NCBI RefSeq assembly: GCF_949769195.1
Contig: NZ_OX458333.1
Location: 496,001-560,000 of the forward strand
From: Methylocaldum szegediense
GTDB lineage: Bacteria > Pseudomonadota > Gammaproteobacteria > Methylococcales > Methylococcaceae
Direction: 5' to 3'
Length of the DNA: 64,000 nucleotides
Position 1 is the first letter of the stretch. Each line of letters opens with the position of its first letter. The notes under the pieces were generated by a model. It was not told the origin of the DNA and did no database searches. It saw nothing but the letters and a program-made list of their open reading frames with translations. Made by a program: the position numbers and the translations under genes. Below, one piece after another: positions 1-64,000 of the stretch.

Positions 1-1714
1 ATCCGGTCGGTACTTTGGCGAAAGCGAGAAAATTCAGGCTATTGAGCGCCACGTAAAGCACCAGGACGATGCCCGTGATGCGGATCAGCCGCGCGGTCAG
101 CCGGGAATAGCCTTCGCCGAAGGCGCTGAAGAACCGATTGAAACCGCGGAAAAACCATCCAAAAAGGCGATCGATCAAGCGCGTGAACCAATCTCTATCC
201 CCGTGCGCACGGTCCAGAAGGACGGCGCAGAGCGCCGGGCTGAGCGTGAGCGAATTGAACGTGGAAATGATCGTGGATACCGAGATGGTCAGGGCAAACT
301 GCTTGTAAAACGCACCGGATACGCCGGTGATGAAGGCCGTCGGCACAAAAACCGCGACCAGGACCAGTGAAGTCGCGATGATCGGACCGACGACTTCTTC
401 CATGGCCCGACGGGTCGCTTCCCGGGCCTTGAGGCCAAGCGCCATGTTTCGTTCCACGTTTTCGACCACGACGATGGCGTCGTCCACGACGATACCGATA
501 GCAAGGACCAGCCCGAACAGTGAAAGCGTGTTCAGCGACAATCCCATGGCAGCCATTACCGCGAAGGTGCCGACCAGGGACACGGGTACTGCCAGCAATG
601 GGATGATCGTGGCTCGCCAGTTCTGAAGGAACACCATGACCACGACCACGACCAGCACGATGGCCTCGAAGAGGGTCTGAACGACCGCGGCGATCGACTG
701 CGTGACGAATACCACCGTGTCATAGACCAGGAGATAGTCAAGCCCTTCTGGAAAGCGCTGTTTGAGCCTTTCCATGGCTTCCACTACAGCCTTCTTGGTT
801 TCGATTGCGTTGGAGCCCGGCAACTGGAAAATGGCGATGCCAACCGTCGGTATACCGTCGAGCTTGAGCGACGAGCTGTAGTCCTTGGCTCCAAGTTCGA
901 TTCTCGCGACGTCTTTGAGTCGTGTGACCTGTCCGTCCTTTCCGGTCTTGATGACGATGTCGCCGAATTGAGATTCGTCCGCCAAACGCCCCATGGTAGT
1001 CACGGTGAGCTGGAAATCGAGACCGCCGGGTGTGGGTGGCTGCCCTACTACGCCAGCGGCTACCTGGACGTTTTGTTCGCGGATGGCCTGGACCACGTCG
1101 CTCGCGGTCAGGTTGCGGGCCGCGACCTTTTCCGGGTCCAGCCAAACCCTCATGCTGTATTCCCGTTCGCCGAACAGGGTGATGTCGCCGACGCCGGGCA
1201 GCCGGGCGAGCACATCCCGGATCTGCAGCAGAGCGTAATTGCTGAGATAAACGGAATCGTAGCGGCCGTCGGGCGAAATCAAATTCACCACCAGGCTCAG
1301 ATCGGGGCTGCGCTTACGTACGGTAATCCCCTGTCGGCGCACTTCTTCCGGCAGTTTCGGCTCGGCCAGAGCCAGCCGGTTCTGTACCAGTACTTGCGAC
1401 TTATCGAGATCGGTTCCCGGCTTGAACGTGATGGTCAGGCGCATGACCCCTTCGTTGGTGGACTGGGACGACATGTACAACATATCTTCAACGCCGTTGA
1501 TCTCCTGCTCGATGGGCGTCGCCACCGTTTCGGCCAACACCTGGGCATTCGCACCCGGGTAGGTTGCGCTGACTTGGATGGTGGGCGGCGCGATTTCAGG
1601 GTATTGCGCGATGGATAGGGAAAAGGCCGCGAGTCCGCCAACCAGAACGATGAGAATGGAAAGGACCGACGCGAAGATGGGACGGTCGATGAAAAAATGA
1701 GTGAATCTCGTCAT
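1..1714 (-). CDS. RND efflux pump, inner-membrane subunit (partial)
   Basis: Proton-driven RND transporter of the AcrB/MexB/MexF family, which exports drugs or other hydrophobic compounds through a tripartite envelope complex. Only the N-terminal ~571 of a usual ~1,040 residues lie in the window; the gene continues past position 1. The product starts MTRFTHFFIDRPIFA, the usual N-terminal stub plus TM1, and the motif GIVVDDAIVVVENVE near residue 405 carries the paired aspartates of TM4 used for proton relay. Its start lies 14 bp downstream of the adaptor gene on the same strand, so the two form an operon. Substrate cannot be told from sequence. Confidence 0.93.
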   Translation of the reverse strand, partial: MTRFTHFFIDRPIFASVLSILIVLVGGLAAFSLSIAQYPEIAPPTIQVSATYPGANAQVLAETVATPIEQEINGVEDMLYMSSQSTNEGVMRLTITFKPGTDLDKSQVLVQNRLALAEPKLPEEVRRQGITVRKRSPDLSLVVNLISPDGRYDSVYLSNYALLQIRDVLARLPGVGDITLFGEREYSMRVWLDPEKVAARNLTASDVVQAIREQNVQVAAGVVGQPPTPGGLDFQLTVTTMGRLADESQFGDIVIKTGKDGQVTRLKDVARIELGAKDYSSSLKLDGIPTVGIAIFQLPGSNAIETKKAVVEAMERLKQRFPEGLDYLLVYDTVVFVTQSIAAVVQTLFEAIVLVVVVVMVFLQNWRATIIPLLAVPVSLVGTFAVMAAMGLSLNTLSLFGLVLAIGIVVDDAIVVVENVERNMALGLKAREATRRAMEEVVGPIIATSLVLVAVFVPTAFITGVSGAFYKQFALTISVSTIISTFNSLTLSPALCAVLLDRAHGDRDWFTRLIDRLFGWFFRGFNRFFSAFGEGYSRLTARLIRITGIVLVLYVALNSLNFLAFAKVPTG

Positions 1715-1728
1715 ATTCGGAGGCGTGC

Positions 1729-2913
1729 CTACGATGAACTGCCGTCGATTGCCGCGAGAGGGATTCGCTCCGCTTCGATTCGGGTGCCGGGACTTAGCTT
1801 GTGAACGCCTTCGATGACCACCCAGTCGTCGGGCTGCAATCCTTCCGAGATCACTCGCATCTGACCCGTTACGGTACCGGGCACGATCCGACGGTATTCG
1901 ACCGAGCCGTCGTCTTTCGCAACCCAGACAAACTTCTGCCCCTGGTCGGTTCCGACGGCTCTGTCCGGAACCAGCAGACCTTGATAGGGCGCGCTTCCCG
2001 GCACGCGAAGCCTGGCGAAGAATCCGGGGCTCAAGAATTCGTTCGGATTACTGAAAACCGCTCTGGCGCGCAAAGTGCCCGTGCTGGGATCCATGCGCGG
2101 GTCGATGTAATCGATATAGCCTTCATGCGGAAAGTCGGATTCATCGATAAGGGCCAACTTCGCGGTAATGCGAGTTTCGCGGGCGCTGGTCCGCTTCCCG
2201 GCTTCCGCCAAGCGCCTGTACTTCAGGACCGCCCGTTCGTCCACGTCCACGTATACGTAAACCGGATCGACGGATACGATGATCGTCAGCAGAGTCCCGG
2301 CCCCGCCGCCGCTCACCAGGTTTCCCTGAGTGACGAACTCGCGTCCGATACGGCCGCTGATCGGTGCTCTTATTTCGGTGAATTCTAGATTCAGCCTGGC
2401 CATCTGCGCTGCCGCTTCTGCCGCCCGAACGGCGGCCGCAGCCTCGCGTTGGCCTTTGCTTCGGGCGTCGTATTCTTCTTCGGAGATGGCTTTGGCTCGC
2501 CTGAGATGTTCCGCCCGCTGTAAGTCGTTCTTAGCCAATTCGAGGCGTGCCCGAGCGCGCTCGAGTTCTCCTTCCGCACGCTTCAGTTCGGCTTGGTATG
2601 GGCGGGGATCGATGACAAACAATAGATCGCCCTTTTTTACCTTGTCGCCGGCCTTGAAGTTGACTTTGTCCAGGTAGCCGTCGATTCTCGCACGCACTTC
2701 CACGGTTTCCATCGCTTCGATTCGCCCCGTGTATTCGTCCCACTCCAAGACTTCCTTTTGCAGCGGCTGGGCGACTTTGACTTTAACTGGCGGCGCCTCG
2801 GCTTCGGCCGCGGGGGCATCCGATTGGCCGCCGCAGCCAATGAGCAGCGCGGCGAGCACAGCGAAGAGACCTAGCCATAGCGTGATGCGGCGAAACGTAT
2901 TGTCGGGAAACAT
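1729..2913 (-). CDS. RND efflux periplasmic adaptor lipoprotein (MexE/AcrA type)
   Basis: Membrane-fusion subunit that links the RND pump to an outer-membrane channel. The 394-residue product has a lipoprotein signal with lipobox LLIGC (acylated Cys about residue 27), then a barrel-sandwich/lipoyl half near residue 70, a long alpha-helical hairpin rich in Arg, Glu and Ala (about 105-165), the second lipoyl half, and beta-barrel and membrane-proximal domains to the C-terminus. It is the first gene of the pump operon and is divergent from a TetR regulator, which probably controls it. No outer-membrane channel gene is visible, so it lies outside the window or is shared. Confidence 0.92.
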   Translation of the reverse strand: MFPDNTFRRITLWLGLFAVLAALLIGCGGQSDAPAAEAEAPPVKVKVAQPLQKEVLEWDEYTGRIEAMETVEVRARIDGYLDKVNFKAGDKVKKGDLLFVIDPRPYQAELKRAEGELERARARLELAKNDLQRAEHLRRAKAISEEEYDARSKGQREAAAAVRAAEAAAQMARLNLEFTEIRAPISGRIGREFVTQGNLVSGGGAGTLLTIIVSVDPVYVYVDVDERAVLKYRRLAEAGKRTSARETRITAKLALIDESDFPHEGYIDYIDPRMDPSTGTLRARAVFSNPNEFLSPGFFARLRVPGSAPYQGLLVPDRAVGTDQGQKFVWVAKDDGSVEYRRIVPGTVTGQMRVISEGLQPDDWVVIEGVHKLSPGTRIEAERIPLAAIDGSSS

Positions 2914-3040
2914 TAGAAATCGAGGACTAAAAATGGATGTGATAAACAGCAGCCTTCAACGCCCGAAAACGAAGCTCGCATAAGTTTTGCTAATCAAGCG
3001 GGAACGGCCGGGGTGGCGACACGGTACAAAAAGAAAAGGT

Positions 3041-3050
3041 AAGATATCTT
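3041..3050. promoter_or_regulatory. Palindrome in adaptor/TetR divergent promoter region
   Basis: The perfect palindrome AAGATATCTT sits in the 197-bp space between the divergent adaptor gene and TetR gene, 61 bp before the TetR start. Its position suits an operator for the local TetR protein. It is short and could be chance in an AT-rich promoter. Confidence 0.3.
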
Positions 3051-3110
3051 TTCATTATTCTCGCTAAACTGGATGGCTATGTCCATCGATCTACAAAAAT
3101 AGTAACGATA

Positions 3111-3749
3111 ATGAATCGAATAGGCCGCCCGAGAAAGGGAGAAATTACGATCCGCCAGAATCAGCTTCTCGATCACGCTCTTCGGCTTTTCGTGGAAAGA
3201 GGATATGGCAACGTAAGCCTGGAAACGATTGCTCGCGAAGCTCGCGTGTCTCTTCGCACCATTTACCGGTACTTCGGCGGTAAAGCGGACCTATTCGGAG
3301 CTGTCATCCGCCACTATAGCGATCTATTGGTGGCCACGCTGCCCTTGGACCAGGCACTGGCAAGACCCCTGGAAGAAACCCTGGTCGGGTTTGGAAAACA
3401 TTTCCTGTTTCGGATTACCCGCCCGGAAATCATTCGCCTGCGGGCGCAACTGATCGCCGAAGCTCACCAATTTCCGGAGCTGGCCGCTGAATTTTACGAG
3501 CAAGGGCCGCAGCGAACTCTGAGCAGGCTTGCGAAATTTTTTACGATGCATCAGCAAGCGGGACATGTGAAAGCCATAGATCCGGCTTTTTTGGCCGGCC
3601 AGTTCGTAAACGCCCTTCGCGGTGAGCGCTTTCAGCGACAACAGCTAGGTCTCGAAAGTGCTCCGACCGAGGAAGAAGTCGAGCGTTGGACCCGGCAGGC
3701 GGTCAAATTATTTTTGCAGGGCTGTTTGAATCATACGAATACGGCGTGA
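3111..3749 (+). CDS. TetR/AcrR family transcriptional regulator
   Basis: Ligand-responsive repressor of 212 residues. The N-terminal TetR HTH is clear (about residues 12-58: DHALRLFVERGYGNVSLETI, then EARVSLRTIYRYFGGKADLF). The C-terminal two thirds are an all-helical ligand-binding domain resembling the AefR-like TetR_C type. The gene starts with ATG and is transcribed away from the efflux adaptor/pump operon, the usual arrangement for a local repressor of an RND pump. The inducer is unknown. Confidence 0.9.
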   Translation: MNRIGRPRKGEITIRQNQLLDHALRLFVERGYGNVSLETIAREARVSLRTIYRYFGGKADLFGAVIRHYSDLLVATLPLDQALARPLEETLVGFGKHFLFRITRPEIIRLRAQLIAEAHQFPELAAEFYEQGPQRTLSRLAKFFTMHQQAGHVKAIDPAFLAGQFVNALRGERFQRQQLGLESAPTEEEVERWTRQAVKLFLQGCLNHTNTA

Positions 3750-4163
3750 AAGGCCGAGTTCGGCTCGGCGACGAAGGGTGGAACATCTGTAAGAGCCTTT
3801 CTCGGTAGGTTGCTTGTTCCGAGCTGCGCCGCGGGGACTTGTGACAGGCTCTAAGCTGGCACCGTCCGGAAAAAATAAAGCTGCCTTCGCAAGCAGCTTA
3901 TAGGAGAGGAGGAGGTAATGGGGAATCAGAAATAGGGTCCGATAGCGGCGCGTGTTCAGCTTGGCCTGTCCGTACTCCGCCAGCGCATAGGCCTTCAGCA
4001 GTACCATGGCATTTCGTTCGCCGTACCACAGCCCGGTCAGCGGGTCCTGCCACTCGGATCCAGCGTTTTCGCTGCTCGACGCCCTTCGTCGTTTCCAGCC
4101 GCATCCCCACAACAGGAAAACAGTTAGGCAGTGTTCCAATAATGTGCTCGCGGATGTTTTCAT
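3708..4163 (-). CDS. Hypothetical ORF, doubtful
   Basis: Open frame of 151 codons with no recognised family. Residues ~35-95 have protein-like composition (WQDPLTGLWYGERNAM, then a hydrophobic stretch near PHYLLLSYKLLAK). Two things argue against it as drawn: a good minus-strand terminator (3869-3900) lies inside the frame, and its end overlaps the TetR gene on the other strand. It may be a shorter real gene damaged at its 3' end, or chance. A second frame (3898-4221) ends at the terminator but looks less protein-like. Confidence 0.25.
   Translation of the reverse strand: MKTSASTLLEHCLTVFLLWGCGWKRRRASSSENAGSEWQDPLTGLWYGERNAMVLLKAYALAEYGQAKLNTRRYRTLFLIPHYLLLSYKLLAKAALFFPDGASLEPVTSPRGAARNKQPTEKGSYRCSTLRRRAELGLSRRIRMIQTALQK
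3869..3900 (-). terminator. Rho-independent terminator, minus strand
   Basis: Read on the minus strand, a 7-bp stem (AAGCTGC/GCAGCTT) with an 8-nt loop is followed by a tract of six T. It implies that a transcript from about 3.9-4.2 kb ends here. Confidence 0.6.
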
Positions 4164-4555
4164 AGACAGCCCTCACAGAACGACGCCGAAGGTAACTTCC
4201 GACAGGTCTTGGTCGGTCCACTTTTAAGAAAACGTTACCGGTCGAAAATCATGCTTGCTAATTATTAAGCACGATTCATACCATTACCTCATACGGGGCT
4301 CGCTCCAGAATTCGGCACAATATTGAGGATGAAAACGCTCTCTCTTCCCGCAAGAGAGGCGTCTCAAACCGGGATCTGCACCAAGATGTGGCTTTTTTGG
4401 CATTTTGAGGCATTCTATTGGTTCGTTCCCACCGATTGCTGACGGCGCGTAAACTTCGCCGACGGCGAGAGTGAAGAGGCTGGGAAACTTTATTGAGCGA
4501 GACTCGATCAGTTGTTGTGAGATGAGGTAAGCCTGATCGCACAGGGGTGAACATC
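4164..4555. other. Intergenic stretch without supported gene
   Basis: About 390 bp without convincing coding signal. It holds small inverted repeats: CTCTCTT/AAGAGAG around 4340-4360 and CGCCG/CGGCG near 4455-4468. None has a T-tract. The promoter of the small repeat protein at 4556 presumably lies at its right end. Confidence 0.5.
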
Positions 4556-4846
4556 GTGAAAAATGCAATTTTATTCGGCGGATTTTTATTAGCGTTATCG
4601 TCGGTCTGTCTGGCTGGGGACGATGAACGGTATCCAGCCTACGATTTTGAGCCAAAAGTGATCATTTCGGCGCCCGGAGAGGCAGGGAGCGGGGGATCCG
4701 CGGCAGAAAGCCCGCAGCGGGATCCGAAGTATCCGGCCGCTTATTTCGAGCCGGAAGTGATCGTACGGGCCCCGGAAGAGAGCCCGCAGCCGGATCCGCG
4801 ATACCCAGCTGCTTACTTCGAACCGAAAGTCATTTATCAGGAATAG
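4556..4846 (+). CDS. Small secreted protein with three YPAAYFEP-type repeats
   Basis: The 96-residue product has a signal peptide (residues 1-20, MKNAILFGG...SSVCLAG). The mature part is almost only three copies of a short unit: ERYPAYDFEPKVI, DPKYPAAYFEPEVI and DPRYPAAYFEPKVI, joined by acidic Pro/Ser linkers (APEESPQP). The third copy ends the protein. I chose the GTG at 4556 because AGGGG lies 8 nt upstream and it gives a compact signal peptide; an in-frame GTG at 4547 is possible. No family is recognised. The Tyr/Pro/Phe/Glu repeat suggests a small periplasmic or surface ligand-binding or scaffold peptide, but no function is assigned. Confidence 0.65.
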   Translation: MKNAILFGGFLLALSSVCLAGDDERYPAYDFEPKVIISAPGEAGSGGSAAESPQRDPKYPAAYFEPEVIVRAPEESPQPDPRYPAAYFEPKVIYQE

Positions 4847-4870
4847 AAAAAAAGCGAGCCTCCGGGCTCG
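4844..4870 (-). terminator. Terminator, minus strand (perhaps bidirectional)
   Basis: Stem CGAGCC/GGCTCG with loop TCCG. On the minus strand it is followed by a run of seven T (the A run at 4847-4853), fitting a terminator for the glycine-zipper gene. On the plus strand it directly follows the repeat-protein stop codon but has only a short T stretch. A second hairpin, a 9-bp stem AGCGGTCCC/GGGACCGCT, sits at 4887-4914 without a T-tract. Confidence 0.65.
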
Positions 4871-4990
4871 TGGTTTAGAGCGCGCGAGCGGTCCCATTGT
4901 AACTAGGGACCGCTTGCGGCTTCATGGACGATTTTCGGCAGACTTGGCGTTGTCCGGTGCAATCGGGTTAATGGAATCGGCGTGAGCCAT

Positions 4991-5314
4991 TCAGTTCCGG
5001 TAGGGGTAGGTACGGGGCTGCCGGTGAGGGGCGGAGTGGTGGCCGCGGTTGTGACCTGCCTCGCGCTTATTCTTTTGATCGAGGTAATAGCCGGTCGCTC
5101 CGCCGACCACGGCTCCAACCGTGCCGCCTACGAGTGCACCGCTTGCGCTGTCGTCGGCGGCGTACCCGAGTAACGCACCGCCGGCCGCTCCGATAGCCGC
5201 GCCGGTCAGCGTCTTGTTGTAAGAATTCGGGCCGCGGTTGTGATATCCGCTGGAAGCGCAGCCCGAAAGCGCGATCAGTATCCGTGTAGCTCCCTGAACC
5301 GTGGCTGAACGCAA
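4991..5314 (-). CDS. Glycine-zipper lipoprotein-like protein, start uncertain
   Basis: The product of up to 107 residues contains LSGC (lipobox-like), then a strongly Gly/Ala zipper (GAAIGAAGGALLGYA, GGTVGAVVGGATGYYLD), typical of small envelope glycine-zipper proteins, and a basic/His-rich tail. The frame has no ATG or GTG start; the only candidate is TTG at 5314, and the hydrophobic part before the lipobox (RILIALSGC) is unusually short. Either the start is TTG with a minimal signal, or the 5' end has suffered a frameshift or deletion. It lies downstream of glpK on the same strand. Confidence 0.6.
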   Translation of the reverse strand: MRSATVQGATRILIALSGCASSGYHNRGPNSYNKTLTGAAIGAAGGALLGYAADDSASGALVGGTVGAVVGGATGYYLDQKNKREAGHNRGHHSAPHRQPRTYPYRN

Positions 5315-5412
5315 GCTGTACCGAAGATGAACGGGCGGGGAACCTTGAAGTTCTCGTCGATTCTCGAAGCCGGTCCGAGCAGGCGGATCGAATCAACGAA
5401 GAAGAAAACGCT

Positions 5413-6909
5413 CTAATCGATCCAGCCTAAGCTTCGCGTGACCGCCTTGGTCCACCCGGCATAGAGCCGCTCCCGGTTCGCCGCCGCCATTTTGGGATGC
5501 CATTCCTTGTCCTTTTGCCACAGATCGCGGATCTCATCGATGTCCTTCCAAAAGCCGACGGCGAGACCGGCCGCGTAAGCGGCTCCGAGCGCGGTCGTTT
5601 CCGCCAAAGCGGGACGAATGATGGGGATCCCTAGGATATCGGACTGAAATTGCATGAGGAGTTCGTTGACGACCATGCCGCCATCGACCTTGAGTGCATC
5701 GAGCTGCAGGCCGGTTTCCCGGCACATTGCGTCTACGATGTCGCGGGTTTGATAGGCAGTAGCTTCCAGGGCGGCGCGGGCGAAGTGGCCTTTGTTGATA
5801 TAACGGGTCAGTCCGACCACGACTCCGCGCGCGTCGGCGCGCCAGTACGGCGCAAACAGACCTGAGAAAGCGGGGACGATATACATGCCTCCGTTGTCCT
5901 CGACGGTATTGGCAAGCGATTCGACCTCGGTGGACGTGCGAATGAGTCCCAAATTATCCCTGAGCCACTGAACCAAGGCTCCGGCGATGGCTATCGAACC
6001 TTCGAGCGCGAAGACCGAAGGGCCATCGCCGAGTCGATACGCGACCGTCGTGATAAGCCCATGATGGGATTGCACAGGTTTGGGGCCAGTGTTCAGTAGC
6101 AAGAAGGCTCCCGTGCCATAGGTGTTCTTGGCATCCCCGGCGGAGAAGCAGGTTTGCCCGAATAGAGCAGCCTGCTGATCGCCCAGAATCCCCGCGACTG
6201 GGACCTCAGCGAAGATCCCTTTGGCGATCCCGTAAACCTCGGAGGACGAATGAATCGCGGGCAGGACGGACGCAGGTATGTTCATGGCGGCGAGGAGTCG
6301 GTCGTCCCAGGCGAGGGTTTCGAGATTCATCAGCAGCGTGCGCGAGGCGTTGGTCACATCGGTAATATGGATACCGCCATCCTTGCCGCCGGTCAGGTTC
6401 CAAACCAGCCAGGAATCGATCGTGCCGCACAGCAACTCGCCGCGATAGGCGCGCGCTCTGAGCCCGTCTACGTGATCCAACAGCCATTGGAGTTTGGGCC
6501 CGGAAAAATAAGTCGCGATAGGCAGCCCGGTGATCGTGCGGAATCGATCCGGACCGACTTCGATGGATAGCCGCTCGCAAATCTCCGCACTGCGCGTGTC
6601 TTGCCAAACGATGGCGGGATAAACCGGATTCCCGGTGTTCTTGTCCCAGAGCACGACTGTTTCACGTTGGTTGGTTACACCGAGCGCCGCGATTTCATCC
6701 GTGTTGATTTCCGCTTTTTGCATGGCCTCTGTCGCCACTGTCTGAGTATTGCGCCAGATTTCCAGCGGATCGTGCTCTATCCAGCCGGGTTTCGGATAAA
6801 ACTGGCGGTGCTCGGCTTGTGCCAAAGAAACTGCCTGGCCGGTCTGATCGAAAATCATGCATCGGGTGCTGCTGGTACCTTGATCGATGACGGCGATATA
6901 GCGGGGCAT
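5413..6909 (-). CDS. glpK: Glycerol kinase
   Basis: FGGY-family kinase that makes sn-glycerol-3-phosphate from glycerol and ATP in the cytosol. The 498-residue product matches the family length. It has the N-terminal phosphate-binding motif [13 protein letters not shown] (residues ~9-21), the substrate region GWIEHDP (~42), WQDTRS near residue 102, [10 protein letters not shown] and the ATP-domain motif NTYGTGAF in the middle, and DGGMVVN near residue 410. No glpF, glpD or glpR lies beside it. Alone it may feed glycerol-3-phosphate into lipid synthesis rather than support growth on glycerol. Confidence 0.95.
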
Positions 6910-7177
6910 AGGGTGATCTCGAAATGTGCTGGAATCTGGCGTTCGCCGACGATGACCTACCTACCACGGTTTCTTGATAAGAGCAAGGAAAGTTGTTGGC
7001 CGTGTCAGGCAAACACTTTCGCCATCCTCTCAGTTATCAGGCTTTGTCCGTCCGAGCGGGTGTTGAGTCGCATTAGCCGGTTTGCCTAATCAACTGAGAA
7101 AAATTATCATTTAGCTTTCCGAAAAACCGTGAATGTTGCACGGTTACCTAAAGTCGAATTTGAGAGGACCGAATACC

Positions 7178-7516
7178 ATGCACAAGAGGCTTTACTCCGG
7201 CCGGCTTATTGTATTGAGCATGCTCTTGATGATCGGCGGTTCCGTTTTGGCCGCGGAGACTTATACGCTGGTCATTAGAGAGCATCGTTTTGAACCGGCG
7301 GAGCTCGAGGTACCTGCAGGCCAGAAGATCAAGCTGGTCGTAAAAAACGAGGACCCGACTCCAGAGGAATTCGAGAGCCATTCGTTGAAAAGAGAAAAAA
7401 TCATCCCGGGCAAAAGCCAGATAACCCTTTCGATCGGGCCACTCGATCCTGGCACTTATGATTTCTTTGGCGAGTTTCACGAAGAAACCGCCAAGGGACG
7501 GATCATTGCAAAATAG
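7178..7516 (+). CDS. Periplasmic cupredoxin-fold protein paired with FTR1 permease
   Basis: The 112-residue product has a signal peptide (about 1-26, ending VLAAE) and one cupredoxin domain, as in the N-terminal part of EfeO. The usual His is present (FESHSL), but the place of the copper-ligand Cys holds Gly (YDFFGEFHEET) and no Met ligand follows, so a classical blue-copper site is absent. The ATG at 7178 is chosen because GAGAGG precedes it; an upstream in-frame ATG at 7133 would add a tail before the signal. It lies 18 bp before the FTR1 permease, so the likely role is binding or oxidising iron for uptake. Confidence 0.85.
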   Translation: MHKRLYSGRLIVLSMLLMIGGSVLAAETYTLVIREHRFEPAELEVPAGQKIKLVVKNEDPTPEEFESHSLKREKIIPGKSQITLSIGPLDPGTYDFFGEFHEETAKGRIIAK

Positions 7517-7534
7517 CACACCACTGAACTCAAC

Positions 7535-8359
7535 ATGTTAGCCACTGCAATCATCGTTTTTCGCGAGGTCATCGAGGCAGCGCTCGTGATTAGCGTCGTT
7601 ATGGCAGCCAGCCGCGGCGTCGCCGGTCGCGAGTGGTGGGTCTGGGGAGGTGTCGGAGGCGGTATCTTCGCCGCCTGCGTCGTTGCGGCTTTCGCTGAAA
7701 CGCTTGCGGAGGCGGCGTCGGGTATCGGACAGGAGCTTTTCAATGCATTCGTCTTGTTCACGGCGGTTGCGATGCTCGGTTGGCATAACATCTGGATGCA
7801 GCGTCACGGGCGTGCGCTTGCACAGGAGATGACTCGCGTAGGTAAAGCCGTGTTGTCGGGCGAGCGACCGCTCTATGCTCTGGCGATCGTAGTGGGGCTT
7901 GCGGTGTTGCGGGAAGGTTCGGAAGTCGTCCTCTTCTTGTATGGGATTGCCTCGGCTGGTGAAAACCAGACCGCTTCGATGGTGACAGGCGGAATGATCG
8001 GTATTTTGCTCGGTACCGGCGTGGGCTTGGCGATGTATTACGGTTTGCTGCGTATTCCCACGCGTCATCTATTCAAGGTTACCAGTTGGCTCATCTTGTT
8101 CCTGGCTGCCGGTTTGGCTTCGCAAGGAGCGGCCTATTTAGTGCAGGCCGATCTGCTTCCTCCCCTAGGCCGCGAGGTATGGAATACCTCGAATTGGCTG
8201 TCGGAAGACAGCTTGATCGGACAGGTTCTTCATACGCTGGTCGGTTACGTTTCCCGTCCGGATGGCGTACAAATCCTGTTCTATCTCGCGACGCTCGTCA
8301 TCATTGCCATTTTGATGCGGGTTTTCGGCGACAGGTCAGCCCAATCAGTTGGGCACTGA
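7535..8359 (+). CDS. FTR1 family iron permease (EfeU-like)
   Basis: Inner-membrane permease of 274 residues with about seven hydrophobic segments. Both signature acidic motifs of the Ftr1/EfeU family are present: FREVIEAALV (residues ~8-17) and LREGSEVVLFLYG in the middle, which bind Fe(III) in the family. It is directly downstream of the periplasmic cupredoxin-like protein and forms an uptake pair with it. No EfeB peroxidase gene is nearby. Methane oxidisers need much iron, but the link is only inference. Confidence 0.9.
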   Translation: MLATAIIVFREVIEAALVISVVMAASRGVAGREWWVWGGVGGGIFAACVVAAFAETLAEAASGIGQELFNAFVLFTAVAMLGWHNIWMQRHGRALAQEMTRVGKAVLSGERPLYALAIVVGLAVLREGSEVVLFLYGIASAGENQTASMVTGGMIGILLGTGVGLAMYYGLLRIPTRHLFKVTSWLILFLAAGLASQGAAYLVQADLLPPLGREVWNTSNWLSEDSLIGQVLHTLVGYVSRPDGVQILFYLATLVIIAILMRVFGDRSAQSVGH

Positions 8360-8439
8360 CGACGCTGACTGTCCTAGGCTCGTTGTCTATGGATGCCGCT
8401 GCCTTGTCTGCGGCCTCCAAAGGCGATTGAATATCCGTT

Positions 8440-9579
8440 ATGGCACAGCAGCGGTCGCCTGATCAGGGATTCACGCCGTCTATCGAAAAAATAACGGTAT
8501 CGGATCGTCGTATCCTCAGGCTGAAAGGCGGCTGGAATCTGCGAGGCCTGTCGACAGATAGCCGCAGCCTTCGCGAGCAGCTAAAAGCCTATGCCCGCGA
8601 CGAAACTTGGGAGTGGGATATCCGCGATGTCGCCGCCCTGGACAGCGCTGGGGCTTTTTTGCTTTGGCGAGCCTGGGGTGAACGTCTTCCCGACAAGCTC
8701 CAAGTGCGGCCCGAACAGGCATCGACGTTCAGTCGCTTGCAGCAATGGTCGGCAAGACCCTTCGAGCCGATTGTTCGACAACCAAAGCCGGTCGGCGAGC
8801 GCATCCGCGGCCTTGTTTCCGCCGGGACGGACCATTTGACGTCGCTCGTTTCGATTCTTGGACAACTGATATTGGATGTGGGGCATCTGCTGCGTCATCC
8901 GAGCGATGTACCCTGGCGGGAGATTTCGGCCGCGATTCACGAAACCGGCGGGCGCGCCTTGGGCATTACCGCCCTGGTTGGTTTTCTCATAGGCATCGTG
9001 GTCAGCTATCTCTCATCCCTGCAATTGCAAGCCTTCGGCGCGCAAATCTATATCGTCAACATCCTCGGATTGAGCATCATTCGGGAACTCGGTCCGCTGC
9101 TTGCGGCCATCCTCGTGGCTGGGCGCTCGGGATCGGCCATGACCGCGCGTATCGGAGTGATGCGAGTCACTCAGGAATTGGATGCGCTCGAAGCGCTCGG
9201 TATTTCCCGTTCGCTACGCCTCGTTTTTCCAAAGGTCGTCGCATTGGCGATCGCGCTTCCTCTCCTGGTCGTCTGGACTGATGCGATCGCATTGCTCGGC
9301 GGGTCCATCGCCGCTCATTTCGAACTGGGGGTGGGCTACTATCAATTCGTTACGAAATTGCCCGATGCGGTGCCGGTAGCCAATTTCGCGATTGGATTCG
9401 GGAAGGGAGCGGTATTCGGGTTGTTTATCGCCGTCCTGGCTTGCCATTTTGGCCTGCGCATAGAGCCAAACACTGAAAGTCTGGGTAATGAAACAACGCG
9501 CTCGGTGGTCGCATCGATAACCTTGGTTATCTTGATCGACGCCGTTTTTGCGATCCTTTTCCGCAACATCGGTTTGTAA
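8440..9579 (+). CDS. mlaE: MlaE-type ABC permease with N-terminal STAS domain
   Basis: Permease of an MCE-type phospholipid ABC transporter. In the 379-residue product, residues ~14-105 form a STAS-like domain (MlaB-like, with ALDSAGAFLLW), and from ~150 onward is the MlaE permease with five or six hydrophobic segments and the family motif IIRELGPLLAAILVAGRSGS. In E. coli MlaB and MlaE are separate; the fusion is common in other proteobacteria. The stop overlaps the ATG of the ATPase gene by 1 nt, so the two are translationally coupled. Confidence 0.92.
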   Translation: MAQQRSPDQGFTPSIEKITVSDRRILRLKGGWNLRGLSTDSRSLREQLKAYARDETWEWDIRDVAALDSAGAFLLWRAWGERLPDKLQVRPEQASTFSRLQQWSARPFEPIVRQPKPVGERIRGLVSAGTDHLTSLVSILGQLILDVGHLLRHPSDVPWREISAAIHETGGRALGITALVGFLIGIVVSYLSSLQLQAFGAQIYIVNILGLSIIRELGPLLAAILVAGRSGSAMTARIGVMRVTQELDALEALGISRSLRLVFPKVVALAIALPLLVVWTDAIALLGGSIAAHFELGVGYYQFVTKLPDAVPVANFAIGFGKGAVFGLFIAVLACHFGLRIEPNTESLGNETTRSVVASITLVILIDAVFAILFRNIGL

Positions 9580-10358
9580 TGGAGAACGATAAGAACGATC
9601 CCGTCATCCGAATGGAAGGGATATGGACCTGCTTCGGGAAAAACGTGGTTCACCAGGACATCAGCCTGTCTCTGGATAAGGGGGAAATTTTCGGTTTGGT
9701 CGGCGGTTCAGGAAGCGGAAAAACGGTCTTGCTGCGTGAGATGATTGGGCTTCAGGAGCCGTCCCGTGGCAAAGTCTATCTTTTCGGTGAGTGTCTACAA
9801 GAGATTCCGGTCAGTCGCCATCAACAGCTCCGCAACCGTTGTGGTGTGCTTTTTCAAGGTGGGGCTTTGTTCAGCGCTCTGAGCGTGTTCGAAAACATCG
9901 CATTCCCTTTGCGCGAATTCCGTGTATTCGATGAGGAACTCATCGATCATTTGGTGCGAATGAAGCTCACGATGGTTGGATTGAGCGAGAAAGCTGGGTT
10001 ATTGATGCCGTCCGAATTGTCTGGCGGCATGATCAAACGTGTCGCGTTGGCGCGGGCGCTGGTAATGGAGCCGGAACTGCTCTTTCTCGACGAACCTACA
10101 TCCGGACTCGACCCTGTACTGAGTGAGGAATTTGTCGATTTGTTGAGCGCTCTGCACCGGGAGTTGAGGTTTACGGTGGTGATGGTGACTCACGACTTGG
10201 ACACGGTGAAAGACTTATGCACGAAGATCGGCGTGTTGGCGGATCGGCGCCTCGTCGTCTGCGGCCCGATTTCGGACGCATTGGCTTCCGAACACCCGTT
10301 TGCACGGCATTATTTTCACGGGAAGCGCGGTCACCGCGTTTTCGAGCGGATCGGTTGA
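9579..10358 (+). CDS. mlaF: MlaF-type ABC transporter ATPase
   Basis: The 259-residue ATPase energises lipid transport between inner and outer membrane. It has Walker A GGSGSGKTVLL (about residue 43), the ABC signature LSGGMIKRVALARAL, Walker B with LLFLDEPTSGLDP, and the switch His in MVTHDLDTV. Gene order permease-ATPase-MCE protein-lipoprotein with 1- to 4-nt overlaps supports one operon. Confidence 0.94.
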   Translation: MENDKNDPVIRMEGIWTCFGKNVVHQDISLSLDKGEIFGLVGGSGSGKTVLLREMIGLQEPSRGKVYLFGECLQEIPVSRHQQLRNRCGVLFQGGALFSALSVFENIAFPLREFRVFDEELIDHLVRMKLTMVGLSEKAGLLMPSELSGGMIKRVALARALVMEPELLFLDEPTSGLDPVLSEEFVDLLSALHRELRFTVVMVTHDLDTVKDLCTKIGVLADRRLVVCGPISDALASEHPFARHYFHGKRGHRVFERIG

Positions 10359-10359
10359 T

Positions 10360-11274
10360 ATGGGTAGAGAGAGTTATGCATTCCTGACGGGATTGTTCGT
10401 AGTCATTTTAGGTGCAGCATCCATCATCGTAGCCTTGTGGCTGGGTAACTACGGTGAAGAGTACAACAGCTACTATGTCGTCACTCAGGGATCGGTTTCG
10501 GGACTCAATCCCGAATCCACCGTTCTTTATCGGGGCGTGAATGCCGGCAAAGTCTCTTCAATCAGCTTCGATCCCAAAGACCGGCGGAACATTCTCGTAC
10601 GGGTCGAACTGAATAAGGATCTTCCGATCACCCAAGGAACCTACGCTAAGTTACGCGTCCAGGCATTGACCGGCTTGGCTCAGGTGGAATTGTTCGACAC
10701 CGGTGAACAACCTGAGCCTTTGCCGACGGACCCCGACAATCCCGCACGTATTCCGCTACGACCTTCGCTGTTCGACAAGCTGACCGAATCTGGGCAAGAC
10801 ATCCTCACCCAGCTCGGTATTTTGGCGAACCGGCTCAACAGCTTACTGAACGAGGGCAATCGCGAGCGGATTCAACGGATTCTGGAGTCGGTTGCAATCG
10901 CCGCGGAACAATTGGCGACATTGGAAGAAAGCATGGACGAGATGCTTGCAGAGGTGCCGGCCCTGAGCGGCGAGGCGCAACGTATGATGGCCGGAATTTC
11001 TCGTCTTACCGATGAGCTAGGAACCGCCGTGAAGGAGATTCGGAGCCTTACGAAAACCACTCAAGACTTAGTTGCCGCCGGGAACTCGGCGAGCGAAGTC
11101 ATTGTAGAGACCACTCTACCCAAGATAAATGCATTGCTCGACGAGACCCGTTCGGTGGCCACCAATATCCGAGATTTGTCCGATATGTTGAGAGATGACC
11201 CGCGGACTCTCTTGTTCGGTCCGCCCAAACAAGTACCCGGGCCGGGGGAACCGGGTTTTCGGGAGCCTAAATGA
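10360..11274 (+). CDS. mlaD: MlaD-like MCE domain protein
   Basis: The 304-residue substrate-binding subunit has an N-terminal membrane anchor (residues ~8-28), one MCE domain (~38-115, with VSGLNPESTVLYRGVNAGKV), and a long helical C-terminal part (about 140-285) likely to form coiled coils or a tube across the periplasm. It is longer than E. coli MlaD (~180 residues) and closer to the longer MCE proteins of many proteobacteria. The ATG at 10360 follows the ATPase stop directly; more upstream starts would overlap the ATPase gene by 20 codons. Confidence 0.9.
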   Translation: MGRESYAFLTGLFVVILGAASIIVALWLGNYGEEYNSYYVVTQGSVSGLNPESTVLYRGVNAGKVSSISFDPKDRRNILVRVELNKDLPITQGTYAKLRVQALTGLAQVELFDTGEQPEPLPTDPDNPARIPLRPSLFDKLTESGQDILTQLGILANRLNSLLNEGNRERIQRILESVAIAAEQLATLEESMDEMLAEVPALSGEAQRMMAGISRLTDELGTAVKEIRSLTKTTQDLVAAGNSASEVIVETTLPKINALLDETRSVATNIRDLSDMLRDDPRTLLFGPPKQVPGPGEPGFREPK

Positions 11275-11864
11275 CAAAAGTCTTTATAAAGGTAAATCTG
11301 TTTCTTTTGGTGCTGCTGATCTCTAGCTGCGCTGTCATACCGGAAAGGTCTGCCCCCGTGAGGCTGCACGACCTAGGGCCGCTGCCCAGCCACGCAGACC
11401 GTGCACCGGCGCCATGGGCTTCGGTGCGCGTCACGGCCCCAGAATGGTTGAAGGATGACCGAATTCGCTATCGCTTGGCCTATGCCGACCCCACCCGGGT
11501 AGGTGTATACACTTTGGATCGTTGGGTGGCGCCACCGCCGGAACTTGTGGCGCTGCGCTTCAACCTTTCGGGTGACGGTGGGCCGTTTCAGATTCGGATC
11601 GAACTTCAGGCGTTCGAACAGATTTTTGAACGACCCGACTTTGCCAAGGGAGTGATCCGTTTTCGAGCCTCGGTTTACGATCTCGGCAGTAGAAAACGAT
11701 TGGCCGAACGGACATTCGAGCTCGACAAGGTTTCGCCCAGTCCAGATGCTGCCGGAGCCGTAGTTTCTTTAGCCAATTTGGCCGATGAGGCCATAGAGGA
11801 GGTTCGAGGTTGGATCAGCAGGACGGACCTCATGCGCGAGACATCTCCTCAGGGGACTCGTTGA
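11271..11864 (+). CDS. ABC-type transport auxiliary lipoprotein
   Basis: The 197-residue product has a lipoprotein signal (LLISSC, acylated Cys20), then the fold expected of the ABC_trans_aux/PqiC family: RVTAPEWLKDDRIRYRLAYA followed by a Tyr/Asp-Arg-Trp segment typical of this family. These lipoproteins partner MCE proteins at the outer membrane. The start ATG overlaps the stop of the MCE gene (ATGA), so it is the last gene of the operon. Confidence 0.85.
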   Translation: MTKVFIKVNLFLLVLLISSCAVIPERSAPVRLHDLGPLPSHADRAPAPWASVRVTAPEWLKDDRIRYRLAYADPTRVGVYTLDRWVAPPPELVALRFNLSGDGGPFQIRIELQAFEQIFERPDFAKGVIRFRASVYDLGSRKRLAERTFELDKVSPSPDAAGAVVSLANLADEAIEEVRGWISRTDLMRETSPQGTR

Positions 11865-12230
11865 GCGACTTTCAGCAGCGGGAACGCGAATGAAACGTTC
11901 GTTTCTGGAAACAATGCTGATACTGGTGGTTGCTCAAATCCTGAGTATAACGAATGGTTATTAGAAAAGTCTTCTTTTCTAAATAACCGATAGTTTTGAT
12001 TTTAAAAGGAAAATTCTATGGAATATCGATTGTGTGAAACCTTTGCAAAAAAAAGTGGACACATAGATTTTTTTCTTTAGACTGTGCCCAGCTTTACGGA
12101 CGAAGCGCCAAAACATAGAGTCGTCAAAGAGGAGGAAAGCCCCCTTGCGGGGCAATATAACTATATACGAGAGCACTAAACAAAGCGCGTCGCCGACGCG
12201 GTGCGCTACAACAATAACAATAATGATACT

Positions 12231-12255
12231 GCCCGCATTAAGCGGGCTTTTTTTT
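12231..12255 (+). terminator. Strong Rho-independent terminator, plus strand
   Basis: Perfect stem GCCCGC/GCGGGC, loop ATTAA, followed by eight T. It ends either the mla operon transcript (367 bp downstream of its last gene) or a small RNA upstream. Confidence 0.85.
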
Positions 12256-12265
12256 AGCCGCTGGC

Positions 12266-12290
12266 CAAAAAAAGCGACCGCTAGGGTCGC
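12266..12290 (-). terminator. Rho-independent terminator, minus strand
   Basis: On the minus strand a stem GCGACC/GGTCGC with a 5-nt loop is followed by seven T. It lies about 195 bp beyond the stop of the TonB-dependent receptor gene and probably ends that transcript. Confidence 0.7.
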
Positions 12291-12483
12291 CAAGAGGAGG
12301 AGAACTTTTGGCCGGACTCAATCGACAGATCGACCTTAATCACGCCAAAGGATGCTGAGGTTGGTATAAAGTATATACCCTTATATCTGTCTTTTTCATA
12401 AGATTTTCTTATGAAAGAAATAGCCGGCCTTTATTACCTCCCGAAAAATAATGTGTAAATCAATGTACGCCGAGTAGGCGAAG

Positions 12484-14799
12484 TTACAGGGAAAGTTTTA
12501 ACCCAACCCATCCAGCCCTGGGTGCACCGATGCCTACGAAGCGCGGATCGGTGTACTGGTCGCCCAGCACTTCGTCGGCCTCGCCATACAGTCCAAAGGT
12601 GTAATAGCGTTTGTCGAACAAGTTGTCGATCCGGGTGAACAGGGCTACATGCTCGTTGAACCGGTATTCGCCATGCAGGTTAAATACGGCGTATTCCCTC
12701 AGCGGTTGGTTGAGATTGGCCTCGTCGCCGCGGAAGTATTGACCGCTGTTGTAAATCATGTTCGCCCCGATCACCAAGCCCTTGAGCACTTCGACATCCG
12801 TGTAGATTTTCAGCATGTGCTTCGGAAGACCGGGAATGCGGTTGCCTTTTTCCACTTCGATCTGCCCGTCGTCGTCCGCATTAGGATTGTTCGGGCTGCT
12901 GGCCAAGAACGGTGTACGGAACGTGGCGTCCAGCAGGGTGTAATTGATTCCGAACCGCACCCGCTCGAACGCTCCGTTGAGTCCCAGTTCGATGCCCCGA
13001 CGGCGGGTCTTTCCGACGTTGTCGAAATAGCCCTGGTTAGTGAGATTGCCGCTGCTGATGAAGATGATGTCGTCGTGGTTTTCAGTCTGGAACAGCCCGG
13101 CATGCCAGTTGAGCTTCCCACCCCAAAGCTGCGCGAACTCACCCCGAAAACCGGCCTCCCAGGTCTTGGACACCACTTGATCGAGCGGCGGGTCGGCAAG
13201 GAACGCATTCGGTAGCTTACAAGGCGCCTCAGGGTTCGCACAGGTCAGCTCGACCGGCGTCGGAGCGCGGTTCGATTCACTGTAGCTGCCGTAAACCGTG
13301 AATTCCGGCATGAAGGCATATACCAGGCCAGCCGACGGGTTGAAGCGTTCAAACTTGTGGAAGCCGTTCAGGTCATCCCCGTATTGGTCGTCGAGGCGAA
13401 TGAACGAGAGGTTGTAGCGCCCTGCGGCCGTGATCGACAACTTATCGGTTACCGACAGGGTGTCGCTGAAATAAATTCCGTGGTGTCGGACATGGGCATG
13501 GACCCTCACCCGCGACTCGCCCACAAAGACTCCGCTGCCGATGGTGCCCCGGTCATCAGTCAGCGAAGCAAGCTCGGTGTCCGAGCTGAAATGAATGCGT
13601 GCTTCGTCGTAGCTGCCGCCGACCACGAGGCGATTATGCATGCCGAACATATCGTGTTCAAAAGCACCCTGTAGGCTGCCGCCGTAGCTGCGCTGGTTGG
13701 TTTGGCTGGTGTTGTTGGTCGCGCCTTCGACAGCGTCGCTGGCCAGCACGTTGTTGCCGTTGATGTCCTCGACGAGCTCCTCGTCGTCGTCTTCCTCCTC
13801 GCACAGGAAACCTTCGTGTTCGTCTTCCTCGCACTCCTCGAAGTCGGAATCGTCGCCGTTGAAGGTCTTGACCCGGTTTTGCCGGAAATAAGCGTTACCC
13901 GACAATTCGAAATTGTCGGTGAGCCAGGTGCTACCGTCCAAAGAGGCCAGGAACAAGCGCGTGATGCTGCGGTCGGGATGGGTGAAGATTGCTTCCGGGT
14001 CCTTCTTGGCCAATTGCAGCGGCAGCGCGCCGTTGCCGATCATCCGATTGTTGTTGGCGGCCAAGGTCAGATTGAGTTTCGAACGTTCGTCTTGCCAACT
14101 GAACGTGCCGAAGGCCTGCTTGACGTCAGTGGGCGAAAAATCGCGCCAGCCGTCCTCGTAGAAGCTCTTGAGGTCGACGAAATAACCGACGGTACCGTTG
14201 TTCCATCCACTAGTAACTTCCTGCCAGTGCCGGCCCCAGGATCCGCCCGCTACTTCGACAGTATGTCCAGGCGCGGAGAAACCCGTTTTGGTACGCATTG
14301 AAATGGCTCCGCCGAGGCTGTTCAAGCCATACACCGCGTTCGACCCGGAATGTAGCGTTGCTCTTTCGATGGCACCTTCTGGGATCAGGTCCCAGTTAAC
14401 GGTATCGCCGAACGGTTCATTGAACCGGATACCGTTGACGTACACGGACAACCCTTGGGGCAATCCGAGCAGCGGCGATGCGGTAAATCCCCTGAACTGA
14501 ACATCGGGCTGGAAGGGGTTGTTCTGGGCGTCATTGACGCTGACACTCCCGAAATGCCAACGCATGTAATCCGCCAGAGAGGTACTCTCGAATTGATCTA
14601 GTTGTTCCGACGTAACCGATTGCACGGGCGACGGAACCTTACTCGCCGGCACGCCCGAGACCATCAATGGCGTTTCGTCTACGATTTCAACCGTGCCGAG
14701 CTCGACAGCTCCCCCGGTCTCCTCCGCGGCAACAGCTGCCTCTGCACCGACCAGAACCAGCAGCGTGGTTCCGGTGTAACGTATTCTTCTTATAAGCAT
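12484..14799 (-). CDS. TonB-dependent receptor with extremely acidic segment
   Basis: Outer-membrane TonB-dependent receptor, 771 residues from the ATG at 14799 (GGGGG 7 nt upstream; an in-frame GTG at 14811 overlaps that site). After a signal peptide come a plug domain (~50-165, with SVYVNGIRFNEPFGDT and SGSNAVYGLNSLGGAIS) and a 22-strand-type barrel ending GWVGLKLSL. Residues 316-345 are unusual: 20 of 30 are Asp or Glu, with two Cys (FEECEEDEHEGFLCEEEDDD is part of it). Two more Cys lie in a second loop (LTCANPEAPCKLP). It is next to a MoxY-like two-component system and divergent from mxaF, so a metal or metallophore ligand, lanthanide or calcium, is plausible but unproven. The substrate could also be a siderophore. 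Confidence 0.9.
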   Translation of the reverse strand: MLIRRIRYTGTTLLVLVGAEAAVAAEETGGAVELGTVEIVDETPLMVSGVPASKVPSPVQSVTSEQLDQFESTSLADYMRWHFGSVSVNDAQNNPFQPDVQFRGFTASPLLGLPQGLSVYVNGIRFNEPFGDTVNWDLIPEGAIERATLHSGSNAVYGLNSLGGAISMRTKTGFSAPGHTVEVAGGSWGRHWQEVTSGWNNGTVGYFVDLKSFYEDGWRDFSPTDVKQAFGTFSWQDERSKLNLTLAANNNRMIGNGALPLQLAKKDPEAIFTHPDRSITRLFLASLDGSTWLTDNFELSGNAYFRQNRVKTFNGDDSDFEECEEDEHEGFLCEEEDDDEELVEDINGNNVLASDAVEGATNNTSQTNQRSYGGSLQGAFEHDMFGMHNRLVVGGSYDEARIHFSSDTELASLTDDRGTIGSGVFVGESRVRVHAHVRHHGIYFSDTLSVTDKLSITAAGRYNLSFIRLDDQYGDDLNGFHKFERFNPSAGLVYAFMPEFTVYGSYSESNRAPTPVELTCANPEAPCKLPNAFLADPPLDQVVSKTWEAGFRGEFAQLWGGKLNWHAGLFQTENHDDIIFISSGNLTNQGYFDNVGKTRRRGIELGLNGAFERVRFGINYTLLDATFRTPFLASSPNNPNADDDGQIEVEKGNRIPGLPKHMLKIYTDVEVLKGLVIGANMIYNSGQYFRGDEANLNQPLREYAVFNLHGEYRFNEHVALFTRIDNLFDKRYYTFGLYGEADEVLGDQYTDPRFVGIGAPRAGWVGLKLSL

Positions 14800-14860
14800 A
14801 GAAACCCCCACGATTTCAGCAGAACCGCAAATGGTAGGGGAAGTTGTCAGAATAGAATAT

Positions 14861-14876
14861 GGGAAAAATTCCCAAG
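14861..14876. promoter_or_regulatory. Palindrome upstream of TonB receptor gene, shared with mxaF region
   Basis: GGGAA-AAA-TTCCC followed by AAG lies about 62 bp upstream of the receptor start, beside the response-regulator stop. The same 8-mer TTCCCAAG, also next to an inverted repeat (GGAAA-T-TTTCC), occurs at 17113-17120 between the kinase gene and mxaF. This is a candidate common operator. The hairpin could instead be a weak terminator for the regulator gene. Confidence 0.3.
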
Positions 14877-14878
14877 AT

Positions 14879-15526
14879 TTAGGCTTTCAGCAGTCCGTAC
14901 TGGTAAGCGAGCCGAGCCATTTCCGCGGTGGTGCTCACATTGAGTTTGTTTTTGATCAGGGTTGTGTAATTGCCGACAGTTTTATAGCTGAGACGGAGTT
15001 CGTCGGCGACCTCCCGCGTCGTGTAGCCTTTGGCCAGCAGGCAGAACACGTCGAATTCGCGCGCCGAAAGCGCGTTCAGATCTGTGGCCGCATCCTTTCC
15101 AGCAATGGTTTGCGCCAGGAGTTTCTGAGCGATTTCCGGTTCCACATAGGTTTCTCCGCCGGCCACTTTTTTCACCGCTTCGACCAAAGTTTCGGGAGCG
15201 CTGCTCTTGGTGATGTAGCCCTTGGCTCCGGCCTCCAGTGCTCTGAGCACATAGACCAGCTCGTCGTGAATGCTGAATACCAGTACCTTGGCGCCTGGAT
15301 CGCGGCTAGAGATGCGGCGAATCGAAGCGAGTCCGCCTATTCCCGGAAGGCTTAGGTCCATGACGACGACATCGGGCTGCCACTCGGTATAGAACTGGCA
15401 GGCTTCTTCGCCGCGTTCGGCTTCGCAGACGACTTCGATATTCTCGCTTTGGGACAGCAAGAGTCGATAGCCCGCGCGAACCACGGCATGGTCATCGACT
15501 AACATAACAGTGATTTTCGGATTCAT
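14879..15526 (-). CDS. LuxR-type response regulator, partner of MoxY-like kinase
   Basis: NarL/FixJ-class regulator of 215 residues. The receiver domain has the acidic pair VDDH (11-13), phospho-acceptor Asp57 in VVMDLSLPG and the conserved Lys in GYITKSS. The C-terminal LuxR HTH is at ~150-210 (LSAREFDVFCLLAKGYTTRE...LSYKTVGNYTTLIKNKL). The ATG at 15526 overlaps the kinase stop (ATGA), showing coupling. In methylotrophs LuxR-type regulators of this kind (MxaB, MoxX) control mxa genes, and the position facing mxaF supports that. Which named regulator it matches cannot be settled without a tree. Confidence 0.92.
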   Translation of the reverse strand: MNPKITVMLVDDHAVVRAGYRLLLSQSENIEVVCEAERGEEACQFYTEWQPDVVVMDLSLPGIGGLASIRRISSRDPGAKVLVFSIHDELVYVLRALEAGAKGYITKSSAPETLVEAVKKVAGGETYVEPEIAQKLLAQTIAGKDAATDLNALSAREFDVFCLLAKGYTTREVADELRLSYKTVGNYTTLIKNKLNVSTTAEMARLAYQYGLLKA

Positions 15527-16926
15527 GGAAATACATCTCCGCACGGTACGCAGACTTCGAGAGACACGCCTTCGCCGGGCTTGGTTCGGAGTTGGAACTG
15601 CCCGCCGAGGCTCGCAACTCGCTCACGAATGCCGAGTAAGCCGAAACCGCGTCTAGGTTGATTCGAATCAAATCCACGTCCGTTATCGCCGATTCTGAGC
15701 TGAATCCAGCTTCGGGCATGCTGTTCAATCTCTTCATTCTCTTTAATCCGAAGCTCGATCTGAACGCTGTCGGCTTCAGCGTGCTTGACGATATTCGTAA
15801 GGCATTCCTGAACAATGCGGAACAGGTGAATCTTAGCCGTGCCAGCGCGCTCTTCGATATTGTCATCGCATTCAAAGTGCAGGTTAACGCCGGGATTGCG
15901 ACTTCTCCAGCTTTCGATCAGATCTTCCAACGAAGCGATCAGCCCTAATTCATCGAGCATGAGAGGGCGCAGACGACGCATCATTCCGCGTACCACGCCA
16001 AAAAGGCGATCACAAATGGCCATGATGCGCTCGAGTGCATCGTTATCTTGAGGACGGCCGTCGCGTTTCCGTAAAGAGGCGGCCATGATCTTTATCGCGC
16101 TCAATGACTGGCCGAGTTCATCGTGAAGCTCCTGAGCCAGATAGCGTCGTTCTTCTTCCTGGATCGCCAGGGATTGTTGTGTAAGCGCACGATTGTCGTC
16201 GCGAGCTTTTTCCAGGGTCGAGGCCATGTGGTTGAAGGCTTGGGAAATCCGATTGAATTCCGGTAAAGAAAAGCCCGGCAATCGCCTTCCGTAATCGCCT
16301 CGCTCAATATCTTCGAGACCATCCAGAATGACGTCGACGCACCGCAAGGCTCGCCCTACGGTTATATGGACAAGGGCGTAGATGGTTGCTGCCAACACCG
16401 CGATCAGAATCAAGAAACCGATAGCCTCGCTCCAAGCTTCGGCGATTTCATCTTCCGGGTTGGCTTCGATGAGAATGCTCATGGCATCGTTGCCGGCGGT
16501 TTCGACGCGTTTTTCGGCAACGATGGACCCGGGTCTGACTGCCCAGGCAAACCAGCCGGGTACTTTGGCGGTGTGCTGATTCCGCCTCGCAGCCAGGTCG
16601 ATGAGAGTGGGTTCGACCTGCGGTTGTCCAAACGTGCGTCCATCGGCTGGATTGGAAGTCTGGCGTACCTCAATTCGGAGATGCCGGGTCTTGTCTAGTC
16701 TGTTCAGTTGAGAGAACCAGTTTCCGAGGGAATCCGCAGAGCTCCGGTTCTCCGATAAGCCGATTTCGATCAATTGCAGCGCTAGATTGACCGTGGAGTC
16801 GATTTCCTCCGCCACCGATCGGCGGGCGTTGTGAATGGCGAACAGGGTGCCCAAGCCAAGTATCGCAAGCATGGTCAGCACGATCATCAGGTTCAGGCGA
16901 AAACGTAAGCTAAGACTCTCGTGCAT
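15523..16926 (-). CDS. Membrane sensor histidine kinase, MoxY/MxaY-like
   Basis: The 467-residue kinase has TM1 (~13-32), a ~135-residue periplasmic region of the LapD/MoxY type (starts RRSVAEEIDSTVNLALQLIE), TM2 (~169-188), HAMP (~188-240), a HisKA_3 dimerisation helix with phospho-acceptor His268 (YLAQELHDELGQSLSAIK), and a C-terminal HATPase with IGDNGRGFD and GFGLLGIRERV. It is the first gene of the kinase-regulator operon and diverges from mxaF by 397 bp. Established work in a gammaproteobacterial methanotroph ties the kinase MxaY to the lanthanide switch; this gene is a candidate for that role by context and domain type. Confidence 0.92.
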   Translation of the reverse strand: MHESLSLRFRLNLMIVLTMLAILGLGTLFAIHNARRSVAEEIDSTVNLALQLIEIGLSENRSSADSLGNWFSQLNRLDKTRHLRIEVRQTSNPADGRTFGQPQVEPTLIDLAARRNQHTAKVPGWFAWAVRPGSIVAEKRVETAGNDAMSILIEANPEDEIAEAWSEAIGFLILIAVLAATIYALVHITVGRALRCVDVILDGLEDIERGDYGRRLPGFSLPEFNRISQAFNHMASTLEKARDDNRALTQQSLAIQEEERRYLAQELHDELGQSLSAIKIMAASLRKRDGRPQDNDALERIMAICDRLFGVVRGMMRRLRPLMLDELGLIASLEDLIESWRSRNPGVNLHFECDDNIEERAGTAKIHLFRIVQECLTNIVKHAEADSVQIELRIKENEEIEQHARSWIQLRIGDNGRGFDSNQPRRGFGLLGIRERVASLGGQFQLRTKPGEGVSLEVCVPCGDVFP

Positions 16927-17323
16927 GATTCTTGGCGGACGGGGGTGAACTGGGGTTTTTCTGAGAAACGAACGCGGGCTTTACCTGAGCCCGTTCGGGA
17001 CGTGGAGTAAGGGGCCTGCAAAAAACGAGCGCATTTCGTGCAGGTTGTCAGCTTAGGAAGGGCGCATCATTTCGTCAAGGTTTTTCAAGAGTTGTCTCAA
17101 GAAAAGGAAATTTTCCCAAGTCCTTCGGTCTTGATGTCAGCGCCTAACCGTACCTCGGGCTTGGGAGATGCAATGCACGCGTTACAGAATTTTTCCTGTC
17201 ACGATTCGGGCGTATTTCACTACAGTCTGTGTTTCCATTCTTCCAAAATTCGCCGCCGTGATCATTGACCCATGATCGCTCTGTCTTCGGGCAGGCCGAA
17301 AAAGAATTCAGCGAGGAAAACAC
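16927..17323. promoter_or_regulatory. Divergent control region, kinase operon / mxaF
   Basis: The 397-bp gap should hold the strong mxaF promoter and the kinase-operon promoter. Visible elements: the 8-mer TTCCCAAG (17113-17120) shared with the receptor-gene upstream region, adjacent to GGAAA-T-TTTCC; an inverted repeat GATCAT-TGACCC-ATGATC at 17260-17277, 47 bp upstream of mxaF; and a clear ribosome site GAGGA at 17313. I cannot assign -35/-10 boxes with confidence. Confidence 0.5.
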
Positions 17324-19129
17324 ATGCAAAAACGCAAATTAGCGGTAGCCGTCAGCGGCGCTCTGATGGCTGGAGGGCTCATGGCCGTTTCCGGCACCGG
17401 CTCCGCGAACGACGCACTTATCGAATTGTCGAAGGACGACCGGAACTGGGTCATGCAGACCAAGGACTACAGTGCCACTCACTATTCCAAGTTGACTCAA
17501 ATCAATGTGGATAACGTGCACCATCTCAAGGTGGCCTGGACGTTCTCTACGGGTGTTCTGCATGGTCACGAGGGAGGTCCGTTGGTGGTGGACGGCATCA
17601 TGTATGTCCATACCCCGTTCCCCAACAACGTGTTCGCGCTCGACCTCAATGACCCGGGCAAGATTATTTGGCAGTACAAGCCCAAGCAGAATCCGGCGGC
17701 CCGCGCCGTGGCGTGCTGCGACGTGGTGAACCGTGGTCTCGCCTATGTACCAGCTGGCGACCATGGTCCGGCCAAGATTTTCCTGAACCAGTTGGACGGT
17801 CACATCGTCGCTCTCAACGCCAAGACCGGCGAAGAAATTTGGAAGATGGAGAACTCCGACATCTCCGTCGGTTCGACCCTCACCGTCGCTCCCTTTGTGG
17901 TGAAGGATAAAGTGCTGGTGGGTAGCTCGGGCGCCGAGCTGGGCGTGCGTGGCTACGTTACGGCCTACAACATCAAGGACGGCAAAATGGAGTGGCGCGC
18001 CTATGCGACCGGTCCGGACGAAGATTTGTTGTTGGACAAATCGTTCAATATTCACAACCCGCATTACGGTCAATTCGGTCTAGGTCTCTCGACCTGGGAA
18101 GGCGATGCCTGGAAGATCGGCGGCGGTACCAACTGGGGTTGGTATGCCTATGATCCGAAGCTGGACTTGGTCTACTACGGTTCGGGTAACCCGGCGCCGT
18201 GGAACGAGACCATGCGGCCTGGGGACAATAAGTGGACCATGACGATCTGGGCACGCGACCCCGATACCGGCTTGGCCAAATTCGGCTACCAGAAAACGCC
18301 GCATGATGAATGGGATTACGCCGGTGTCAATTACATGGGTCTGTCCGAGCAGGAAGTGGACGGCAAGATTACGCCGCTCCTGACCCACCCCGATCGTAAC
18401 GGTATCGTCTATACCCTGAATCGCGAAACAGGCGAGCTGGTCAACGCGTTCAAGATCGACGAGACCGTGAACTGGGTGAAAAAGGTCGATCTGAAGACCG
18501 GTTTGCCGATCCGCGATCCGGAATACGGCACCCGCATGGACCATGTCACCAAGGGTATTTGCCCGTCGGCCATGGGGTATCACAACCAGGGTATCGAGTC
18601 TTACGATCCCGACAAGAAGCTGTTCTTCATGGGCGTAAACCACATCTGTATGGATTGGGAACCGTTCATGCTGCCGTATCGTGCGGGTCAGTTCTTTGTC
18701 GGAGCGACTTTGAACATGTACCCCGGACCTAAGGGTACCTTGGGTCAGGTCAAGGCGATGAACTCGGTGACCGGCCAGATCGTGTGGGAAATCCCGGAGA
18801 AGTTCGCAGTTTGGGGTGGTACCTTGGCGACCGCCGGCAACCTGGTGTTCTACGGCACCCTCGACGGGTACATCAAGGCCCTGGATTCGCGTGACGGCAA
18901 GGAAGTCTGGAAATTCAAGTTGCCCTCGGGCGTTATCGGGCATCCGATCACCTATATGCACAACGGCAGACAGTACGTAGCGATCTACTCGGGCGTCGGC
19001 GGCTGGCCGGGTGTGGGGCTGGTGTTCGACTTGAAGGATCCGACGGCAGGACTCGGTGCGGTCGGAGCGTTCAAGGAGCTGGCCAATCACACGCAAATGG
19101 GTGGAGCGGTGTTCGTGTTCTCCCTGTAG
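17324..19129 (+). CDS. mxaF: Methanol dehydrogenase large subunit, calcium type (MxaF)
   Basis: Periplasmic PQQ-dependent enzyme oxidising methanol to formaldehyde, with MxaI as small subunit and MxaG as electron acceptor. The 601-residue precursor has a signal peptide cleaved near residue 28. All key residues are at family positions (mature numbering = minus 28): vicinal disulfide Cys131-Cys132, Ca ligands Glu205 and Asn289, PQQ-stacking Trp271, catalytic Asp331 in DEWDYAG. Residue 333 is Ala; lanthanide-dependent XoxF has Asp there, so this is the Ca-type enzyme. The start has GAGGA 7 nt upstream. It is the first gene of mxaFJGIRSACKLD and is followed by a hairpin likely to favour mxaF mRNA. 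Confidence 0.98.
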
Positions 19130-19147
19130 TACGACATGGCGGAACGG

Positions 19148-19170
19148 CGGGTCGGGCTATGCCCGACCCG
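19148..19170 (+). promoter_or_regulatory. Intercistronic hairpin mxaF-mxaJ
   Basis: Perfect 10-bp GC-rich stem (CGGGTCGGGC/GCCCGACCCG, loop TAT), 18 bp after the mxaF stop, with no T-tract. It probably protects the abundant mxaF mRNA 3' end and/or dampens read-through into mxaJ, giving more MxaF than accessory proteins. Confidence 0.6.
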
Positions 19171-19216
19171 TCTCATGATGTACATCGATTCACATTTTCC
19201 GAGAGGACATTTATTC

Positions 19217-20089
19217 ATGCGTTTTACGCGCATCGTACTTTTGGCTTGTGTGTTTCTCGGCGCATGGGCTGGCGAAACCGTGGCCGCGGAACCCCTCAAG
19301 GTCTGCGCTGCGGAAAACGAGCTCCCCTATTCGGATAAGGAAGGCAAGGGTTTCGAGAATAAATTGGCGGAACTCATCGGCCAGGAACTGGGACGGCCGC
19401 TCGAATATGTCTGGTGGCAGGATCCGCGCTTTTTCATCCGGGATCAGCTGGAGCGGGGTTTGTGTGACGTGGTGATCGGCGTCGATACCGGCGACCCGCG
19501 TATGTTGACGTCGAAGCCTTATTATCGTTCCGGCTACGTGTTCATTTATCGGAAAGACAAGGGCGTGGAAGTCACCGATTGGGACAGCGAGTTTCTGAAG
19601 AAGGCTGGGCGCATCGCGTTCGTGCCGGATACCCCTGCGGACACCATGCTGAAAAAAGTCGGGCGCTTCTACGACCAGTTCAATTACCTACAGTCTCTCG
19701 TCGGTTTCAAGTCGCGCCGTAACCAATACGTCCGGTACGATCCGGAGAAGCTGGTTCGCGAAGTGGAATCCGGCAACGCGGACTTGGCGGTTCTTTGGGG
19801 TCCACAGGCTGCGCGTTATGTCAAGAACGCGAGCAAACCGCTGGAAATGAAGGTGATTCCGGATCACCAGACGCGCTCGGATGGCGAGAAGGTTCCGCAC
19901 CACTTCTCGACTTCGGTCGGTGTGCGGAAAGGCCAGGAAGCCTTGCTTGCGGACATCGATCGGGTCTTGAAGAAGCGAGAGAAGGATATTCGCGCGGTGC
20001 TCAAAGCGGAGGGGATTCCATTGTTGCCGCTGTCCGAGACGGGAGCGACTGCCGCGAAGGGCGAAGACAAGAAACGAACGCCAGGCTGA
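19217..20089 (+). CDS. mxaJ: MxaJ, periplasmic solute-binding-like protein of the mxa system
   Basis: The 290-residue product has a signal peptide (MRFTRIVLLACVFL...VAAEPL) and a type-3 solute-binding fold (KVCAAENELPYSDKEGKGFE; VVIGVDTGDPRM; LAVLWGPQAARYV). MxaJ is needed for methanol dehydrogenase maturation and probably aids MxaF assembly in the periplasm. The ATG at 19217 follows GAGAGGA at the right distance; an upstream in-frame start at 19136 would place 27 residues before the signal and cross the hairpin. It lies between mxaF and mxaG as in all known mxa clusters. Confidence 0.94.
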   Translation: MRFTRIVLLACVFLGAWAGETVAAEPLKVCAAENELPYSDKEGKGFENKLAELIGQELGRPLEYVWWQDPRFFIRDQLERGLCDVVIGVDTGDPRMLTSKPYYRSGYVFIYRKDKGVEVTDWDSEFLKKAGRIAFVPDTPADTMLKKVGRFYDQFNYLQSLVGFKSRRNQYVRYDPEKLVREVESGNADLAVLWGPQAARYVKNASKPLEMKVIPDHQTRSDGEKVPHHFSTSVGVRKGQEALLADIDRVLKKREKDIRAVLKAEGIPLLPLSETGATAAKGEDKKRTPG

Positions 20090-20248
20090 AATGTCTGGAG
20101 TCCCGCCACTGCTTCTCGCGGATGACGTAAACGACAGAAAGACGGCCCGCACGGTGCGGAGCGTCGTCCGAAGGGATGGTTCCGGATGCCGCTCGTCCGT
20201 TAGGGTGTGACGTTGAACATAAAGAATAACGAAGAGGAAATTGGCTTC

Positions 20249-20722
20249 ATGAAATTGAAAACCTGTATGGCTGCGTTCGCCGTGGGCGCAGCCTTCTTTT
20301 CGGTAGCCGCCTATGCGGAAGTAACCTTCCGGCACGCCATCACCGGCGAAGTGCTGGATCTCAACGGCGGCAAGGCCGGAGGAGACACGGATGCCGTCAA
20401 ACAATTCAAGGAAACCGGCAAGAATCCCTACAACGGCGACAAGGAAGCTATCGAAAAAGGCCATAGTCTGTTTCTCACTGCCTGCTCCGGGTGCCATGGG
20501 CACGAAGCGGAAGGCAAACTCGGGCCGGGACTCGGAGACGATTATTGGACCTATCCGAGGGCGGCAACGGACGTCGGCTTGTTCGAAGTTCTTTGGGGCG
20601 GCGCTCAAGGCATGATGGGGCCTCAGAACAACAACCTCAATGCCGACGAGATGCTGCAGATCATGGCTTGGATTCGGAGTATCTATAAAGGCGACCCGGC
20701 CAAGGCCGAGTGGCTCAAATGA
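20249..20722 (+). CDS. mxaG: Cytochrome cL (MxaG), electron acceptor of methanol dehydrogenase
   Basis: The 157-residue precursor has a signal peptide (1-23) and a single class-I haem c site, CSGCH at 79-83; a Met in GMMGPQ (~122-123) is the likely sixth ligand. Cytochrome cL takes electrons from PQQ of methanol dehydrogenase and passes them to a small cytochrome c. The start is the ATG at 20249 with GAAGAGGA 10 nt upstream; the frame opens further 5' without a ribosome site. It is 31 bp upstream of mxaI. Confidence 0.95.
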   Translation: MKLKTCMAAFAVGAAFFSVAAYAEVTFRHAITGEVLDLNGGKAGGDTDAVKQFKETGKNPYNGDKEAIEKGHSLFLTACSGCHGHEAEGKLGPGLGDDYWTYPRAATDVGLFEVLWGGAQGMMGPQNNNLNADEMLQIMAWIRSIYKGDPAKAEWLK

Positions 20723-20753
20723 CTTTTCCCCTCGTGAACAGGAGACGCAAACA

Positions 20754-21029
20754 ATGAAAACTCGTACTCTGGTCTTCAGCGTCGGACTACTGTCCCTCGC
20801 GGCGTTCGGTGCCAACGCCTACGACGGCACGAACTGCAAGGCACCGGGCAATTGCTGGGAGCCGAAACCCGGTTATCCGGAAAAAGTCGCCGGAAGCAAG
20901 TACGATCCCAAGCACGATCCGGTCGAGCTGAACAAGCAGCAGGAAGCGATCAAAGCGATGGAAGCTCGCAACCAAAAGCGTTGGGAGCATTTCAAGAACA
21001 CTGGGAAGTTCGTCTACAAGGTGGATTGA
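20754..21029 (+). CDS. mxaI: Methanol dehydrogenase small subunit (MxaI)
   Basis: The 91-residue precursor has a 22-residue signal peptide, then YDGTNCKAPGNCWEPKPGYP, the hallmark of the beta subunit, with Cys28 and Cys34 placed for the conserved disulfide. The rest is a Lys/Glu-rich helix that wraps MxaF in the alpha2-beta2 enzyme. An AGGAGA site lies 9 nt upstream of the ATG. XoxF enzymes lack this subunit, so its presence confirms a Ca-type Mxa system. Confidence 0.97.
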   Translation: MKTRTLVFSVGLLSLAAFGANAYDGTNCKAPGNCWEPKPGYPEKVAGSKYDPKHDPVELNKQQEAIKAMEARNQKRWEHFKNTGKFVYKVD

Positions 21030-21200
21030 AGCTGCCCGGAGGCACGAGATCGGGAGCTGGTGAATCTTCGGAAAAACGAGAGTTCCGTTCATGCCAGCTT
21101 CCGACTCTCCACTTCTTGGCCGAAAAACGCGTTTCGACCCTGACGCCTCGATCCCTAACGACGTCATTTAAGTCTCGCATCTCCAGCCTCAAACCTTCCT

Positions 21201-22220
21201 ATGCATTCCGAACAACTTCTGGCCGACTGGCGCGACAAGGCTATTCGCTTCGAGTCGGAAATCGAGAAAGCCATCATCGGCCAGCCGCGTGCGATCCGGC
21301 TCATGACCATCGCGGTATTCTCGCGAGGGCACGTCTTGCTGGAGGGTAATGTCGGCGTGGGTAAGACGACGCTGCTTAGGGCGGTGTCGATCGCCATCGG
21401 AGGGGAATACGAACGGATCGAAGGGACCATCGATCTGATGCCAGCCGATTTGATCTATTACACGTACCTCGACGAAAAAGGCCGTCCGCGTGTCGATCCC
21501 GGTCCGGTGCTGAGGCATGGGGAGCGGCTGTCGACCTTTTTCTTCAACGAGATCAACCGCGCACGTCCTCAGGTTCATTCGCTGTTGCTACGCATCATGG
21601 CGGAGCGCAGCGTGAGCGCGTTCAACCGCGAGTTCCGGTTTCCCTATCTCCAGGTTTTCGCGGACCGTAACCGAGTCGAAAAAGAAGAAACCTTCGAGTT
21701 GCCGGCCGCGGCTCGGGATCGGTTCCTGCTCGAGATCGCGATGGATTATCCGGGCGATGACGATATCCTGGATCAGCTCACCTTCGATCCTCGGTTTCAC
21801 GACGTGGACCGCCTACTCAGTGCGGTCACGCAAGGCGTGTTGCCGTATCGGGAGTTGGATACAGTCGCGGCGGCGATCCAGAACGACATCCAGGCGAGCC
21901 CGACGCTTCGCGCCTACACGCGCGATTTGTGGCGCGCGAGTCACGAACCGGATCGGTTCGGGATCTCCTTGCCCGATGTCGATATGTCGGAGTTGATCCA
22001 GGCTGGGGCGAGTCCCCGCGGTATGAGCTATCTCGTTCGCGCTGCCCGCGTCCATGCTTGGCTGCAGGGCCGTGACCGGGTCATCCCTGAGGACGTTCAA
22101 GCCGTTTTCTATCCGGCGATGGCTCATCGAGTGTTCCTGAAGCCTGCCTATGAATACCGGCGCGACGAACTGGTGCCGGGATTGGTGGAAAAGATCCTCC
22201 ATTCGATCGCGGCTCCGTGA
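21201..22220 (+). CDS. mxaR: MoxR-family AAA+ ATPase (MxaR)
   Basis: The 339-residue AAA+ ATPase has Walker A GNVGVGKTTLL (~50-60), Walker B with FFNEINRA (~114-121), and sensor motifs near DRFLLEIAMDY. MoxR ATPases work with von Willebrand A proteins as metal-insertion or assembly chaperones; here the partners are MxaC and MxaL downstream. It begins the accessory block mxaRSACKL, which in other methylotrophs is needed for calcium insertion into methanol dehydrogenase. The 170-bp gap after mxaI may hold an internal promoter; none was identified. Confidence 0.94.
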   Translation: MHSEQLLADWRDKAIRFESEIEKAIIGQPRAIRLMTIAVFSRGHVLLEGNVGVGKTTLLRAVSIAIGGEYERIEGTIDLMPADLIYYTYLDEKGRPRVDPGPVLRHGERLSTFFFNEINRARPQVHSLLLRIMAERSVSAFNREFRFPYLQVFADRNRVEKEETFELPAAARDRFLLEIAMDYPGDDDILDQLTFDPRFHDVDRLLSAVTQGVLPYRELDTVAAAIQNDIQASPTLRAYTRDLWRASHEPDRFGISLPDVDMSELIQAGASPRGMSYLVRAARVHAWLQGRDRVIPEDVQAVFYPAMAHRVFLKPAYEYRRDELVPGLVEKILHSIAAP

Positions 22221-23074
22221 TGATCAAACCGGCCGAGGAATTCCATTACCGCGTGTCCTGGCGCTCGGACGCTGTAAGGCCCGGGTTTCATTCGAGCCGC
22301 CGCTCGGGCCCCGGTGAACGGTTTCATGGGTTGGCACCGCTCCTCAAACACCCGGATCCGCGCCGTATCGATCTCAGAGCCAGCGTACTCGACCCCTTCG
22401 AGAACTATGCCGTTCGTATCTACGAGCAGCGCAGCGCCATTAAGGTGTTTGCTATCGTCGATCTGTCGGCGTCGATGGGGTTTCAGGGAACGGTTTCCAA
22501 GATGGAAATGCTGGCGGATTTCCTGGGTTCCTTGGCCCTGTCGGCCTACCGTACCGGCGACGCCCTGGGCATCATCGGCTGTTCCGACAAGATTCACGAC
22601 GATTTTTCCTTACCGCTTTGCCGCCACCCCTCGATGGCTTTGAACTTGGTGGCTCGATTGCGCCGCTATCGGCCCAAGGGGGGTAACGCCCGCGCACTGG
22701 CGGATGCCGCGAGACGCCTGCCGACGTCACGCTCACTGGTTTTTCTGGTTTCCGATTTTCATATGCCTTTGGCCTTGGTCAAGCGCATTCTGGTCACCTT
22801 GGGACCGCACGACGTCGTGCCGATCGTGTTCTGGGACTTGAAAGAAGAAGGTGGTGACGAGGCACTAGGCTTTCGCCGCATGCGGGATCTGGAAGACGGT
22901 TCCGAGCGCTTGTTGCTGTTGCGGCCTACGCTTCGCGCGCGGTTGGAAGAGTCCTACCGTGACCGCCGCGAACGTCTAGCCCATCTTTTCTTGAGCCATG
23001 GGCGCGAGCCTTTGTTTCTCGAAAAGGGATTCAAGGCGGAATATCTCACCCGATACTTTCAGCGGGCCGTATGA
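22220..23074 (+). CDS. mxaS: MxaS, DUF58 protein
   Basis: The 284-residue cytoplasmic protein has the DUF58/vWA-like signature RIYEQRSAIKVFAIVDLSAS (about residues 70-90) and a later LVFLVSDFHMPLALVKRIL. The ATG at 22220 overlaps the mxaR stop (TGATG); a GTG one codon upstream is also possible. MxaS belongs to the MoxR-associated assembly set for methanol dehydrogenase. The exact function is unknown. Confidence 0.9.
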   Translation: MIKPAEEFHYRVSWRSDAVRPGFHSSRRSGPGERFHGLAPLLKHPDPRRIDLRASVLDPFENYAVRIYEQRSAIKVFAIVDLSASMGFQGTVSKMEMLADFLGSLALSAYRTGDALGIIGCSDKIHDDFSLPLCRHPSMALNLVARLRRYRPKGGNARALADAARRLPTSRSLVFLVSDFHMPLALVKRILVTLGPHDVVPIVFWDLKEEGGDEALGFRRMRDLEDGSERLLLLRPTLRARLEESYRDRRERLAHLFLSHGREPLFLEKGFKAEYLTRYFQRAV

Positions 23075-24045
23075 GAAGGGCATACATCGCGATTCTGGCG
23101 TTTCTGCTCGGTGCCGTAGGCTCGCCGGCTCGATCCGGCGAAACCCCCGAAGCGGTCAGGGACTTCCAAGTGCTGACGCCGCGCCCGTTCGGTTACGCCA
23201 TAGGCGACCTGATCCGTCAGAAGCTGATCGTAGACGTGGATCGGTCGGCAGTGCTGGATCGAAATTCCATTCCGAACGACCGGATCAATCGCTGGCTGGA
23301 AGTGCGCGAGGCCAAGGTGACGGAGGAGGAACGGGGCGATTTGCGCCGTTATGTCATCGAACTTGCGTATCAGACCTTTTACGCGCCGCTGGAAGTCAAG
23401 AATTTGGCGATACCGGCTTTCAATCTCGTGTTCAATCAGAACGGCGATGCCTTCCAGCTGGAGGTCCCCAACTGGGTTTTTACCACGGCGCCGATAAGAG
23501 AGCTTTCGGTGCTACGCGAAGAAGGACTCGAACCCATGCGTCCCGATCTGTCGCCGGTGCTCGCAGACGGTAACGGGCCGCGCCTGCGCCTAAGTTTTGC
23601 GATGGTCGTAGGCGGGGGTGCCTGTTTGTATCTCGCTTACCTCTACGGCTATCTTCCTTGGCAGCAAAGGGGCCGTCATTTCAGGGCCGCTTACCGCTCC
23701 CTGCGGACATTGAACCGTGCTGCTCAAACATCCGATTACGCCGCCGCGTATACGGCGGTTCACCGGGCGTTCAACGGCGTCTACGGGCAGCCGTTATTTT
23801 CCGAGCGGCTGGAAGCGTTCTTCGAGGAAAATCCAGCCTTTCGGCCACTTCGCGCCGAAATCGAGGCGTTTTTCGCGAGCTCTTACGAATTTTTCTTCAG
23901 CGAACGCGGGAAGGAGACCTCTCGCGAGGGCGAATCGGGATCAGAAGGCGGACCTTCCGGAGAGGGTGAGGGGACTGCGTTTTCCATGTCCCGGTTGCTT
24001 CGACTTTGCAGGGACTGCTATGACATCGAGCGGACTCTTCGATGA
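23071..24045 (+). CDS. mxaA: MxaA, membrane-anchored methanol dehydrogenase assembly protein
   Basis: The 324-residue protein has an N-terminal signal (1-22), a periplasmic beta-rich region to ~165, one membrane segment (~172-190, FAMVVGGGACLYLAYLYG), and a cytoplasmic helical tail with a Glu/Gly/Ser-rich stretch near residue 290. It matches MxaA by order and layout. In other methylotrophs mxaA mutants make inactive enzyme that lacks Ca2+. Start and stop overlap mxaS and mxaC by 4 nt (ATGA). Confidence 0.9.
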   Translation: MRRAYIAILAFLLGAVGSPARSGETPEAVRDFQVLTPRPFGYAIGDLIRQKLIVDVDRSAVLDRNSIPNDRINRWLEVREAKVTEEERGDLRRYVIELAYQTFYAPLEVKNLAIPAFNLVFNQNGDAFQLEVPNWVFTTAPIRELSVLREEGLEPMRPDLSPVLADGNGPRLRLSFAMVVGGGACLYLAYLYGYLPWQQRGRHFRAAYRSLRTLNRAAQTSDYAAAYTAVHRAFNGVYGQPLFSERLEAFFEENPAFRPLRAEIEAFFASSYEFFFSERGKETSREGESGSEGGPSGEGEGTAFSMSRLLRLCRDCYDIERTLR

Positions 24046-25034
24046 CACTGGCATTCGATCATCCGTGGATGTTACCGCTCTTGGTGTTGGCGCTGTTACC
24101 GTTGATGCGTTCGCCGGTAACGGCGTCGGAGACCCCTTGGAACGCCCTCTTGCCCGTCGATGTCTCGTCCCGAGTTTGGAGCGCGCTGATCAAACTCATG
24201 GGCGTTGTCGCCATCGCCGGTCTGGTGTTGGGGCTCGCCGGTCTGCACAGGAAAGAATATACCGTCGATCGGGTGGGAAAGGGGGCCCATATCGTGTTGC
24301 TGCTGGATCGAAGCCAGAGCATGGATCACAGCTTCGCGGGACGCACGCCGTCCGGTGCCGAAGAAGCCAAGTCCGTGGTCGCCGAGCGACTCCTTTCGGA
24401 TTTCGTCCGCGAGCGGGAGAACGATAGAACCGGGGTGGCGGCATTCAGCACCAGCCCTTTGTTCGTCCTGCCGTTGACGGACAACCGCGAGGCCGTTCTC
24501 GCCGCCGTGCACGCCTTGCGCAAACCCGCTCTCGCCCAGACCCATATCGGCAAAGGATTGCTGCTCGCCCTGTCGTATTTCACCGGTCAGGCGCTTACCG
24601 GATCGCGTATCGTGCTCTTGGTATCGGACGGGGCAGCGGTGGTCGATCCGGACAGCGAACAGAAGCTGCGCAAGCTGTTCAAGGAATACCAGATCCGTCT
24701 CTACTGGATCTTCCTACGTACGCTCGGGAGTCCGGGCATTTTCGAAATACCGGAAGATCCCCGCGACGACAATGCGAGCAGCCGCCCCGAGCGCTATTTG
24801 CACCTGTTTTTCGAAAGCCTCGGCATTCCGTACAAGGCGTACGAGGCGGAAAACCCAGCGGCCGTACGTGAGGCCATCGCCGAAATCGATCGCATCGAGA
24901 GTTTGCCCATTCATTATCAGGCGCGCATCCCGCGCTTGGATCTGACGCCGTTTTGCTATGGCGCGGCCGGTCTTGCGCTTCTGTTGCTGGTCGGTGTGAA
25001 ACTTGCGGAAGCGGAGCCATGGGACAAAGCCTAA
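24042..25034 (+). CDS. mxaC: MxaC, von Willebrand factor A protein
   Basis: The 330-residue membrane protein has two N-terminal hydrophobic segments (~7-20, ~50-66), a vWA domain with a complete MIDAS motif LLDRSQSMD (~88-96) and VLLVSDGAAV (~190), and a C-terminal membrane helix (~305-322). The MIDAS binds a divalent metal and, with MxaR and MxaL, is thought to help insert calcium. mxaK starts 16 nt before its stop. Confidence 0.92.
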   Translation: MTLAFDHPWMLPLLVLALLPLMRSPVTASETPWNALLPVDVSSRVWSALIKLMGVVAIAGLVLGLAGLHRKEYTVDRVGKGAHIVLLLDRSQSMDHSFAGRTPSGAEEAKSVVAERLLSDFVRERENDRTGVAAFSTSPLFVLPLTDNREAVLAAVHALRKPALAQTHIGKGLLLALSYFTGQALTGSRIVLLVSDGAAVVDPDSEQKLRKLFKEYQIRLYWIFLRTLGSPGIFEIPEDPRDDNASSRPERYLHLFFESLGIPYKAYEAENPAAVREAIAEIDRIESLPIHYQARIPRLDLTPFCYGAAGLALLLLVGVKLAEAEPWDKA

Positions 25035-25585
25035 GACTCAAGATCACGCTTTTGGTGCTCGCCAGTTCGATCGTCGCAGGAGCGCTCGAATGGGCGGAGC
25101 TTAGGGGAATCCGGCTGGCGCAGGAGCAGGTTCGGACCTTGCTGAGCGGCAACGATATCTCTCCGGACGAGAGGATTCGGGCACCGCTCGAAGTCAAGCT
25201 GGCGCGGGCGGTCTATCTCGCCTCCAAGGAGCGTTACGAAGAAGCATTGGACGCTTACTCTTATCTAGCCGACCTGGGCGATCTAGAATTTCGCGTGGTC
25301 GCCTTGTTCGATCTCGGCAATCTCCATTTGCGGCGCGCCTTGGAGCATGTCGAGAAAAACGAGATCAACCGTGCCCTGCCGCTGGTGGAATTGGCCAAGG
25401 ACGCCTACAAGAAGGCGTTACGCCTGGATCCTAGCCATTGGGACAGCAAATACAACTTGGAGGTAGCCATGCGTCTATTGCCGGAAATGGACCGGATTCA
25501 GAGTAAAGGCGCGGAAGAGGCGGAGGAACAACAAGAAGGGGCTCTGTGGACGACCGTGCCGGGATTTCCGCGAGGTTTACCTTGA
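25019..25585 (+). CDS. mxaK: MxaK
   Basis: The 188-residue protein has one N-terminal membrane segment (~8-24) and a TPR-like helical part (RAVYLASKERYEEALDAY...FDLGNLHLRRAL...AYKKALRLDPSHWDSKYNLE), ending with a Glu-rich tail. MxaK is an accessory protein for methanol dehydrogenase calcium loading in other methylotrophs. The ATG at 25019 lies inside mxaC, and its 3' end overlaps mxaL by 40 nt. The frame also opens upstream in mxaC without a ribosome site. Confidence 0.88.
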   Translation: MGQSLRLKITLLVLASSIVAGALEWAELRGIRLAQEQVRTLLSGNDISPDERIRAPLEVKLARAVYLASKERYEEALDAYSYLADLGDLEFRVVALFDLGNLHLRRALEHVEKNEINRALPLVELAKDAYKKALRLDPSHWDSKYNLEVAMRLLPEMDRIQSKGAEEAEEQQEGALWTTVPGFPRGLP

Positions 25586-26532
25586 GGCTCCTGAGACACG
25601 CGCGCGACCCACGTTTCCTCTGTGCCGTAATGGCTTTTGTGTGTGTCGCGATAGCGCTCTTTTATCCCACCCTGAAGTTGTCGAGACCGGTGTTCGATCA
25701 CATCATCGTGGTCGACATCACCCGAAGCATGAACGTGACCGATTACCGGATCGGCGATCGACCGACCTCTCGTCTGGAGATGGTCAAGTCGGCCATGCGT
25801 TCGGCCTTACGGGAATTGCCCTGCGATTCTAGGCTGGGGCTCGGGCTTTTCACCGGGCGGCAATCTTTTCTCCTGTTCGAGCCTATCGAAGTCTGCAGCG
25901 GCTTCGAAGCCATCGATACCGCCATGGAGCGCATCGATTGGCGCATGGCCTGGGATGCCGATAGCCGCATCGCCGACGGGCTCTACGACGCGTTGACTCA
26001 CCTTCAGGATTTGAACGCGAATTTGGTTTTCGTGACTGACGGCCATGAGGCTCCGCCGCTCAATCCACGCTACAAGCGCGAGTTCGATTCGGTCAAGGGC
26101 AAGCTCAAAGGGATCGTCATCGGCGCAGGCGGGCTGAATCTGTCGCCGATCCCGAAGTTCAACGAACGCGGCGAAGCCATCGGCTTTTACTCGGAGGAAG
26201 ACGTCCCTCACCGGTCTACCTTCGGTTTGCCTCCCAAACCACCGTCGGAGATCGAAGGGTATCACGCACGCAACGCCCCGTTCGGCAGCGAACTGGTCAT
26301 CGGTACCGAACATCTGTCCTCACTCAAGGAAGACTATCTGCGCGGGCTGGCGGAGGAGGCCGGGCTTCTCTATAGCCGGCTGGAAAACCTCGAGGATTTG
26401 GGCAGAGCCTTACAACACTCCGAATTCGCCCGTTTCGAAACGGTCGCCTCCGACATCCGGTGGCTACCGGCGGGGCTCGCCCTGGCGGCTCTGGTCGTGC
26501 TTTACGGCGTATTGCCGTTCAAGCTCCGCTAA
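25546..26532 (+). CDS. mxaL: MxaL, von Willebrand factor A protein
   Basis: The 328-residue protein has TM1 (~27-42), a vWA domain with MIDAS motif VVDITRSMN (~54-62) and LVFVTDGHE (~162), and a C-terminal TM (~307-322). It pairs with MxaC and the MoxR ATPase MxaR in enzyme assembly. The start is GTG at 25546 behind GAAGGGG, inside the end of mxaK. An internal start is less likely because it would cut the N-terminal region before TM1. Confidence 0.9.
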   Translation: MDDRAGISARFTLRLLRHARDPRFLCAVMAFVCVAIALFYPTLKLSRPVFDHIIVVDITRSMNVTDYRIGDRPTSRLEMVKSAMRSALRELPCDSRLGLGLFTGRQSFLLFEPIEVCSGFEAIDTAMERIDWRMAWDADSRIADGLYDALTHLQDLNANLVFVTDGHEAPPLNPRYKREFDSVKGKLKGIVIGAGGLNLSPIPKFNERGEAIGFYSEEDVPHRSTFGLPPKPPSEIEGYHARNAPFGSELVIGTEHLSSLKEDYLRGLAEEAGLLYSRLENLEDLGRALQHSEFARFETVASDIRWLPAGLALAALVVLYGVLPFKLR

Positions 26533-26604
26533 TGGGATGGGCTCTGTCCATCCAACAATGAAGTGCAGTTTCACTGTTCATCGATCCGAGGAGTTGTCTA
26601 TTCC

Positions 26605-27138
26605 ATGAAAATGATTTTTGCTGTCTTGTCGGTGCTGGGTTTGGCTTTCGCTAGCGAAGTTTCGGCCCACGGCCCCACGCCTCAAAAAGTCGTCGAATCG
26701 ATCGTGATCGATCGGCCGATCGAAAAAGTCTGGGACAAGGTCAAGGATTTCGGCGCCATCGGCCAATGGAATCCGGCGCTCTCGAAAAGCGAGGCGCAAG
26801 GCGGTAATCAGCCCGGCGACAAACGCACCCTGGTGTTCCAGAACGGCGAGCAACTGGTGGAGGAGCTCGATTTTTACGACGAAAAAACCTACGAGTACGA
26901 CTACCGGCTGAAGGACGTCAACGTCAAGGCTTTGCCGGCAAGCTCCTATTCGGCGGTCTTGAAGCTGACACCGGAGGGGCAGGGTACCAAGGTGGAATGG
27001 AAAAGCCGCCTCTACCGAGGCGATACCAGCAATTTCCCGCCGGACGATCTGAACGACGAAGCGGCCGTTCAAGCCATGCAGACTTTCTTCAAGACCGGCC
27101 TCGAAAATCTCAAACGCATTGTTGAATCCGAGAATTGA
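26605..27138 (+). CDS. mxaD: MxaD, periplasmic SRPBCC-family protein
   Basis: The 177-residue product has a signal peptide (MKMIFAVLSVLGLAFASEVSA) and a polyketide-cyclase/SRPBCC domain (VIDRPIEKVWDKVKDFGAIGQWNP near residue 35). MxaD aids electron transfer between methanol dehydrogenase and cytochrome cL in other species. The ATG at 26605 is preferred because it starts the signal peptide and lies after CCGAGGAG; the frame opens 42 nt earlier. It is the last gene of the cluster; no clear terminator follows. Confidence 0.92.
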   Translation: MKMIFAVLSVLGLAFASEVSAHGPTPQKVVESIVIDRPIEKVWDKVKDFGAIGQWNPALSKSEAQGGNQPGDKRTLVFQNGEQLVEELDFYDEKTYEYDYRLKDVNVKALPASSYSAVLKLTPEGQGTKVEWKSRLYRGDTSNFPPDDLNDEAAVQAMQTFFKTGLENLKRIVESEN

Positions 27139-27819
27139 GGACTTACGGCCGGTCGAAGGGGCGCTTCTATAGCTAGGAAAGCCTTGGACATGGTTGCGTC
27201 TCTTCGACCGGGCTCAGAGCGTTTTTACCTTTAGTGAAAGGCAACCGATGGAAAGGGAAGCGAGGGCGGGTTAGGCCGCTAGGCTGTAATCCGCCGCACA
27301 CCGCAAAAAAGCGCGTCATGCGACTACACCGCGCTCTACAGCAGGAAAGTAGGGTGCGGTAAGCGAAGCGAACCGCACCGTTCGGGGATCGCCTTCGAGT
27401 ACCGAGCGAGTCAGCTCTACCTGACTTCCATTCCGTCGAAGTTCCTCGCCTCTGCAGAGATGGCCGGAGTCCAAGCGACAGGGATCGAGACGCCTTGCCT
27501 TCCTTGGTCTCTGGATTCCGGCGATCCCTGCCGGAATGACGGCCTTGCGGGTTGACGTCGACACTGCCGTCTAGCGAGAACTGGTAGGAAAGTAGCGATA
27601 CGGCACGAGATCGACCACGTGCCCAGGACACTTCCCGGATTCCAGGACTTGGAGCCTATCCCGATAGGCTGTTCGTCCTGAACCTTTCGATAGGCTCGGG
27701 CCTGGTTTGTTGAAAGGTTTTGCGAGCCTATTGGGATAGGCTCTCGATCAGTGCAACCCCATGGCATCGGGCCTCCCTTGGCAACACCCTACCATCCGCG
27801 TGCATGCGCAAGCGTGTCT
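27139..27819. repeat. Gene-free region with dispersed repeat modules
   Basis: No supported gene in ~680 bp. Three palindromic modules are present. (1) 27349-27379: GTAGGGTGCGGT and AACCGCACC around AAGCGAAGCG. (2) About 27503-27542: TCTGGATTCCGGC facing GCCGGAATGACGG. (3) 27652-27746: GAGCCTATC/GATAGGCT, then GAGCCTAT-TGGG-ATAGGCTC. Modules 1 and 2 recur in diverged form at 37415-37602, so they are dispersed REP/MITE-like elements. Confidence 0.7.
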
Positions 27820-29088
27820 TCAGAAGCTGATTCCCATTTGCAGCCACCATTTCTGCGTATCGACGTTGCCGGCGAAAGCCTTGGGATTGGAAGAGTTGTA
27901 ATCGGCAAACTTAAACAACAGAGCATAATGCTTGCCGAATTTCTTTTCGACCTGGACGTCGAATTCCTCGCCGTAACGGATATTGCCTGTGTCGTCCCGA
28001 AAATCGTGATAGACGAACCAGATGTCCACGCCGTAAAGGCTGGTCTTCAAGGTGCCGTACACATCGCGGATGCCGTCGGGCGGCGTCACCAGGAACTTGT
28101 CGGCCCAGCCCTGGAAGGCGTGTAGGGTCGCGAGCGGGGTGCGGAAACCCTGGCCGTTGTCTGAGCCCAATTCTTCGAACGAGCCTTTGAAAACGAAACC
28201 CCACAAATCCAGCCCGCCTTCGGCCATCCAGTAATCGACCTTGAAGTCCTTGGGATTGTCGGCGTAATCCTCTTGCCAGGCATATTCGGCTGCATACAGC
28301 GCTTTGATATTGTCGGTGAGGGACGTCGTGCCCTCGAAGCGAACGCCTACGGTTTGGGTGGAATTGCTGAGTGTATTGAAGGTTTGAGTGGGGTAGCTTT
28401 CGCGTGCATTGTCGTAGTCCAGCCATTCTCCGTGGACGATCAGCTTGCCGTAGGGGAAGCCGGTATAGGCGATGTTGAAAACCGGCGAGTTCATGCCGAT
28501 GGTGCGTGAAGTGACGTCCTGGACTTTCCAGAGATATCCGGCGGTGATCGTGGTGTCGGGCAGGCTGGTGTTGGTGATGACGATAGAGTCGTAAGTCTGC
28601 TCGAGCTGGCGCCAGACCACGTTGCCGATGAAACGGTGGTTGTCGAAGATGATGCGTTGACGCCCGACTTTGAAAACCGTTTCGGGCACCCCGCTGTATG
28701 CGATCCAGAGCTGGTTAACTTCGTTTTTCTGAGGATCCGAGATGACGGGATGGCGGGTCTTGTCGTTCCAGGTGCTGTTGTAATCGTTGCTGAAGATATC
28801 CTGGGTGCCCTCGTACTCGGCAAAGGCTTGAAACCCTTGGAAGGTCGGCGTGAGATAGCCGATCCGCGCGCGGAGGGTATCGGCCTTCGCGACTTCGGGC
28901 AAATTGGCTTGATCCACGTATTCGAAGCGATAGCGGAGATCGATGTTGAACTTGCCTCCCCCGACGTTTAAGGCGTTCTCGATACTTTCAGTCAGCCCTT
29001 GCGCAAACACGGGGCGAGCGGCGGCAAGCCCCAGTAAGAGAATCCGTAAGAAGCTGCCGCGCTTCCGCGGCTGCCCGGTAATCCGCAT
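27820..29088 (-). CDS. Outer-membrane porin (alginate-export-like) in the nitrate region
   Basis: Porin-like beta-barrel of 422 residues: signal peptide MRITGQPRKRGSFLRILLLG...VFAQ, alternating aromatic strands, an N-terminal LRYRFEYVDQ typical of the alginate-export porin family, and a terminal aromatic residue (GISF). The ATG at 29088 is chosen because GGGGG lies 7 nt upstream and directly past a regulated leader; longer frames run into the leader. The porin follows nasT and carries its own NasT-type leader and sigma54-like promoter, so it probably lets nitrate or another nitrogen source cross the outer membrane. The substrate is inferred. Confidence 0.85.
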   Translation of the reverse strand: MRITGQPRKRGSFLRILLLGLAAARPVFAQGLTESIENALNVGGGKFNIDLRYRFEYVDQANLPEVAKADTLRARIGYLTPTFQGFQAFAEYEGTQDIFSNDYNSTWNDKTRHPVISDPQKNEVNQLWIAYSGVPETVFKVGRQRIIFDNHRFIGNVVWRQLEQTYDSIVITNTSLPDTTITAGYLWKVQDVTSRTIGMNSPVFNIAYTGFPYGKLIVHGEWLDYDNARESYPTQTFNTLSNSTQTVGVRFEGTTSLTDNIKALYAAEYAWQEDYADNPKDFKVDYWMAEGGLDLWGFVFKGSFEELGSDNGQGFRTPLATLHAFQGWADKFLVTPPDGIRDVYGTLKTSLYGVDIWFVYHDFRDDTGNIRYGEEFDVQVEKKFGKHYALLFKFADYNSSNPKAFAGNVDTQKWWLQMGISF

Positions 29089-29124
29089 GACGTACCCCCA
29101 GATCATTGTCATCAGATCAGCAAT

Positions 29125-29203
29125 AAAAAAGGCGTCGCCCACGGGCCTGTGGCCCGCGGGAGGACGCCTTTGTCCGTCGTCTGCGCACCCTCGTCGGCGC
29201 GCA
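29125..29203 (-). promoter_or_regulatory. ANTAR (NasT)-type antitermination leader of the porin gene
   Basis: On the minus strand, 5' to 3': hairpin P1 at 29203-29182 (8-bp stem TGCGCGCC/GGTGCGCA with one G-U pair, hexaloop GACGAG); a 6-nt linker; hairpin P2 at 29175-29162 (GGAC/GTCC, hexaloop AAAGGC, with A1 and G4); then a terminator at 29171-29125 whose 5' arm is the P2 loop and 3' arm (AAAGGCGTC pairing GACGCCTTT, inner stem GGGCC/GGCCC, six T). P2 and the terminator cannot form together. The NarK leader has the same layout and linker length. Confidence 0.8.
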
Positions 29204-29223
29204 ACGGCTGTTATCGGAGAATT

Positions 29224-29240
29224 AACAGGAAGCGTGCCAA
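29224..29240 (-). promoter_or_regulatory. Sigma54-like promoter of the porin leader
   Basis: Minus-strand TGGCACGCTTCCTGTT matches the -24 box well; the -12 box has GT where GC is usual, at the right 10-nt spacing. It sits just upstream of the leader hairpins, as the better-matched site does at narK. Confidence 0.45.
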
Positions 29241-29377
29241 GTTCGTCTGACCGTCGGAACGGCACGGAAATCACGGTAGGTAGCGCGGCGGAGCAGCGTC
29301 ATGGTGGGTGAGGCAATGAACGGTATGCGACAAAAGTGTGCGAAATGCGCGAAAGCCGGGCGAACCCTGCCGCCTTA

Positions 29378-29956
29378 TCAGTCGGTCAGTCCTTCCAGGG
29401 CGAGCAAGGTCCTCGCGACATCCGCGATGCGCATATTGCGGCTCATGGCTGTTTTGCGGAGCAGCTGATAGGCTTCGTCTTCACTCAAGCCTTTTCGCTG
29501 CATCAGAATGCCTTTGGCCTTATCGACCACTTTCCGATCGGCGAGCTGGGTTTTGGTTTCCTGGAGCTCGCGCTTGAGGGCTTCGAATTCGCGGAAACGG
29601 GCTATGGCCACCTCGACGATGGGCATAACGCGTTCCTGGCTGAGGCCGTCCACGACATAGGCGCTCACGCCGGCTTGTACGGCCTGACGGATGTACTCGC
29701 TATCGCGCTTGTTCGAGAACAGAATGATCGGCCTCGGCTGGTCCCGGCTGATCTCCCGCATTTGTTCAAGGGTATCCCGGCCGGGGGCTTCCAAGTCCAT
29801 GATGATGATGTCTGGTTGGCATTCTTTGAGTTCTCGAAGGAGGTTGTGGCCATGCTTGATCCGGGCGACGACCTGATGGCCGGCATCGTGCAAGGCCTGC
29901 TCCAATATGGCGCTTCGAGCCGCATCCTGATCGACCAGCAAGATTCTGAGGCTCAT
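29378..29956 (-). CDS. nasT: NasT, ANTAR-domain response regulator for nitrate assimilation
   Basis: The 192-residue protein has an N-terminal receiver-like domain (LVDQDAAR at 8-15, Asp54 in IIMDLEAPG) and a C-terminal ANTAR RNA-binding domain (ADRKVVDKAKGILMQRKGLSEDEAYQLLRKTAM). NasT binds tandem hexaloop hairpins in leader RNA and prevents termination when released from NasS by nitrate. The ATG at 29956 overlaps the nasS stop (ATGA). Two matching leaders are found in this window, before narK and before the porin gene. Confidence 0.94.
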   Translation of the reverse strand: MSLRILLVDQDAARSAILEQALHDAGHQVVARIKHGHNLLRELKECQPDIIIMDLEAPGRDTLEQMREISRDQPRPIILFSNKRDSEYIRQAVQAGVSAYVVDGLSQERVMPIVEVAIARFREFEALKRELQETKTQLADRKVVDKAKGILMQRKGLSEDEAYQLLRKTAMSRNMRIADVARTLLALEGLTD

Positions 29957-31278
29957 GGATTGACCTTGGCCAATACGTCCAGTGAAACCTGCCGATTGTG
30001 AAGTGCGAACTGTTCCAGATAGTCCACCGGGCGGAGCGGATCGAACACACCGCCGTCCAGGAACCGATCCTTGCCTAGTGACATCGGTTCGGTGGCTTCC
30101 TGGAGCGTCCAAGGTTGGTCGTGTTGCCCCTCGGTTTTGTAGTCCACGGTGGGGAAGGGGAGGCCGAGAGCTTGGGCGGCCTCGCGGTAAAGATCGGGTC
30201 GATAGACCTCTTCCGCCAGGGCGCGAATGTCGATGGGGTCGCGCAACTGTCCCCAGCGGTACATCTGCGTGACGAACCAAACGGCATGCGAACGCCACGG
30301 AAAGGTCGCCGCGTAGCGGAAGAACACGTTAAAGTCGGGGAGCGGCGCTGGCTCGGCATCGATTTGGTAGTGAAACGAGCCGGTCATGGACATCTTGACG
30401 ACGTCCGCCGGTGCGCTGACGTAGTCCTCGCGTGCCAGAATTTCGGCTACTTCAACGCGGTTTTCGGGCCGGTCTATCCATTGCGCCGATTCCAGGAGCG
30501 CCATCAACAAGGCCCGGTGAGTGGCGGGATGCCGTTCGGCCCATTCGCGGTTCACGCCCAGCACTTTTTCCGGTTTGTTGTTCCAGATTTCATAGTCGGT
30601 GATTAGCGTGCGTCCAACGCCTTGCGCTACCGCCTGTGCGTTCCAGGGCTCGCCGACGCAATAACCGTCTATCTCACCGGCCTTCAAATAGTCGACCATG
30701 TGGGGTGGCGGAATGACCACCAGGCGTACGTCGCAGTCCGGGTCGATGCCACCTGCGGCTAACCAGTAGCGCAGCATGTAGTTGTGCGTGGAAAACGGAA
30801 ATACCGTTGCGAAGCACAAAGGGGAGTATCCTCTCTTCCGGTCACTCTCGATGACCTTTTTCAGCGCTCGCACGCTCATGGAGCGCTCGGCTGCGGCCTC
30901 GGGATCGAGTTCGGCCATGCGCCGGTACAGGCGTTGCGATACGGTGATGGCGTTGCCGTTGAGATCCAGAGACAGCGCGGTGATGGTCGGTTTCTTCAGC
31001 TCCCCGAGGCCGAGCGTCGTAGCGATGGGCATGGGCGCCAGCATATGACCGCCGTCTAACACGCCGGCAAAGACCTTGTCGCGGATATTGGCCCAGGACA
31101 CTTCCCGGAAGAGCCTGACCTCAAGCCCATGTTTTCGGAAAAAACCTTTTTCCTTGGCGATCACCAGTGGTGCGCAGTCCGTCAGCGGAATGAAACCCAG
31201 GTCAATGCGGGGCTTCTCGAGTCCTTCACCGCCCGTCGCGTGAACGGCGGATCGGAGCCATGGGGCAACCGAGCTCAT
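29953..31278 (-). CDS. nasS: NasS, cytoplasmic nitrate/nitrite sensor protein
   Basis: The 441-residue protein is related to the nitrate-binding proteins NrtA/CmpA (IDLGFIPLTDCAPLVIAKEKGFF; EIDGYCVGEPWNAQAVAQGVG) but has no signal peptide, as expected for NasS. It binds NasT and releases it on sensing nitrate or nitrite. Its overlap with nasT shows they are one unit. It could be mistaken for a transporter subunit, but no NrtB or NrtC permease or ATPase gene is nearby. Confidence 0.92.
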   Translation of the reverse strand: MSSVAPWLRSAVHATGGEGLEKPRIDLGFIPLTDCAPLVIAKEKGFFRKHGLEVRLFREVSWANIRDKVFAGVLDGGHMLAPMPIATTLGLGELKKPTITALSLDLNGNAITVSQRLYRRMAELDPEAAAERSMSVRALKKVIESDRKRGYSPLCFATVFPFSTHNYMLRYWLAAGGIDPDCDVRLVVIPPPHMVDYLKAGEIDGYCVGEPWNAQAVAQGVGRTLITDYEIWNNKPEKVLGVNREWAERHPATHRALLMALLESAQWIDRPENRVEVAEILAREDYVSAPADVVKMSMTGSFHYQIDAEPAPLPDFNVFFRYAATFPWRSHAVWFVTQMYRWGQLRDPIDIRALAEEVYRPDLYREAAQALGLPFPTVDYKTEGQHDQPWTLQEATEPMSLGKDRFLDGGVFDPLRPVDYLEQFALHNRQVSLDVLAKVNP

Positions 31279-31737
31279 GAGTCAGGGGGTCTCCTTATCC
31301 AAAACTTTCGGGGGCGTATCATAAGGAAGTCGCGAAACGGGTTGGTCCGATAGCCGCTAAGAGGTAAATAGTCCGCCCCGATAAGCCGCCTCAAGCATCC
31401 ATTATGCCAACGTGAGCTACCAACAGGGGAACGCCGATTGGGTTTTGGAACCTTTGCTGCTTGCTTCTCCGGTAAAACCGCTTTCGCGAACGTCGTTGGC
31501 GTCTCTGGTTTGTCTGAAGCGATTCAAGGACTTGTCGATCGGCAATCCTGGGTCGATTAGAACGCGCCGCCGGGATGCGGTATGGAAAAAGCCTTCCCAC
31601 GCTGATCGCGAGTTTGCGCGCGGCAGGGTTGAACATGGCCTGGATAGGCAATGCCTCAAGTCGGGGCATAAACCATTGAAATGCACGGATACGAGGCATC
31701 GTCCGATGGCGCGTTCGAGCGCGGCGGCACGCCTCCT
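31279..31737. other. Gap between nasA and nasS, nothing identified
   Basis: About 460 bp separate nasA from nasS. No convincing gene, hairpin leader or repeat is seen. The nasST promoter should lie near 31280-31400, but no confident box was found. Confidence 0.4.
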
Positions 31738-34464
31738 TTACCCTTGCAACAAGGACTTGATCTCGGGAATACAGGAACCGCAGTTGGTTCCGGCTTTGAG
31801 CGCCGCACCAATCTGTTCCGCAGTCGTCAAATTCTGCTTCCGAATGGCGCGTTTCAGGGTGTTGATGCCCACGCTGAAACAGGAGCAAACGATAGGTCCC
31901 TGATCGTCCTCCGCGGAAGCCGGTTTGCCGGCGAGAAGACTCATGCGAGTCCGATCGGGGACTCGATCCAGGCCGAAGAGACCGGCCAACCAGCTACGTG
32001 GCGGCAGTTCGAAGCTGCGGTCGATAAAGATGCAGAACTGCAAACGCCCGCTGTGTAGAAGCGCACAGCGATATCGGCCGGAGTAAGGATCTGCGAATTG
32101 CAACCATTCCTCCTCGGCGTACGCCCTTTTGGTAGAAGCGGATTCGCTTGAACCCGAGGGCTGGGCACGTAATTCGCGGACCCAAGCCGCCCAATCGGGT
32201 GGTGGTTCGGAATGCGCGAGTTCGTAAAGCCAATATCCGTCGCCGCGCGTCGTAATGCGGTAGTCGACCTCGATAGCATGCAGCGGGTCGCGCGACAGGG
32301 CGAAGCCGTACCATGCCGCCCGATAGGGTTCGATTCGTATGGGCGTGTGCTTGGATTCGGGCTCCCCGGAGACGGGGTCGACCGCGGGGTTGACCAAAGC
32401 ATTGATCAAGCCTTTGTTGGCATAAGGGCCGCTCCAGTGCATCGGCACGAATACCGCCCCCCGTTGCTGATCTTCGGTGACGCGCGCCCGGACCAGGGCT
32501 TGCCCGAAGCGGCTTTCCAGTCGGACCAGAGAGCCGTCCGGAACGGCGTAACGGGCGGCATCGTGTGGGTTCAGTTCCGCGTAGGGCTCGGGAAGATGCT
32601 TCGTCAGCCGGGCGGACTTGCCAGTACGGGTCATGGTGTGCCACTGATCGCGAATGCGCCCGGTATTGAGCACCAGCGGATAGGCCGAATCGGGTAGGTT
32701 GGCCGGAGCTTTGGGGAGGACCGGGACCATTCTGGCGCGACGGCCCGGGAACGAGAATCCACCGCCATCGAACAGGCGTGGAACGCCGTTCGGATGACAT
32801 TGGTTTACCGGCCATTGGATAGGCTTCAAGGCATCGTAGCCGGCTCGGTCCAGTTCCGCGAGGCCTGAAATATCGAACACACGTTCACCGTTATTCCGAA
32901 ATCCGGACAATCGGGCGTGCTCCACAAAAATTTCCCAGGCCGATTGATAGTTAAAATCATCTCCGTAACCCATTCGCTGGGCCACCCGGCTGATGATCCA
33001 CCAATCCGGCTTGGCTTCCCCCGGTGGCGGCAGAAATGCTCGCTGGCGGGAAATACGCCGTTCGGAGTTGGTCACGGTGCCGTCCTTCTCGCCCCAGGCC
33101 AGTGCAGGCAGGCTCACGTGGGCATATTGGCTCAAATCCGTGCCTGACTCGCATTCGGACACCACGACGAATTCGCAGCGGCCGAGCGCGTCCCGAACCG
33201 CGTTTGAGTCCGGCAGACTGACCGCCGGATTGGTGGCCATGATCCAGATTGCCTTGATGCGTCCTCCTGCGATCGCTCGAAACATCTCTACCGCCTTGAG
33301 CCCGGGTTTTTCCGCTATGCGCGGCGCATTCCAGAACGTCTGCACTAGATTCCGGTGCTCGGGGTTCTCGATATCGAGATGCGCCGCGAGTTGGTTGGCG
33401 AGTCCGCCGACCTCCCGACCGCCCATGGCGTTGGGCTGGCCGGTCAAGGAAAAAGGCCCCATGCCCGGCTTGCCGATCCGCCCGGTAGCAAGATGGACGT
33501 TGATGATGCTGTTGACCTTGTCGGTGCCGCTGGACGACTGATTGACCCCCTGGGACCAGAGGGTGACGGTTTTTTCCGTGCGCGCGAACCATTGGTAGAA
33601 GGTCGCGAGGTCCTCTTCGGAAATACCGCAGATTCTGGCAACAGCGGGCAGGGACGGGGCCGTCTTGCGCGCGGTCTCGAACGCTTCAGCGTAGAGGCCG
33701 AGATGTTTCTCAAGGAAACCAAAATCGATGCTGTCGTGCTGACGCAGATAATTCAGCAGCCCGTTGAACAAAACCGCATCGGTGCCTGGCCGGATCGGAA
33801 GATGCAGGTCGGCGGATTGAGAGGTCGCCGTCCGGCGCGGATCGATGTTGACGATCTTCAGACGGCGATTTTCTCGTTTGGCCGCGAGCAGACGTTGAAA
33901 CAAGATGGGATGGCACCAGGCCGCGTTCGAGCCGACCAGCACCACGAGATCGGCGAGTTGCAGGTCCTCGTAACAGCCGGGGACCACGTCCTCGCCGAAA
34001 GCCCGTTTCTGGGCGGCGACCGTGGACGACATACAGAGGCGCGAATTGGTGTCGATGTTTCCCGAGCCGATATAGCCCTTCATCAGCTTGTTCGCGACGT
34101 AATAATCTTCGGTCAAGAGTTGGCCGGAGACATAGAACGCCACCGCGTCGGGCCCGTGGGTTTCGATGATTCGCTGAAAGGTATTGGCGACGGTGGTTAG
34201 CGCGTCATCCCAGCTCACCCGCCGGCCGTTGATCTCGGGATAAAGGAGCCGGGTTTCCAGCGATAGGGTTTCGCCGAGGGAGGAGCCCTTGGAGCACAGC
34301 CGGCCGAAATTGGAGGGATGCTCCGGATCACCCTTGATGTCGGCCGACTCCGGACCGCGCGCTGCGGCAAGGATGCCGCAGCCGACGCCGCAATAAGGGC
34401 AGGTGGTGGCGATAGCGCCGTTTTCCCTAGTCAAGGACGGATTGGAAAAGGGTGCAGAACTCAA
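31738..34464 (-). CDS. nasA: Assimilatory nitrate reductase, molybdopterin catalytic subunit
   Basis: Cytoplasmic enzyme reducing nitrate to nitrite. In the 908 residues: an N-terminal [4Fe-4S] site (CPYCGVGCGI ... RLCSKG, ~20-60), the Mo-bisMGD domains of the DMSO-reductase family (WGEKDGTVTNSERRISRQR; SLTGQPNAMGGREVGG), and a C-terminal BFD-like [2Fe-2S] domain (IVCSCFSVGI ... GTNCGSCIPE). This layout is the NasA form, in which electrons come from a flavoprotein or ferredoxin partner. The start is TTG with GAGGA 8 nt upstream; no ATG is in frame upstream. Confidence 0.93.
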   Translation of the reverse strand: MSSAPFSNPSLTRENGAIATTCPYCGVGCGILAAARGPESADIKGDPEHPSNFGRLCSKGSSLGETLSLETRLLYPEINGRRVSWDDALTTVANTFQRIIETHGPDAVAFYVSGQLLTEDYYVANKLMKGYIGSGNIDTNSRLCMSSTVAAQKRAFGEDVVPGCYEDLQLADLVVLVGSNAAWCHPILFQRLLAAKRENRRLKIVNIDPRRTATSQSADLHLPIRPGTDAVLFNGLLNYLRQHDSIDFGFLEKHLGLYAEAFETARKTAPSLPAVARICGISEEDLATFYQWFARTEKTVTLWSQGVNQSSSGTDKVNSIINVHLATGRIGKPGMGPFSLTGQPNAMGGREVGGLANQLAAHLDIENPEHRNLVQTFWNAPRIAEKPGLKAVEMFRAIAGGRIKAIWIMATNPAVSLPDSNAVRDALGRCEFVVVSECESGTDLSQYAHVSLPALAWGEKDGTVTNSERRISRQRAFLPPPGEAKPDWWIISRVAQRMGYGDDFNYQSAWEIFVEHARLSGFRNNGERVFDISGLAELDRAGYDALKPIQWPVNQCHPNGVPRLFDGGGFSFPGRRARMVPVLPKAPANLPDSAYPLVLNTGRIRDQWHTMTRTGKSARLTKHLPEPYAELNPHDAARYAVPDGSLVRLESRFGQALVRARVTEDQQRGAVFVPMHWSGPYANKGLINALVNPAVDPVSGEPESKHTPIRIEPYRAAWYGFALSRDPLHAIEVDYRITTRGDGYWLYELAHSEPPPDWAAWVRELRAQPSGSSESASTKRAYAEEEWLQFADPYSGRYRCALLHSGRLQFCIFIDRSFELPPRSWLAGLFGLDRVPDRTRMSLLAGKPASAEDDQGPIVCSCFSVGINTLKRAIRKQNLTTAEQIGAALKAGTNCGSCIPEIKSLLQG

Positions 34465-34603
34465 GCGTCTCGTCCTCTAATATCCAAACAGTAGAAGAAA
34501 CGAAGGCTGACAGGCCGGGCCTGGCCTTATTTCAAGCTCGATGGCTGCACGGTGCCGGAAGCGGTAAGCCAGGCTAAGATAGGACCGTTTCCGGCATTCA
34601 GCC

Positions 34604-34924
34604 TCATTCCGATTCGACGAGTTGCAGCCACAATCTTTCCCCCTCTACTTTCACCGGAAAGCACGTCGTCCGGCCCTCGTCCGGCGGAGCGGCTGCGCCG
34701 GACGCCAGGTCGATCACCCAATTGTGGAGCGGACAAGCCACCCGCTTCCCGCAGACGATGCCTTGGGAGAGGGGGCCGCCCTTGTGGGGGCAGACATCGC
34801 GGACGGCGAAGATTTCATCGTCGATCGTGCGGAAAACCGCTACGTTGCCGTTCCGCGTCGCCACAACGCGGGAACCTTGCCGAGGGATGTCTTCGATACG
34901 GCCGATTTCGATCCAGTCGGTCAT
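34604..34924 (-). CDS. nirD: Nitrite reductase small subunit NirD (Rieske-like)
   Basis: The 106-residue protein has a complete Rieske [2Fe-2S] motif: CPHKGGPLSQG and CPLHNWVIDL. Some NirD proteins lack these Cys/His; this one keeps them. It pairs with NirB for NADH-dependent reduction of nitrite to ammonium. Its start is 5 bp after the nirB stop. Confidence 0.93.
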   Translation of the reverse strand: MTDWIEIGRIEDIPRQGSRVVATRNGNVAVFRTIDDEIFAVRDVCPHKGGPLSQGIVCGKRVACPLHNWVIDLASGAAAPPDEGRTTCFPVKVEGERLWLQLVESE

Positions 34925-34929
34925 GGCAT

Positions 34930-37368
34930 TTATCCTACTTTCCTCAAGGGCTCGAAGTGGTGACGTTCAGATTCCCGTGCGAGCGCCGCCCAAGGATCGA
35001 TCTGGGCGCTCTTCTGCGATTCGAGAAACCGTTCGTACAAGGCGCGTCGGCTTTCGGGGTCCGAGACGACGCGCGCCTGGACATAAGCGAGGCCGACGCG
35101 TTCGATCCAGTGAGCAGTCCGCTCCAGGTAGCGGGCTTCTTCCCGGTAGAGCTGCAGGTACGCGCCGCAGTATTCCTTCACCTCCTCCTCCGTATCGACT
35201 TTGCAGAGAAAATCGGTGGCGCGGACCTTGACGCCGCCATTGCCGCCCACGTGGAGTTCCCAGCCGGAATCCACCGCGACCACGCCGAAATCCTTGATCG
35301 TCGCCTCAGCGCAGTTGCGTGGGCAGCCGGATACCGCCATCTTGACCTTGGCCGGGGTCCACGAACCCCAGGTCATTTTTTCGAGCTCTATGCCCATATT
35401 GGTCGAGTCCTGTGTACCGAAACGGCACCATTCCTTGCCGACGCAGGTTTTCACCGTGCGTAGTGCCTTACCGTAGGCATGACCGGAGACGAGGCCGTGC
35501 TTGCCGAGTTCGGCCCAAACCGCCGGCAGCTGTTCTTTCGGCACGCCGAGAAGATCGATGCGCTGGCCGCCGGTGATCTTGACCGTCGGAATCTTGAACT
35601 TCTCCGCGACATCGGCAATGGCGCGCAGCTCGCGGGGATTGGTCACCCCGCCCCAGATGCGCGGCACTACGGAATAGGTGCCGTCCTTTTGGATATTGGC
35701 GTGCGCCCGCTCGTTGATGAAGCGCGACTGGGGATCGTCCCGGTATTCGTTCGGCCACTGGCAGAGCAGGTAATAATTGAGCGCGGGACGACAGGCATGG
35801 CAGCCGTCTGGGGTCTTCCATTCGAGGAAGCGCATGACCTCGGGAATCGTCTTGAGACCGTGCGTGCGAATGGCTTCCCGCACTTCTTCATGGGTGTGGT
35901 CGGTGCATTTGCACAGTGGCTTCTTGGCGGGGCTCACGGAATAATCGCTGCCCAAGGTACTTTGCAGAATTTGCTCGACCAAGCCGGTACACGAGCCGCA
36001 AGATGCCGAGGCCTTGGTATGGGCTCGCACGTCTTCCAAGGTGAACAGTTTTTTCTGAATGATCGCGTCGACGATGGTTTTCTTGCAGACGCCGTTGCAG
36101 CCGCAGACTTCGGCGGTGTCCGGCATGAGCGCCGCACGGTTGTCCGCGCCGTGGCCCGCGTCGCCCAGGTGCGCCTGTCCAAACAGGATGTTCTCCCGGA
36201 AAGCGGAGATATCGGTGCCGTCGCGCATGAGCTGGAAATACCAGGCGCCGTCGCTGGTGTCACCGTAAAGCACGGCGCCCTTGATGCGGTTGGATTCGAC
36301 TACCAGCTTCTTGTAGATGCCGCGGGCGGGGTCCTGGAACAGCAGTTCTTCGTAGCCGTTGCCGCCTTGGAATTCCCCGGCCGAGAAAAGATCGATGCCG
36401 GTCACTTTCAGCTTGGTGGAGGTCACCGAGCCTTCGTAGCGGGCGATGCCGTATTCCGCCAAGTGGTTCGCGCACACTTTGGCCTGTTCGAACAAGGGCG
36501 CGACCAGCCCGAACAACTTGTTCCGGTGTTGCACGCACTCGCCGACGGCATAGATGCGGGGGTCGAAGGTCTGCAGCGTGTCGTTGACCAGGATGCCGCG
36601 GTCGCAACGGATGCCGGCGCTTTTGGCGAGCTCGATGTTGGGGCGGATGCCTACCGCCATCACCACCAAATCGGCCGGAATTTCCGAGCCATCCTTGAAA
36701 CGTACACCGGTGACGCGGTCGCGGCCCAGGATAGCTTCGGTCTGGGCTTCCATGCGGAACTCGAGACCGGTTTCTTCGAGAGCGCGTTTCAAAAGGGCCG
36801 CGGCCGGTTTGTCCAATTGTTTTTCCATGAGGGTATCGAGAAGATGCACCACGGTGACCTTCATTCCCCGTTTCTTCAGTCCATTGGCTGCTTCCAAACC
36901 CAACAAACCGCCGCCGATGACGACCGCGTGCCGGTATTTCTGCGATGCTTCCAGCATCAGTTCCACGTCGCGGATGTCACGGAAACCGACCACGCCTGGT
37001 AAGTCTTTGCCCGGCACCGGCAGTATGAACGGCACCGAGCCGGTCGCTAGCAATAGCCGGTCATAGGAGGCTTCCATGCCGTCTTCGGTGCGTACCAGGC
37101 GTCGCCGGCGATTGATCTCCGTGACTTTCCGTCCTTTGTGCAGGGTGATGCCGTTGGCTTCGTACCAGGAGTCGTCGTTGAGAATGATGTCGTCGAGCTT
37201 TTTTTCTCCGGCCAGGACCGGGGACAGCAGGATACGGTTGTAATTGCAATGCGGTTCGGCGCCGAACACCGTGATGTCGTAGGCGTCGGGAGCGATTTTG
37301 AGTAGCTCCTCCACGGTACGGATGCCGGCCATGCCGTTGCCGATCACGATGAGTTTCTGTCTTTTCAT
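34930..37368 (-). CDS. nirB: NADH-dependent assimilatory nitrite reductase large subunit
   Basis: The 812-residue protein reduces nitrite to ammonium. Domains in order: FAD-binding (VIGNGMAGIRTVEEL), NAD-binding (VVIGGGLLGLEAANGL, ~149), two BFD-like [2Fe-2S] regions (VCGCNGVCKK and CGSCTGLV near 420-455; LCKCTDHTHEEV near 485), then the sirohaem/[4Fe-4S] sulfite-reductase-like part with CVGKEWCRFG (~640) and SGCPRNCAE (~680). A strong AGGAGG lies before the ATG. It is coupled to nirD. Confidence 0.96.
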   Translation of the reverse strand: MKRQKLIVIGNGMAGIRTVEELLKIAPDAYDITVFGAEPHCNYNRILLSPVLAGEKKLDDIILNDDSWYEANGITLHKGRKVTEINRRRRLVRTEDGMEASYDRLLLATGSVPFILPVPGKDLPGVVGFRDIRDVELMLEASQKYRHAVVIGGGLLGLEAANGLKKRGMKVTVVHLLDTLMEKQLDKPAAALLKRALEETGLEFRMEAQTEAILGRDRVTGVRFKDGSEIPADLVVMAVGIRPNIELAKSAGIRCDRGILVNDTLQTFDPRIYAVGECVQHRNKLFGLVAPLFEQAKVCANHLAEYGIARYEGSVTSTKLKVTGIDLFSAGEFQGGNGYEELLFQDPARGIYKKLVVESNRIKGAVLYGDTSDGAWYFQLMRDGTDISAFRENILFGQAHLGDAGHGADNRAALMPDTAEVCGCNGVCKKTIVDAIIQKKLFTLEDVRAHTKASASCGSCTGLVEQILQSTLGSDYSVSPAKKPLCKCTDHTHEEVREAIRTHGLKTIPEVMRFLEWKTPDGCHACRPALNYYLLCQWPNEYRDDPQSRFINERAHANIQKDGTYSVVPRIWGGVTNPRELRAIADVAEKFKIPTVKITGGQRIDLLGVPKEQLPAVWAELGKHGLVSGHAYGKALRTVKTCVGKEWCRFGTQDSTNMGIELEKMTWGSWTPAKVKMAVSGCPRNCAEATIKDFGVVAVDSGWELHVGGNGGVKVRATDFLCKVDTEEEVKEYCGAYLQLYREEARYLERTAHWIERVGLAYVQARVVSDPESRRALYERFLESQKSAQIDPWAALARESERHHFEPLRKVG

Positions 37369-37414
37369 GGCTTACCTCCTTCCGGGGTGAATCTGGTTCG
37401 TCAAATCAACTCTT

Positions 37415-37602
37415 GTAGGATGCGGTGACGAAAGGAACCGCATCGATTGCGACGAAATGATCGGTAGACACATCGATGATGTTGGTTGAGTTCCACTCCG
37501 TCATGCCGGTAGGGAATGCCGGCATAGAGAGCGCAGGGATAGTGATCCGAAGCGACGCCATCCTTGGCGTCTGGATTCCGGCACTCCACGCCGGAATAAC
37601 CG
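37415..37602. repeat. Dispersed repeat modules upstream of nirB
   Basis: The 259-bp gap between nirB and the kinase gene holds diverged copies of the modules at 27.3-27.5 kb: GTAGGATGCGGTGACG... AACCGCATC (37415-37444) and TCTGGATTCCGGC facing GCCGGAATAACCG (37570-37602). A further palindrome, ATGCCGG/CCGGCAT, lies at about 37503-37525. They occur in the same order as at the first locus. Confidence 0.75.
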
Positions 37603-37627
37603 CTATGCTCGACGGCATCGATAACAC

Positions 37628-39346
37628 TCAAGCCCTCCCGTAAACCTGAAACAGGCACACCATCAGCAACCCGAACAGCAGCAGGGTCGTCAGCTGCCAG
37701 AACAGAACCGGGTTGCGCTGGTACAGAGGCGTGGGACGGACAGAGAGGTGTTTGCCGCCGCCCTTGGACAGGCCCGATTCCAGTTCAAAGGCCAGTTCGA
37801 TGGCGTCGGCATAGCGTTCGCCCGGTTCGACCGCGACGGCGCGCGCCAAGACCGCGTCCAGCCAGATCGGCAAATCCGGACGGTGGTTGGACAAGGGCTT
37901 GGGTTTTCCGAACCGAGGCGTACTGAACGGCTCGATTTCGCCGTAGGGATAAGCGCCGCCGGAGAACAGGCGGTAAAGCGTGACACCGAGGGCGAACACG
38001 TCACTGGCGACGCTGCCACGTTCGCCGTGGAACAGCTCCGGAGCCATGTAGCTCGCGGTTCCGGGCAGCGGATCGGTCGGGTCCTCATCCCAGGCCGGCA
38101 GCCGCGCGATGCCGAGATCCAGCAGTTTCAAGCCACCGTCCTCGGTGAGCAGGATGTTGTCCGGCTTGATGTCGCGGTGGACGATGTGTTGGCGGTGCAG
38201 AGCGTGTACCGCCTTGCACAGTTTCAAGGCGATGTCGATTCCCTGCTCCAGACCGATACGGGTATTCCGGCGCAAGTGCCGTTCGAGCGTGATACCGCGA
38301 TAGTAAGGCATGACCGAATAAAGACGGCTTTGGCGTTCCTGCGGTTGCTCCAGAATCTCGGCCACCCATGGACTTTTCACCCGCCCGCCGATCCAGGATT
38401 CCCGAACGAAGGCGTCGTGATACTGCCGCTCGCTGGCCACCCGCGGATGCGGAAACTTGATGACCACCGGGTTGCCGCTGCGCCGGTCGACCGCCCTGAA
38501 CAGCACGCTATAACGCCCGGACGACAGCCGTTCTTCCAGCTGAAAATCGTCCACCGTGTCGCCAGCTTCTGGCAGTTCGACGATAGGCAGCGATTCGATG
38601 ATTTCCCGTAGGGATTGCCGATCGATTCTCGGAAGACCGATGACGTCCACCACCAGCGCCGTGATGTTGTCGCTGCCGCCGCGTTCGAGCGCCAAGTCGG
38701 CCAAGGCGTCCGCGCTGCTTTGGGGTGCGGCGCGCTCCAGCAGAATACGAGTGATTTCCGTATGCTTGAGCACGCCGTGTAGACCATCGCTGCACAGCAG
38801 GAAGCGGTCGTGGATTTCGAGCGGGTGTACGGCGTAATCGGTGCGGAGCACGGGTTCTAAGCCCACGGCTCGATACAGGATATGATCCAGTTCGGGGGCG
38901 TTCAGGGTGTGATCGGTCGTCAGCCGCTCCAACCGTTCGCCGCGCAATCGGTAGATACGGGAGTCGCCGACATGCACCAAATGGGCGCGGCGGCCGCGAA
39001 GAACCAAAGCGCTGAAGGTGGTCGCCATGTGGGCAAGATTCGGGTCGCGCATGCCCATGGCGTGTATCCAGCGATTGGCGGCGTCCAGGCTGCGATGCAA
39101 GAGCTGTTCGATCGACAAGGTTTCAGCCAGGCTGTAAAAAGCGTCCATGAAGCTGCGTACACACAGCTCGGCGGCTATACGCCCGCCCTTGGCTCCGCCC
39201 ATGCCGTCTGCCACCGCCGCGACCACGCCACGGCAGGCGAGATCCCGCGGCGACGGCTGGGCGATGCAGGCGTAGTCCTGGTTGTCTTCGCGCCGTCCGC
39301 GACGGGTTGCGAAAGCGGCGCTGAAGACGAGTTGGCCGTTCGTCAT
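37628..39346 (-). CDS. PP2C phosphatase-Ser/Thr kinase fusion in the nitrate operon
   Basis: The 572-residue protein joins a PP2C-type phosphatase (residues ~1-235; AVADGMGGAKGG, GDSRIYR, LLCSDGLHG, GGSDNITALVVD) to a Hanks-type kinase (~265-530; IVHRDIKPDNILL, LKLLDLGIARL, MAPELFHGERG) and a C-terminal membrane helix (~550-570). The DFG motif reads DLG, common in bacterial kinases. It lies between narK and nirB. The same neighbour relation is known in Pseudomonas nitrate genes, so it may tune nitrate uptake or reduction. The start is the ATG at 39346; a GTG is one codon earlier. Confidence 0.93.
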   Translation of the reverse strand: MTNGQLVFSAAFATRRGRREDNQDYACIAQPSPRDLACRGVVAAVADGMGGAKGGRIAAELCVRSFMDAFYSLAETLSIEQLLHRSLDAANRWIHAMGMRDPNLAHMATTFSALVLRGRRAHLVHVGDSRIYRLRGERLERLTTDHTLNAPELDHILYRAVGLEPVLRTDYAVHPLEIHDRFLLCSDGLHGVLKHTEITRILLERAAPQSSADALADLALERGGSDNITALVVDVIGLPRIDRQSLREIIESLPIVELPEAGDTVDDFQLEERLSSGRYSVLFRAVDRRSGNPVVIKFPHPRVASERQYHDAFVRESWIGGRVKSPWVAEILEQPQERQSRLYSVMPYYRGITLERHLRRNTRIGLEQGIDIALKLCKAVHALHRQHIVHRDIKPDNILLTEDGGLKLLDLGIARLPAWDEDPTDPLPGTASYMAPELFHGERGSVASDVFALGVTLYRLFSGGAYPYGEIEPFSTPRFGKPKPLSNHRPDLPIWLDAVLARAVAVEPGERYADAIELAFELESGLSKGGGKHLSVRPTPLYQRNPVLFWQLTTLLLFGLLMVCLFQVYGRA

Positions 39347-39383
39347 CACTGAGATCCGCTGCGTGTTCTCGGCTGCACCCGTC

Positions 39384-40658
39384 TCAAACCCGTGCGCCGG
39401 ACACTGCGCCCCAGGTGGTGCGCCAACGCTTCTTCACCATGGCCAGGCCCAAAAGCCCTAGCAGGGGAAGCCCTGCGAATACGCTGAAACCTAGGGCGAA
39501 GCCGTGCTGCATCTCCCAGGACCAGCCCAAAGCCTTGGCCAGGAAAAAACCGCCCACGCCCCCGGCGCAGCCGACCAGTCCCGTGATGACGCCGATTTCC
39601 TTGCGGAAGCGCAGGGGAACCAACTGGAATACCGAGCCGTTGCCCATCCCCAAGGCCATGGTGCCGAAGAAGAAGATGGCGACGGCGAGCCAGGCGAGGG
39701 GCGGGAGTTCGAACATGCCCCAGCCAGCGACTTTGGCATTCGCGGCCTGGGTAGGCGTCGGGCCTTCCGGTAGAAAGGAAATAGCGAGATAACTCAGGGA
39801 AACGACGACGAACAGGAACTGGAGCGTGCGAATGCCGCCAACCCGGTCGGCCAGGTAGCCGCCCACGGGACGGAACATGGAGCCCGCGAACACGACGATC
39901 GCCGCCATCATGCCGGCGGCGATGCCGGAGACGTGATACCAGTTGGTGAAATAAAGGGGCAGGGCATTGCCGAGTCCGACGAAACCGCCGAAGGTGATCG
40001 AATAAAAGAACATAAACCACCAGGTGTCCGGGTCCTTCATGACCGCGCGATAGTTCGCCAGTGTGACCGGTGCGCGCTTGTCGGGAGCATCCTTGACGAG
40101 CAAGGCGTAGACGATGAGCACCAGTACCAGAGGGATCAACAGAAAACCGAACACCGCTTGCCAGCCGAAGCGCTCTGCAAGCCACGGGACGATCATTGAA
40201 TCCAGCACAACGCCCATGTTGCCGGCTCCGGCAATGCCCATGACCACGCCCTGATAACGAGGTGGATACCAGCGGCTGGCTTGGGGGAGAGCCACGGCGA
40301 AACTGGCGCCGGCGATACCGAGGATAAGGCCCAGCAGCTCCGTTTCCAGCTTTGAGTGCAGGCCGAACACGAACACATAGGCCAGCCCGAGGATGACCAG
40401 CACCTGGGCCAGGATGCCGGTCAGCTTGGGGCCGATATGATCGGCCATCGAGCCGAGAACCACGCGGAAAACGGCGCCGGACAGTATGGGAATGGCCACG
40501 ATGGTGAACTTTTCGCTCACCGGCAGCCCCAGGTCCTTGGTGATATACAGGGACAAGGGACCCAACATGACCCAAACCATGAAAGAGGCATCGAAATAAA
40601 GGAATGCCGACAGCAGGGTTGGCCAGTGGCCGGCTTGTCTGAATTCTTTGAAGTTCAT
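39384..40658 (-). CDS. narK: NarK/NasA-type MFS nitrate/nitrite transporter
   Basis: Inner-membrane nitrate carrier of 424 residues and about twelve membrane segments. Family signatures are present: GAGNMGVVLDSMIVPWLAE in the first half and LVGCAGGVGGFFLAKAL in the second, the Gly-rich nitrate motifs of the NNP family. It is the first gene after the NasT-type leader and reads into the kinase, nirB, nirD and nasA genes, so the leader probably controls the whole nitrate assimilation operon. Confidence 0.95.
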   Translation of the reverse strand: MNFKEFRQAGHWPTLLSAFLYFDASFMVWVMLGPLSLYITKDLGLPVSEKFTIVAIPILSGAVFRVVLGSMADHIGPKLTGILAQVLVILGLAYVFVFGLHSKLETELLGLILGIAGASFAVALPQASRWYPPRYQGVVMGIAGAGNMGVVLDSMIVPWLAERFGWQAVFGFLLIPLVLVLIVYALLVKDAPDKRAPVTLANYRAVMKDPDTWWFMFFYSITFGGFVGLGNALPLYFTNWYHVSGIAAGMMAAIVVFAGSMFRPVGGYLADRVGGIRTLQFLFVVVSLSYLAISFLPEGPTPTQAANAKVAGWGMFELPPLAWLAVAIFFFGTMALGMGNGSVFQLVPLRFRKEIGVITGLVGCAGGVGGFFLAKALGWSWEMQHGFALGFSVFAGLPLLGLLGLAMVKKRWRTTWGAVSGARV

Positions 40659-40702
40659 CGTTCAAAGTCCATTCGGCTGATTTCGCGTTCATTCAATCCA
40701 AC

Positions 40703-40784
40703 AAAAAAGGCGTCTGCGGTCACTGAAGCAGAAGGACCACAAGACGCCTTTGTCGATTCTCGACACTCCGCCGTTGGCGCACCG
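40703..40784 (-). promoter_or_regulatory. ANTAR (NasT)-type antitermination leader of narK
   Basis: On the minus strand, 5' to 3': hairpin P1 at 40784-40761 (9-bp stem with one mismatch and G-U pairs, hexaloop AACGGC with A1 and G4); a 6-nt linker; hairpin P2 at 40754-40743 (GAC/GTC, hexaloop AAAGGC); then a terminator at 40751-40703 (AAAGGCGTCT/AGACGCCTTT, inner GTGGTC/GACCGC, six T). The P2 loop is the 5' arm of the terminator, so binding of P1-P2 would block termination. Layout, linker and P2 loop equal those before the porin gene. Confidence 0.85.
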
Positions 40785-40801
40785 AGATTTACGGGTAATC
40801 A

Positions 40802-40818
40802 AGCAGAGAGCGTGCCAT
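40802..40818 (-). promoter_or_regulatory. Sigma54 promoter of the narK operon
   Basis: Minus-strand TGGCACGCTCTCTGCT fits the -24/-12 consensus, with GG and GC separated by 10 nt. Transcription would begin near 40791, just before leader hairpin P1. This implies NtrC-type nitrogen control on top of NasT antitermination, as known for the Klebsiella nas operon. Confidence 0.75.
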
Positions 40819-40822
40819 GATC

Positions 40823-41083
40823 TCTAGATGGCGTAAGGTATTGATTAAATTGAGACACTAAGAACTTTGCGCCGAACTGAGTCGAAGTACCGATTCTTCT
40901 TGCACCACTTTAGAAAGGTTTCTGATTTATCGTGGTGCAAAGCTATTGCTGAAAGGTTTCGGCTTTCAGTCCGCGAGACTTGATCTCCGACTTTTCTTAA
41001 ATGAGCTGCACTTCAATTACGAACTGTGACGCAAAGCACAGAAAGGCAAATTTATAAGAACAAGGAGGATCGTCGACGGCAGA
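40823..41083. other. Upstream region of the narK promoter
   Basis: About 260 bp without a supported gene between the narK promoter and the IS630 remnant. NtrC-type enhancer sites would be expected here; none was identified with confidence. Confidence 0.35.
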
Positions 41084-41545
41084 ATCACCCACCGCTTGCC
41101 GAGGTGCGGTTTGAGTTCGGTTTTTTGAGCATGCGTCGAACAGTTTCTTACGCGACGGTCTCGGCGATTTTCAACACGGCGAGGCGCGCCGCCAAGAGCC
41201 GCAAGCTCCAGCGGCGGTGGACCGGCCAGCGCGATCAGTCGGGCTTCCTGAACGCCATCCAGCCGCCGAGGATAGATGCGTTCACTCGGCTTGGGCACCG
41301 GCGGCATGCAGACCTCGTTACACAAACGCTGTTCGTACCCGTTCCACGGTGCGAACGTGGACATCCAAAGCCTGAGCAATCCCCTCATCGGTGCGCCCAG
41401 GCTCGCTTTCGGCCTCATAGGCCTGCAACAGAATGCGGGCATGGGCCAGTTTTCGCGTTTCACTCTTGCCCATGCTGACCAACCCTTCCCATTCGCGGCG
41501 ATCTTCAGCGGTCAGCGTCACCCGATAAGTTTTCGACCTCTTCGA
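41084..41545 (-). pseudogene. IS630-family transposase remnant
   Basis: Minus-strand frames carry recognisable IS630 pieces in order: KRSKTYRVTLTAEDRREWEG and TRKLAHARILLQAYEAE with the HTH IAQALDVHVRTVERVR; then, after a frameshift near 41320, YPRRLDGVQEARLIALAG; then, after another break, KTELKPHLGKRWVI. The catalytic DDE half is absent. So this is an N-terminal fragment with at least two frameshifts. It starts about 45 bp beyond the stop of uup. Confidence 0.75.
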
Positions 41546-41588
41546 CTCCTGACCCAAGAATCCGACCAGAAGCGCGGGACCGCCTTTC

Positions 41589-43490
41589 CTAGGACCCGGC
41601 AATCGACGATTGATGCAGTACTAGCTCTTCCCAGCGCGCATACGCTGCCTCCACCGCTTGCTGCAATTCCGCCAGCCTGGCCTGGGTCGCTGTGATGACC
41701 TCTTTCGCCTGCTGATAGAACTCGGGACGGGAGATCGCTTCGTTCAAAGAGGCTATTTCGGCTTCGAGTGCCTCGATCTGCTGGGGTAAAGCCTCGAGTT
41801 CGCGTTGCTCTTTGTAGCTGAGCTTTCGCAGCTTTTCCTTGACCGGCTTGGGCGGAATCGGTTTTTCGACGACCGATTTCGCCGGGACGGGCTGAGGTGC
41901 CGGGCGTTGCCGCACCCAGTCGTCGTAACCGCCCACGTAATCGTTGACGATACCGTCGCCCTCGAAAACCAGCACGCTGGTAACGAGATTGTTGAGAAAT
42001 GCCCGGTCGTGGCTGACGACCAGGACGGTACCGTCGTAATCGGTTAATAACTCCTCTAAGAGCTCGAGGGTGTCCGAGTCGAGGTCGTTGGTGGGTTCGT
42101 CGAGCACCAGGAGATTCGCGGGCTGGGTGAACAGCCGAGCGAGTAGTAGGCGGTTGCGTTCGCCGCCTGAAAGCGATTTCACCGGCTGGCGGGCCCGTTC
42201 GGGAGTGAACAGGAAATCCTTAAGATAGCCGATGACATGTATGTTGCGGCCGTTGACGGTCACTCGGTCGCTGCCTTGGGCGACATTGTCGACCACGGAT
42301 TTTTCTTCGTCGAGCTGCGCCCGATACTGGTCAAAATAGGCGATCTGCAAGTTGGTGCCGAGGCGGATACGCCCGGCCGTCGGCTTTAGCTCGCCCAACA
42401 TGAGGCGGAGCAGGGTGGTCTTACCGCAGCCGTTCGGGCCGATGATGCCGACTTTGTCGCCGCGCAAGATGGTGGTCGAGAAATCGCGCACGATTGGCTT
42501 ACCGCCATAGTCGAAACAAACGTTCTCGGCTTCCACCACCAGCCGTCCCGATTTTTCCGCTTGCTGTAGGAGCATGCTAACCTGGCCGATGCGGTTCCGC
42601 CGTTCGGCGCGCTCCCGGCGCATCTCGAGCAAACGCCGCACCCGGCCCATGTTGCGTGTCCTACGCGCCTTGATGCCTTCGCGTATCCAAGCTTCTTCCT
42701 GCGCCAGTTTTTTATCGAATTCCGATTGTGCCTTCGCTTCGGCGTTCAGTTGCTCCTCCTTGCGTTTCAGATAGGTGGCGTAATCGCCCGGCCAGTCGAA
42801 CAGCTTGCCCCGGTCCAGCTCGATGATCCGGGTCGCCAGTTTTTGGAGGAACATTCGATCGTGGGTGATGAAGACCAAAGTTCCGAGCCATCCGAGCAGG
42901 AAGTCCTCCAGCCAGAGAATCGCCGCGAGATCGAGGTGGTTGGTGGGCTCGTCGAGCAACAAGACATCCGGTTCGGAGATCAAAGCCCTGGCCAACAGCA
43001 CCCGGCGTTTCAGTCCACCCGATAGCGAGTCAACATCACTGTCGATCGGGAGGTCGAGCTTATTCAGCAGGGTTTCGACTTTCCGGTGGAGATCCCAGCC
43101 GTCGGTGGTGTCGAGCGCATGCTGACAGCGCTCCAATTCCGCTAATGTGGCGGCATCGGGACAGGCCGCGACGCGCTGCGATACCTCGTGAAAACGACGG
43201 ATCAGGTTACCGATATCGCCGAGTCCGGCCGCCACGACGTCGAATACGGCGCCAGTCGCATCGAGCGGAACTTCCTGGTCGAGCCTCGCGATGCGTACAC
43301 CTTCGGCGACGACGATTTCGCCGTCATCGGGCGTCAAATCGCCGGACAAAAGCTTAAGCAACGTGGATTTCCCCGTTCCATTGCGCCCGACGAGGCAGAC
43401 CCGCTCGCCTTTATCCAGGGAAAAGCTGATGCCGTCGAGCAAAGGCTGCCCGAAACGGAGGTGTATATTGCGGCAAGTAATGAGAGCCAT
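41589..43490 (-). CDS. uup: ABC-F family ATPase Uup
   Basis: Soluble tandem ABC ATPase of 633 residues. Walker A motifs GRNGTGKSTLL (~36) and GPNGCGKTTLL (~350), signatures LSGGLKRRVLLARAL and LSGGERNRLLLARLF, Walker B LLLDEPTNHLD and LVLDEPTNDLD. A basic linker lies between the domains, and a C-terminal coiled coil follows (LSYKEQRELEALPQQIEALE near 555), the Uup-type DNA/ribosome-binding tail. In other bacteria Uup acts in ribosome-related and genome-stability processes. Confidence 0.92.
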   Translation of the reverse strand: MALITCRNIHLRFGQPLLDGISFSLDKGERVCLVGRNGTGKSTLLKLLSGDLTPDDGEIVVAEGVRIARLDQEVPLDATGAVFDVVAAGLGDIGNLIRRFHEVSQRVAACPDAATLAELERCQHALDTTDGWDLHRKVETLLNKLDLPIDSDVDSLSGGLKRRVLLARALISEPDVLLLDEPTNHLDLAAILWLEDFLLGWLGTLVFITHDRMFLQKLATRIIELDRGKLFDWPGDYATYLKRKEEQLNAEAKAQSEFDKKLAQEEAWIREGIKARRTRNMGRVRRLLEMRRERAERRNRIGQVSMLLQQAEKSGRLVVEAENVCFDYGGKPIVRDFSTTILRGDKVGIIGPNGCGKTTLLRLMLGELKPTAGRIRLGTNLQIAYFDQYRAQLDEEKSVVDNVAQGSDRVTVNGRNIHVIGYLKDFLFTPERARQPVKSLSGGERNRLLLARLFTQPANLLVLDEPTNDLDSDTLELLEELLTDYDGTVLVVSHDRAFLNNLVTSVLVFEGDGIVNDYVGGYDDWVRQRPAPQPVPAKSVVEKPIPPKPVKEKLRKLSYKEQRELEALPQQIEALEAEIASLNEAISRPEFYQQAKEVITATQARLAELQQAVEAAYARWEELVLHQSSIAGS

Positions 43491-43569
43491 CAGAAATTCG
43501 GGAAAGGAAAACCTAAGATTTTACGCGCAAAAGCGAGTCGCGCCGAATCCGCAGACCCGGACGAAAAAT

Positions 43570-44637
43570 TCAAGGCGCACAGCGCCGGTCGGGAACGACG
43601 ATGCGCAGATAGAGCTGGGGTCGCCCTTCCTCGAACCGGATGACTCGATCGACGATATCCTCGGCGCTGGTTTTGCCGATAGGCCCGACAACGCGGCGTT
43701 CCGTGGCGGCAGCGAGCAAGTGTACATAGGTTTCGTGAGGCCCGGATGCCAACTTCGAGTGGACCAGAACGCCGCCGATTTCCCACGGCGCCTCTCGCTC
43801 TGGCACCTTGCTGCCGGGGTTGCACATGCCCAGGAGGATCGACCCGTTCGGGTGGACGAGCGAACGTAAGGTGTGCACGAAATGCTGAAATCGATCGGGG
43901 ATAGCTGCTTCAAATGCGTGCAGCGTGAAGAGCGGAACCCGGCATATCGATTCGCAGGCTTTGCGCCGGATATCACGGTCGGCATCGTTGGGGATGGCTG
44001 CCAGGGAATCAGGCGGACATTGGCGCGCCATGCACGCGGCATCTAAGGGTTGAAGCCGGCGCTCGGTGTCTGTCAATATCTTTCTGATTTCCGTAGTATC
44101 TTTTCGGGAAAGTTCATTCCAACGACTTTCCATGAAGCGGTTGAATTCCGGATTTTGGTCGGGGTTGTAGGTAAGCGTGAAAATTTCCGCGAGTCCGGGT
44201 TGAGCTTCGAAGATCCGCGTCGCCTTGACGTGGTCTCCCTCGATCGTCAAGGCGTTCTGAACGATCTGGCCATTCAGAACCGGTCCGTCGAATCCGCCAT
44301 GTCCGATCAGGATCACCCGGTCGAACAGCCCCGGCTGCTGTGTCAACTTGTCGGCCTCCCGGTAGAAATCCTCCCAGACGCGGACTCCCCGCAGCCTGTG
44401 TACTTGTGCGGAAAAGCGGGTGCGATAAAAGGCTTCGATTTCCGCCGCCGGCCGTTCCGCCCAGCGCTCGCTTTCCGCAGAATCCGGATCTTTCCTCAGC
44501 AATGGAATGACCAAGATCTTGCTCGGCGTAGGTATTACGTTGAAAGTTGGCTTGCACTGCCGTTCCTCGGCAGCCGGCACCGCGAGAAATGGCAGAAAGA
44601 GCAAGATCAGCCCGGCAACGACAGTCGATGTTCGCAT
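43570..44637 (-). CDS. Secreted protein of unknown family
   Basis: The 355-residue product has a clean signal peptide (MRTSTVVAGLILLFLPFLAV) and seven later cysteines. A hydrophobic strand ends in His-Gly (DRVILIGHGGFDGPVLNG, His113), and a second hydrophobic strand ends in Cys (NGSILLGMCNPG, Cys272). That order recalls the His/Cys dyad of clan CD peptidases (caspase, CHAT, gingipain), but the 159-residue gap between them is long, and the Cys-rich insert (MARQCPP; KACESICR) is odd. The ATG at 44637 starts the signal; an earlier in-frame start at 44679 gives a charged lead. Neighbours (uup, gltA) give no clue. No function assigned. Confidence 0.7.
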   Translation of the reverse strand: MRTSTVVAGLILLFLPFLAVPAAEERQCKPTFNVIPTPSKILVIPLLRKDPDSAESERWAERPAAEIEAFYRTRFSAQVHRLRGVRVWEDFYREADKLTQQPGLFDRVILIGHGGFDGPVLNGQIVQNALTIEGDHVKATRIFEAQPGLAEIFTLTYNPDQNPEFNRFMESRWNELSRKDTTEIRKILTDTERRLQPLDAACMARQCPPDSLAAIPNDADRDIRRKACESICRVPLFTLHAFEAAIPDRFQHFVHTLRSLVHPNGSILLGMCNPGSKVPEREAPWEIGGVLVHSKLASGPHETYVHLLAAATERRVVGPIGKTSAEDIVDRVIRFEEGRPQLYLRIVVPDRRCAP

Positions 44638-44854
44638 CAAAGCGGCGATACGATGATCCTTGTCTCGAATTCGACGCAAAAAACCGCCCTCCGTTGCCGT
44701 AAACGGAACGGAAAGACATCGGAAATCAGGCGAATCGGCGCCTCGGCAGGCGGGCGTGCTCGCTAGCGATTAACGCATGGAAATGGCCTTCTTGACCTTG
44801 GTGGGTTATGGCACGCCGCCACACCGGGCACGGAGCATGCGTCTAGGACGTGTG

Positions 44855-46144
44855 CTAGCGCTCATGCATCGGTTTATAAGGCCGCTGCTGCTCCCCGATA
44901 TAAATTTGGCGGGGCCGGGCGATCCTCATACCGGGCTCCTCGACCATCTCCTTCCAATGAGCGATCCAGCCGGGTAGCCGTCCTAGAGCGAACATCACGG
45001 TAAACATGTTGGTCGGAATCTTCATGGCGCGATAGAGGATTCCGGAGTAAAAATCGACGTTGGGGTAAAGCTTGCGTTCGATGAAATAGGGATCGGTGAG
45101 GGCGACTTCCTCGATGCGCTTGGCGATTTCGAGGATCGGATCGTGAATCCCCAGTTTGTTGAGCACCTCGTCGCAGTGTTTCTTGATGATTTGCGCTCGG
45201 GGGTCGTAATTCTTGTAAACCCTATGTCCAAACCCCATCAGACGGAAGGGATCGTTCTTGTCCTTCGCTCGGTCGATGTATTTTTTGTAATTTCCACCAT
45301 CGGCGGCGATTGCCTCGAGCATTTCGATGACCGCCTGGTTAGCGCCACCGTGCAGCGGACCCCATAGTGCGCAGATGCCGGCCGAGATAGAGGCGAAGAG
45401 ATTTGCCTTGGAAGATCCAACCATCCGGACTGTCGAGGTGGAGCAATTCTGCTCGTGATCGGCATGGAGGATGAACAAGACGTCCAGTGCTTTACGCGTC
45501 ACTTCGTCCGGCTCGTACAGCTTGACCGGAGTCGTGAACATCATGTGTAGGAAGTTGGATAAGTAGTCCAGTTCCGGTCGGCTATAAACGAACGCTTCAC
45601 CCACCGACCGTTTGTAGGCAAAAGCCGCCAAAACGCGCACTTTGGACAGTAGACGTGTAATCGTTTGGTCCCGCTCGTGGGGCAGTTGGTCGGGTTTCAG
45701 AAGCTCCGGATGGTATACAGATAAGGAACACACCATCGCCGAAAGAATCGCCATGGGGTGGGCATGGCCGGGGTAGGACGTGAAGAAGCTCTTCATGTCC
45801 TCGTGAATCAGCGAATGAAACAGGACTTTGTCCTTGAATTTGGTATATTGCTCTGCCGTCGGCAACTCGCCGTAAATGAGCAAATAGCAGACTTCCATGA
45901 ACGTGGACTTCTCGCAGAGTTCCGCGATATCGATCCCACGATAGCGAAGAATGCCTTTTTCGCCGTCGATATAGGTGATGGCGGACGTGCAGGAGCCGGT
46001 ATTGGCGTAACCGGGGTCGAGCGTGATGTAGCCTGTCTCCGAATGAAGTCGGCTGATGTCTAGTCCTTTTTCGTTCTCCGTGCCGACGACGACAGGAATA
46101 TCGAACCGTTTTCCGTCCAGCTCGAGCTTTGCTGTTTCTGCCAT
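44855..46144 (-). CDS. gltA: Citrate synthase
   Basis: Type II citrate synthase of 429 residues that condenses oxaloacetate and acetyl-CoA. The N-terminal KLELDGKRFDIPVVVGTENE fits the NADH-sensitive proteobacterial form. Catalytic regions are visible: LHADHEQNCSTSTVRMVGSS, GPLHGGANQAVIEML, MGFGHRVYKNYDPRA and VDFYSGILYRAM. It is transcribed alone and is divergent from truA. Confidence 0.96.
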   Translation of the reverse strand: MAETAKLELDGKRFDIPVVVGTENEKGLDISRLHSETGYITLDPGYANTGSCTSAITYIDGEKGILRYRGIDIAELCEKSTFMEVCYLLIYGELPTAEQYTKFKDKVLFHSLIHEDMKSFFTSYPGHAHPMAILSAMVCSLSVYHPELLKPDQLPHERDQTITRLLSKVRVLAAFAYKRSVGEAFVYSRPELDYLSNFLHMMFTTPVKLYEPDEVTRKALDVLFILHADHEQNCSTSTVRMVGSSKANLFASISAGICALWGPLHGGANQAVIEMLEAIAADGGNYKKYIDRAKDKNDPFRLMGFGHRVYKNYDPRAQIIKKHCDEVLNKLGIHDPILEIAKRIEEVALTDPYFIERKLYPNVDFYSGILYRAMKIPTNMFTVMFALGRLPGWIAHWKEMVEEPGMRIARPRQIYIGEQQRPYKPMHER

Positions 46145-46364
46145 AAATCTAAAAAACTTTAAAAATTTAAGGACTGAGTTCTGGTATCTGTTTCAGTGTA
46201 ACGACAACGGGTCATCCAACGCTACCCTAGGTCGACGACGATCGCTTGTCTTTCGACATCTCTATCTCATCCGGTTTCGGTCCACTTTGTTTCAAAATGT
46301 TAACATTGCACGGTTAATCAGACGCTCTGTCTTATCGCTCTGTTAAACAAATTGTTTCTTATTG

Positions 46365-47180
46365 ATGCGTATTGCCTTGGGTATCGAGTACGACGGTCAG
46401 GCCTTTGCCGGGTGGCAGTGGCAAAAAGGAAGGCCGACCGTTCAGGCCGCCGTCGAAGCGGCTTTAAGCCGCGTTGCGGCAGAGCCGATTCGCGTCACCT
46501 GTGCCGGGCGCACGGATGCCGGGGTGCATGCGTTGGAACAAGTCGTTCATTTCGACACCAATGCGCGCCGTAAGCCGTACTCTTGGCTGATGGGAACGAA
46601 TACGGCTCTTCCGGAAGAGGTGCGCGTCCTCTGGGTCCGGGAAATATCCGAGGATTTTCATGCGCGATACAGCGCGATAGCGCGATTCTACCGCTATGTC
46701 ATCCTGAATCGTCCGATGAAATCGGCGCTGCTCCGGCGGCAAGTCACCTGGCACTATTACCCGCTCGACGAACGCGCCATGCAGAAGGCAGCGGAGCATC
46801 TTATCGGCGAGCACGATTTTTCGTCTTTCCGTGCTCAGGACTGCCAATCCAAGAGCCCCATGAGGCGCATGCATTTCATCCATGTGCACCGGGAAGGCGA
46901 TCGCGTGATCGTCGATCTGTGCGCGAATGCCTTTTTGCATCATATGGTGCGCAATATCGTCGGGGTCCTGATGGAAATCGGATCGGGCAAACAGCATCCT
47001 GACTGGGCGAGGGAAGTCCTTGCCGCTCGAGACCGAAGATGCGGCGGTGTCACGGCGCCGGCTGACGGGTTATACTTGGGCGGTGTTTTTTACCCGGCCC
47101 ATTTTGACCTGCCTCGTCATCCTATCTTTGATCACCTGCCGGCTGATGCCAGACGTTATGTGCCTTCGGAAACCGAGTGA
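46365..47180 (+). CDS. truA: tRNA pseudouridine(38-40) synthase
   Basis: The 271-residue enzyme converts uridines 38-40 in the tRNA anticodon arm. The catalytic Asp lies in CAGRTDAGVHALEQVVHFDT (~residues 50-58), with FRAQDCQSKSPMR and FLHHMVRNIVGVL further on. The ATG at 46365 gives the usual RIALGIEYDGQAFAGWQ start; a TTG one codon upstream is less likely. It overlaps trpF by 4 nt. Confidence 0.95.
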   Translation: MRIALGIEYDGQAFAGWQWQKGRPTVQAAVEAALSRVAAEPIRVTCAGRTDAGVHALEQVVHFDTNARRKPYSWLMGTNTALPEEVRVLWVREISEDFHARYSAIARFYRYVILNRPMKSALLRRQVTWHYYPLDERAMQKAAEHLIGEHDFSSFRAQDCQSKSPMRRMHFIHVHREGDRVIVDLCANAFLHHMVRNIVGVLMEIGSGKQHPDWAREVLAARDRRCGGVTAPADGLYLGGVFYPAHFDLPRHPIFDHLPADARRYVPSETE

Positions 47181-47836
47181 AAATTCCGTATCCCTTCCGT
47201 AGAACTCGCGTTAAAATCTGCGGTTTCACCCGCCCGGACGACGCCGCGCTAGCCGTTCGACTGGGTGCTGACGCGATCGGCCTGGTTTTTTATCCGCCCA
47301 GTCCGAGGAATCTCGACGTTGAAACGGCTCGAAAAATCGTCGCTGCTTTGCCGCCGTTCGCTACCGTGGTTGGGCTGTTCGTCGACGAAGACGAAAGCGT
47401 CGTTCGTAGGATCTTGGAACAGGTGCGTATCGATCTGATTCAATTTCACGGCGAGGAAAGTCCGGATTACTGCCGCCGTTTCGGCAAACCTTATATTAAG
47501 GCTGTGCGAATGCGGTCTGAAACCGACCTGGCGCGGGTCGTGGACGCTTATCCGGATGCCGCGGGTTTTTTGTTGGATGCCTGGCACCCGGAAGCAAAAG
47601 GGGGAACCGGGCATCCCTTCGACTGGGATTTGATCCCGAAGGAACTCCGCCAATCGGTAATTTTGGCCGGAGGCCTCACGCCGCGTAATGTCGAGGATGC
47701 TTTGCGGGCGGTGCGGCCTTACGCTGTCGACGTTTCCAGCGGCGTAGAGGCAGACAAGGGCATCAAGGATGCCGAGAAAATGGCGGCGTTTCTAGAACAG
47801 GTACACGCGTATGACCGTAGAGCACATATCGACTGA
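47177..47836 (+). CDS. trpF: Phosphoribosylanthranilate isomerase
   Basis: Tryptophan biosynthesis TIM-barrel isomerase, 219 residues. Signatures: [12 protein letters not shown] (Cys and Lys-adjacent N-terminus), [22 protein letters not shown], and [15 protein letters not shown] at the phosphate site. The GTG start overlaps the truA stop (GTGA), and the 3' end overlaps trpB by 26 nt. Confidence 0.95.
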
Positions 47837-49031
47837 ACCCTATAACCTACCGGATGAGCGAGGACACTTCGGCCCTTACGGCGGCGTGTTCGTCGCCGAA
47901 ACCTTGATGCATCCCATTCAAGAATTGCAGGACGCGTATTACCGCTACATGAAAGATCCGGCGTTTCTTGCCGAATTGGATTACGATCTCAAGCATTACG
48001 TCGGGCGTCCTTCGCCGATCTATTATGCCGAACGCCTTAGTTCGACCTTGGGTGGCGCGCAGATTTTCTTCAAGCGCGAAGATCTCAATCATACCGGCGC
48101 GCACAAAGTCAACAACACGGTCGGACAGGCACTGCTAGCCAAGCGTATGGGCAAACGCCGTGTCATCGCCGAGACGGGCGCCGGGCAGCATGGCGTCGCG
48201 ACCGCCACGGTCGCCGCTCGCTTAGGAATGGAGTGCGTGGTCTACATGGGGGCGGTCGACGTCGAAAGGCAAGCCCTTAACGTGTTCCGCATGAAATTGC
48301 TGGGTGCCACCGTGGTGCCGGTCGAATCCGGCTCGAGAACCCTTAAGGACGCGCTGAACGAAGCCATGCGGGACTGGGTCACGAACGTCGACAACACCTT
48401 TTATATCATCGGCACCGTGGCCGGTCCTCATCCTTACCCGGCGATGGTCCGCGATTTTCAGGCGGTCATCGGACGTGAAGCCAAGGAGCAGATGAAAGAA
48501 ATGACCGGTGGCTTGCCGGATGCACTGATTGCCTGCGTCGGCGGCGGATCGAACGCGATCGGTTTGTTTTATCCCTTCATCGACGATCGGGACGTCGCGA
48601 TGTACGGTGTCGAGGCGGCGGGTGAGGGCATCGCGACCGGGCGCCACTCCGCGCCGTTGAACGCCGGCCGACCGGGCGTGTTGCACGGCAACCGCACCTA
48701 TCTCATGGAGGACGAGGATGGCGAAATCATCGAAACGCACTCGATTTCGGCTGGTCTCGATTATCCGGGTGTCGGGCCGGAACATGCCTGGTTGAAAGAT
48801 AGCGGCCGCGCGACCTATGTCAGCATCACCGATGACGAAGCTATGGAAGCCTTTCACACGCTGACCCGGATCGAAGGCATCATCCCGGCGTTGGAATCCA
48901 GCCATGCCGTAGCGTACGCCCTGAAGCTCGCCCCTACCATGAGCAAGGATCAAAAGATCCTGGTCAATTTGTCGGGACGCGGGGACAAAGACATCAACAC
49001 CGTAGCAAGGCGCGAAGGAATTACCCTGTGA
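47811..49031 (+). CDS. trpB: Tryptophan synthase beta subunit
   Basis: PLP enzyme of 406 residues that makes tryptophan from indole and serine. The PLP lysine is in [10 protein letters not shown], the catalytic region in [16 protein letters not shown], and the phosphate loop in [12 protein letters not shown]. The end overlaps trpA by 4 nt (GTGA). Together with trpA it forms the alpha2-beta2 complex. Confidence 0.97.
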
Positions 49032-49837
49032 GCCGTTTGACCGCTAAGTTTCAGGCTTTAAAGCAAGCCCACCGAAAAGCTCTCATCCCTTTCATCACCG
49101 CGGGCGACCCCGAGCCGGATTTTACCGTCCCGGCAATGCACGCCATGGTGGAAGCCGGTGCCGACATCATCGAACTGGGTGTGCCTTTTTCCGATCCCAT
49201 GGCCGACGGCCCCGTCATCCAAAAGGCCAGCGAACGCGCTCTGGCACACCGAATGAGCCTTCGCCGAGTGCTGGACATGGTGGAACGGTTCCGTTCGACC
49301 GATAGCGAGACTCCCATCGTGCTCATGGGTTATCTGAACCCGGTCGAGTGTATGGGCTACCCTGCGTTCGTGGAAAGGGCAAAAAGCGCCGGCGTCGACG
49401 GGGTCCTGACCGTGGACATGCCGCCCGAAGAATCGTCCGAGCTAGTGTCGCTTCTCGAGCAAGCCGGCATCGATCCGATCTTTCTGCTCGCACCCAATAG
49501 CACCGACGAGCGGATACGGAAAATGGGCCAGCTGGGTCGAGGCTATTTATATTATGTGTCTCTGAAAGGCGTGACCGGCGCCTCGCATTTGGATCTGAGC
49601 GATGTCGAGCGTAAGCTTTCGGAAATCCGCGCTTTGGTCGACTTGCCTCTGGGCGTCGGATTCGGGGTCAAGAACGCTGAGGTCGCGGCCGCAATTTCGA
49701 AATTCGCTGACGCGGTAGTGGTAGGCAGTGCGTTGGTCGAGAAGATCGAAGTCGCGCAAGGCGATACCGACCGGGCGCTCACAGCTATCGTCGAACTGTT
49801 GAAATCCATGCGTGCCGCAATGGACGCATCATCTTAG
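49028..49837 (+). CDS. trpA: Tryptophan synthase alpha subunit
   Basis: TIM-barrel enzyme of 269 residues that cleaves indole-3-glycerol phosphate. Signature [29 protein letters not shown] (catalytic Glu), [10 protein letters not shown] (catalytic Asp) and [11 protein letters not shown]. The start is GTG overlapping the trpB stop. trpC, trpD and trpE are not in the window. Confidence 0.96.
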
Positions 49838-49845
49838 CGAGAGAG

Positions 49846-50817
49846 ATGACTTTGAGCTGGTTTCATAAATTAGTTCCGTCGAAGATTCGCACCGAAGCGT
49901 CCAGCAAGAGCGCGATACCGGAAGGATTGTGGAGCAAGTGTCCGGCCTGCAATGCCATTCTGTACCGGTCGGAGGTCGAGAGGAATCTGGAGGTTTGTCC
50001 GAAATGCAATCATCACATGCGCATCAGCGGACGCAAGCGCTTGCATTTGTTTCTCGATCCCGGCAATCGCCAGGAAATCGGAGAAGGGCTCACGCCGGTC
50101 GATCCGCTCAAATTCAAAGACAGCAAGAAATACAAGGACCGTTTAGCGCAGGCGCAAAAAGCGACCGGCGAAAAGGATGCGCTGATCGTTGTGGCCGGAC
50201 AGCTCTTCGGGAGGCCCTTGGTGGCTGCCGCGTTCAATTTCGACTTCATGGGCGGTTCCATGGGCTCGGTCGTAGGGGAGCGCTTTGTGCGGGGCGTCAA
50301 TCACTGCCTCGAACATAGGATTCCACTCGTCGTTTTCAGCGCCAGCGGCGGTGCCCGCATGCAGGAGTCGCTGTTATCCTTGTTCCAAATGGCTAAGACC
50401 GCCGCCGCCTTGGCGAGGCTGGCCGACGCCGGCATTCCTTTCATTTCCGTCATGACCGATCCGACGATGGGAGGGGTATCCGCTAGCTTGGCCATGCTCG
50501 GCGACATCAATATCGGTGAACCTGGCGCTTTGATCGGATTCGCAGGGCCGCGCGTCATCGAACAGACCGTTCGCGAAAAGCTGCCGGAGGGCTTCCAGCG
50601 AAGCGAATTCTTGCTCAAACATGGTGCTCTCGACATGATCGTCGATCGCCGTGAAATGCGAGAGAAAATCGCGTCGTTGCTGTCGATCTTGTTTGCCGAA
50701 AAGCCAACCACCGCCGGCGTTGAGCCGAGTATCGCCGAGAAACGCGCCGAAAGACCCGAAACGCTTGCCGCAGCCTATACCTCGCTTTCCGCGGAAGAGC
50801 TCACGGGCAACGAATAG
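49846..50817 (+). CDS. accD: Acetyl-CoA carboxylase carboxyltransferase subunit beta
   Basis: The 323-residue subunit forms malonyl-CoA with AccA. An N-terminal zinc finger is complete ([20 protein letters not shown], then CNHHMR), followed by the crotonase-like carboxyltransferase domain ([33 protein letters not shown]-like segment [14 protein letters not shown]). It lies 8 bp after trpA and 3 bp before folC. Confidence 0.96.
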
Positions 50818-50820
50818 TTC

Positions 50821-52083
50821 ATGCGTTTCAAGACGCTGGCTGACTGGCTGGCATGGCAGGAAGCCTTACACCCGAAGTCGATCGACCTCGGCCTATTCCG
50901 CGTCAAGAAGGTCTATGAACGGCTTGGTCGCCGGGGGCCGATGCCGTATACCATCACCGTAGGCGGTACCAACGGCAAAGGCTCATGCGTCGCGATGCTG
51001 GATGCCATTTTACGCCGGCAGGGCTATCGGGTAGGCACGTATACGTCCCCACATCTGCTCCGCTATAACGAGCGAATCTGCATCGACGGAGAGCCGGTCG
51101 GCGACGACCCAATCTGCGATGCCTTCGAGCGGATAGACCGGGTGCGCGACGACACCACGCTCAGTTTTTTTGAATTCGGTACTTTGGCTGCACTCGATAT
51201 CTTCGCCGCCGCCGATCTGGACGTGCAAGTACTGGAAGTCGGTTTGGGGGGGCGCTTGGACGCCGTCAATATCGTCGATGCGAACGCGGCCCTAATTGCG
51301 AGCATCGACCTGGACCACCAGGATTGGCTGGGCGATACCCGCACCGCGATCGGACTCGAGAAGGCGGGAATCTTCCGCCCCGGCAAACCGGCGGTTATCG
51401 GGGATATCGATGTGCCGGCCGCGGTCGTCCAGTATGCCGAGGAACACGGCGTGCCTCTTTCATGGTTGGGGCGGGATTTTACGTATGAAATGCTGGGCGG
51501 CGGCTGGAACTGGATAGGTCGTGACGCTCGCCTAGACAATCTGCCGCTTCCGGCGCTTCAAGGCGTTCATCAAATGATGAACGCGTCCGCTGTATTGGAA
51601 ACCCTGCATCGGATAGAGCATGATGTGCCCGTATCGGCAGTGTCCATTCGGGACGGATTGAAAAACGTCAGTTTGGCCGGGCGGTTCCAGTACATACCCG
51701 GGAGCGTTCCGGTATTATTGGACGTGGCGCACAATCCCCAGGCCGTTAAGGTATTGGCGGACTACTTGCGCTCGCGGTTCGAGGGGAAAACCATACACGC
51801 GGTTTTCGCCGTCATGCGCGACAAGGATATTTCCGGAATCGTCAATAACATCAAAGACTTGATCCAGGATTGGTATTTGGCCCCTCTGCAAATGTCGCGG
51901 GCAGCGACTGCCGAACAACTCCTGGCCGTTTTTGACAGTTTTGGCGTTTCCGCCGTCCGTGCAGGGTTTGCCGACGCTGCGGCGGCATTCGACGCCGCCA
52001 AACGTGACGCAGCGACCGATCACCTCGTGTTGGTTTTCGGCTCCTTCTTTTTGGTTTCCGAGTATTTGGCTCACATGAGCTGA
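50821..52083 (+). CDS. folC: Bifunctional dihydrofolate/folylpolyglutamate synthase
   Basis: The 420-residue Mur-ligase-like enzyme adds glutamate to folates. P-loop GGTNGKGSCVAML (~48-60), then YTSPHLLRYNERI, VGLGGRLDAVNIVDA and SIDLDHQDWLG; the C-terminal domain has LLDVAHNPQA. It belongs to the accD-folC-dedD-cvpA-purF run typical of gammaproteobacteria. Confidence 0.95.
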   Translation: MRFKTLADWLAWQEALHPKSIDLGLFRVKKVYERLGRRGPMPYTITVGGTNGKGSCVAMLDAILRRQGYRVGTYTSPHLLRYNERICIDGEPVGDDPICDAFERIDRVRDDTTLSFFEFGTLAALDIFAAADLDVQVLEVGLGGRLDAVNIVDANAALIASIDLDHQDWLGDTRTAIGLEKAGIFRPGKPAVIGDIDVPAAVVQYAEEHGVPLSWLGRDFTYEMLGGGWNWIGRDARLDNLPLPALQGVHQMMNASAVLETLHRIEHDVPVSAVSIRDGLKNVSLAGRFQYIPGSVPVLLDVAHNPQAVKVLADYLRSRFEGKTIHAVFAVMRDKDISGIVNNIKDLIQDWYLAPLQMSRAATAEQLLAVFDSFGVSAVRAGFADAAAAFDAAKRDAATDHLVLVFGSFFLVSEYLAHMS

Positions 52084-52096
52084 GTCCGAGGTGTTC

Positions 52097-53170
52097 ATGG
52101 ATCAGCAACTCAAACAACGCCTGATCGGCGCGACGATCATCGTTTCCTTGGTGGTTATTTTTGTACCGATGCTGTTCGAAGACCGGCAGGGCGATCAATA
52201 CGCGGCCGGCACCGGCGATATTCCGGATCTTCCCAAGGAGGTTGAAACTAAATCGATCGAACTGCCGAAAACTGCAGCGGAGGCAGCGCCTTCGTCCGGG
52301 GAAGAGCACGTCAGCTCGGGTTATCGGATCATTCCGTTGACCGATGAGGATCCGGAAGGCGCGGGAAGCGATTCTCCGGAGCTGGGCACTTCGTCGAACG
52401 AGCTGCGGGATTCGGTGGCGCGCGGCAGTTCGACGGATGCCGACAACGATGTGTCCGCAAGCCTTGGCGACGGGCAAACGAATCCGGCTCCATCGGACGA
52501 CGCACGGGCTGTGAGTACCGAGACCCCGGCAAAAGCCACAGCGTCCGGGAAGCCAAAACCGACTTCTAGTAGTAAAGCCAAATCCGATCGCCCGTCGCTC
52601 ACGGCAAAGAGGAGCGAAGATATCGTGGCCGATTCCCTTGCTACCCCGGAGCAGCCGGCAGCGGCGCCCAAGACGAAGCCGAAAGCAGCGCTAACCAAAC
52701 CGGTCGAAAAAGTATCGAAGAAACCGGAGACGGAAAAGGCGTCTCGTTCTAACCCGAACGTGAAATTGGCTTCTCCTTCGGTTAGCTCACAAAAGCCGAC
52801 GCAGACCAAGTCCACCGCCGATGCTTCGAAGGTCGCCCGATCCGAATCGGTTGCGAAAGCGCCGGAATCTGTATCGGCGTCACCCGCAACTGGAAGCGAA
52901 GCCAAGCTTAATGCTCCGGATACAGCGGACGATCTTGCCGCCTGGGTCGTTCAGACCGGCAGTTTCACGGCTGAAGGCAACGCGCGTGCGCTTGCCGAAA
53001 AGCTGAGAAAGTCGAACTTTCCGGCGTTTGTCGAAGTCGTTAGCAACTCCGGGACTTCCATCTACCGTGTCCAGGTCGGACCGGAGTTGAGCCGGACGCG
53101 GGCGGAGCAGGTGCAGAAACAGATTGAGAATACAGTCGGCATCAAAGGTATCGTGATCCCGCATCCTTGA
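52097..53170 (+). CDS. dedD: SPOR domain cell-division protein (DedD-like)
   Basis: The 357-residue inner-membrane protein has one N-terminal TM (LIGATIIVSLVVIFVPMLFE), a long low-complexity Ser/Pro/Lys/Ala-rich periplasmic linker (~50-275), and a C-terminal SPOR domain (~278-356; AWVVQTGSFTAEGNARALAE ... VQVGPELSRTRAEQVQKQIE) that binds denuded septal peptidoglycan. The ATG at 52097 is preferred to a GTG two codons earlier. The linker is longer than in E. coli DedD (~220 residues in all). Confidence 0.9.
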   Translation: MDQQLKQRLIGATIIVSLVVIFVPMLFEDRQGDQYAAGTGDIPDLPKEVETKSIELPKTAAEAAPSSGEEHVSSGYRIIPLTDEDPEGAGSDSPELGTSSNELRDSVARGSSTDADNDVSASLGDGQTNPAPSDDARAVSTETPAKATASGKPKPTSSSKAKSDRPSLTAKRSEDIVADSLATPEQPAAAPKTKPKAALTKPVEKVSKKPETEKASRSNPNVKLASPSVSSQKPTQTKSTADASKVARSESVAKAPESVSASPATGSEAKLNAPDTADDLAAWVVQTGSFTAEGNARALAEKLRKSNFPAFVEVVSNSGTSIYRVQVGPELSRTRAEQVQKQIENTVGIKGIVIPHP

Positions 53171-53240
53171 TGGAGAGATGGCGGAATAGGGCACTGGGCG
53201 ATGTTCCCATCCACGTTCATGCCGTCGGCGTCGGTGCAAT

Positions 53241-53741
53241 ATGTCTAATTTGATTTGGGTCGATTATTGTATTGTCGGTATCATCGGCCTATCGGCTCTG
53301 ATCGGGTTGCTGCGCGGCTTTATTCGCGAAGTCTTTTCCCTTTGTGCCTGGATCCTGGCCGCTTGGATCGGCTGGCGATTCAGCCACGAATTTTCGGCTT
53401 ATCTCGATCCGCTGATTTCGGTTCCTTCCGCTCGAATGGCCGCATCGTTCGGGATCCTCTTTCTCGCCAGTTTGATACTGGCCAGTTTGATTGCCTTTTT
53501 GTTGCACAAGCTGGTGCATAGTACCGGCTTGACCGGGACGGACCGGCTTGCGGGAATGGTGTTCGGGATCGGCCGCGGGGTCGTCGTCATCGTCGTTCTG
53601 GTTCTTCTTGCCGGGGTGACTCCTCTGCCGGCCGATCCGTGGTGGAAAGAGTCTGCCCTAATTCCGCCGTTTCAGTCTTTGGCGTTGTGGTTGCGAGACC
53701 AGCTTCCATCGGACGTCGGCAACTACGTCAAATTTCGGTGA
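53241..53741 (+). CDS. cvpA: CvpA family membrane protein
   Basis: The 166-residue membrane protein has four hydrophobic segments and the CvpA N-terminal pattern DYCIVGIIGLSALIGLLRGF. CvpA is tied to colicin V production and envelope homeostasis in other species; its molecular role is not known. It sits just upstream of purF, as usual. Confidence 0.92.
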   Translation: MSNLIWVDYCIVGIIGLSALIGLLRGFIREVFSLCAWILAAWIGWRFSHEFSAYLDPLISVPSARMAASFGILFLASLILASLIAFLLHKLVHSTGLTGTDRLAGMVFGIGRGVVVIVVLVLLAGVTPLPADPWWKESALIPPFQSLALWLRDQLPSDVGNYVKFR

Positions 53742-53767
53742 TTTTCCGTTGTGGAGTGAGTTGATCT

Positions 53768-55276
53768 ATGTGTGGTATTGCCGGCATCGTTTCCAATCAC
53801 GAAGTCAATCAGGAGCTTTACGAAGCTCTGACCGTGTTGCAACATCGGGGACAGGATGCCGCGGGCATCGTTACATGCGAGCGCGATCGTTTCAACCTGC
53901 GTAAGAACAGTGGCTTGGTCAGGGATGTGTTTCATACTCGGCACATGCTGAATCTCAGGGGAAAAATGGGCATCGCCCATGTCCGTTATCCCACAGCGGG
54001 TTGCACCAGCTCGGCCGAAGCCCAGCCTTTCTATGTCAATTCCCCTTACGGCATCAGTCTGGCGCACAACGGCAATTTGACCAATGCCGAGGTACTGAAG
54101 GAAGAGTTGTTCGCGCAAGACCAGCGGCACATCAACACCGATTCCGATTCGGAAGTCCTTCTGAATGTTTTTGCCCACGAACTGCAGGAGCTGGGAAAGC
54201 TTCGGATCAGCCCGGAAGACGTGTTCAGGGCCGTAGCGGGCGTCCATCAGCGCTGCCGTGGCGCTTACTCGGTCGTCGCAATGATCACGGGGTTTGGCAT
54301 CATCGGGTTCCGGGATCCTTACGGTATTCGGCCTCTGGTCTTCGGCGAACGCGAGACCGCGGCGGGCACCGACTATATGATCGCATCCGAGAGTGTTGCG
54401 CTGGACGTCTTGGGGTTCAAACTCATTAGGGATGTGCAGCCCGGGGAAGCTGTGATCATCGAAAAGAACGGAAGGCTGCATACGCGTCAATGCGCCGAAA
54501 CTGTGCTTCACTCGCCGTGCATTTTTGAGTTCGTGTATTTTGCGCGCCCCGATTCGATCATAGACAACATCTCTGTTTATAAAGCCCGGCTTCGCATGGG
54601 CGATAAATTGGCGGAGAAAATCCTACGGCTGCGTCCCGATCACGATATCGACGTCGTGATTCCTATTCCGGACACGAGCCGCACATCGGCATTGCAACTC
54701 GCGAACCGGCTGGGGGTGAAATACCGGGAAGGTTTCATCAAGAATCGCTACATTGGTCGAACTTTCATCATGCCGGGCCAGCAGCTTCGCAAAAAATCGG
54801 TCAGGCAGAAACTGAACGCCATAGACCTGGAATTCAAGGACAAGAATGTCCTGCTGGTCGACGACTCCATCGTCCGAGGCACGACCTCTATGCAAATCAT
54901 CCAGATGGCACGCGACGCTGGAGCGCGGAAAGTCTACTTCGCCTCCGCTTCGCCGCCGGTGCGCTATCCTAATGTGTATGGCATCGACATGCCTGCTGCG
55001 AATGAATTGATTGCCCATGGACGTAGTGAGCAGGAGGTACAGGAAGAGCTTGGCGCGGATTGGTTGATTTACCAGGATTTGAACGATTTGATCGAGGCCG
55101 TGCAGAAAGGAAATCCATCCATCAGTCGGTTCGACACGTCTTGTTTCGATGGTGATTACGTGACCGGCGACATCGATCAGGACTATCTGGACCGCCTCAG
55201 CAAGCACCGTAACGATCAGGCCAAGGCTAGGCGTTCGTTCGAAGGTTCGATCATCGAGTTATACAACGCCGGCTAG
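53768..55276 (+). CDS. purF: Amidophosphoribosyltransferase
   Basis: The 502-residue enzyme catalyses the first step of purine synthesis. The N-terminal nucleophile Cys2 ([12 protein letters not shown]) is exposed after Met removal; the glutaminase domain has [11 protein letters not shown] and [13 protein letters not shown]; the PRTase domain has [18 protein letters not shown]. It is the last gene of the run. Confidence 0.97.
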
Positions 55277-56075
55277 TTTCGAGGCTTAATCAGGGCAAAC
55301 AGCATGGCCGATTCTCTAGATTCCCTCCAATCTGCTCACGGAAATTGCGGATATTCATCGCATTCGAACGACGGCCAGGCAAAATAAAAGAGAGTCGACA
55401 GATAGCCAATAACGAATTCCGCACGCCTGAGCAGCAAAATCCTTTGGGTTTGGGTGCGGATATTGCTATTCAATTGACTACGAAAAACCTGGTCGGGCAG
55501 TGCAGGTTCGTTGGGGGCGCTGGCATCGTCCAGCGGAGGTTGCTGGAAAAAATTCCTCTTTTTCTGAGAACGGGCTGGCCTTCCGTGAGTCGTTTAATGC
55601 CTGGGTAGTTGTCAAGGGCTTGGAGATCTATCGCTACGAATGCCGACCCATAGCAAGAACACCTTGTATCTAGCACAGTGGCTGGAATCCCAATCTTGGG
55701 CGACGCGAGTCTGTGATCCTAGGCTGCCGTCCCAACCCCAGCGCGAGCCGGCTTCGTGGCAATGGTCCGCTGGCGGCGGCATGAAGAACTTTGAGGGCGA
55801 GTGCGAACGGAAAGGGGCTCGGACGCTGACCGACGCCACCCGTCTGTGGTCGATCACCGCCAACTCCGGACATATAAGTATTCTCCGTCCCGCAACTACG
55901 ACTCACGGTCGTTTAAGCGAGCACAAACACGCGGCGGTTGATATCAACGAGGTTTGATTCGCGTGGTGGTGGGACTGGAAAGTACCGAATATATCAAGCG
56001 CGATTGCTGTCACGTGACGTCGAACGGCTCGCGTCGACGTCCGAGAGCGAGATTTCTTAACAAAAAGGAAGAGCC
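55277..56075. other. 799-bp gap without identified gene
   Basis: No recognisable protein, tRNA or clear terminator. Short open frames exist on both strands (for example 55345-55608 plus and 55640-55957 plus), but their translations look like noise. A Shine-Dalgarno AAGGAAG lies just before the next gene. The stretch may hold decayed sequence. Confidence 0.4.
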
Positions 56076-57410
56076 ATGAAAGTCACTGTATTCGGTTCGG
56101 GTTATGTTGGCCTCGTTACCGGAGCCTGTTTGGCCGAGGTGGGCAACGAGGTGGTTTGTGTAGATGTAGACGAGGGGAAAATCGCCCGCCTCAATCAAGG
56201 CGAGGTTCCGATCTACGAGCCCGGCCTCGACAGCATTATCGAGCGAAACATGGCGGCGAAACGTCTGCATTTCACCACCGATGTGGATTTGGCGGTGCAG
56301 CACGGGCTATTCCAGTTCATTGCTGTGGGGACGCCTCCGGACGAGGACGGGGCAGCCGACCTGCAATATGTCCTTGCCGTTGCGCGCAGCATCGGCGAAC
56401 GCATGGAGGACTACCGCATCATCGTCAACAAATCGACGGTGCCCGTCGGGACGGCGGACAAAGTACGTCAGGCGATCAGCACGGTACTCAATGACCGGCA
56501 GAAATCGTGCGAGTTCGATGTGGTTTCGAACCCGGAATTCCTGAAAGAGGGTGCGGCCATCGAAGATTTCATGAAACCGGATCGCATCGTAGTAGGCACC
56601 GACAATCCACGAACCACCGAACTCTTACGGGTTTTATACGCGCCTTTTAACCGTAACCACGACCGTCTGATTTGTATGGATATTCGCTCGGCCGAACTCA
56701 CCAAGTACGCGGCCAATGCGATGTTGGCTACAAAAATCAGCTTTATGAACGAATTGGCGAATCTCGCCGAACGCTTGGGTGCGGATATCGAGCGGGTACG
56801 GGTAGGCATCGGTTCCGATCCCCGAATTGGTTATCACTTCATTTATCCCGGCTGCGGATACGGTGGCTCGTGTTTCCCGAAAGACGTGAAGGCTCTTGAG
56901 CGCACCGCGCGTGAGGTCGGGTACCAAGCTCAGTTGCTGAAGGCGGTCGAGGACGTCAATGACCGGCAGAAGTTAAGACTCTACGAAAAGATTAACGCGT
57001 ATTTCAAAGGCGATCTGAAAGGTAAAACCTTTGCTCTCTGGGGGCTCGCATTCAAGCCGAACACTGACGACATGCGCGAGGCTTCGAGTCGGGTGATCAT
57101 GGAGGCTCTTTGGGAAGCAGGAGCTAAAGTACAAGCATTCGACCCAGTCGCAACCCACGAAGCTGCCCGATTGTACGGACACCGGTCCGACTTCGTGCTC
57201 TGCGATAGTACCGAAGCCACGCTGAAAGGTGCCGACGGCTTAATTATCGTCACGGAATGGAACGTATTCCGCAGCCCCGATTTCGACATGATCAAGTCCG
57301 AACTGTCGCACCCGGTCATTTTCGACGGCCGCAATCTTTACGATCCGGCTAGGATGAAAATGCTGGGATTCGATTATTTCGGCATCGGCCGAGGCGCGTC
57401 CTTGGCCTGA
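56076..57410 (+). CDS. ugd: UDP-glucose 6-dehydrogenase
   Basis: The 444-residue NAD-dependent enzyme converts UDP-glucose to UDP-glucuronate for polysaccharides. Rossmann motif [19 protein letters not shown], substrate loop [15 protein letters not shown], and the catalytic Cys in [13 protein letters not shown]. Standing alone, it may serve exopolysaccharide or lipopolysaccharide synthesis. Confidence 0.95.
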
Positions 57411-57422
57411 TGTAAGTAGCGA

Positions 57423-57447
57423 GAGACGGGCTTTCGGCACGGCCCGT
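57423..57447 (+). terminator. Possible terminator after ugd
   Basis: Inverted repeat GACGGGC/GCCCGTC with a ~10-nt loop begins about 14 bp after the ugd stop. The following T stretch is poor, so it is at best a weak terminator. Confidence 0.35.
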
Positions 57448-57544
57448 CCTCTTGCCGCCGTCTATCCGGCCCGTAACGACTGTAAAGGTGTCACGGGCCG
57501 CCGCTAAAAGCGGTACACGCTGGCCTACCGCCAAAATGGCCGGA

Positions 57545-58474
57545 TTAACCACGTCCCATCAATACACTGACGTGTGCCGCCACGCTCTTTCCCAGCGCGC
57601 CGAGGTTATATCCACCTTCTAGGACGGACACCAGCCTGCCTTCGGCGTGCTTTTCGGCTACAGCCATCAACTCGGAAGTTACCCATGCGTAATCGTCCTC
57701 AACCAGGTTCAGGTTGGCCAATGGGTCGTTGCGGTGGGCGTCGAAACCGGCGGAAATCAAAAGGAGTTCCGGCGAAAATCGGTTCAAGGCAGGAAGAATC
57801 CTTTCCACAAAGGCCGAACGAAACTCCTTGGACCCGCTGCCCGCAGCTAAAGGCACGTTGATGATGTTGCCCACGCCGGTTTCCTCAGACTTTCCAGTAC
57901 CTGGATACCACGGAAATTGATGAGTCGATGCGTACATGACGTACTTTTTGGCCTGGAACGCGTTTTGGGTACCGTTTCCGTGGTGAACGTCGAAATCCAC
58001 GATAGCGACCCGTTCGATTCCATGTTGTTTGCGGGCATATTCGGCGGCGATGGCGACATTGTTGAACAAACAGAATCCCATCGCCGCGCCCGGCTCGGCG
58101 TGGTGCCCCGGCGGGCGAACCGCGCAGAACGCGTTCGTGGACGCTTGAGCAAAAACGGCGTCGACGGCGGCGCATGCGGCTCCCACCGCATGTAAGGCTG
58201 CTTCACCTGATCGTGGCGAGACCACGGTATCGCCGTCGAGATAGGAAAAACCCTCTTGTGGCACGGCATCCAAGACGTAATCGATATAGCGTTCGCCATG
58301 GATCAAGCGGATCTGTTCGCGCGTACCGCGCGGCGCATCGCGCCGATCGAGCCTTTCGAATTCGTTGGCAGCGAGCGCACGTTCGATGGCACGGAGGCGG
58401 TCCGCATTTTCCGGATGCCCCAAACCGGTGTCGTGTTCCAAAAAACTCTGGTGACTGAAGTAAATCGTCGTCAT
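57545..58474 (-). CDS. Histone deacetylase superfamily hydrolase
   Basis: The 309-residue zinc hydrolase of the HDAC/AcuC/acetylpolyamine amidohydrolase family. Motifs: GHPENADRLRAI, RPPGHHAEPGAAMGFCLFNN (active-site His pair), VDFDVHHGNGTQ (Zn ligands) and LISAGFDAHRNDPLANL. The natural substrate in bacteria of this subgroup is not fixed; polyamine or lysine deacetylation are options. Confidence 0.93.
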   Translation of the reverse strand: MTTIYFSHQSFLEHDTGLGHPENADRLRAIERALAANEFERLDRRDAPRGTREQIRLIHGERYIDYVLDAVPQEGFSYLDGDTVVSPRSGEAALHAVGAACAAVDAVFAQASTNAFCAVRPPGHHAEPGAAMGFCLFNNVAIAAEYARKQHGIERVAIVDFDVHHGNGTQNAFQAKKYVMYASTHQFPWYPGTGKSEETGVGNIINVPLAAGSGSKEFRSAFVERILPALNRFSPELLLISAGFDAHRNDPLANLNLVEDDYAWVTSELMAVAEKHAEGRLVSVLEGGYNLGALGKSVAAHVSVLMGRG

Positions 58475-58696
58475 GACGAGTACGCGGCGTGATAAACGAA
58501 TGAGGGATTCCTATAATACTCGAGCCTTGCCGCTGGAATACCGTTCAATGCTTGATCGTTTCCCTTTATCTGGACAAATGATCGACCACTCTGTTTCGGA
58601 TATGCACCGCGGCGGTCGTTATAAGCGACAATTAAAACCGCTTCGAATCGCGCGTGCGGGTCGGTTCGAGCAAAATCGTAAACTCTAGGGGAGACC

Positions 58697-61273
58697 ATGC
58701 TGGAAGAATATCGCAGACACGTTGCCGAGCGAGCGGCACAAGGCCTTGTGCCGAAACCTCTAAGCGCGGAAATGGCTACGGCACTCGTTTCGCTTATCAA
58801 GAATCCACCTCTAGGCGAGGAAGAACTCCTGCTTGATCTGCTGGCCAACCGCGTGCCGGCCGGCGTGGACGAAGCCGCTTACGTCAAGGCGGGATTTCTG
58901 GCGGCCGTCGCGAAAGGCGAGACCACATCGCCGATTCTCGACCCGCAGCGTGCGACCGAACTCCTCGGCACGATGTTAGGCGGATACAATGTCGCGCCCC
59001 TCATCGATCTGCTGGACCACCCGGAATTGGGCTCTGTCGCTGCCAAGGGCCTGGCGCGCACCTTGCTGGTGTTCGATGCGTTCCACGATGTTCGTGAAAA
59101 GGCGGAGGCGGGCAATCCGAATGCGCAGGCTGTGATGCGCTCTTGGGCGGAAGCCGAATGGTTCACGAGCCGGCCGAAAGTGCCCGAGATCATCACGGTG
59201 ACCATATTCAAGGTGCCAGGAGAGATCACCACTGACGACTTGTCGCCTGCCCAGGACGCCTGGTCACGGCCCGATATTCCCCTGCACGCCAAGGCGATGC
59301 TCAAGGTGCCGCGCGAGGGCGTGACCAATGCGGAGGCACAGATCGCGGAACTCAAGAAAAAGGGGCGGCCTGTCGCATTCGTCGGTGATGTGGTGGGAAC
59401 GGGCTCGTCGCGGAAATCCGCGACCAACTCGGTACTCTGGTATATCGGCGAAGATATCCCGCATGTACCCAATAAGCGGGCCGGAGGCGTGTGCATCGGC
59501 GGAAAGATCGCGCCGATTTTCTTCAATACCATGGAAGACTCCGGGGCTTTGCCGATCGAATGCGATGTTTCGAACCTGCATATGGGCGACGTCGTCGACG
59601 TCTATCCGTACGAAGGGGCGATCCGGCGTCATGGAACGAACGAAATCCTTTGCAGGTTCACCTTGAAAAACGAAATCTTGCTCGACGAGGTGCGAGCCGG
59701 TGGCCGGATCCCTCTCATCATCGGACGAGGCCTTACCGATCGCGCGCGCAAAGCACTTGGGCTCGACGTCTCTCCGGTATTCCGTCGTCCAGAATCCAAG
59801 GTCGATAACGGCAAAGGGTATACCCTGGCGCAAAAAATGGTTGGAAAAGCATGCGGGGTAAAAGGCGTGCGCCCCGGAACCTACTGCGAGCCTCACATGA
59901 CAACCGTAGGTTCCCAGGATACCACCGGGCCGATGACGCGCGACGAGCTGAAGGACTTGGCGTGCTTGGGATTTTCTGCAGATCTGGTTTTGCAATCCTT
60001 CTGCCACACGGCAGCCTATCCTAAACCCGTCGACATCGAGGTTCACCATACGCTGCCCGACTTCATCATGAATCGCGGCGGCGTTTCGCTACGTCCCGGC
60101 GACGGCATCATTCACTCGTGGCTCAACCGTATGCTGATTCCCGATACGGTGGGGACCGGCGGCGATTCGCATACCCGCTTCCCGATCGGCATATCGTTTC
60201 CGGCGGGTTCAGGACTGGTCGCATTCGCGGCGGCCACCGGCGTGATGCCTTTGGACATGCCGGAATCGGTCTTGGTCCGATTCAAAGGGGAAATGCAACC
60301 GGGAATCACCTTGAGAGACCTGGTGCACGCCATACCCTACGTGGCGATGCAGCGGGGGCTCTTGACGCTCGAGAAAAAAGGCAAGAAGAACGTGTTTTCC
60401 GGGCGCATACTGGAAATCGAAGGCTTGCCGAATCTGAAGATCGAGCAGGCTTTCGAGCTGGCAGATGCCTCCGCCGAGCGATCCGCCGCCGCTTGTACCG
60501 TGCGGCTAAACAAGGAACCGATAGAGGAATATCTGCGCTCCAATATCGTCCTGCTGAAATGGATGATCGACCAGGGCTATGGCGACGTCCGAACGCTGAC
60601 CCGCCGGATCGCGGCCATGGAGGCGTGGCTCGCGGACCCGGTTCTCCTGGAACCCGATCCCGACGCCGAGTATCACGAAGTGATCGAGATCGATTTGAGC
60701 GAGATCAAAGAACCTTTGTTGTGCTGCCCGAATGATCCGGACGATGTAAAGCCCTTGTCGGCCGTCGCGGGGACCCCGGTTGACGAGGTCTTCCTCGGTT
60801 CCTGTATGACCAACATTGGCCATTTCCGCGCCGCCGGAAAAATCCTGGAAAACTTAGGGACGCCGGTTCCCGGACGGTTGTGGATTGCGCCACCGACCCG
60901 TATGGATCAGCTCGAATTGACCGAGGAAGGCTATTACGGCATCTACGGCAAAGTGGGCGCTCGTACCGAGGTTCCCGGATGTTCCTTGTGCATGGGCAAC
61001 CAAGCCCGCGTAGCGGACAATGCCACCGTAGTATCGACGTCGACTCGTAACTTCCCGAATCGCATGGGTGCCGGCGCGAAGGTGTTTCTGGCCTCGGCTG
61101 AGCTGGCTGCGGTATGTTCGAGTCTGGGGCGGATTCCGACGCTGGAGGAATACATGTCGTCCGTCAAGGCTCTGGAAAAGGACGCTTCGGATACGTATCG
61201 CTATTTGAATTTCGATCAGATTCCGGAATACGTCCAGAGGGCGGAGCGGGTTGCCCTGAACGGAACAGCTTGA
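58697..61273 (+). CDS. acnB: Aconitate hydratase B
   Basis: The 858-residue TCA enzyme interconverts citrate and isocitrate. The N-terminal HEAT-like AcnB domain ([16 protein letters not shown]...) precedes the swivel domain, which is the order in AcnB rather than AcnA. [4Fe-4S] ligands are in [12 protein letters not shown] and [18 protein letters not shown] lies 6 nt upstream of the ATG. With gltA it supplies the TCA entry steps. Confidence 0.96.
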
Positions 61274-61287
61274 AACACGAAGCCCAA

Positions 61288-61328
61288 TCCGCCGGCCGAC
61301 CGGAAAAGAACGGACGGCGGAGTTTTTT
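61288..61328 (+). terminator. Terminator after acnB
   Basis: Stem TCCGCCG/CGGCGGA around a 20-nt loop, followed by G and six T, 15 bp after the acnB stop. Confidence 0.75.
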
Positions 61329-61357
61329 CGTCCGCGCACTAAACGAACGCCAAACTC

Positions 61358-62185
61358 ATGCCGATCAATCTGTTCGAGCTTGCGGAATCCTGCCTTTACA
61401 CGCCATCAGTGGAAGCCAAGCTCGAAATCACCGAACGGGCTAGGCAAATCTTCCGGGGAGAGGGCTTTTCGTTGGAGGATCGGCGGTCGCCGAGGTCAGC
61501 GTCAGAGGTTCGTTTCCCGGAGCGTCCCGAGTTGGTGGAACCTCGGCATTTGCCGCGGCGGAAGTTAACGACCGTCGACGGAAAGATCGCGTTTCTTCAT
61601 GCCGTTGCCCACATCGAGTTCACGGCGATTCAACTTGCCTGGGACATGCTCTACCGGTTTCGCAGCATGCCACCTGCATTTTTTGACGACTGGCTGGAGG
61701 TCGCCATCGAAGAGGCATACCACTTTTCGCTGGTTCGCGGGAGGCTAGGAGATTTCGGCGCCGATTATGGCCAGTTTCCTGCGCACCGAGGATTGTGGGA
61801 GTTGGCGGAGGAGACGTCGCATGACGTGAAAGCCCGTTTGGCGCTGGTTCCCCGAGTGATGGAGGCGAGGGGCCTCGATGTCACGCCCGCTATGATCGCC
61901 AAGCTCGATGAGGTGGGTGATCAGGCGACCGCGGATATCTTGAGAATTATCCTGAGGGACGAAGTCGGCCATGTGGCCCGTGGCACCCGCTGGTTTAGAT
62001 ATGTGTGCGATGAACAGGGTATTGATCCCATCACCGAATACTTCGATCTGGTCAAACGGCACCTTCGGGGAGCCGTACGTGGACCGTTCAATCGGGAAGC
62101 ACGGCTAGCGGCAGGATTTAGCGAATCGGAGCTGGAACGCCTGGAGCAGATGGCGAACGAAATGCCGGCCGCATCGACTGAATAG
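61358..62185 (+). CDS. DUF455 ferritin-like protein
   Basis: The 275-residue protein of the DUF455 family has an all-helical ferritin-like fold. Candidate di-iron ligands are visible in AHIEFTAIQLAWDML, IEEAYHFSLVRGRLG and RDEVGHVARGTRWF. The family is widespread in proteobacteria and its reaction is not known. It follows acnB but after a terminator, so it has its own promoter. Confidence 0.85.
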   Translation: MPINLFELAESCLYTPSVEAKLEITERARQIFRGEGFSLEDRRSPRSASEVRFPERPELVEPRHLPRRKLTTVDGKIAFLHAVAHIEFTAIQLAWDMLYRFRSMPPAFFDDWLEVAIEEAYHFSLVRGRLGDFGADYGQFPAHRGLWELAEETSHDVKARLALVPRVMEARGLDVTPAMIAKLDEVGDQATADILRIILRDEVGHVARGTRWFRYVCDEQGIDPITEYFDLVKRHLRGAVRGPFNREARLAAGFSESELERLEQMANEMPAASTE

Positions 62186-62214
62186 CCGCGAGCCGGGCAT
62201 TTCTGTTTCGTTCC

Positions 62215-63453
62215 TTATTCGGCGACAGCTTGCTGTTCCCGATTTGCCCCGTAATGGGTCATGACATAACGCTCGACTAATTCCTGAAACTCTTCCGCGA
62301 TGCGATCGCCTTTCAGCGTCACGGTCTTTACCCCATCCTCAAAAACTGGGGCGACCGGTTGCTCGCCGGTGCCTGGCAGGCTGATTCCGATATTGGCATT
62401 CTTGCTCTCACCGGGGCCGTTGACGACGCAACCCATCACGGCTACGTGCATATCCTCGACACCTGAATATTTCTTGCGCCACTCCGGCATCTTGTGACGG
62501 AGATGGCTCTGGATTTGTTGGGCCAGCTTTTGGAAGTAATCGCTAGTCGTCCGTCCGCAACCCGGGCAAGAGATGACCATGGGCGTGAACGATCGAATGC
62601 CCATGGTTTGGAGAATTTCCTGAGCGACGATGACTTCCTGAGTGCGATCGGTCCCCGGCTCTGGGGTCAAGGAAATACGGATGGTGTCTCCGATGCCTTG
62701 CTGCAGCAGCACCGCCAGCGCCGCCGTAGAGGCGACGATGCCTTTAGACCCCATACCAGCTTCGGTCAGACCCAAGTGCAGCGCATAGTCACAGCGTGCG
62801 GCGAGTGACTGATAAACGGCAATCAGCTCCTGGACTCCGCTCATTTTGCACGATAGCACGATGCGATTCTTGGGCAGCCCTAATGAAACGGCACGCTCGG
62901 CGCTCTCCAAGGCCGAGGTGATGACCGCCTCGCGCATGACCTCGCCAAGCGGTTTGGGCTGGCTCAGCTTAGCGTTCTCATCCAGTAGGCGCGCCAGAAC
63001 GGATTGATCGAGGCTTCCCCAGTTGACTCCAATTCGTATCGGCTTTTCGTAACGGCAGGCGAACTCGATCATTTGCGCGAATTGAGGGTCACGCTTGGAA
63101 CCACGGCCCACGTTACCCGGATTGATGCGGTATTTAGCCAGTGCTTCGGCACATCCGGGGTACTTGTCCAGCAGTTTGTGGCCGTTGAAGTGAAAATCGC
63201 CGATCAGAGGAACGGAGTAACCGGCCTTATCCAATTCTTCGCGTATCCGGGGTACGGCCTGTGCGGACTCCTCGTTGTTCACGGTAACCCGAACCAGCTC
63301 GGAGCCGGCTTTGGCGAGATCCATAATCTGTTTGACGGTACCTGCAACGTCTGCGGTATCGGTATTGGTCATGGATTGCACGACCACCGGCGCATCGCCG
63401 CCGATCTGGATCTCACCGACTTTTACACCGACCGAATGTCTTCTCTTCATCAT
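62215..63453 (-). CDS. ispG: 4-hydroxy-3-methylbut-2-en-1-yl diphosphate synthase
   Basis: MEP-pathway [4Fe-4S] enzyme of 412 residues from the ATG at 63453. Motifs: [26 protein letters not shown], cluster ligands in [12 protein letters not shown] and [17 protein letters not shown]. The frame can begin at a GTG 60 nt upstream (63513), but the ATG gives [13 protein letters not shown], closer to other IspG N-termini. Confidence 0.95.
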
Positions 63454-63643
63454 GCTGAAAAACCTGCTGGAATGCTTTTGCGAGTCCGCTATTTTATCAA
63501 CGACACTGCTCACGCCTACCGTAGGCTTGCGGTAATTTCCGAGTTCTTTACTCGGGTGTCAAGTTATAATTTTATTGAAAACACTCATATCCTCCGGAAT
63601 GGTAAGCCCCGATGGATGCTCGGGCCAAGGATTAGATAAAACC

Positions 63644-64000
63644 GTGCGCATTCAGTATTTCTCGGATATCCATCTTGAATTCGGACCTCTAGACGCCACG
63701 ACGACCTCTGCCGACATTGTGATCGCAGCCGGAGACATTGGTGTCGGTAATCAAGCTTTGGAATGGCTGAAATCCTTCGGAAAACCCGTCATATACGTCG
63801 CGGGTAATCACGAGTTTTACAGTCAGGAGTATCTCTCCACCATGGCTAAGCTGAGCAACAGCGCCAGGGGAAGTAACGTCCAGTTCCTGGAACAACGCGT
63901 CTGGGTATACAACGGCGTAAGATTCCTCGGTTGTACCTTATGGAGCGACCTCGGAGGCGACGATAACGAGCAACTGGAGGAGCTGGTCTCTATTGTCAAT
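63644..64000 (+). CDS. Calcineurin-like metallophosphoesterase (partial)
   Basis: Starts with GTG at 63644 (MRIQYFSDIHLEFGPL) and runs off the window end; 119 codons are present. Metal-binding motifs FSDIHLEF, AAGDIGVG and VAGNHEFYS identify the metallophosphoesterase superfamily. Substrate unknown. It diverges from ispG. Confidence 0.88.
   Translation, partial: MRIQYFSDIHLEFGPLDATTTSADIVIAAGDIGVGNQALEWLKSFGKPVIYVAGNHEFYSQEYLSTMAKLSNSARGSNVQFLEQRVWVYNGVRFLGCTLWSDLGGDDNEQLEELVSIVN

Follow-up and report, generated by a model that had tools for sequence, protein, structure and literature searches.

Gene organisation at the mxaF locus

The stretch of DNA analysed here (below, the window) comprises 64,000 nucleotides of Methylocaldum szegediense (contig NZ_OX458333.1). 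It contains on the reverse strand a gene for a TonB-dependent receptor with Plug and TonB barrel domains (12484..14799), which encodes 771 amino acids from an ATG preceded by a GGGGG stretch resembling a ribosome-binding site; an alternative GTG start at 14811 gives an open reading frame of 775 amino acids. On the same strand lie the genes for a LuxR-type, MxaB-like response regulator, recognised by its domain match (14879..15544), and for a sensor histidine kinase that was recognised by its domains and assigned to the MxaY clade by a phylogenetic tree (15523..16926). A divergent intergenic region (16927..17323), compared in an alignment of four Methylocaldum loci, separates the kinase gene from mxaF on the forward strand (17324..19129), which encodes the large subunit of a calcium-type methanol dehydrogenase with Ala at the metal-marker position (we take Ala at this position to mark calcium-type MxaF, and Asp to mark the XoxF or lanthanide type). 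Two genes elsewhere in the genome have the XoxF-type Asp. Downstream of mxaF follow genes with domains fitting mxaJ, G and R, and then I, S, C, K, L and D, the letters being our presumed assignment for this cluster; the mxaA gene of the window has no Pfam match, and its homologues are found in the mxa clusters of two other loci (L102 and L119). Open reading frames and domains thus confirm the original prediction in placing a receptor, a kinase and a LuxR-type regulator divergent from an mxa cluster.

The same arrangement, with the kinase-regulator-receptor unit divergent from mxaF, is present in all four Methylocaldum loci (of the named records fetched, Methylocaldum sp. 14B, of the same genus, comes closest, with 89% receptor identity). 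The spacing is nearly constant: the kinase gene shares 22 bp with the regulator gene in all four, and the distance from the end of the regulator gene is 66-67 bp to the receptor GTG and 78-79 bp to the ATG. Judging from this gene layout, the three genes probably form an operon in Methylocaldum. The gap between regulator and receptor (14800..14878, reverse strand) contains a GGGAATTTTTCCC-type repeat (at about 14860-14874) that is largely kept in the alignment of the four loci and was found to be terminator-like in a scan; because of this repeat, we only infer that co-transcription is likely. A short hairpin near the kinase gene (about 16975-16993) is visible in the four-locus alignment, and its folding was no better than that of shuffled sequences. 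Directly 3' of the receptor gene there is an AT-rich inverted repeat (12393..12417, reverse strand), a possible terminator.

The kinase had been described as MoxY-like, and this was substantiated by its position in the MxaY clade together with the Methylotuvimicrobium kinases (support 100/100), with four paralogues outside; all eight further receptor-adjacent kinases included in the tree also fall within this clade (support 100/100). It possesses a Glu aligned with Glu147 of MxaY, which is weak evidence for MxaY, as three of the four paralogues have Glu as well, and its LapD_MoxY_N domain scored 23.6 bits (cut-off 25). Of the regulators compared, the one divergent from mxaF (MxaB position) in three Methylotuvimicrobium genomes is most similar to that of Methylocaldum (60% identity, vs 56% for the MxaY-linked regulator and 42% for a paralogue). 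For Methylotuvimicrobium buryatense MxaY, the published values are 40% identity, E147 and 50% regulator identity (PMC5018670; the papers cited here by PMC number are drawn on as excerpts). The M. buryatense-like genome G044 agrees with these numbers: its kinase shares 40.0% identity with a Methylococcus kinase and has Glu at residue 147 from the chosen ATG, and the kinase-adjacent regulator is 50.5% identical to the regulator at mxaF. The Methylocaldum pair resembles the MxaY/MxaB lanthanide switch (PMC5018670) in kinase clade, Glu147 equivalent and regulator identity. However, kinase and regulator genes adjoin each other, mxaF and the receptor gene in Methylocaldum, whereas MxaY is located apart from the MxaB-position regulator in Methylotuvimicrobium.

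The receptor family and its acidic loop

Matches to the receptor at E <= 1e-100 were found in 33 of 38 genomes of the family, and at E <= 1e-60 in 260 of 301 genomes of the order; as the latter threshold also admits distant relatives, 260/301 is an upper figure for orthologues. Measured by sequence similarity, the receptor family spans most of the order Methylococcales. Three Methyloprofundus records (L110, L116, L121) carry it, and a LanA homologue was reported to be absent from a different strain of this genus (PMC8788690, excerpt). In Methylotuvimicrobium alcaliphilum 20Z (G101), no copy of the receptor was found, and G044 possesses only a 3' remnant (67 amino acids, 75% identical to the wino1 receptor) lying between ZIP/GDT1 genes and the gene of an M48 protease, which match the wino1 locus at 66-76%; wino1 retains the whole receptor between its ZIP/GDT1 and M48 protease genes. 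The receptor is thus dispensable where the lanthanide switch is known.

LanA, a TonB receptor of M. buryatense, has been proposed to function in lanthanide uptake (PMC12482762, PMC8788690). A kinship of the Methylocaldum receptor with LanA did not hold: in local alignments (E <= 1e-5) it is at most 27% identical to all 13 Plug-bearing receptors of G044 and to all 8 receptors of M. alcaliphilum 20Z, some of which are fragments and any of which could be LanA, and orthology is rejected whichever of them it is. Like LanA, it is a TonB receptor of Methylococcales and a candidate for lanthanide uptake; unlike LanA, it belongs to a family without an intact copy in M. alcaliphilum 20Z and G044. With LutH, the TonB receptor for lanthanides of Methylorubrum extorquens, it shares the TonB-receptor type; a LutH-like protein of M. 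trichosporium is down-regulated by Ce according to the part of PMC12482762 used here. The curated models also speak against a vitamin B12 or siderophore receptor, the finding that had been named as refuting a metal-sensing module. The receptor reached 89.9 bits with the B12 receptor model TIGR01779 (cut-off 599.7; another receptor of the genome passes with 615 bits) and 131 bits with the TonB siderophore receptor model TIGR01783 (cut-off 223.5; four of the genome's 17 other receptors exceed it). Both assignments were rejected, and the scores with heme models were far under the cut-offs, too.

The receptor contains a polyacidic loop (N318-V355 in GTG numbering; 13747..13860, reverse strand) with Cys327, Cys337 and an NGD motif at 318-320. 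The 20 Asp/Glu and two Cys originally predicted for residues 316-345 are there if one counts from the ATG; with the upstream GTG as start, these residues are numbered 320-349, and residues 316-345 taken literally contain 18 Asp/Glu. When the receptor was shuffled 10,000 times, no shuffle reached 20 acidic residues in 30 (maximum 16), which puts the stretch far beyond chance; in the genome's 17 other TonB receptors (some of them fragments), the most acidic 30 residues contain 11 Asp/Glu. In an alignment of 81 receptors (the window and 80 named loci), N318, G319, D320, C327 and C337 are invariant, and position 349 is Asp in 73. The number of acidic residues in the loop ranges from 5 to 20 (median 11), with at most two basic residues in 80 of the 81 receptors (five in L133); relatives from families f6 and f7 have a longer, still acidic version. 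As the two Cys and NGD are kept throughout, the loop is a family trait exaggerated in Methylocaldum (17-20 acidic residues); that it is a peculiarity of this genome was rejected. In the alignment with PqqU, the loop follows the strand carrying Arg304 and running into Gln308/Gln310, two of the tested PQQ-site residues (PMC12124388), and judged solely from this alignment it is probably located at the outer mouth of the barrel.

Genes recurring beside the receptor

The linkage to methanol oxidation genes is not restricted to Methylocaldum szegediense, as genes for MxaY-type kinases, mxa genes and LanPepSY-like genes are found repeatedly next to receptor relatives in other genomes. An MxaY-type kinase or MxaB-type regulator gene lies within 2.1 kb of the receptor gene in 11 of 80 named loci (L093, L094, L096, L097, L102, L119, L121, L141, L157, L167, L170), with the regulator only in L102 and L157 and the kinase only in L141. 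In L119, from a Methylobacter tundripaludum MAG, an mxa cluster is present as well (mxaG, I, R, S, A, C, L-like), and in L131 a fragment of xoxF is located beside the receptor. Furthermore, receptor relatives of ~40% identity were found ~3 kb (G018) and ~10 kb (G017) after the last recognised mxa gene, with an additional partial receptor match in G017 at 3.4 kb after the mxa genes. For 68 of the 80 loci, with many contigs being short, the fetched flank shows no linkage to MxaY, mxa or xoxF genes. L167 and L170 have, between the regulator and receptor genes, a gene whose product carries calcium-binding RTX repeats.

Assuming one kinase-regulator pair per 4 Mb and 1.12 Mb of flank, ~0.3 linked loci would be expected, related loci not being independent of each other. 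No MxaY, MxaB or mxaF homologues at E <= 1e-12 were found beside the 17 other receptors of the genome, nor at the receptor loci covered in G044 (18) and G101 (9) (same threshold, shorter flanks, some receptors represented twice). By our reading of the receptor tree, the 11 linked loci form seven clusters. The tree tool gave at least five changes of the linkage label, three of them forced by well-supported branches, in a comparison of the 11 loci, the window and L131 with the ZIP-linked rows that left out 46 rows; the label is clustered on the tree (0 of 500 shuffles as low). A single early linkage of receptor and MxaY with later losses is a possible alternative history. No earlier report of this linkage was found in one open-access library; the LanA/LutH survey of PMC12482762 may include members of the family.

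A second group of recurring neighbours was found independently of the acidic loop. LanPepSY of Methylobacillus flagellatus is a lanthanide-binding protein with two PepSY domains (PMC12482762, excerpt). In L061 (G032), the genes for a PepSY protein, MxaY, the regulator and the receptor follow one another on a single strand; in L119, the gene for a two-PepSY protein is located between receptor and MxaY, adjoining the mxa cluster; in L066, a LanPepSY-like gene lies between mxaF and MxaY; and in L036, L039 and L040, such genes stand beside receptor relatives of 38-39% identity. The proteins of L061, L066 and L036 have 172-174 amino acids and, by eye, a signal-like start, and two PepSY stretches are present in those of L061, L036, L040, L066, L119 and L039 (the last a 136-residue piece); the proteins of L237 and L177 have one stretch above threshold. 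They match LanPepSY in size and in the two PepSY domains as described in the excerpted text, the comparison being with this description, but unlike for LanPepSY their lanthanide binding is only putative. No LanPepSY-like gene was found within the window. As a control, one was present at 1 of 44 other receptor loci, namely L237 of G044; the LanPepSY-like gene of five Methylotuvimicrobium genomes, three of which were gone through at the level of single genes, is located beside this different receptor. We regard these neighbours as the strongest, though circumstantial, independent sign that points to lanthanides.

The occurrence of XoxF could not be used in the same way. At a threshold of E 1e-230, XoxF was found in 244 of 301 Methylococcales genomes, and as it is nearly universal in methanotrophs, its distribution is uninformative. 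The receptor-bearing genomes under this threshold that had readable PQQ dehydrogenases (four of f6, one of f7, and Pontibacterium) have the lanthanide-type Asp in 6 of 6 cases; the dehydrogenase copy of L254 is unreadable at the marker site, two genomes gave matches without a locus, and G074, which possesses the receptor, gave no PQQ dehydrogenase match. The marker residue does not discriminate, since Asp-bearing PQQ dehydrogenases were also found in 2 of 2 receptor-less f6 genomes that were readable at this site.

Candidate substrates and regulation

From the gene order, the homologies, the conservation of the loop and the recurrent linkage, all directly observed, we infer a substrate, a function of the loop and a mode of regulation. 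We see about an even chance that the receptor is a TonB-dependent importer of lanthanide (or a lanthanide chelate) under MxaY/MxaB control and distinct from LanA. The acidic loop, probably closed by a disulphide at the mouth of the barrel, would attract a trivalent cation or hand it on; in the periplasm, the metal may be bound by the LanPepSY-like protein where this is present, then be used by XoxF, and be read directly or indirectly by MxaY. In Methylocaldum, the receptor would be produced under lanthanide scarcity, with MxaF on, and its level would drop once lanthanide arrives and XoxF takes over, a pattern deduced from the Ce repression of the corresponding Methylococcus capsulatus region (PMC10728633); if it is co-transcribed with MxaY and the MxaB-like regulator, as is probable, its level is expected to follow the state of MxaF. 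The original interpretation was partly supported, in that the regulators, the conservation of the loop and the linkage stood and the LanA orthology fell, and a lanthanide role gains new and independent, albeit circumstantial, support. Several observations count against it: most loci are unlinked (68/80) and some have ZIP/GDT1 genes instead; the closest relative among solved structures imports PQQ; the LanPepSY-like gene of Methylotuvimicrobium accompanies a different receptor, and the window has none; the receptor itself is absent from 20Z and a remnant in G044; 7 of 18 f6 genomes possess it while none exceeds the XoxF threshold; and G074 has it with no PQQ dehydrogenase match.

The ZIP (PF02535) and/or GDT1 (PF01169) transporter genes, assigned by Pfam on one representative of each, are located beside or near the receptor in 22 of 80 loci. 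These families are usually associated with divalent metals, and such neighbours fit a metal role without pointing to a particular metal. They favour import of another metal or chelate (e.g., of calcium, manganese, zinc or iron), serving the calcium enzyme or general supply, as does the presence of the receptor in 7 of the 18 listed f6 genomes with XoxF at 0/18. This explanation leaves the repeated linkage to MxaY-type and LanPepSY-like genes unaccounted for, and the scores with siderophore, B12 and heme models are far below cut-off; we consider it unlikely, if the best of the alternatives.

Still less probable is the import of PQQ or a PQQ-metal complex, which would recover the cofactor of MxaF and XoxF. 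In a profile search, PqqU/YncD of Escherichia coli was the best match among solved structures (E 2e-34, next protein 1e-21), linkage to PQQ enzymes would be in line with this, and metal co-binding has been proposed for some PqqU relatives (PMC12124388). However, the receptor reached only 128 bits with the NCBIfam PqqU model (cut-off 1200), and the PqqU signature (aromatic residue 99, Arg304, Arg365; PMC12124388) is lacking in all 49 aligned family members, which have Leu/Met at 99 (49/49), Asn at 304 (46/49) and Phe/Tyr at 365 (49/49). This alignment has ~25% identity and the barrel is possibly misaligned, an invariant Arg310 standing two positions away from the column of residue 304; the region of the acidic loop aligns poorly.

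Equally improbable in our view is a loop that merely binds structural calcium to stabilise an extracellular segment and is uninformative about the substrate: loop 6 of PqqU carries a putative Ca ion (PMC12124388) and the acidity varies while the Cys pair is fixed, but the evidence from linkage does not depend on the loop, and extreme acidity is found in Methylocaldum, the genus with mxaF linkage in four of four loci, although the unlinked L104 also has 18 acidic loop residues.

The receptor family bears on the route by which lanthanides enter gammaproteobacterial methanotrophs and on the signal read by MxaY. Being kept across most of the order and tied in several lineages to MxaY, MxaB, mxa and LanPepSY-like genes, it makes both questions directly testable and hints that lanthanide uptake may not generally depend on LanA; the short acidic loop could be used for work on rare-earth binding. 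In the most far-reaching reading, an order-wide, non-LanA receptor would capture Ln3+ by the disulphide-closed loop without a lanthanophore, import and sense it together with the LanPepSY-like protein and MxaY/MxaB, and have been lost in some Methylotuvimicrobium relying on LanA, a combination that we rate as doubtful.

As for regulation, Ce lowers MCA0776-0789 in M. capsulatus, and MCA0776-0778 are putative regulatory genes lowered along with the mxa genes (PMC10728633). By analogy, we predict that lanthanide represses the receptor in Methylocaldum; this stays a prediction, as none of the Methylococcus genomes looked at here has its receptor relative beside mxaF. No TonB receptor is named among the Ce-responsive genes in the excerpted text of PMC10728633, an argument against conservation of the response in Methylococcus. 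Upstream of mxaF, Methylococcus G010 possesses genes for a kinase, a regulator and a small protein without a Pfam match, so that the third place, held by the receptor in Methylocaldum, is taken there by this small protein.

Surroundings of the receptor gene in Methylocaldum

The TonB-dependent receptor gene with the polyacidic loop is followed at its 3' side by a near-perfect, AT-rich inverted repeat (12393-12417 of the window). The window also contains a gene for an FTR1-family iron permease (PF03239; 7535-8359, plus strand) followed by mla-type genes, and this block adjoins the receptor gene in all three other Methylocaldum loci as well. For a trivalent metal, the FTR1-family permease block could provide the inner-membrane partner. 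Note that locus L094, titled as a Methyloversatilis universalis MAG, has mxaF (96%) and receptor (89%) resembling those of Methylocaldum; this title is probably mistaken.

Neighbours of the receptor relatives

Genes of the ZIP and/or GDT1 type adjoin the receptor gene or stand near it in 22 of the 80 loci compared (e.g., L150, 8063-9820). In two related MAGs, a gene for an RTX-repeat protein separates the receptor gene from that of the MxaB-like regulator (L167, 8112-9752; L170, 8325-9911). Receptor relatives with ~40% identity are found in genus g9 some kilobases past the mxa cluster (L275, 13379-15874; L276, 8915-12013 and 15870-18269). Directly before the relative in L275, a 283-aa protein without Pfam family is encoded, and L276 encodes a 287-aa relative of this protein, as judged by eye.

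Receptor remnant and LanA candidate in Methylotuvimicrobium

In the Methylotuvimicrobium genome G044, a 3' remnant of the receptor gene (L225, 7933-8133) has ZIP/GDT1 genes on one side and a gene for an M48 protease on the other; at this position, wino1 has an intact receptor gene. Furthermore, a different TonB receptor precedes a LanPepSY-like gene in Methylotuvimicrobium (L237, 1217-3427 and 210-695, respectively; also L177), and its position makes it a candidate for LanA.

Second PQQ dehydrogenase with the lanthanide-type Asp

A second PQQ dehydrogenase gene with the lanthanide-type Asp (G000:C1:282244-283956, locus L223) is followed, by eye, by an MxaJ/XoxJ-like gene.
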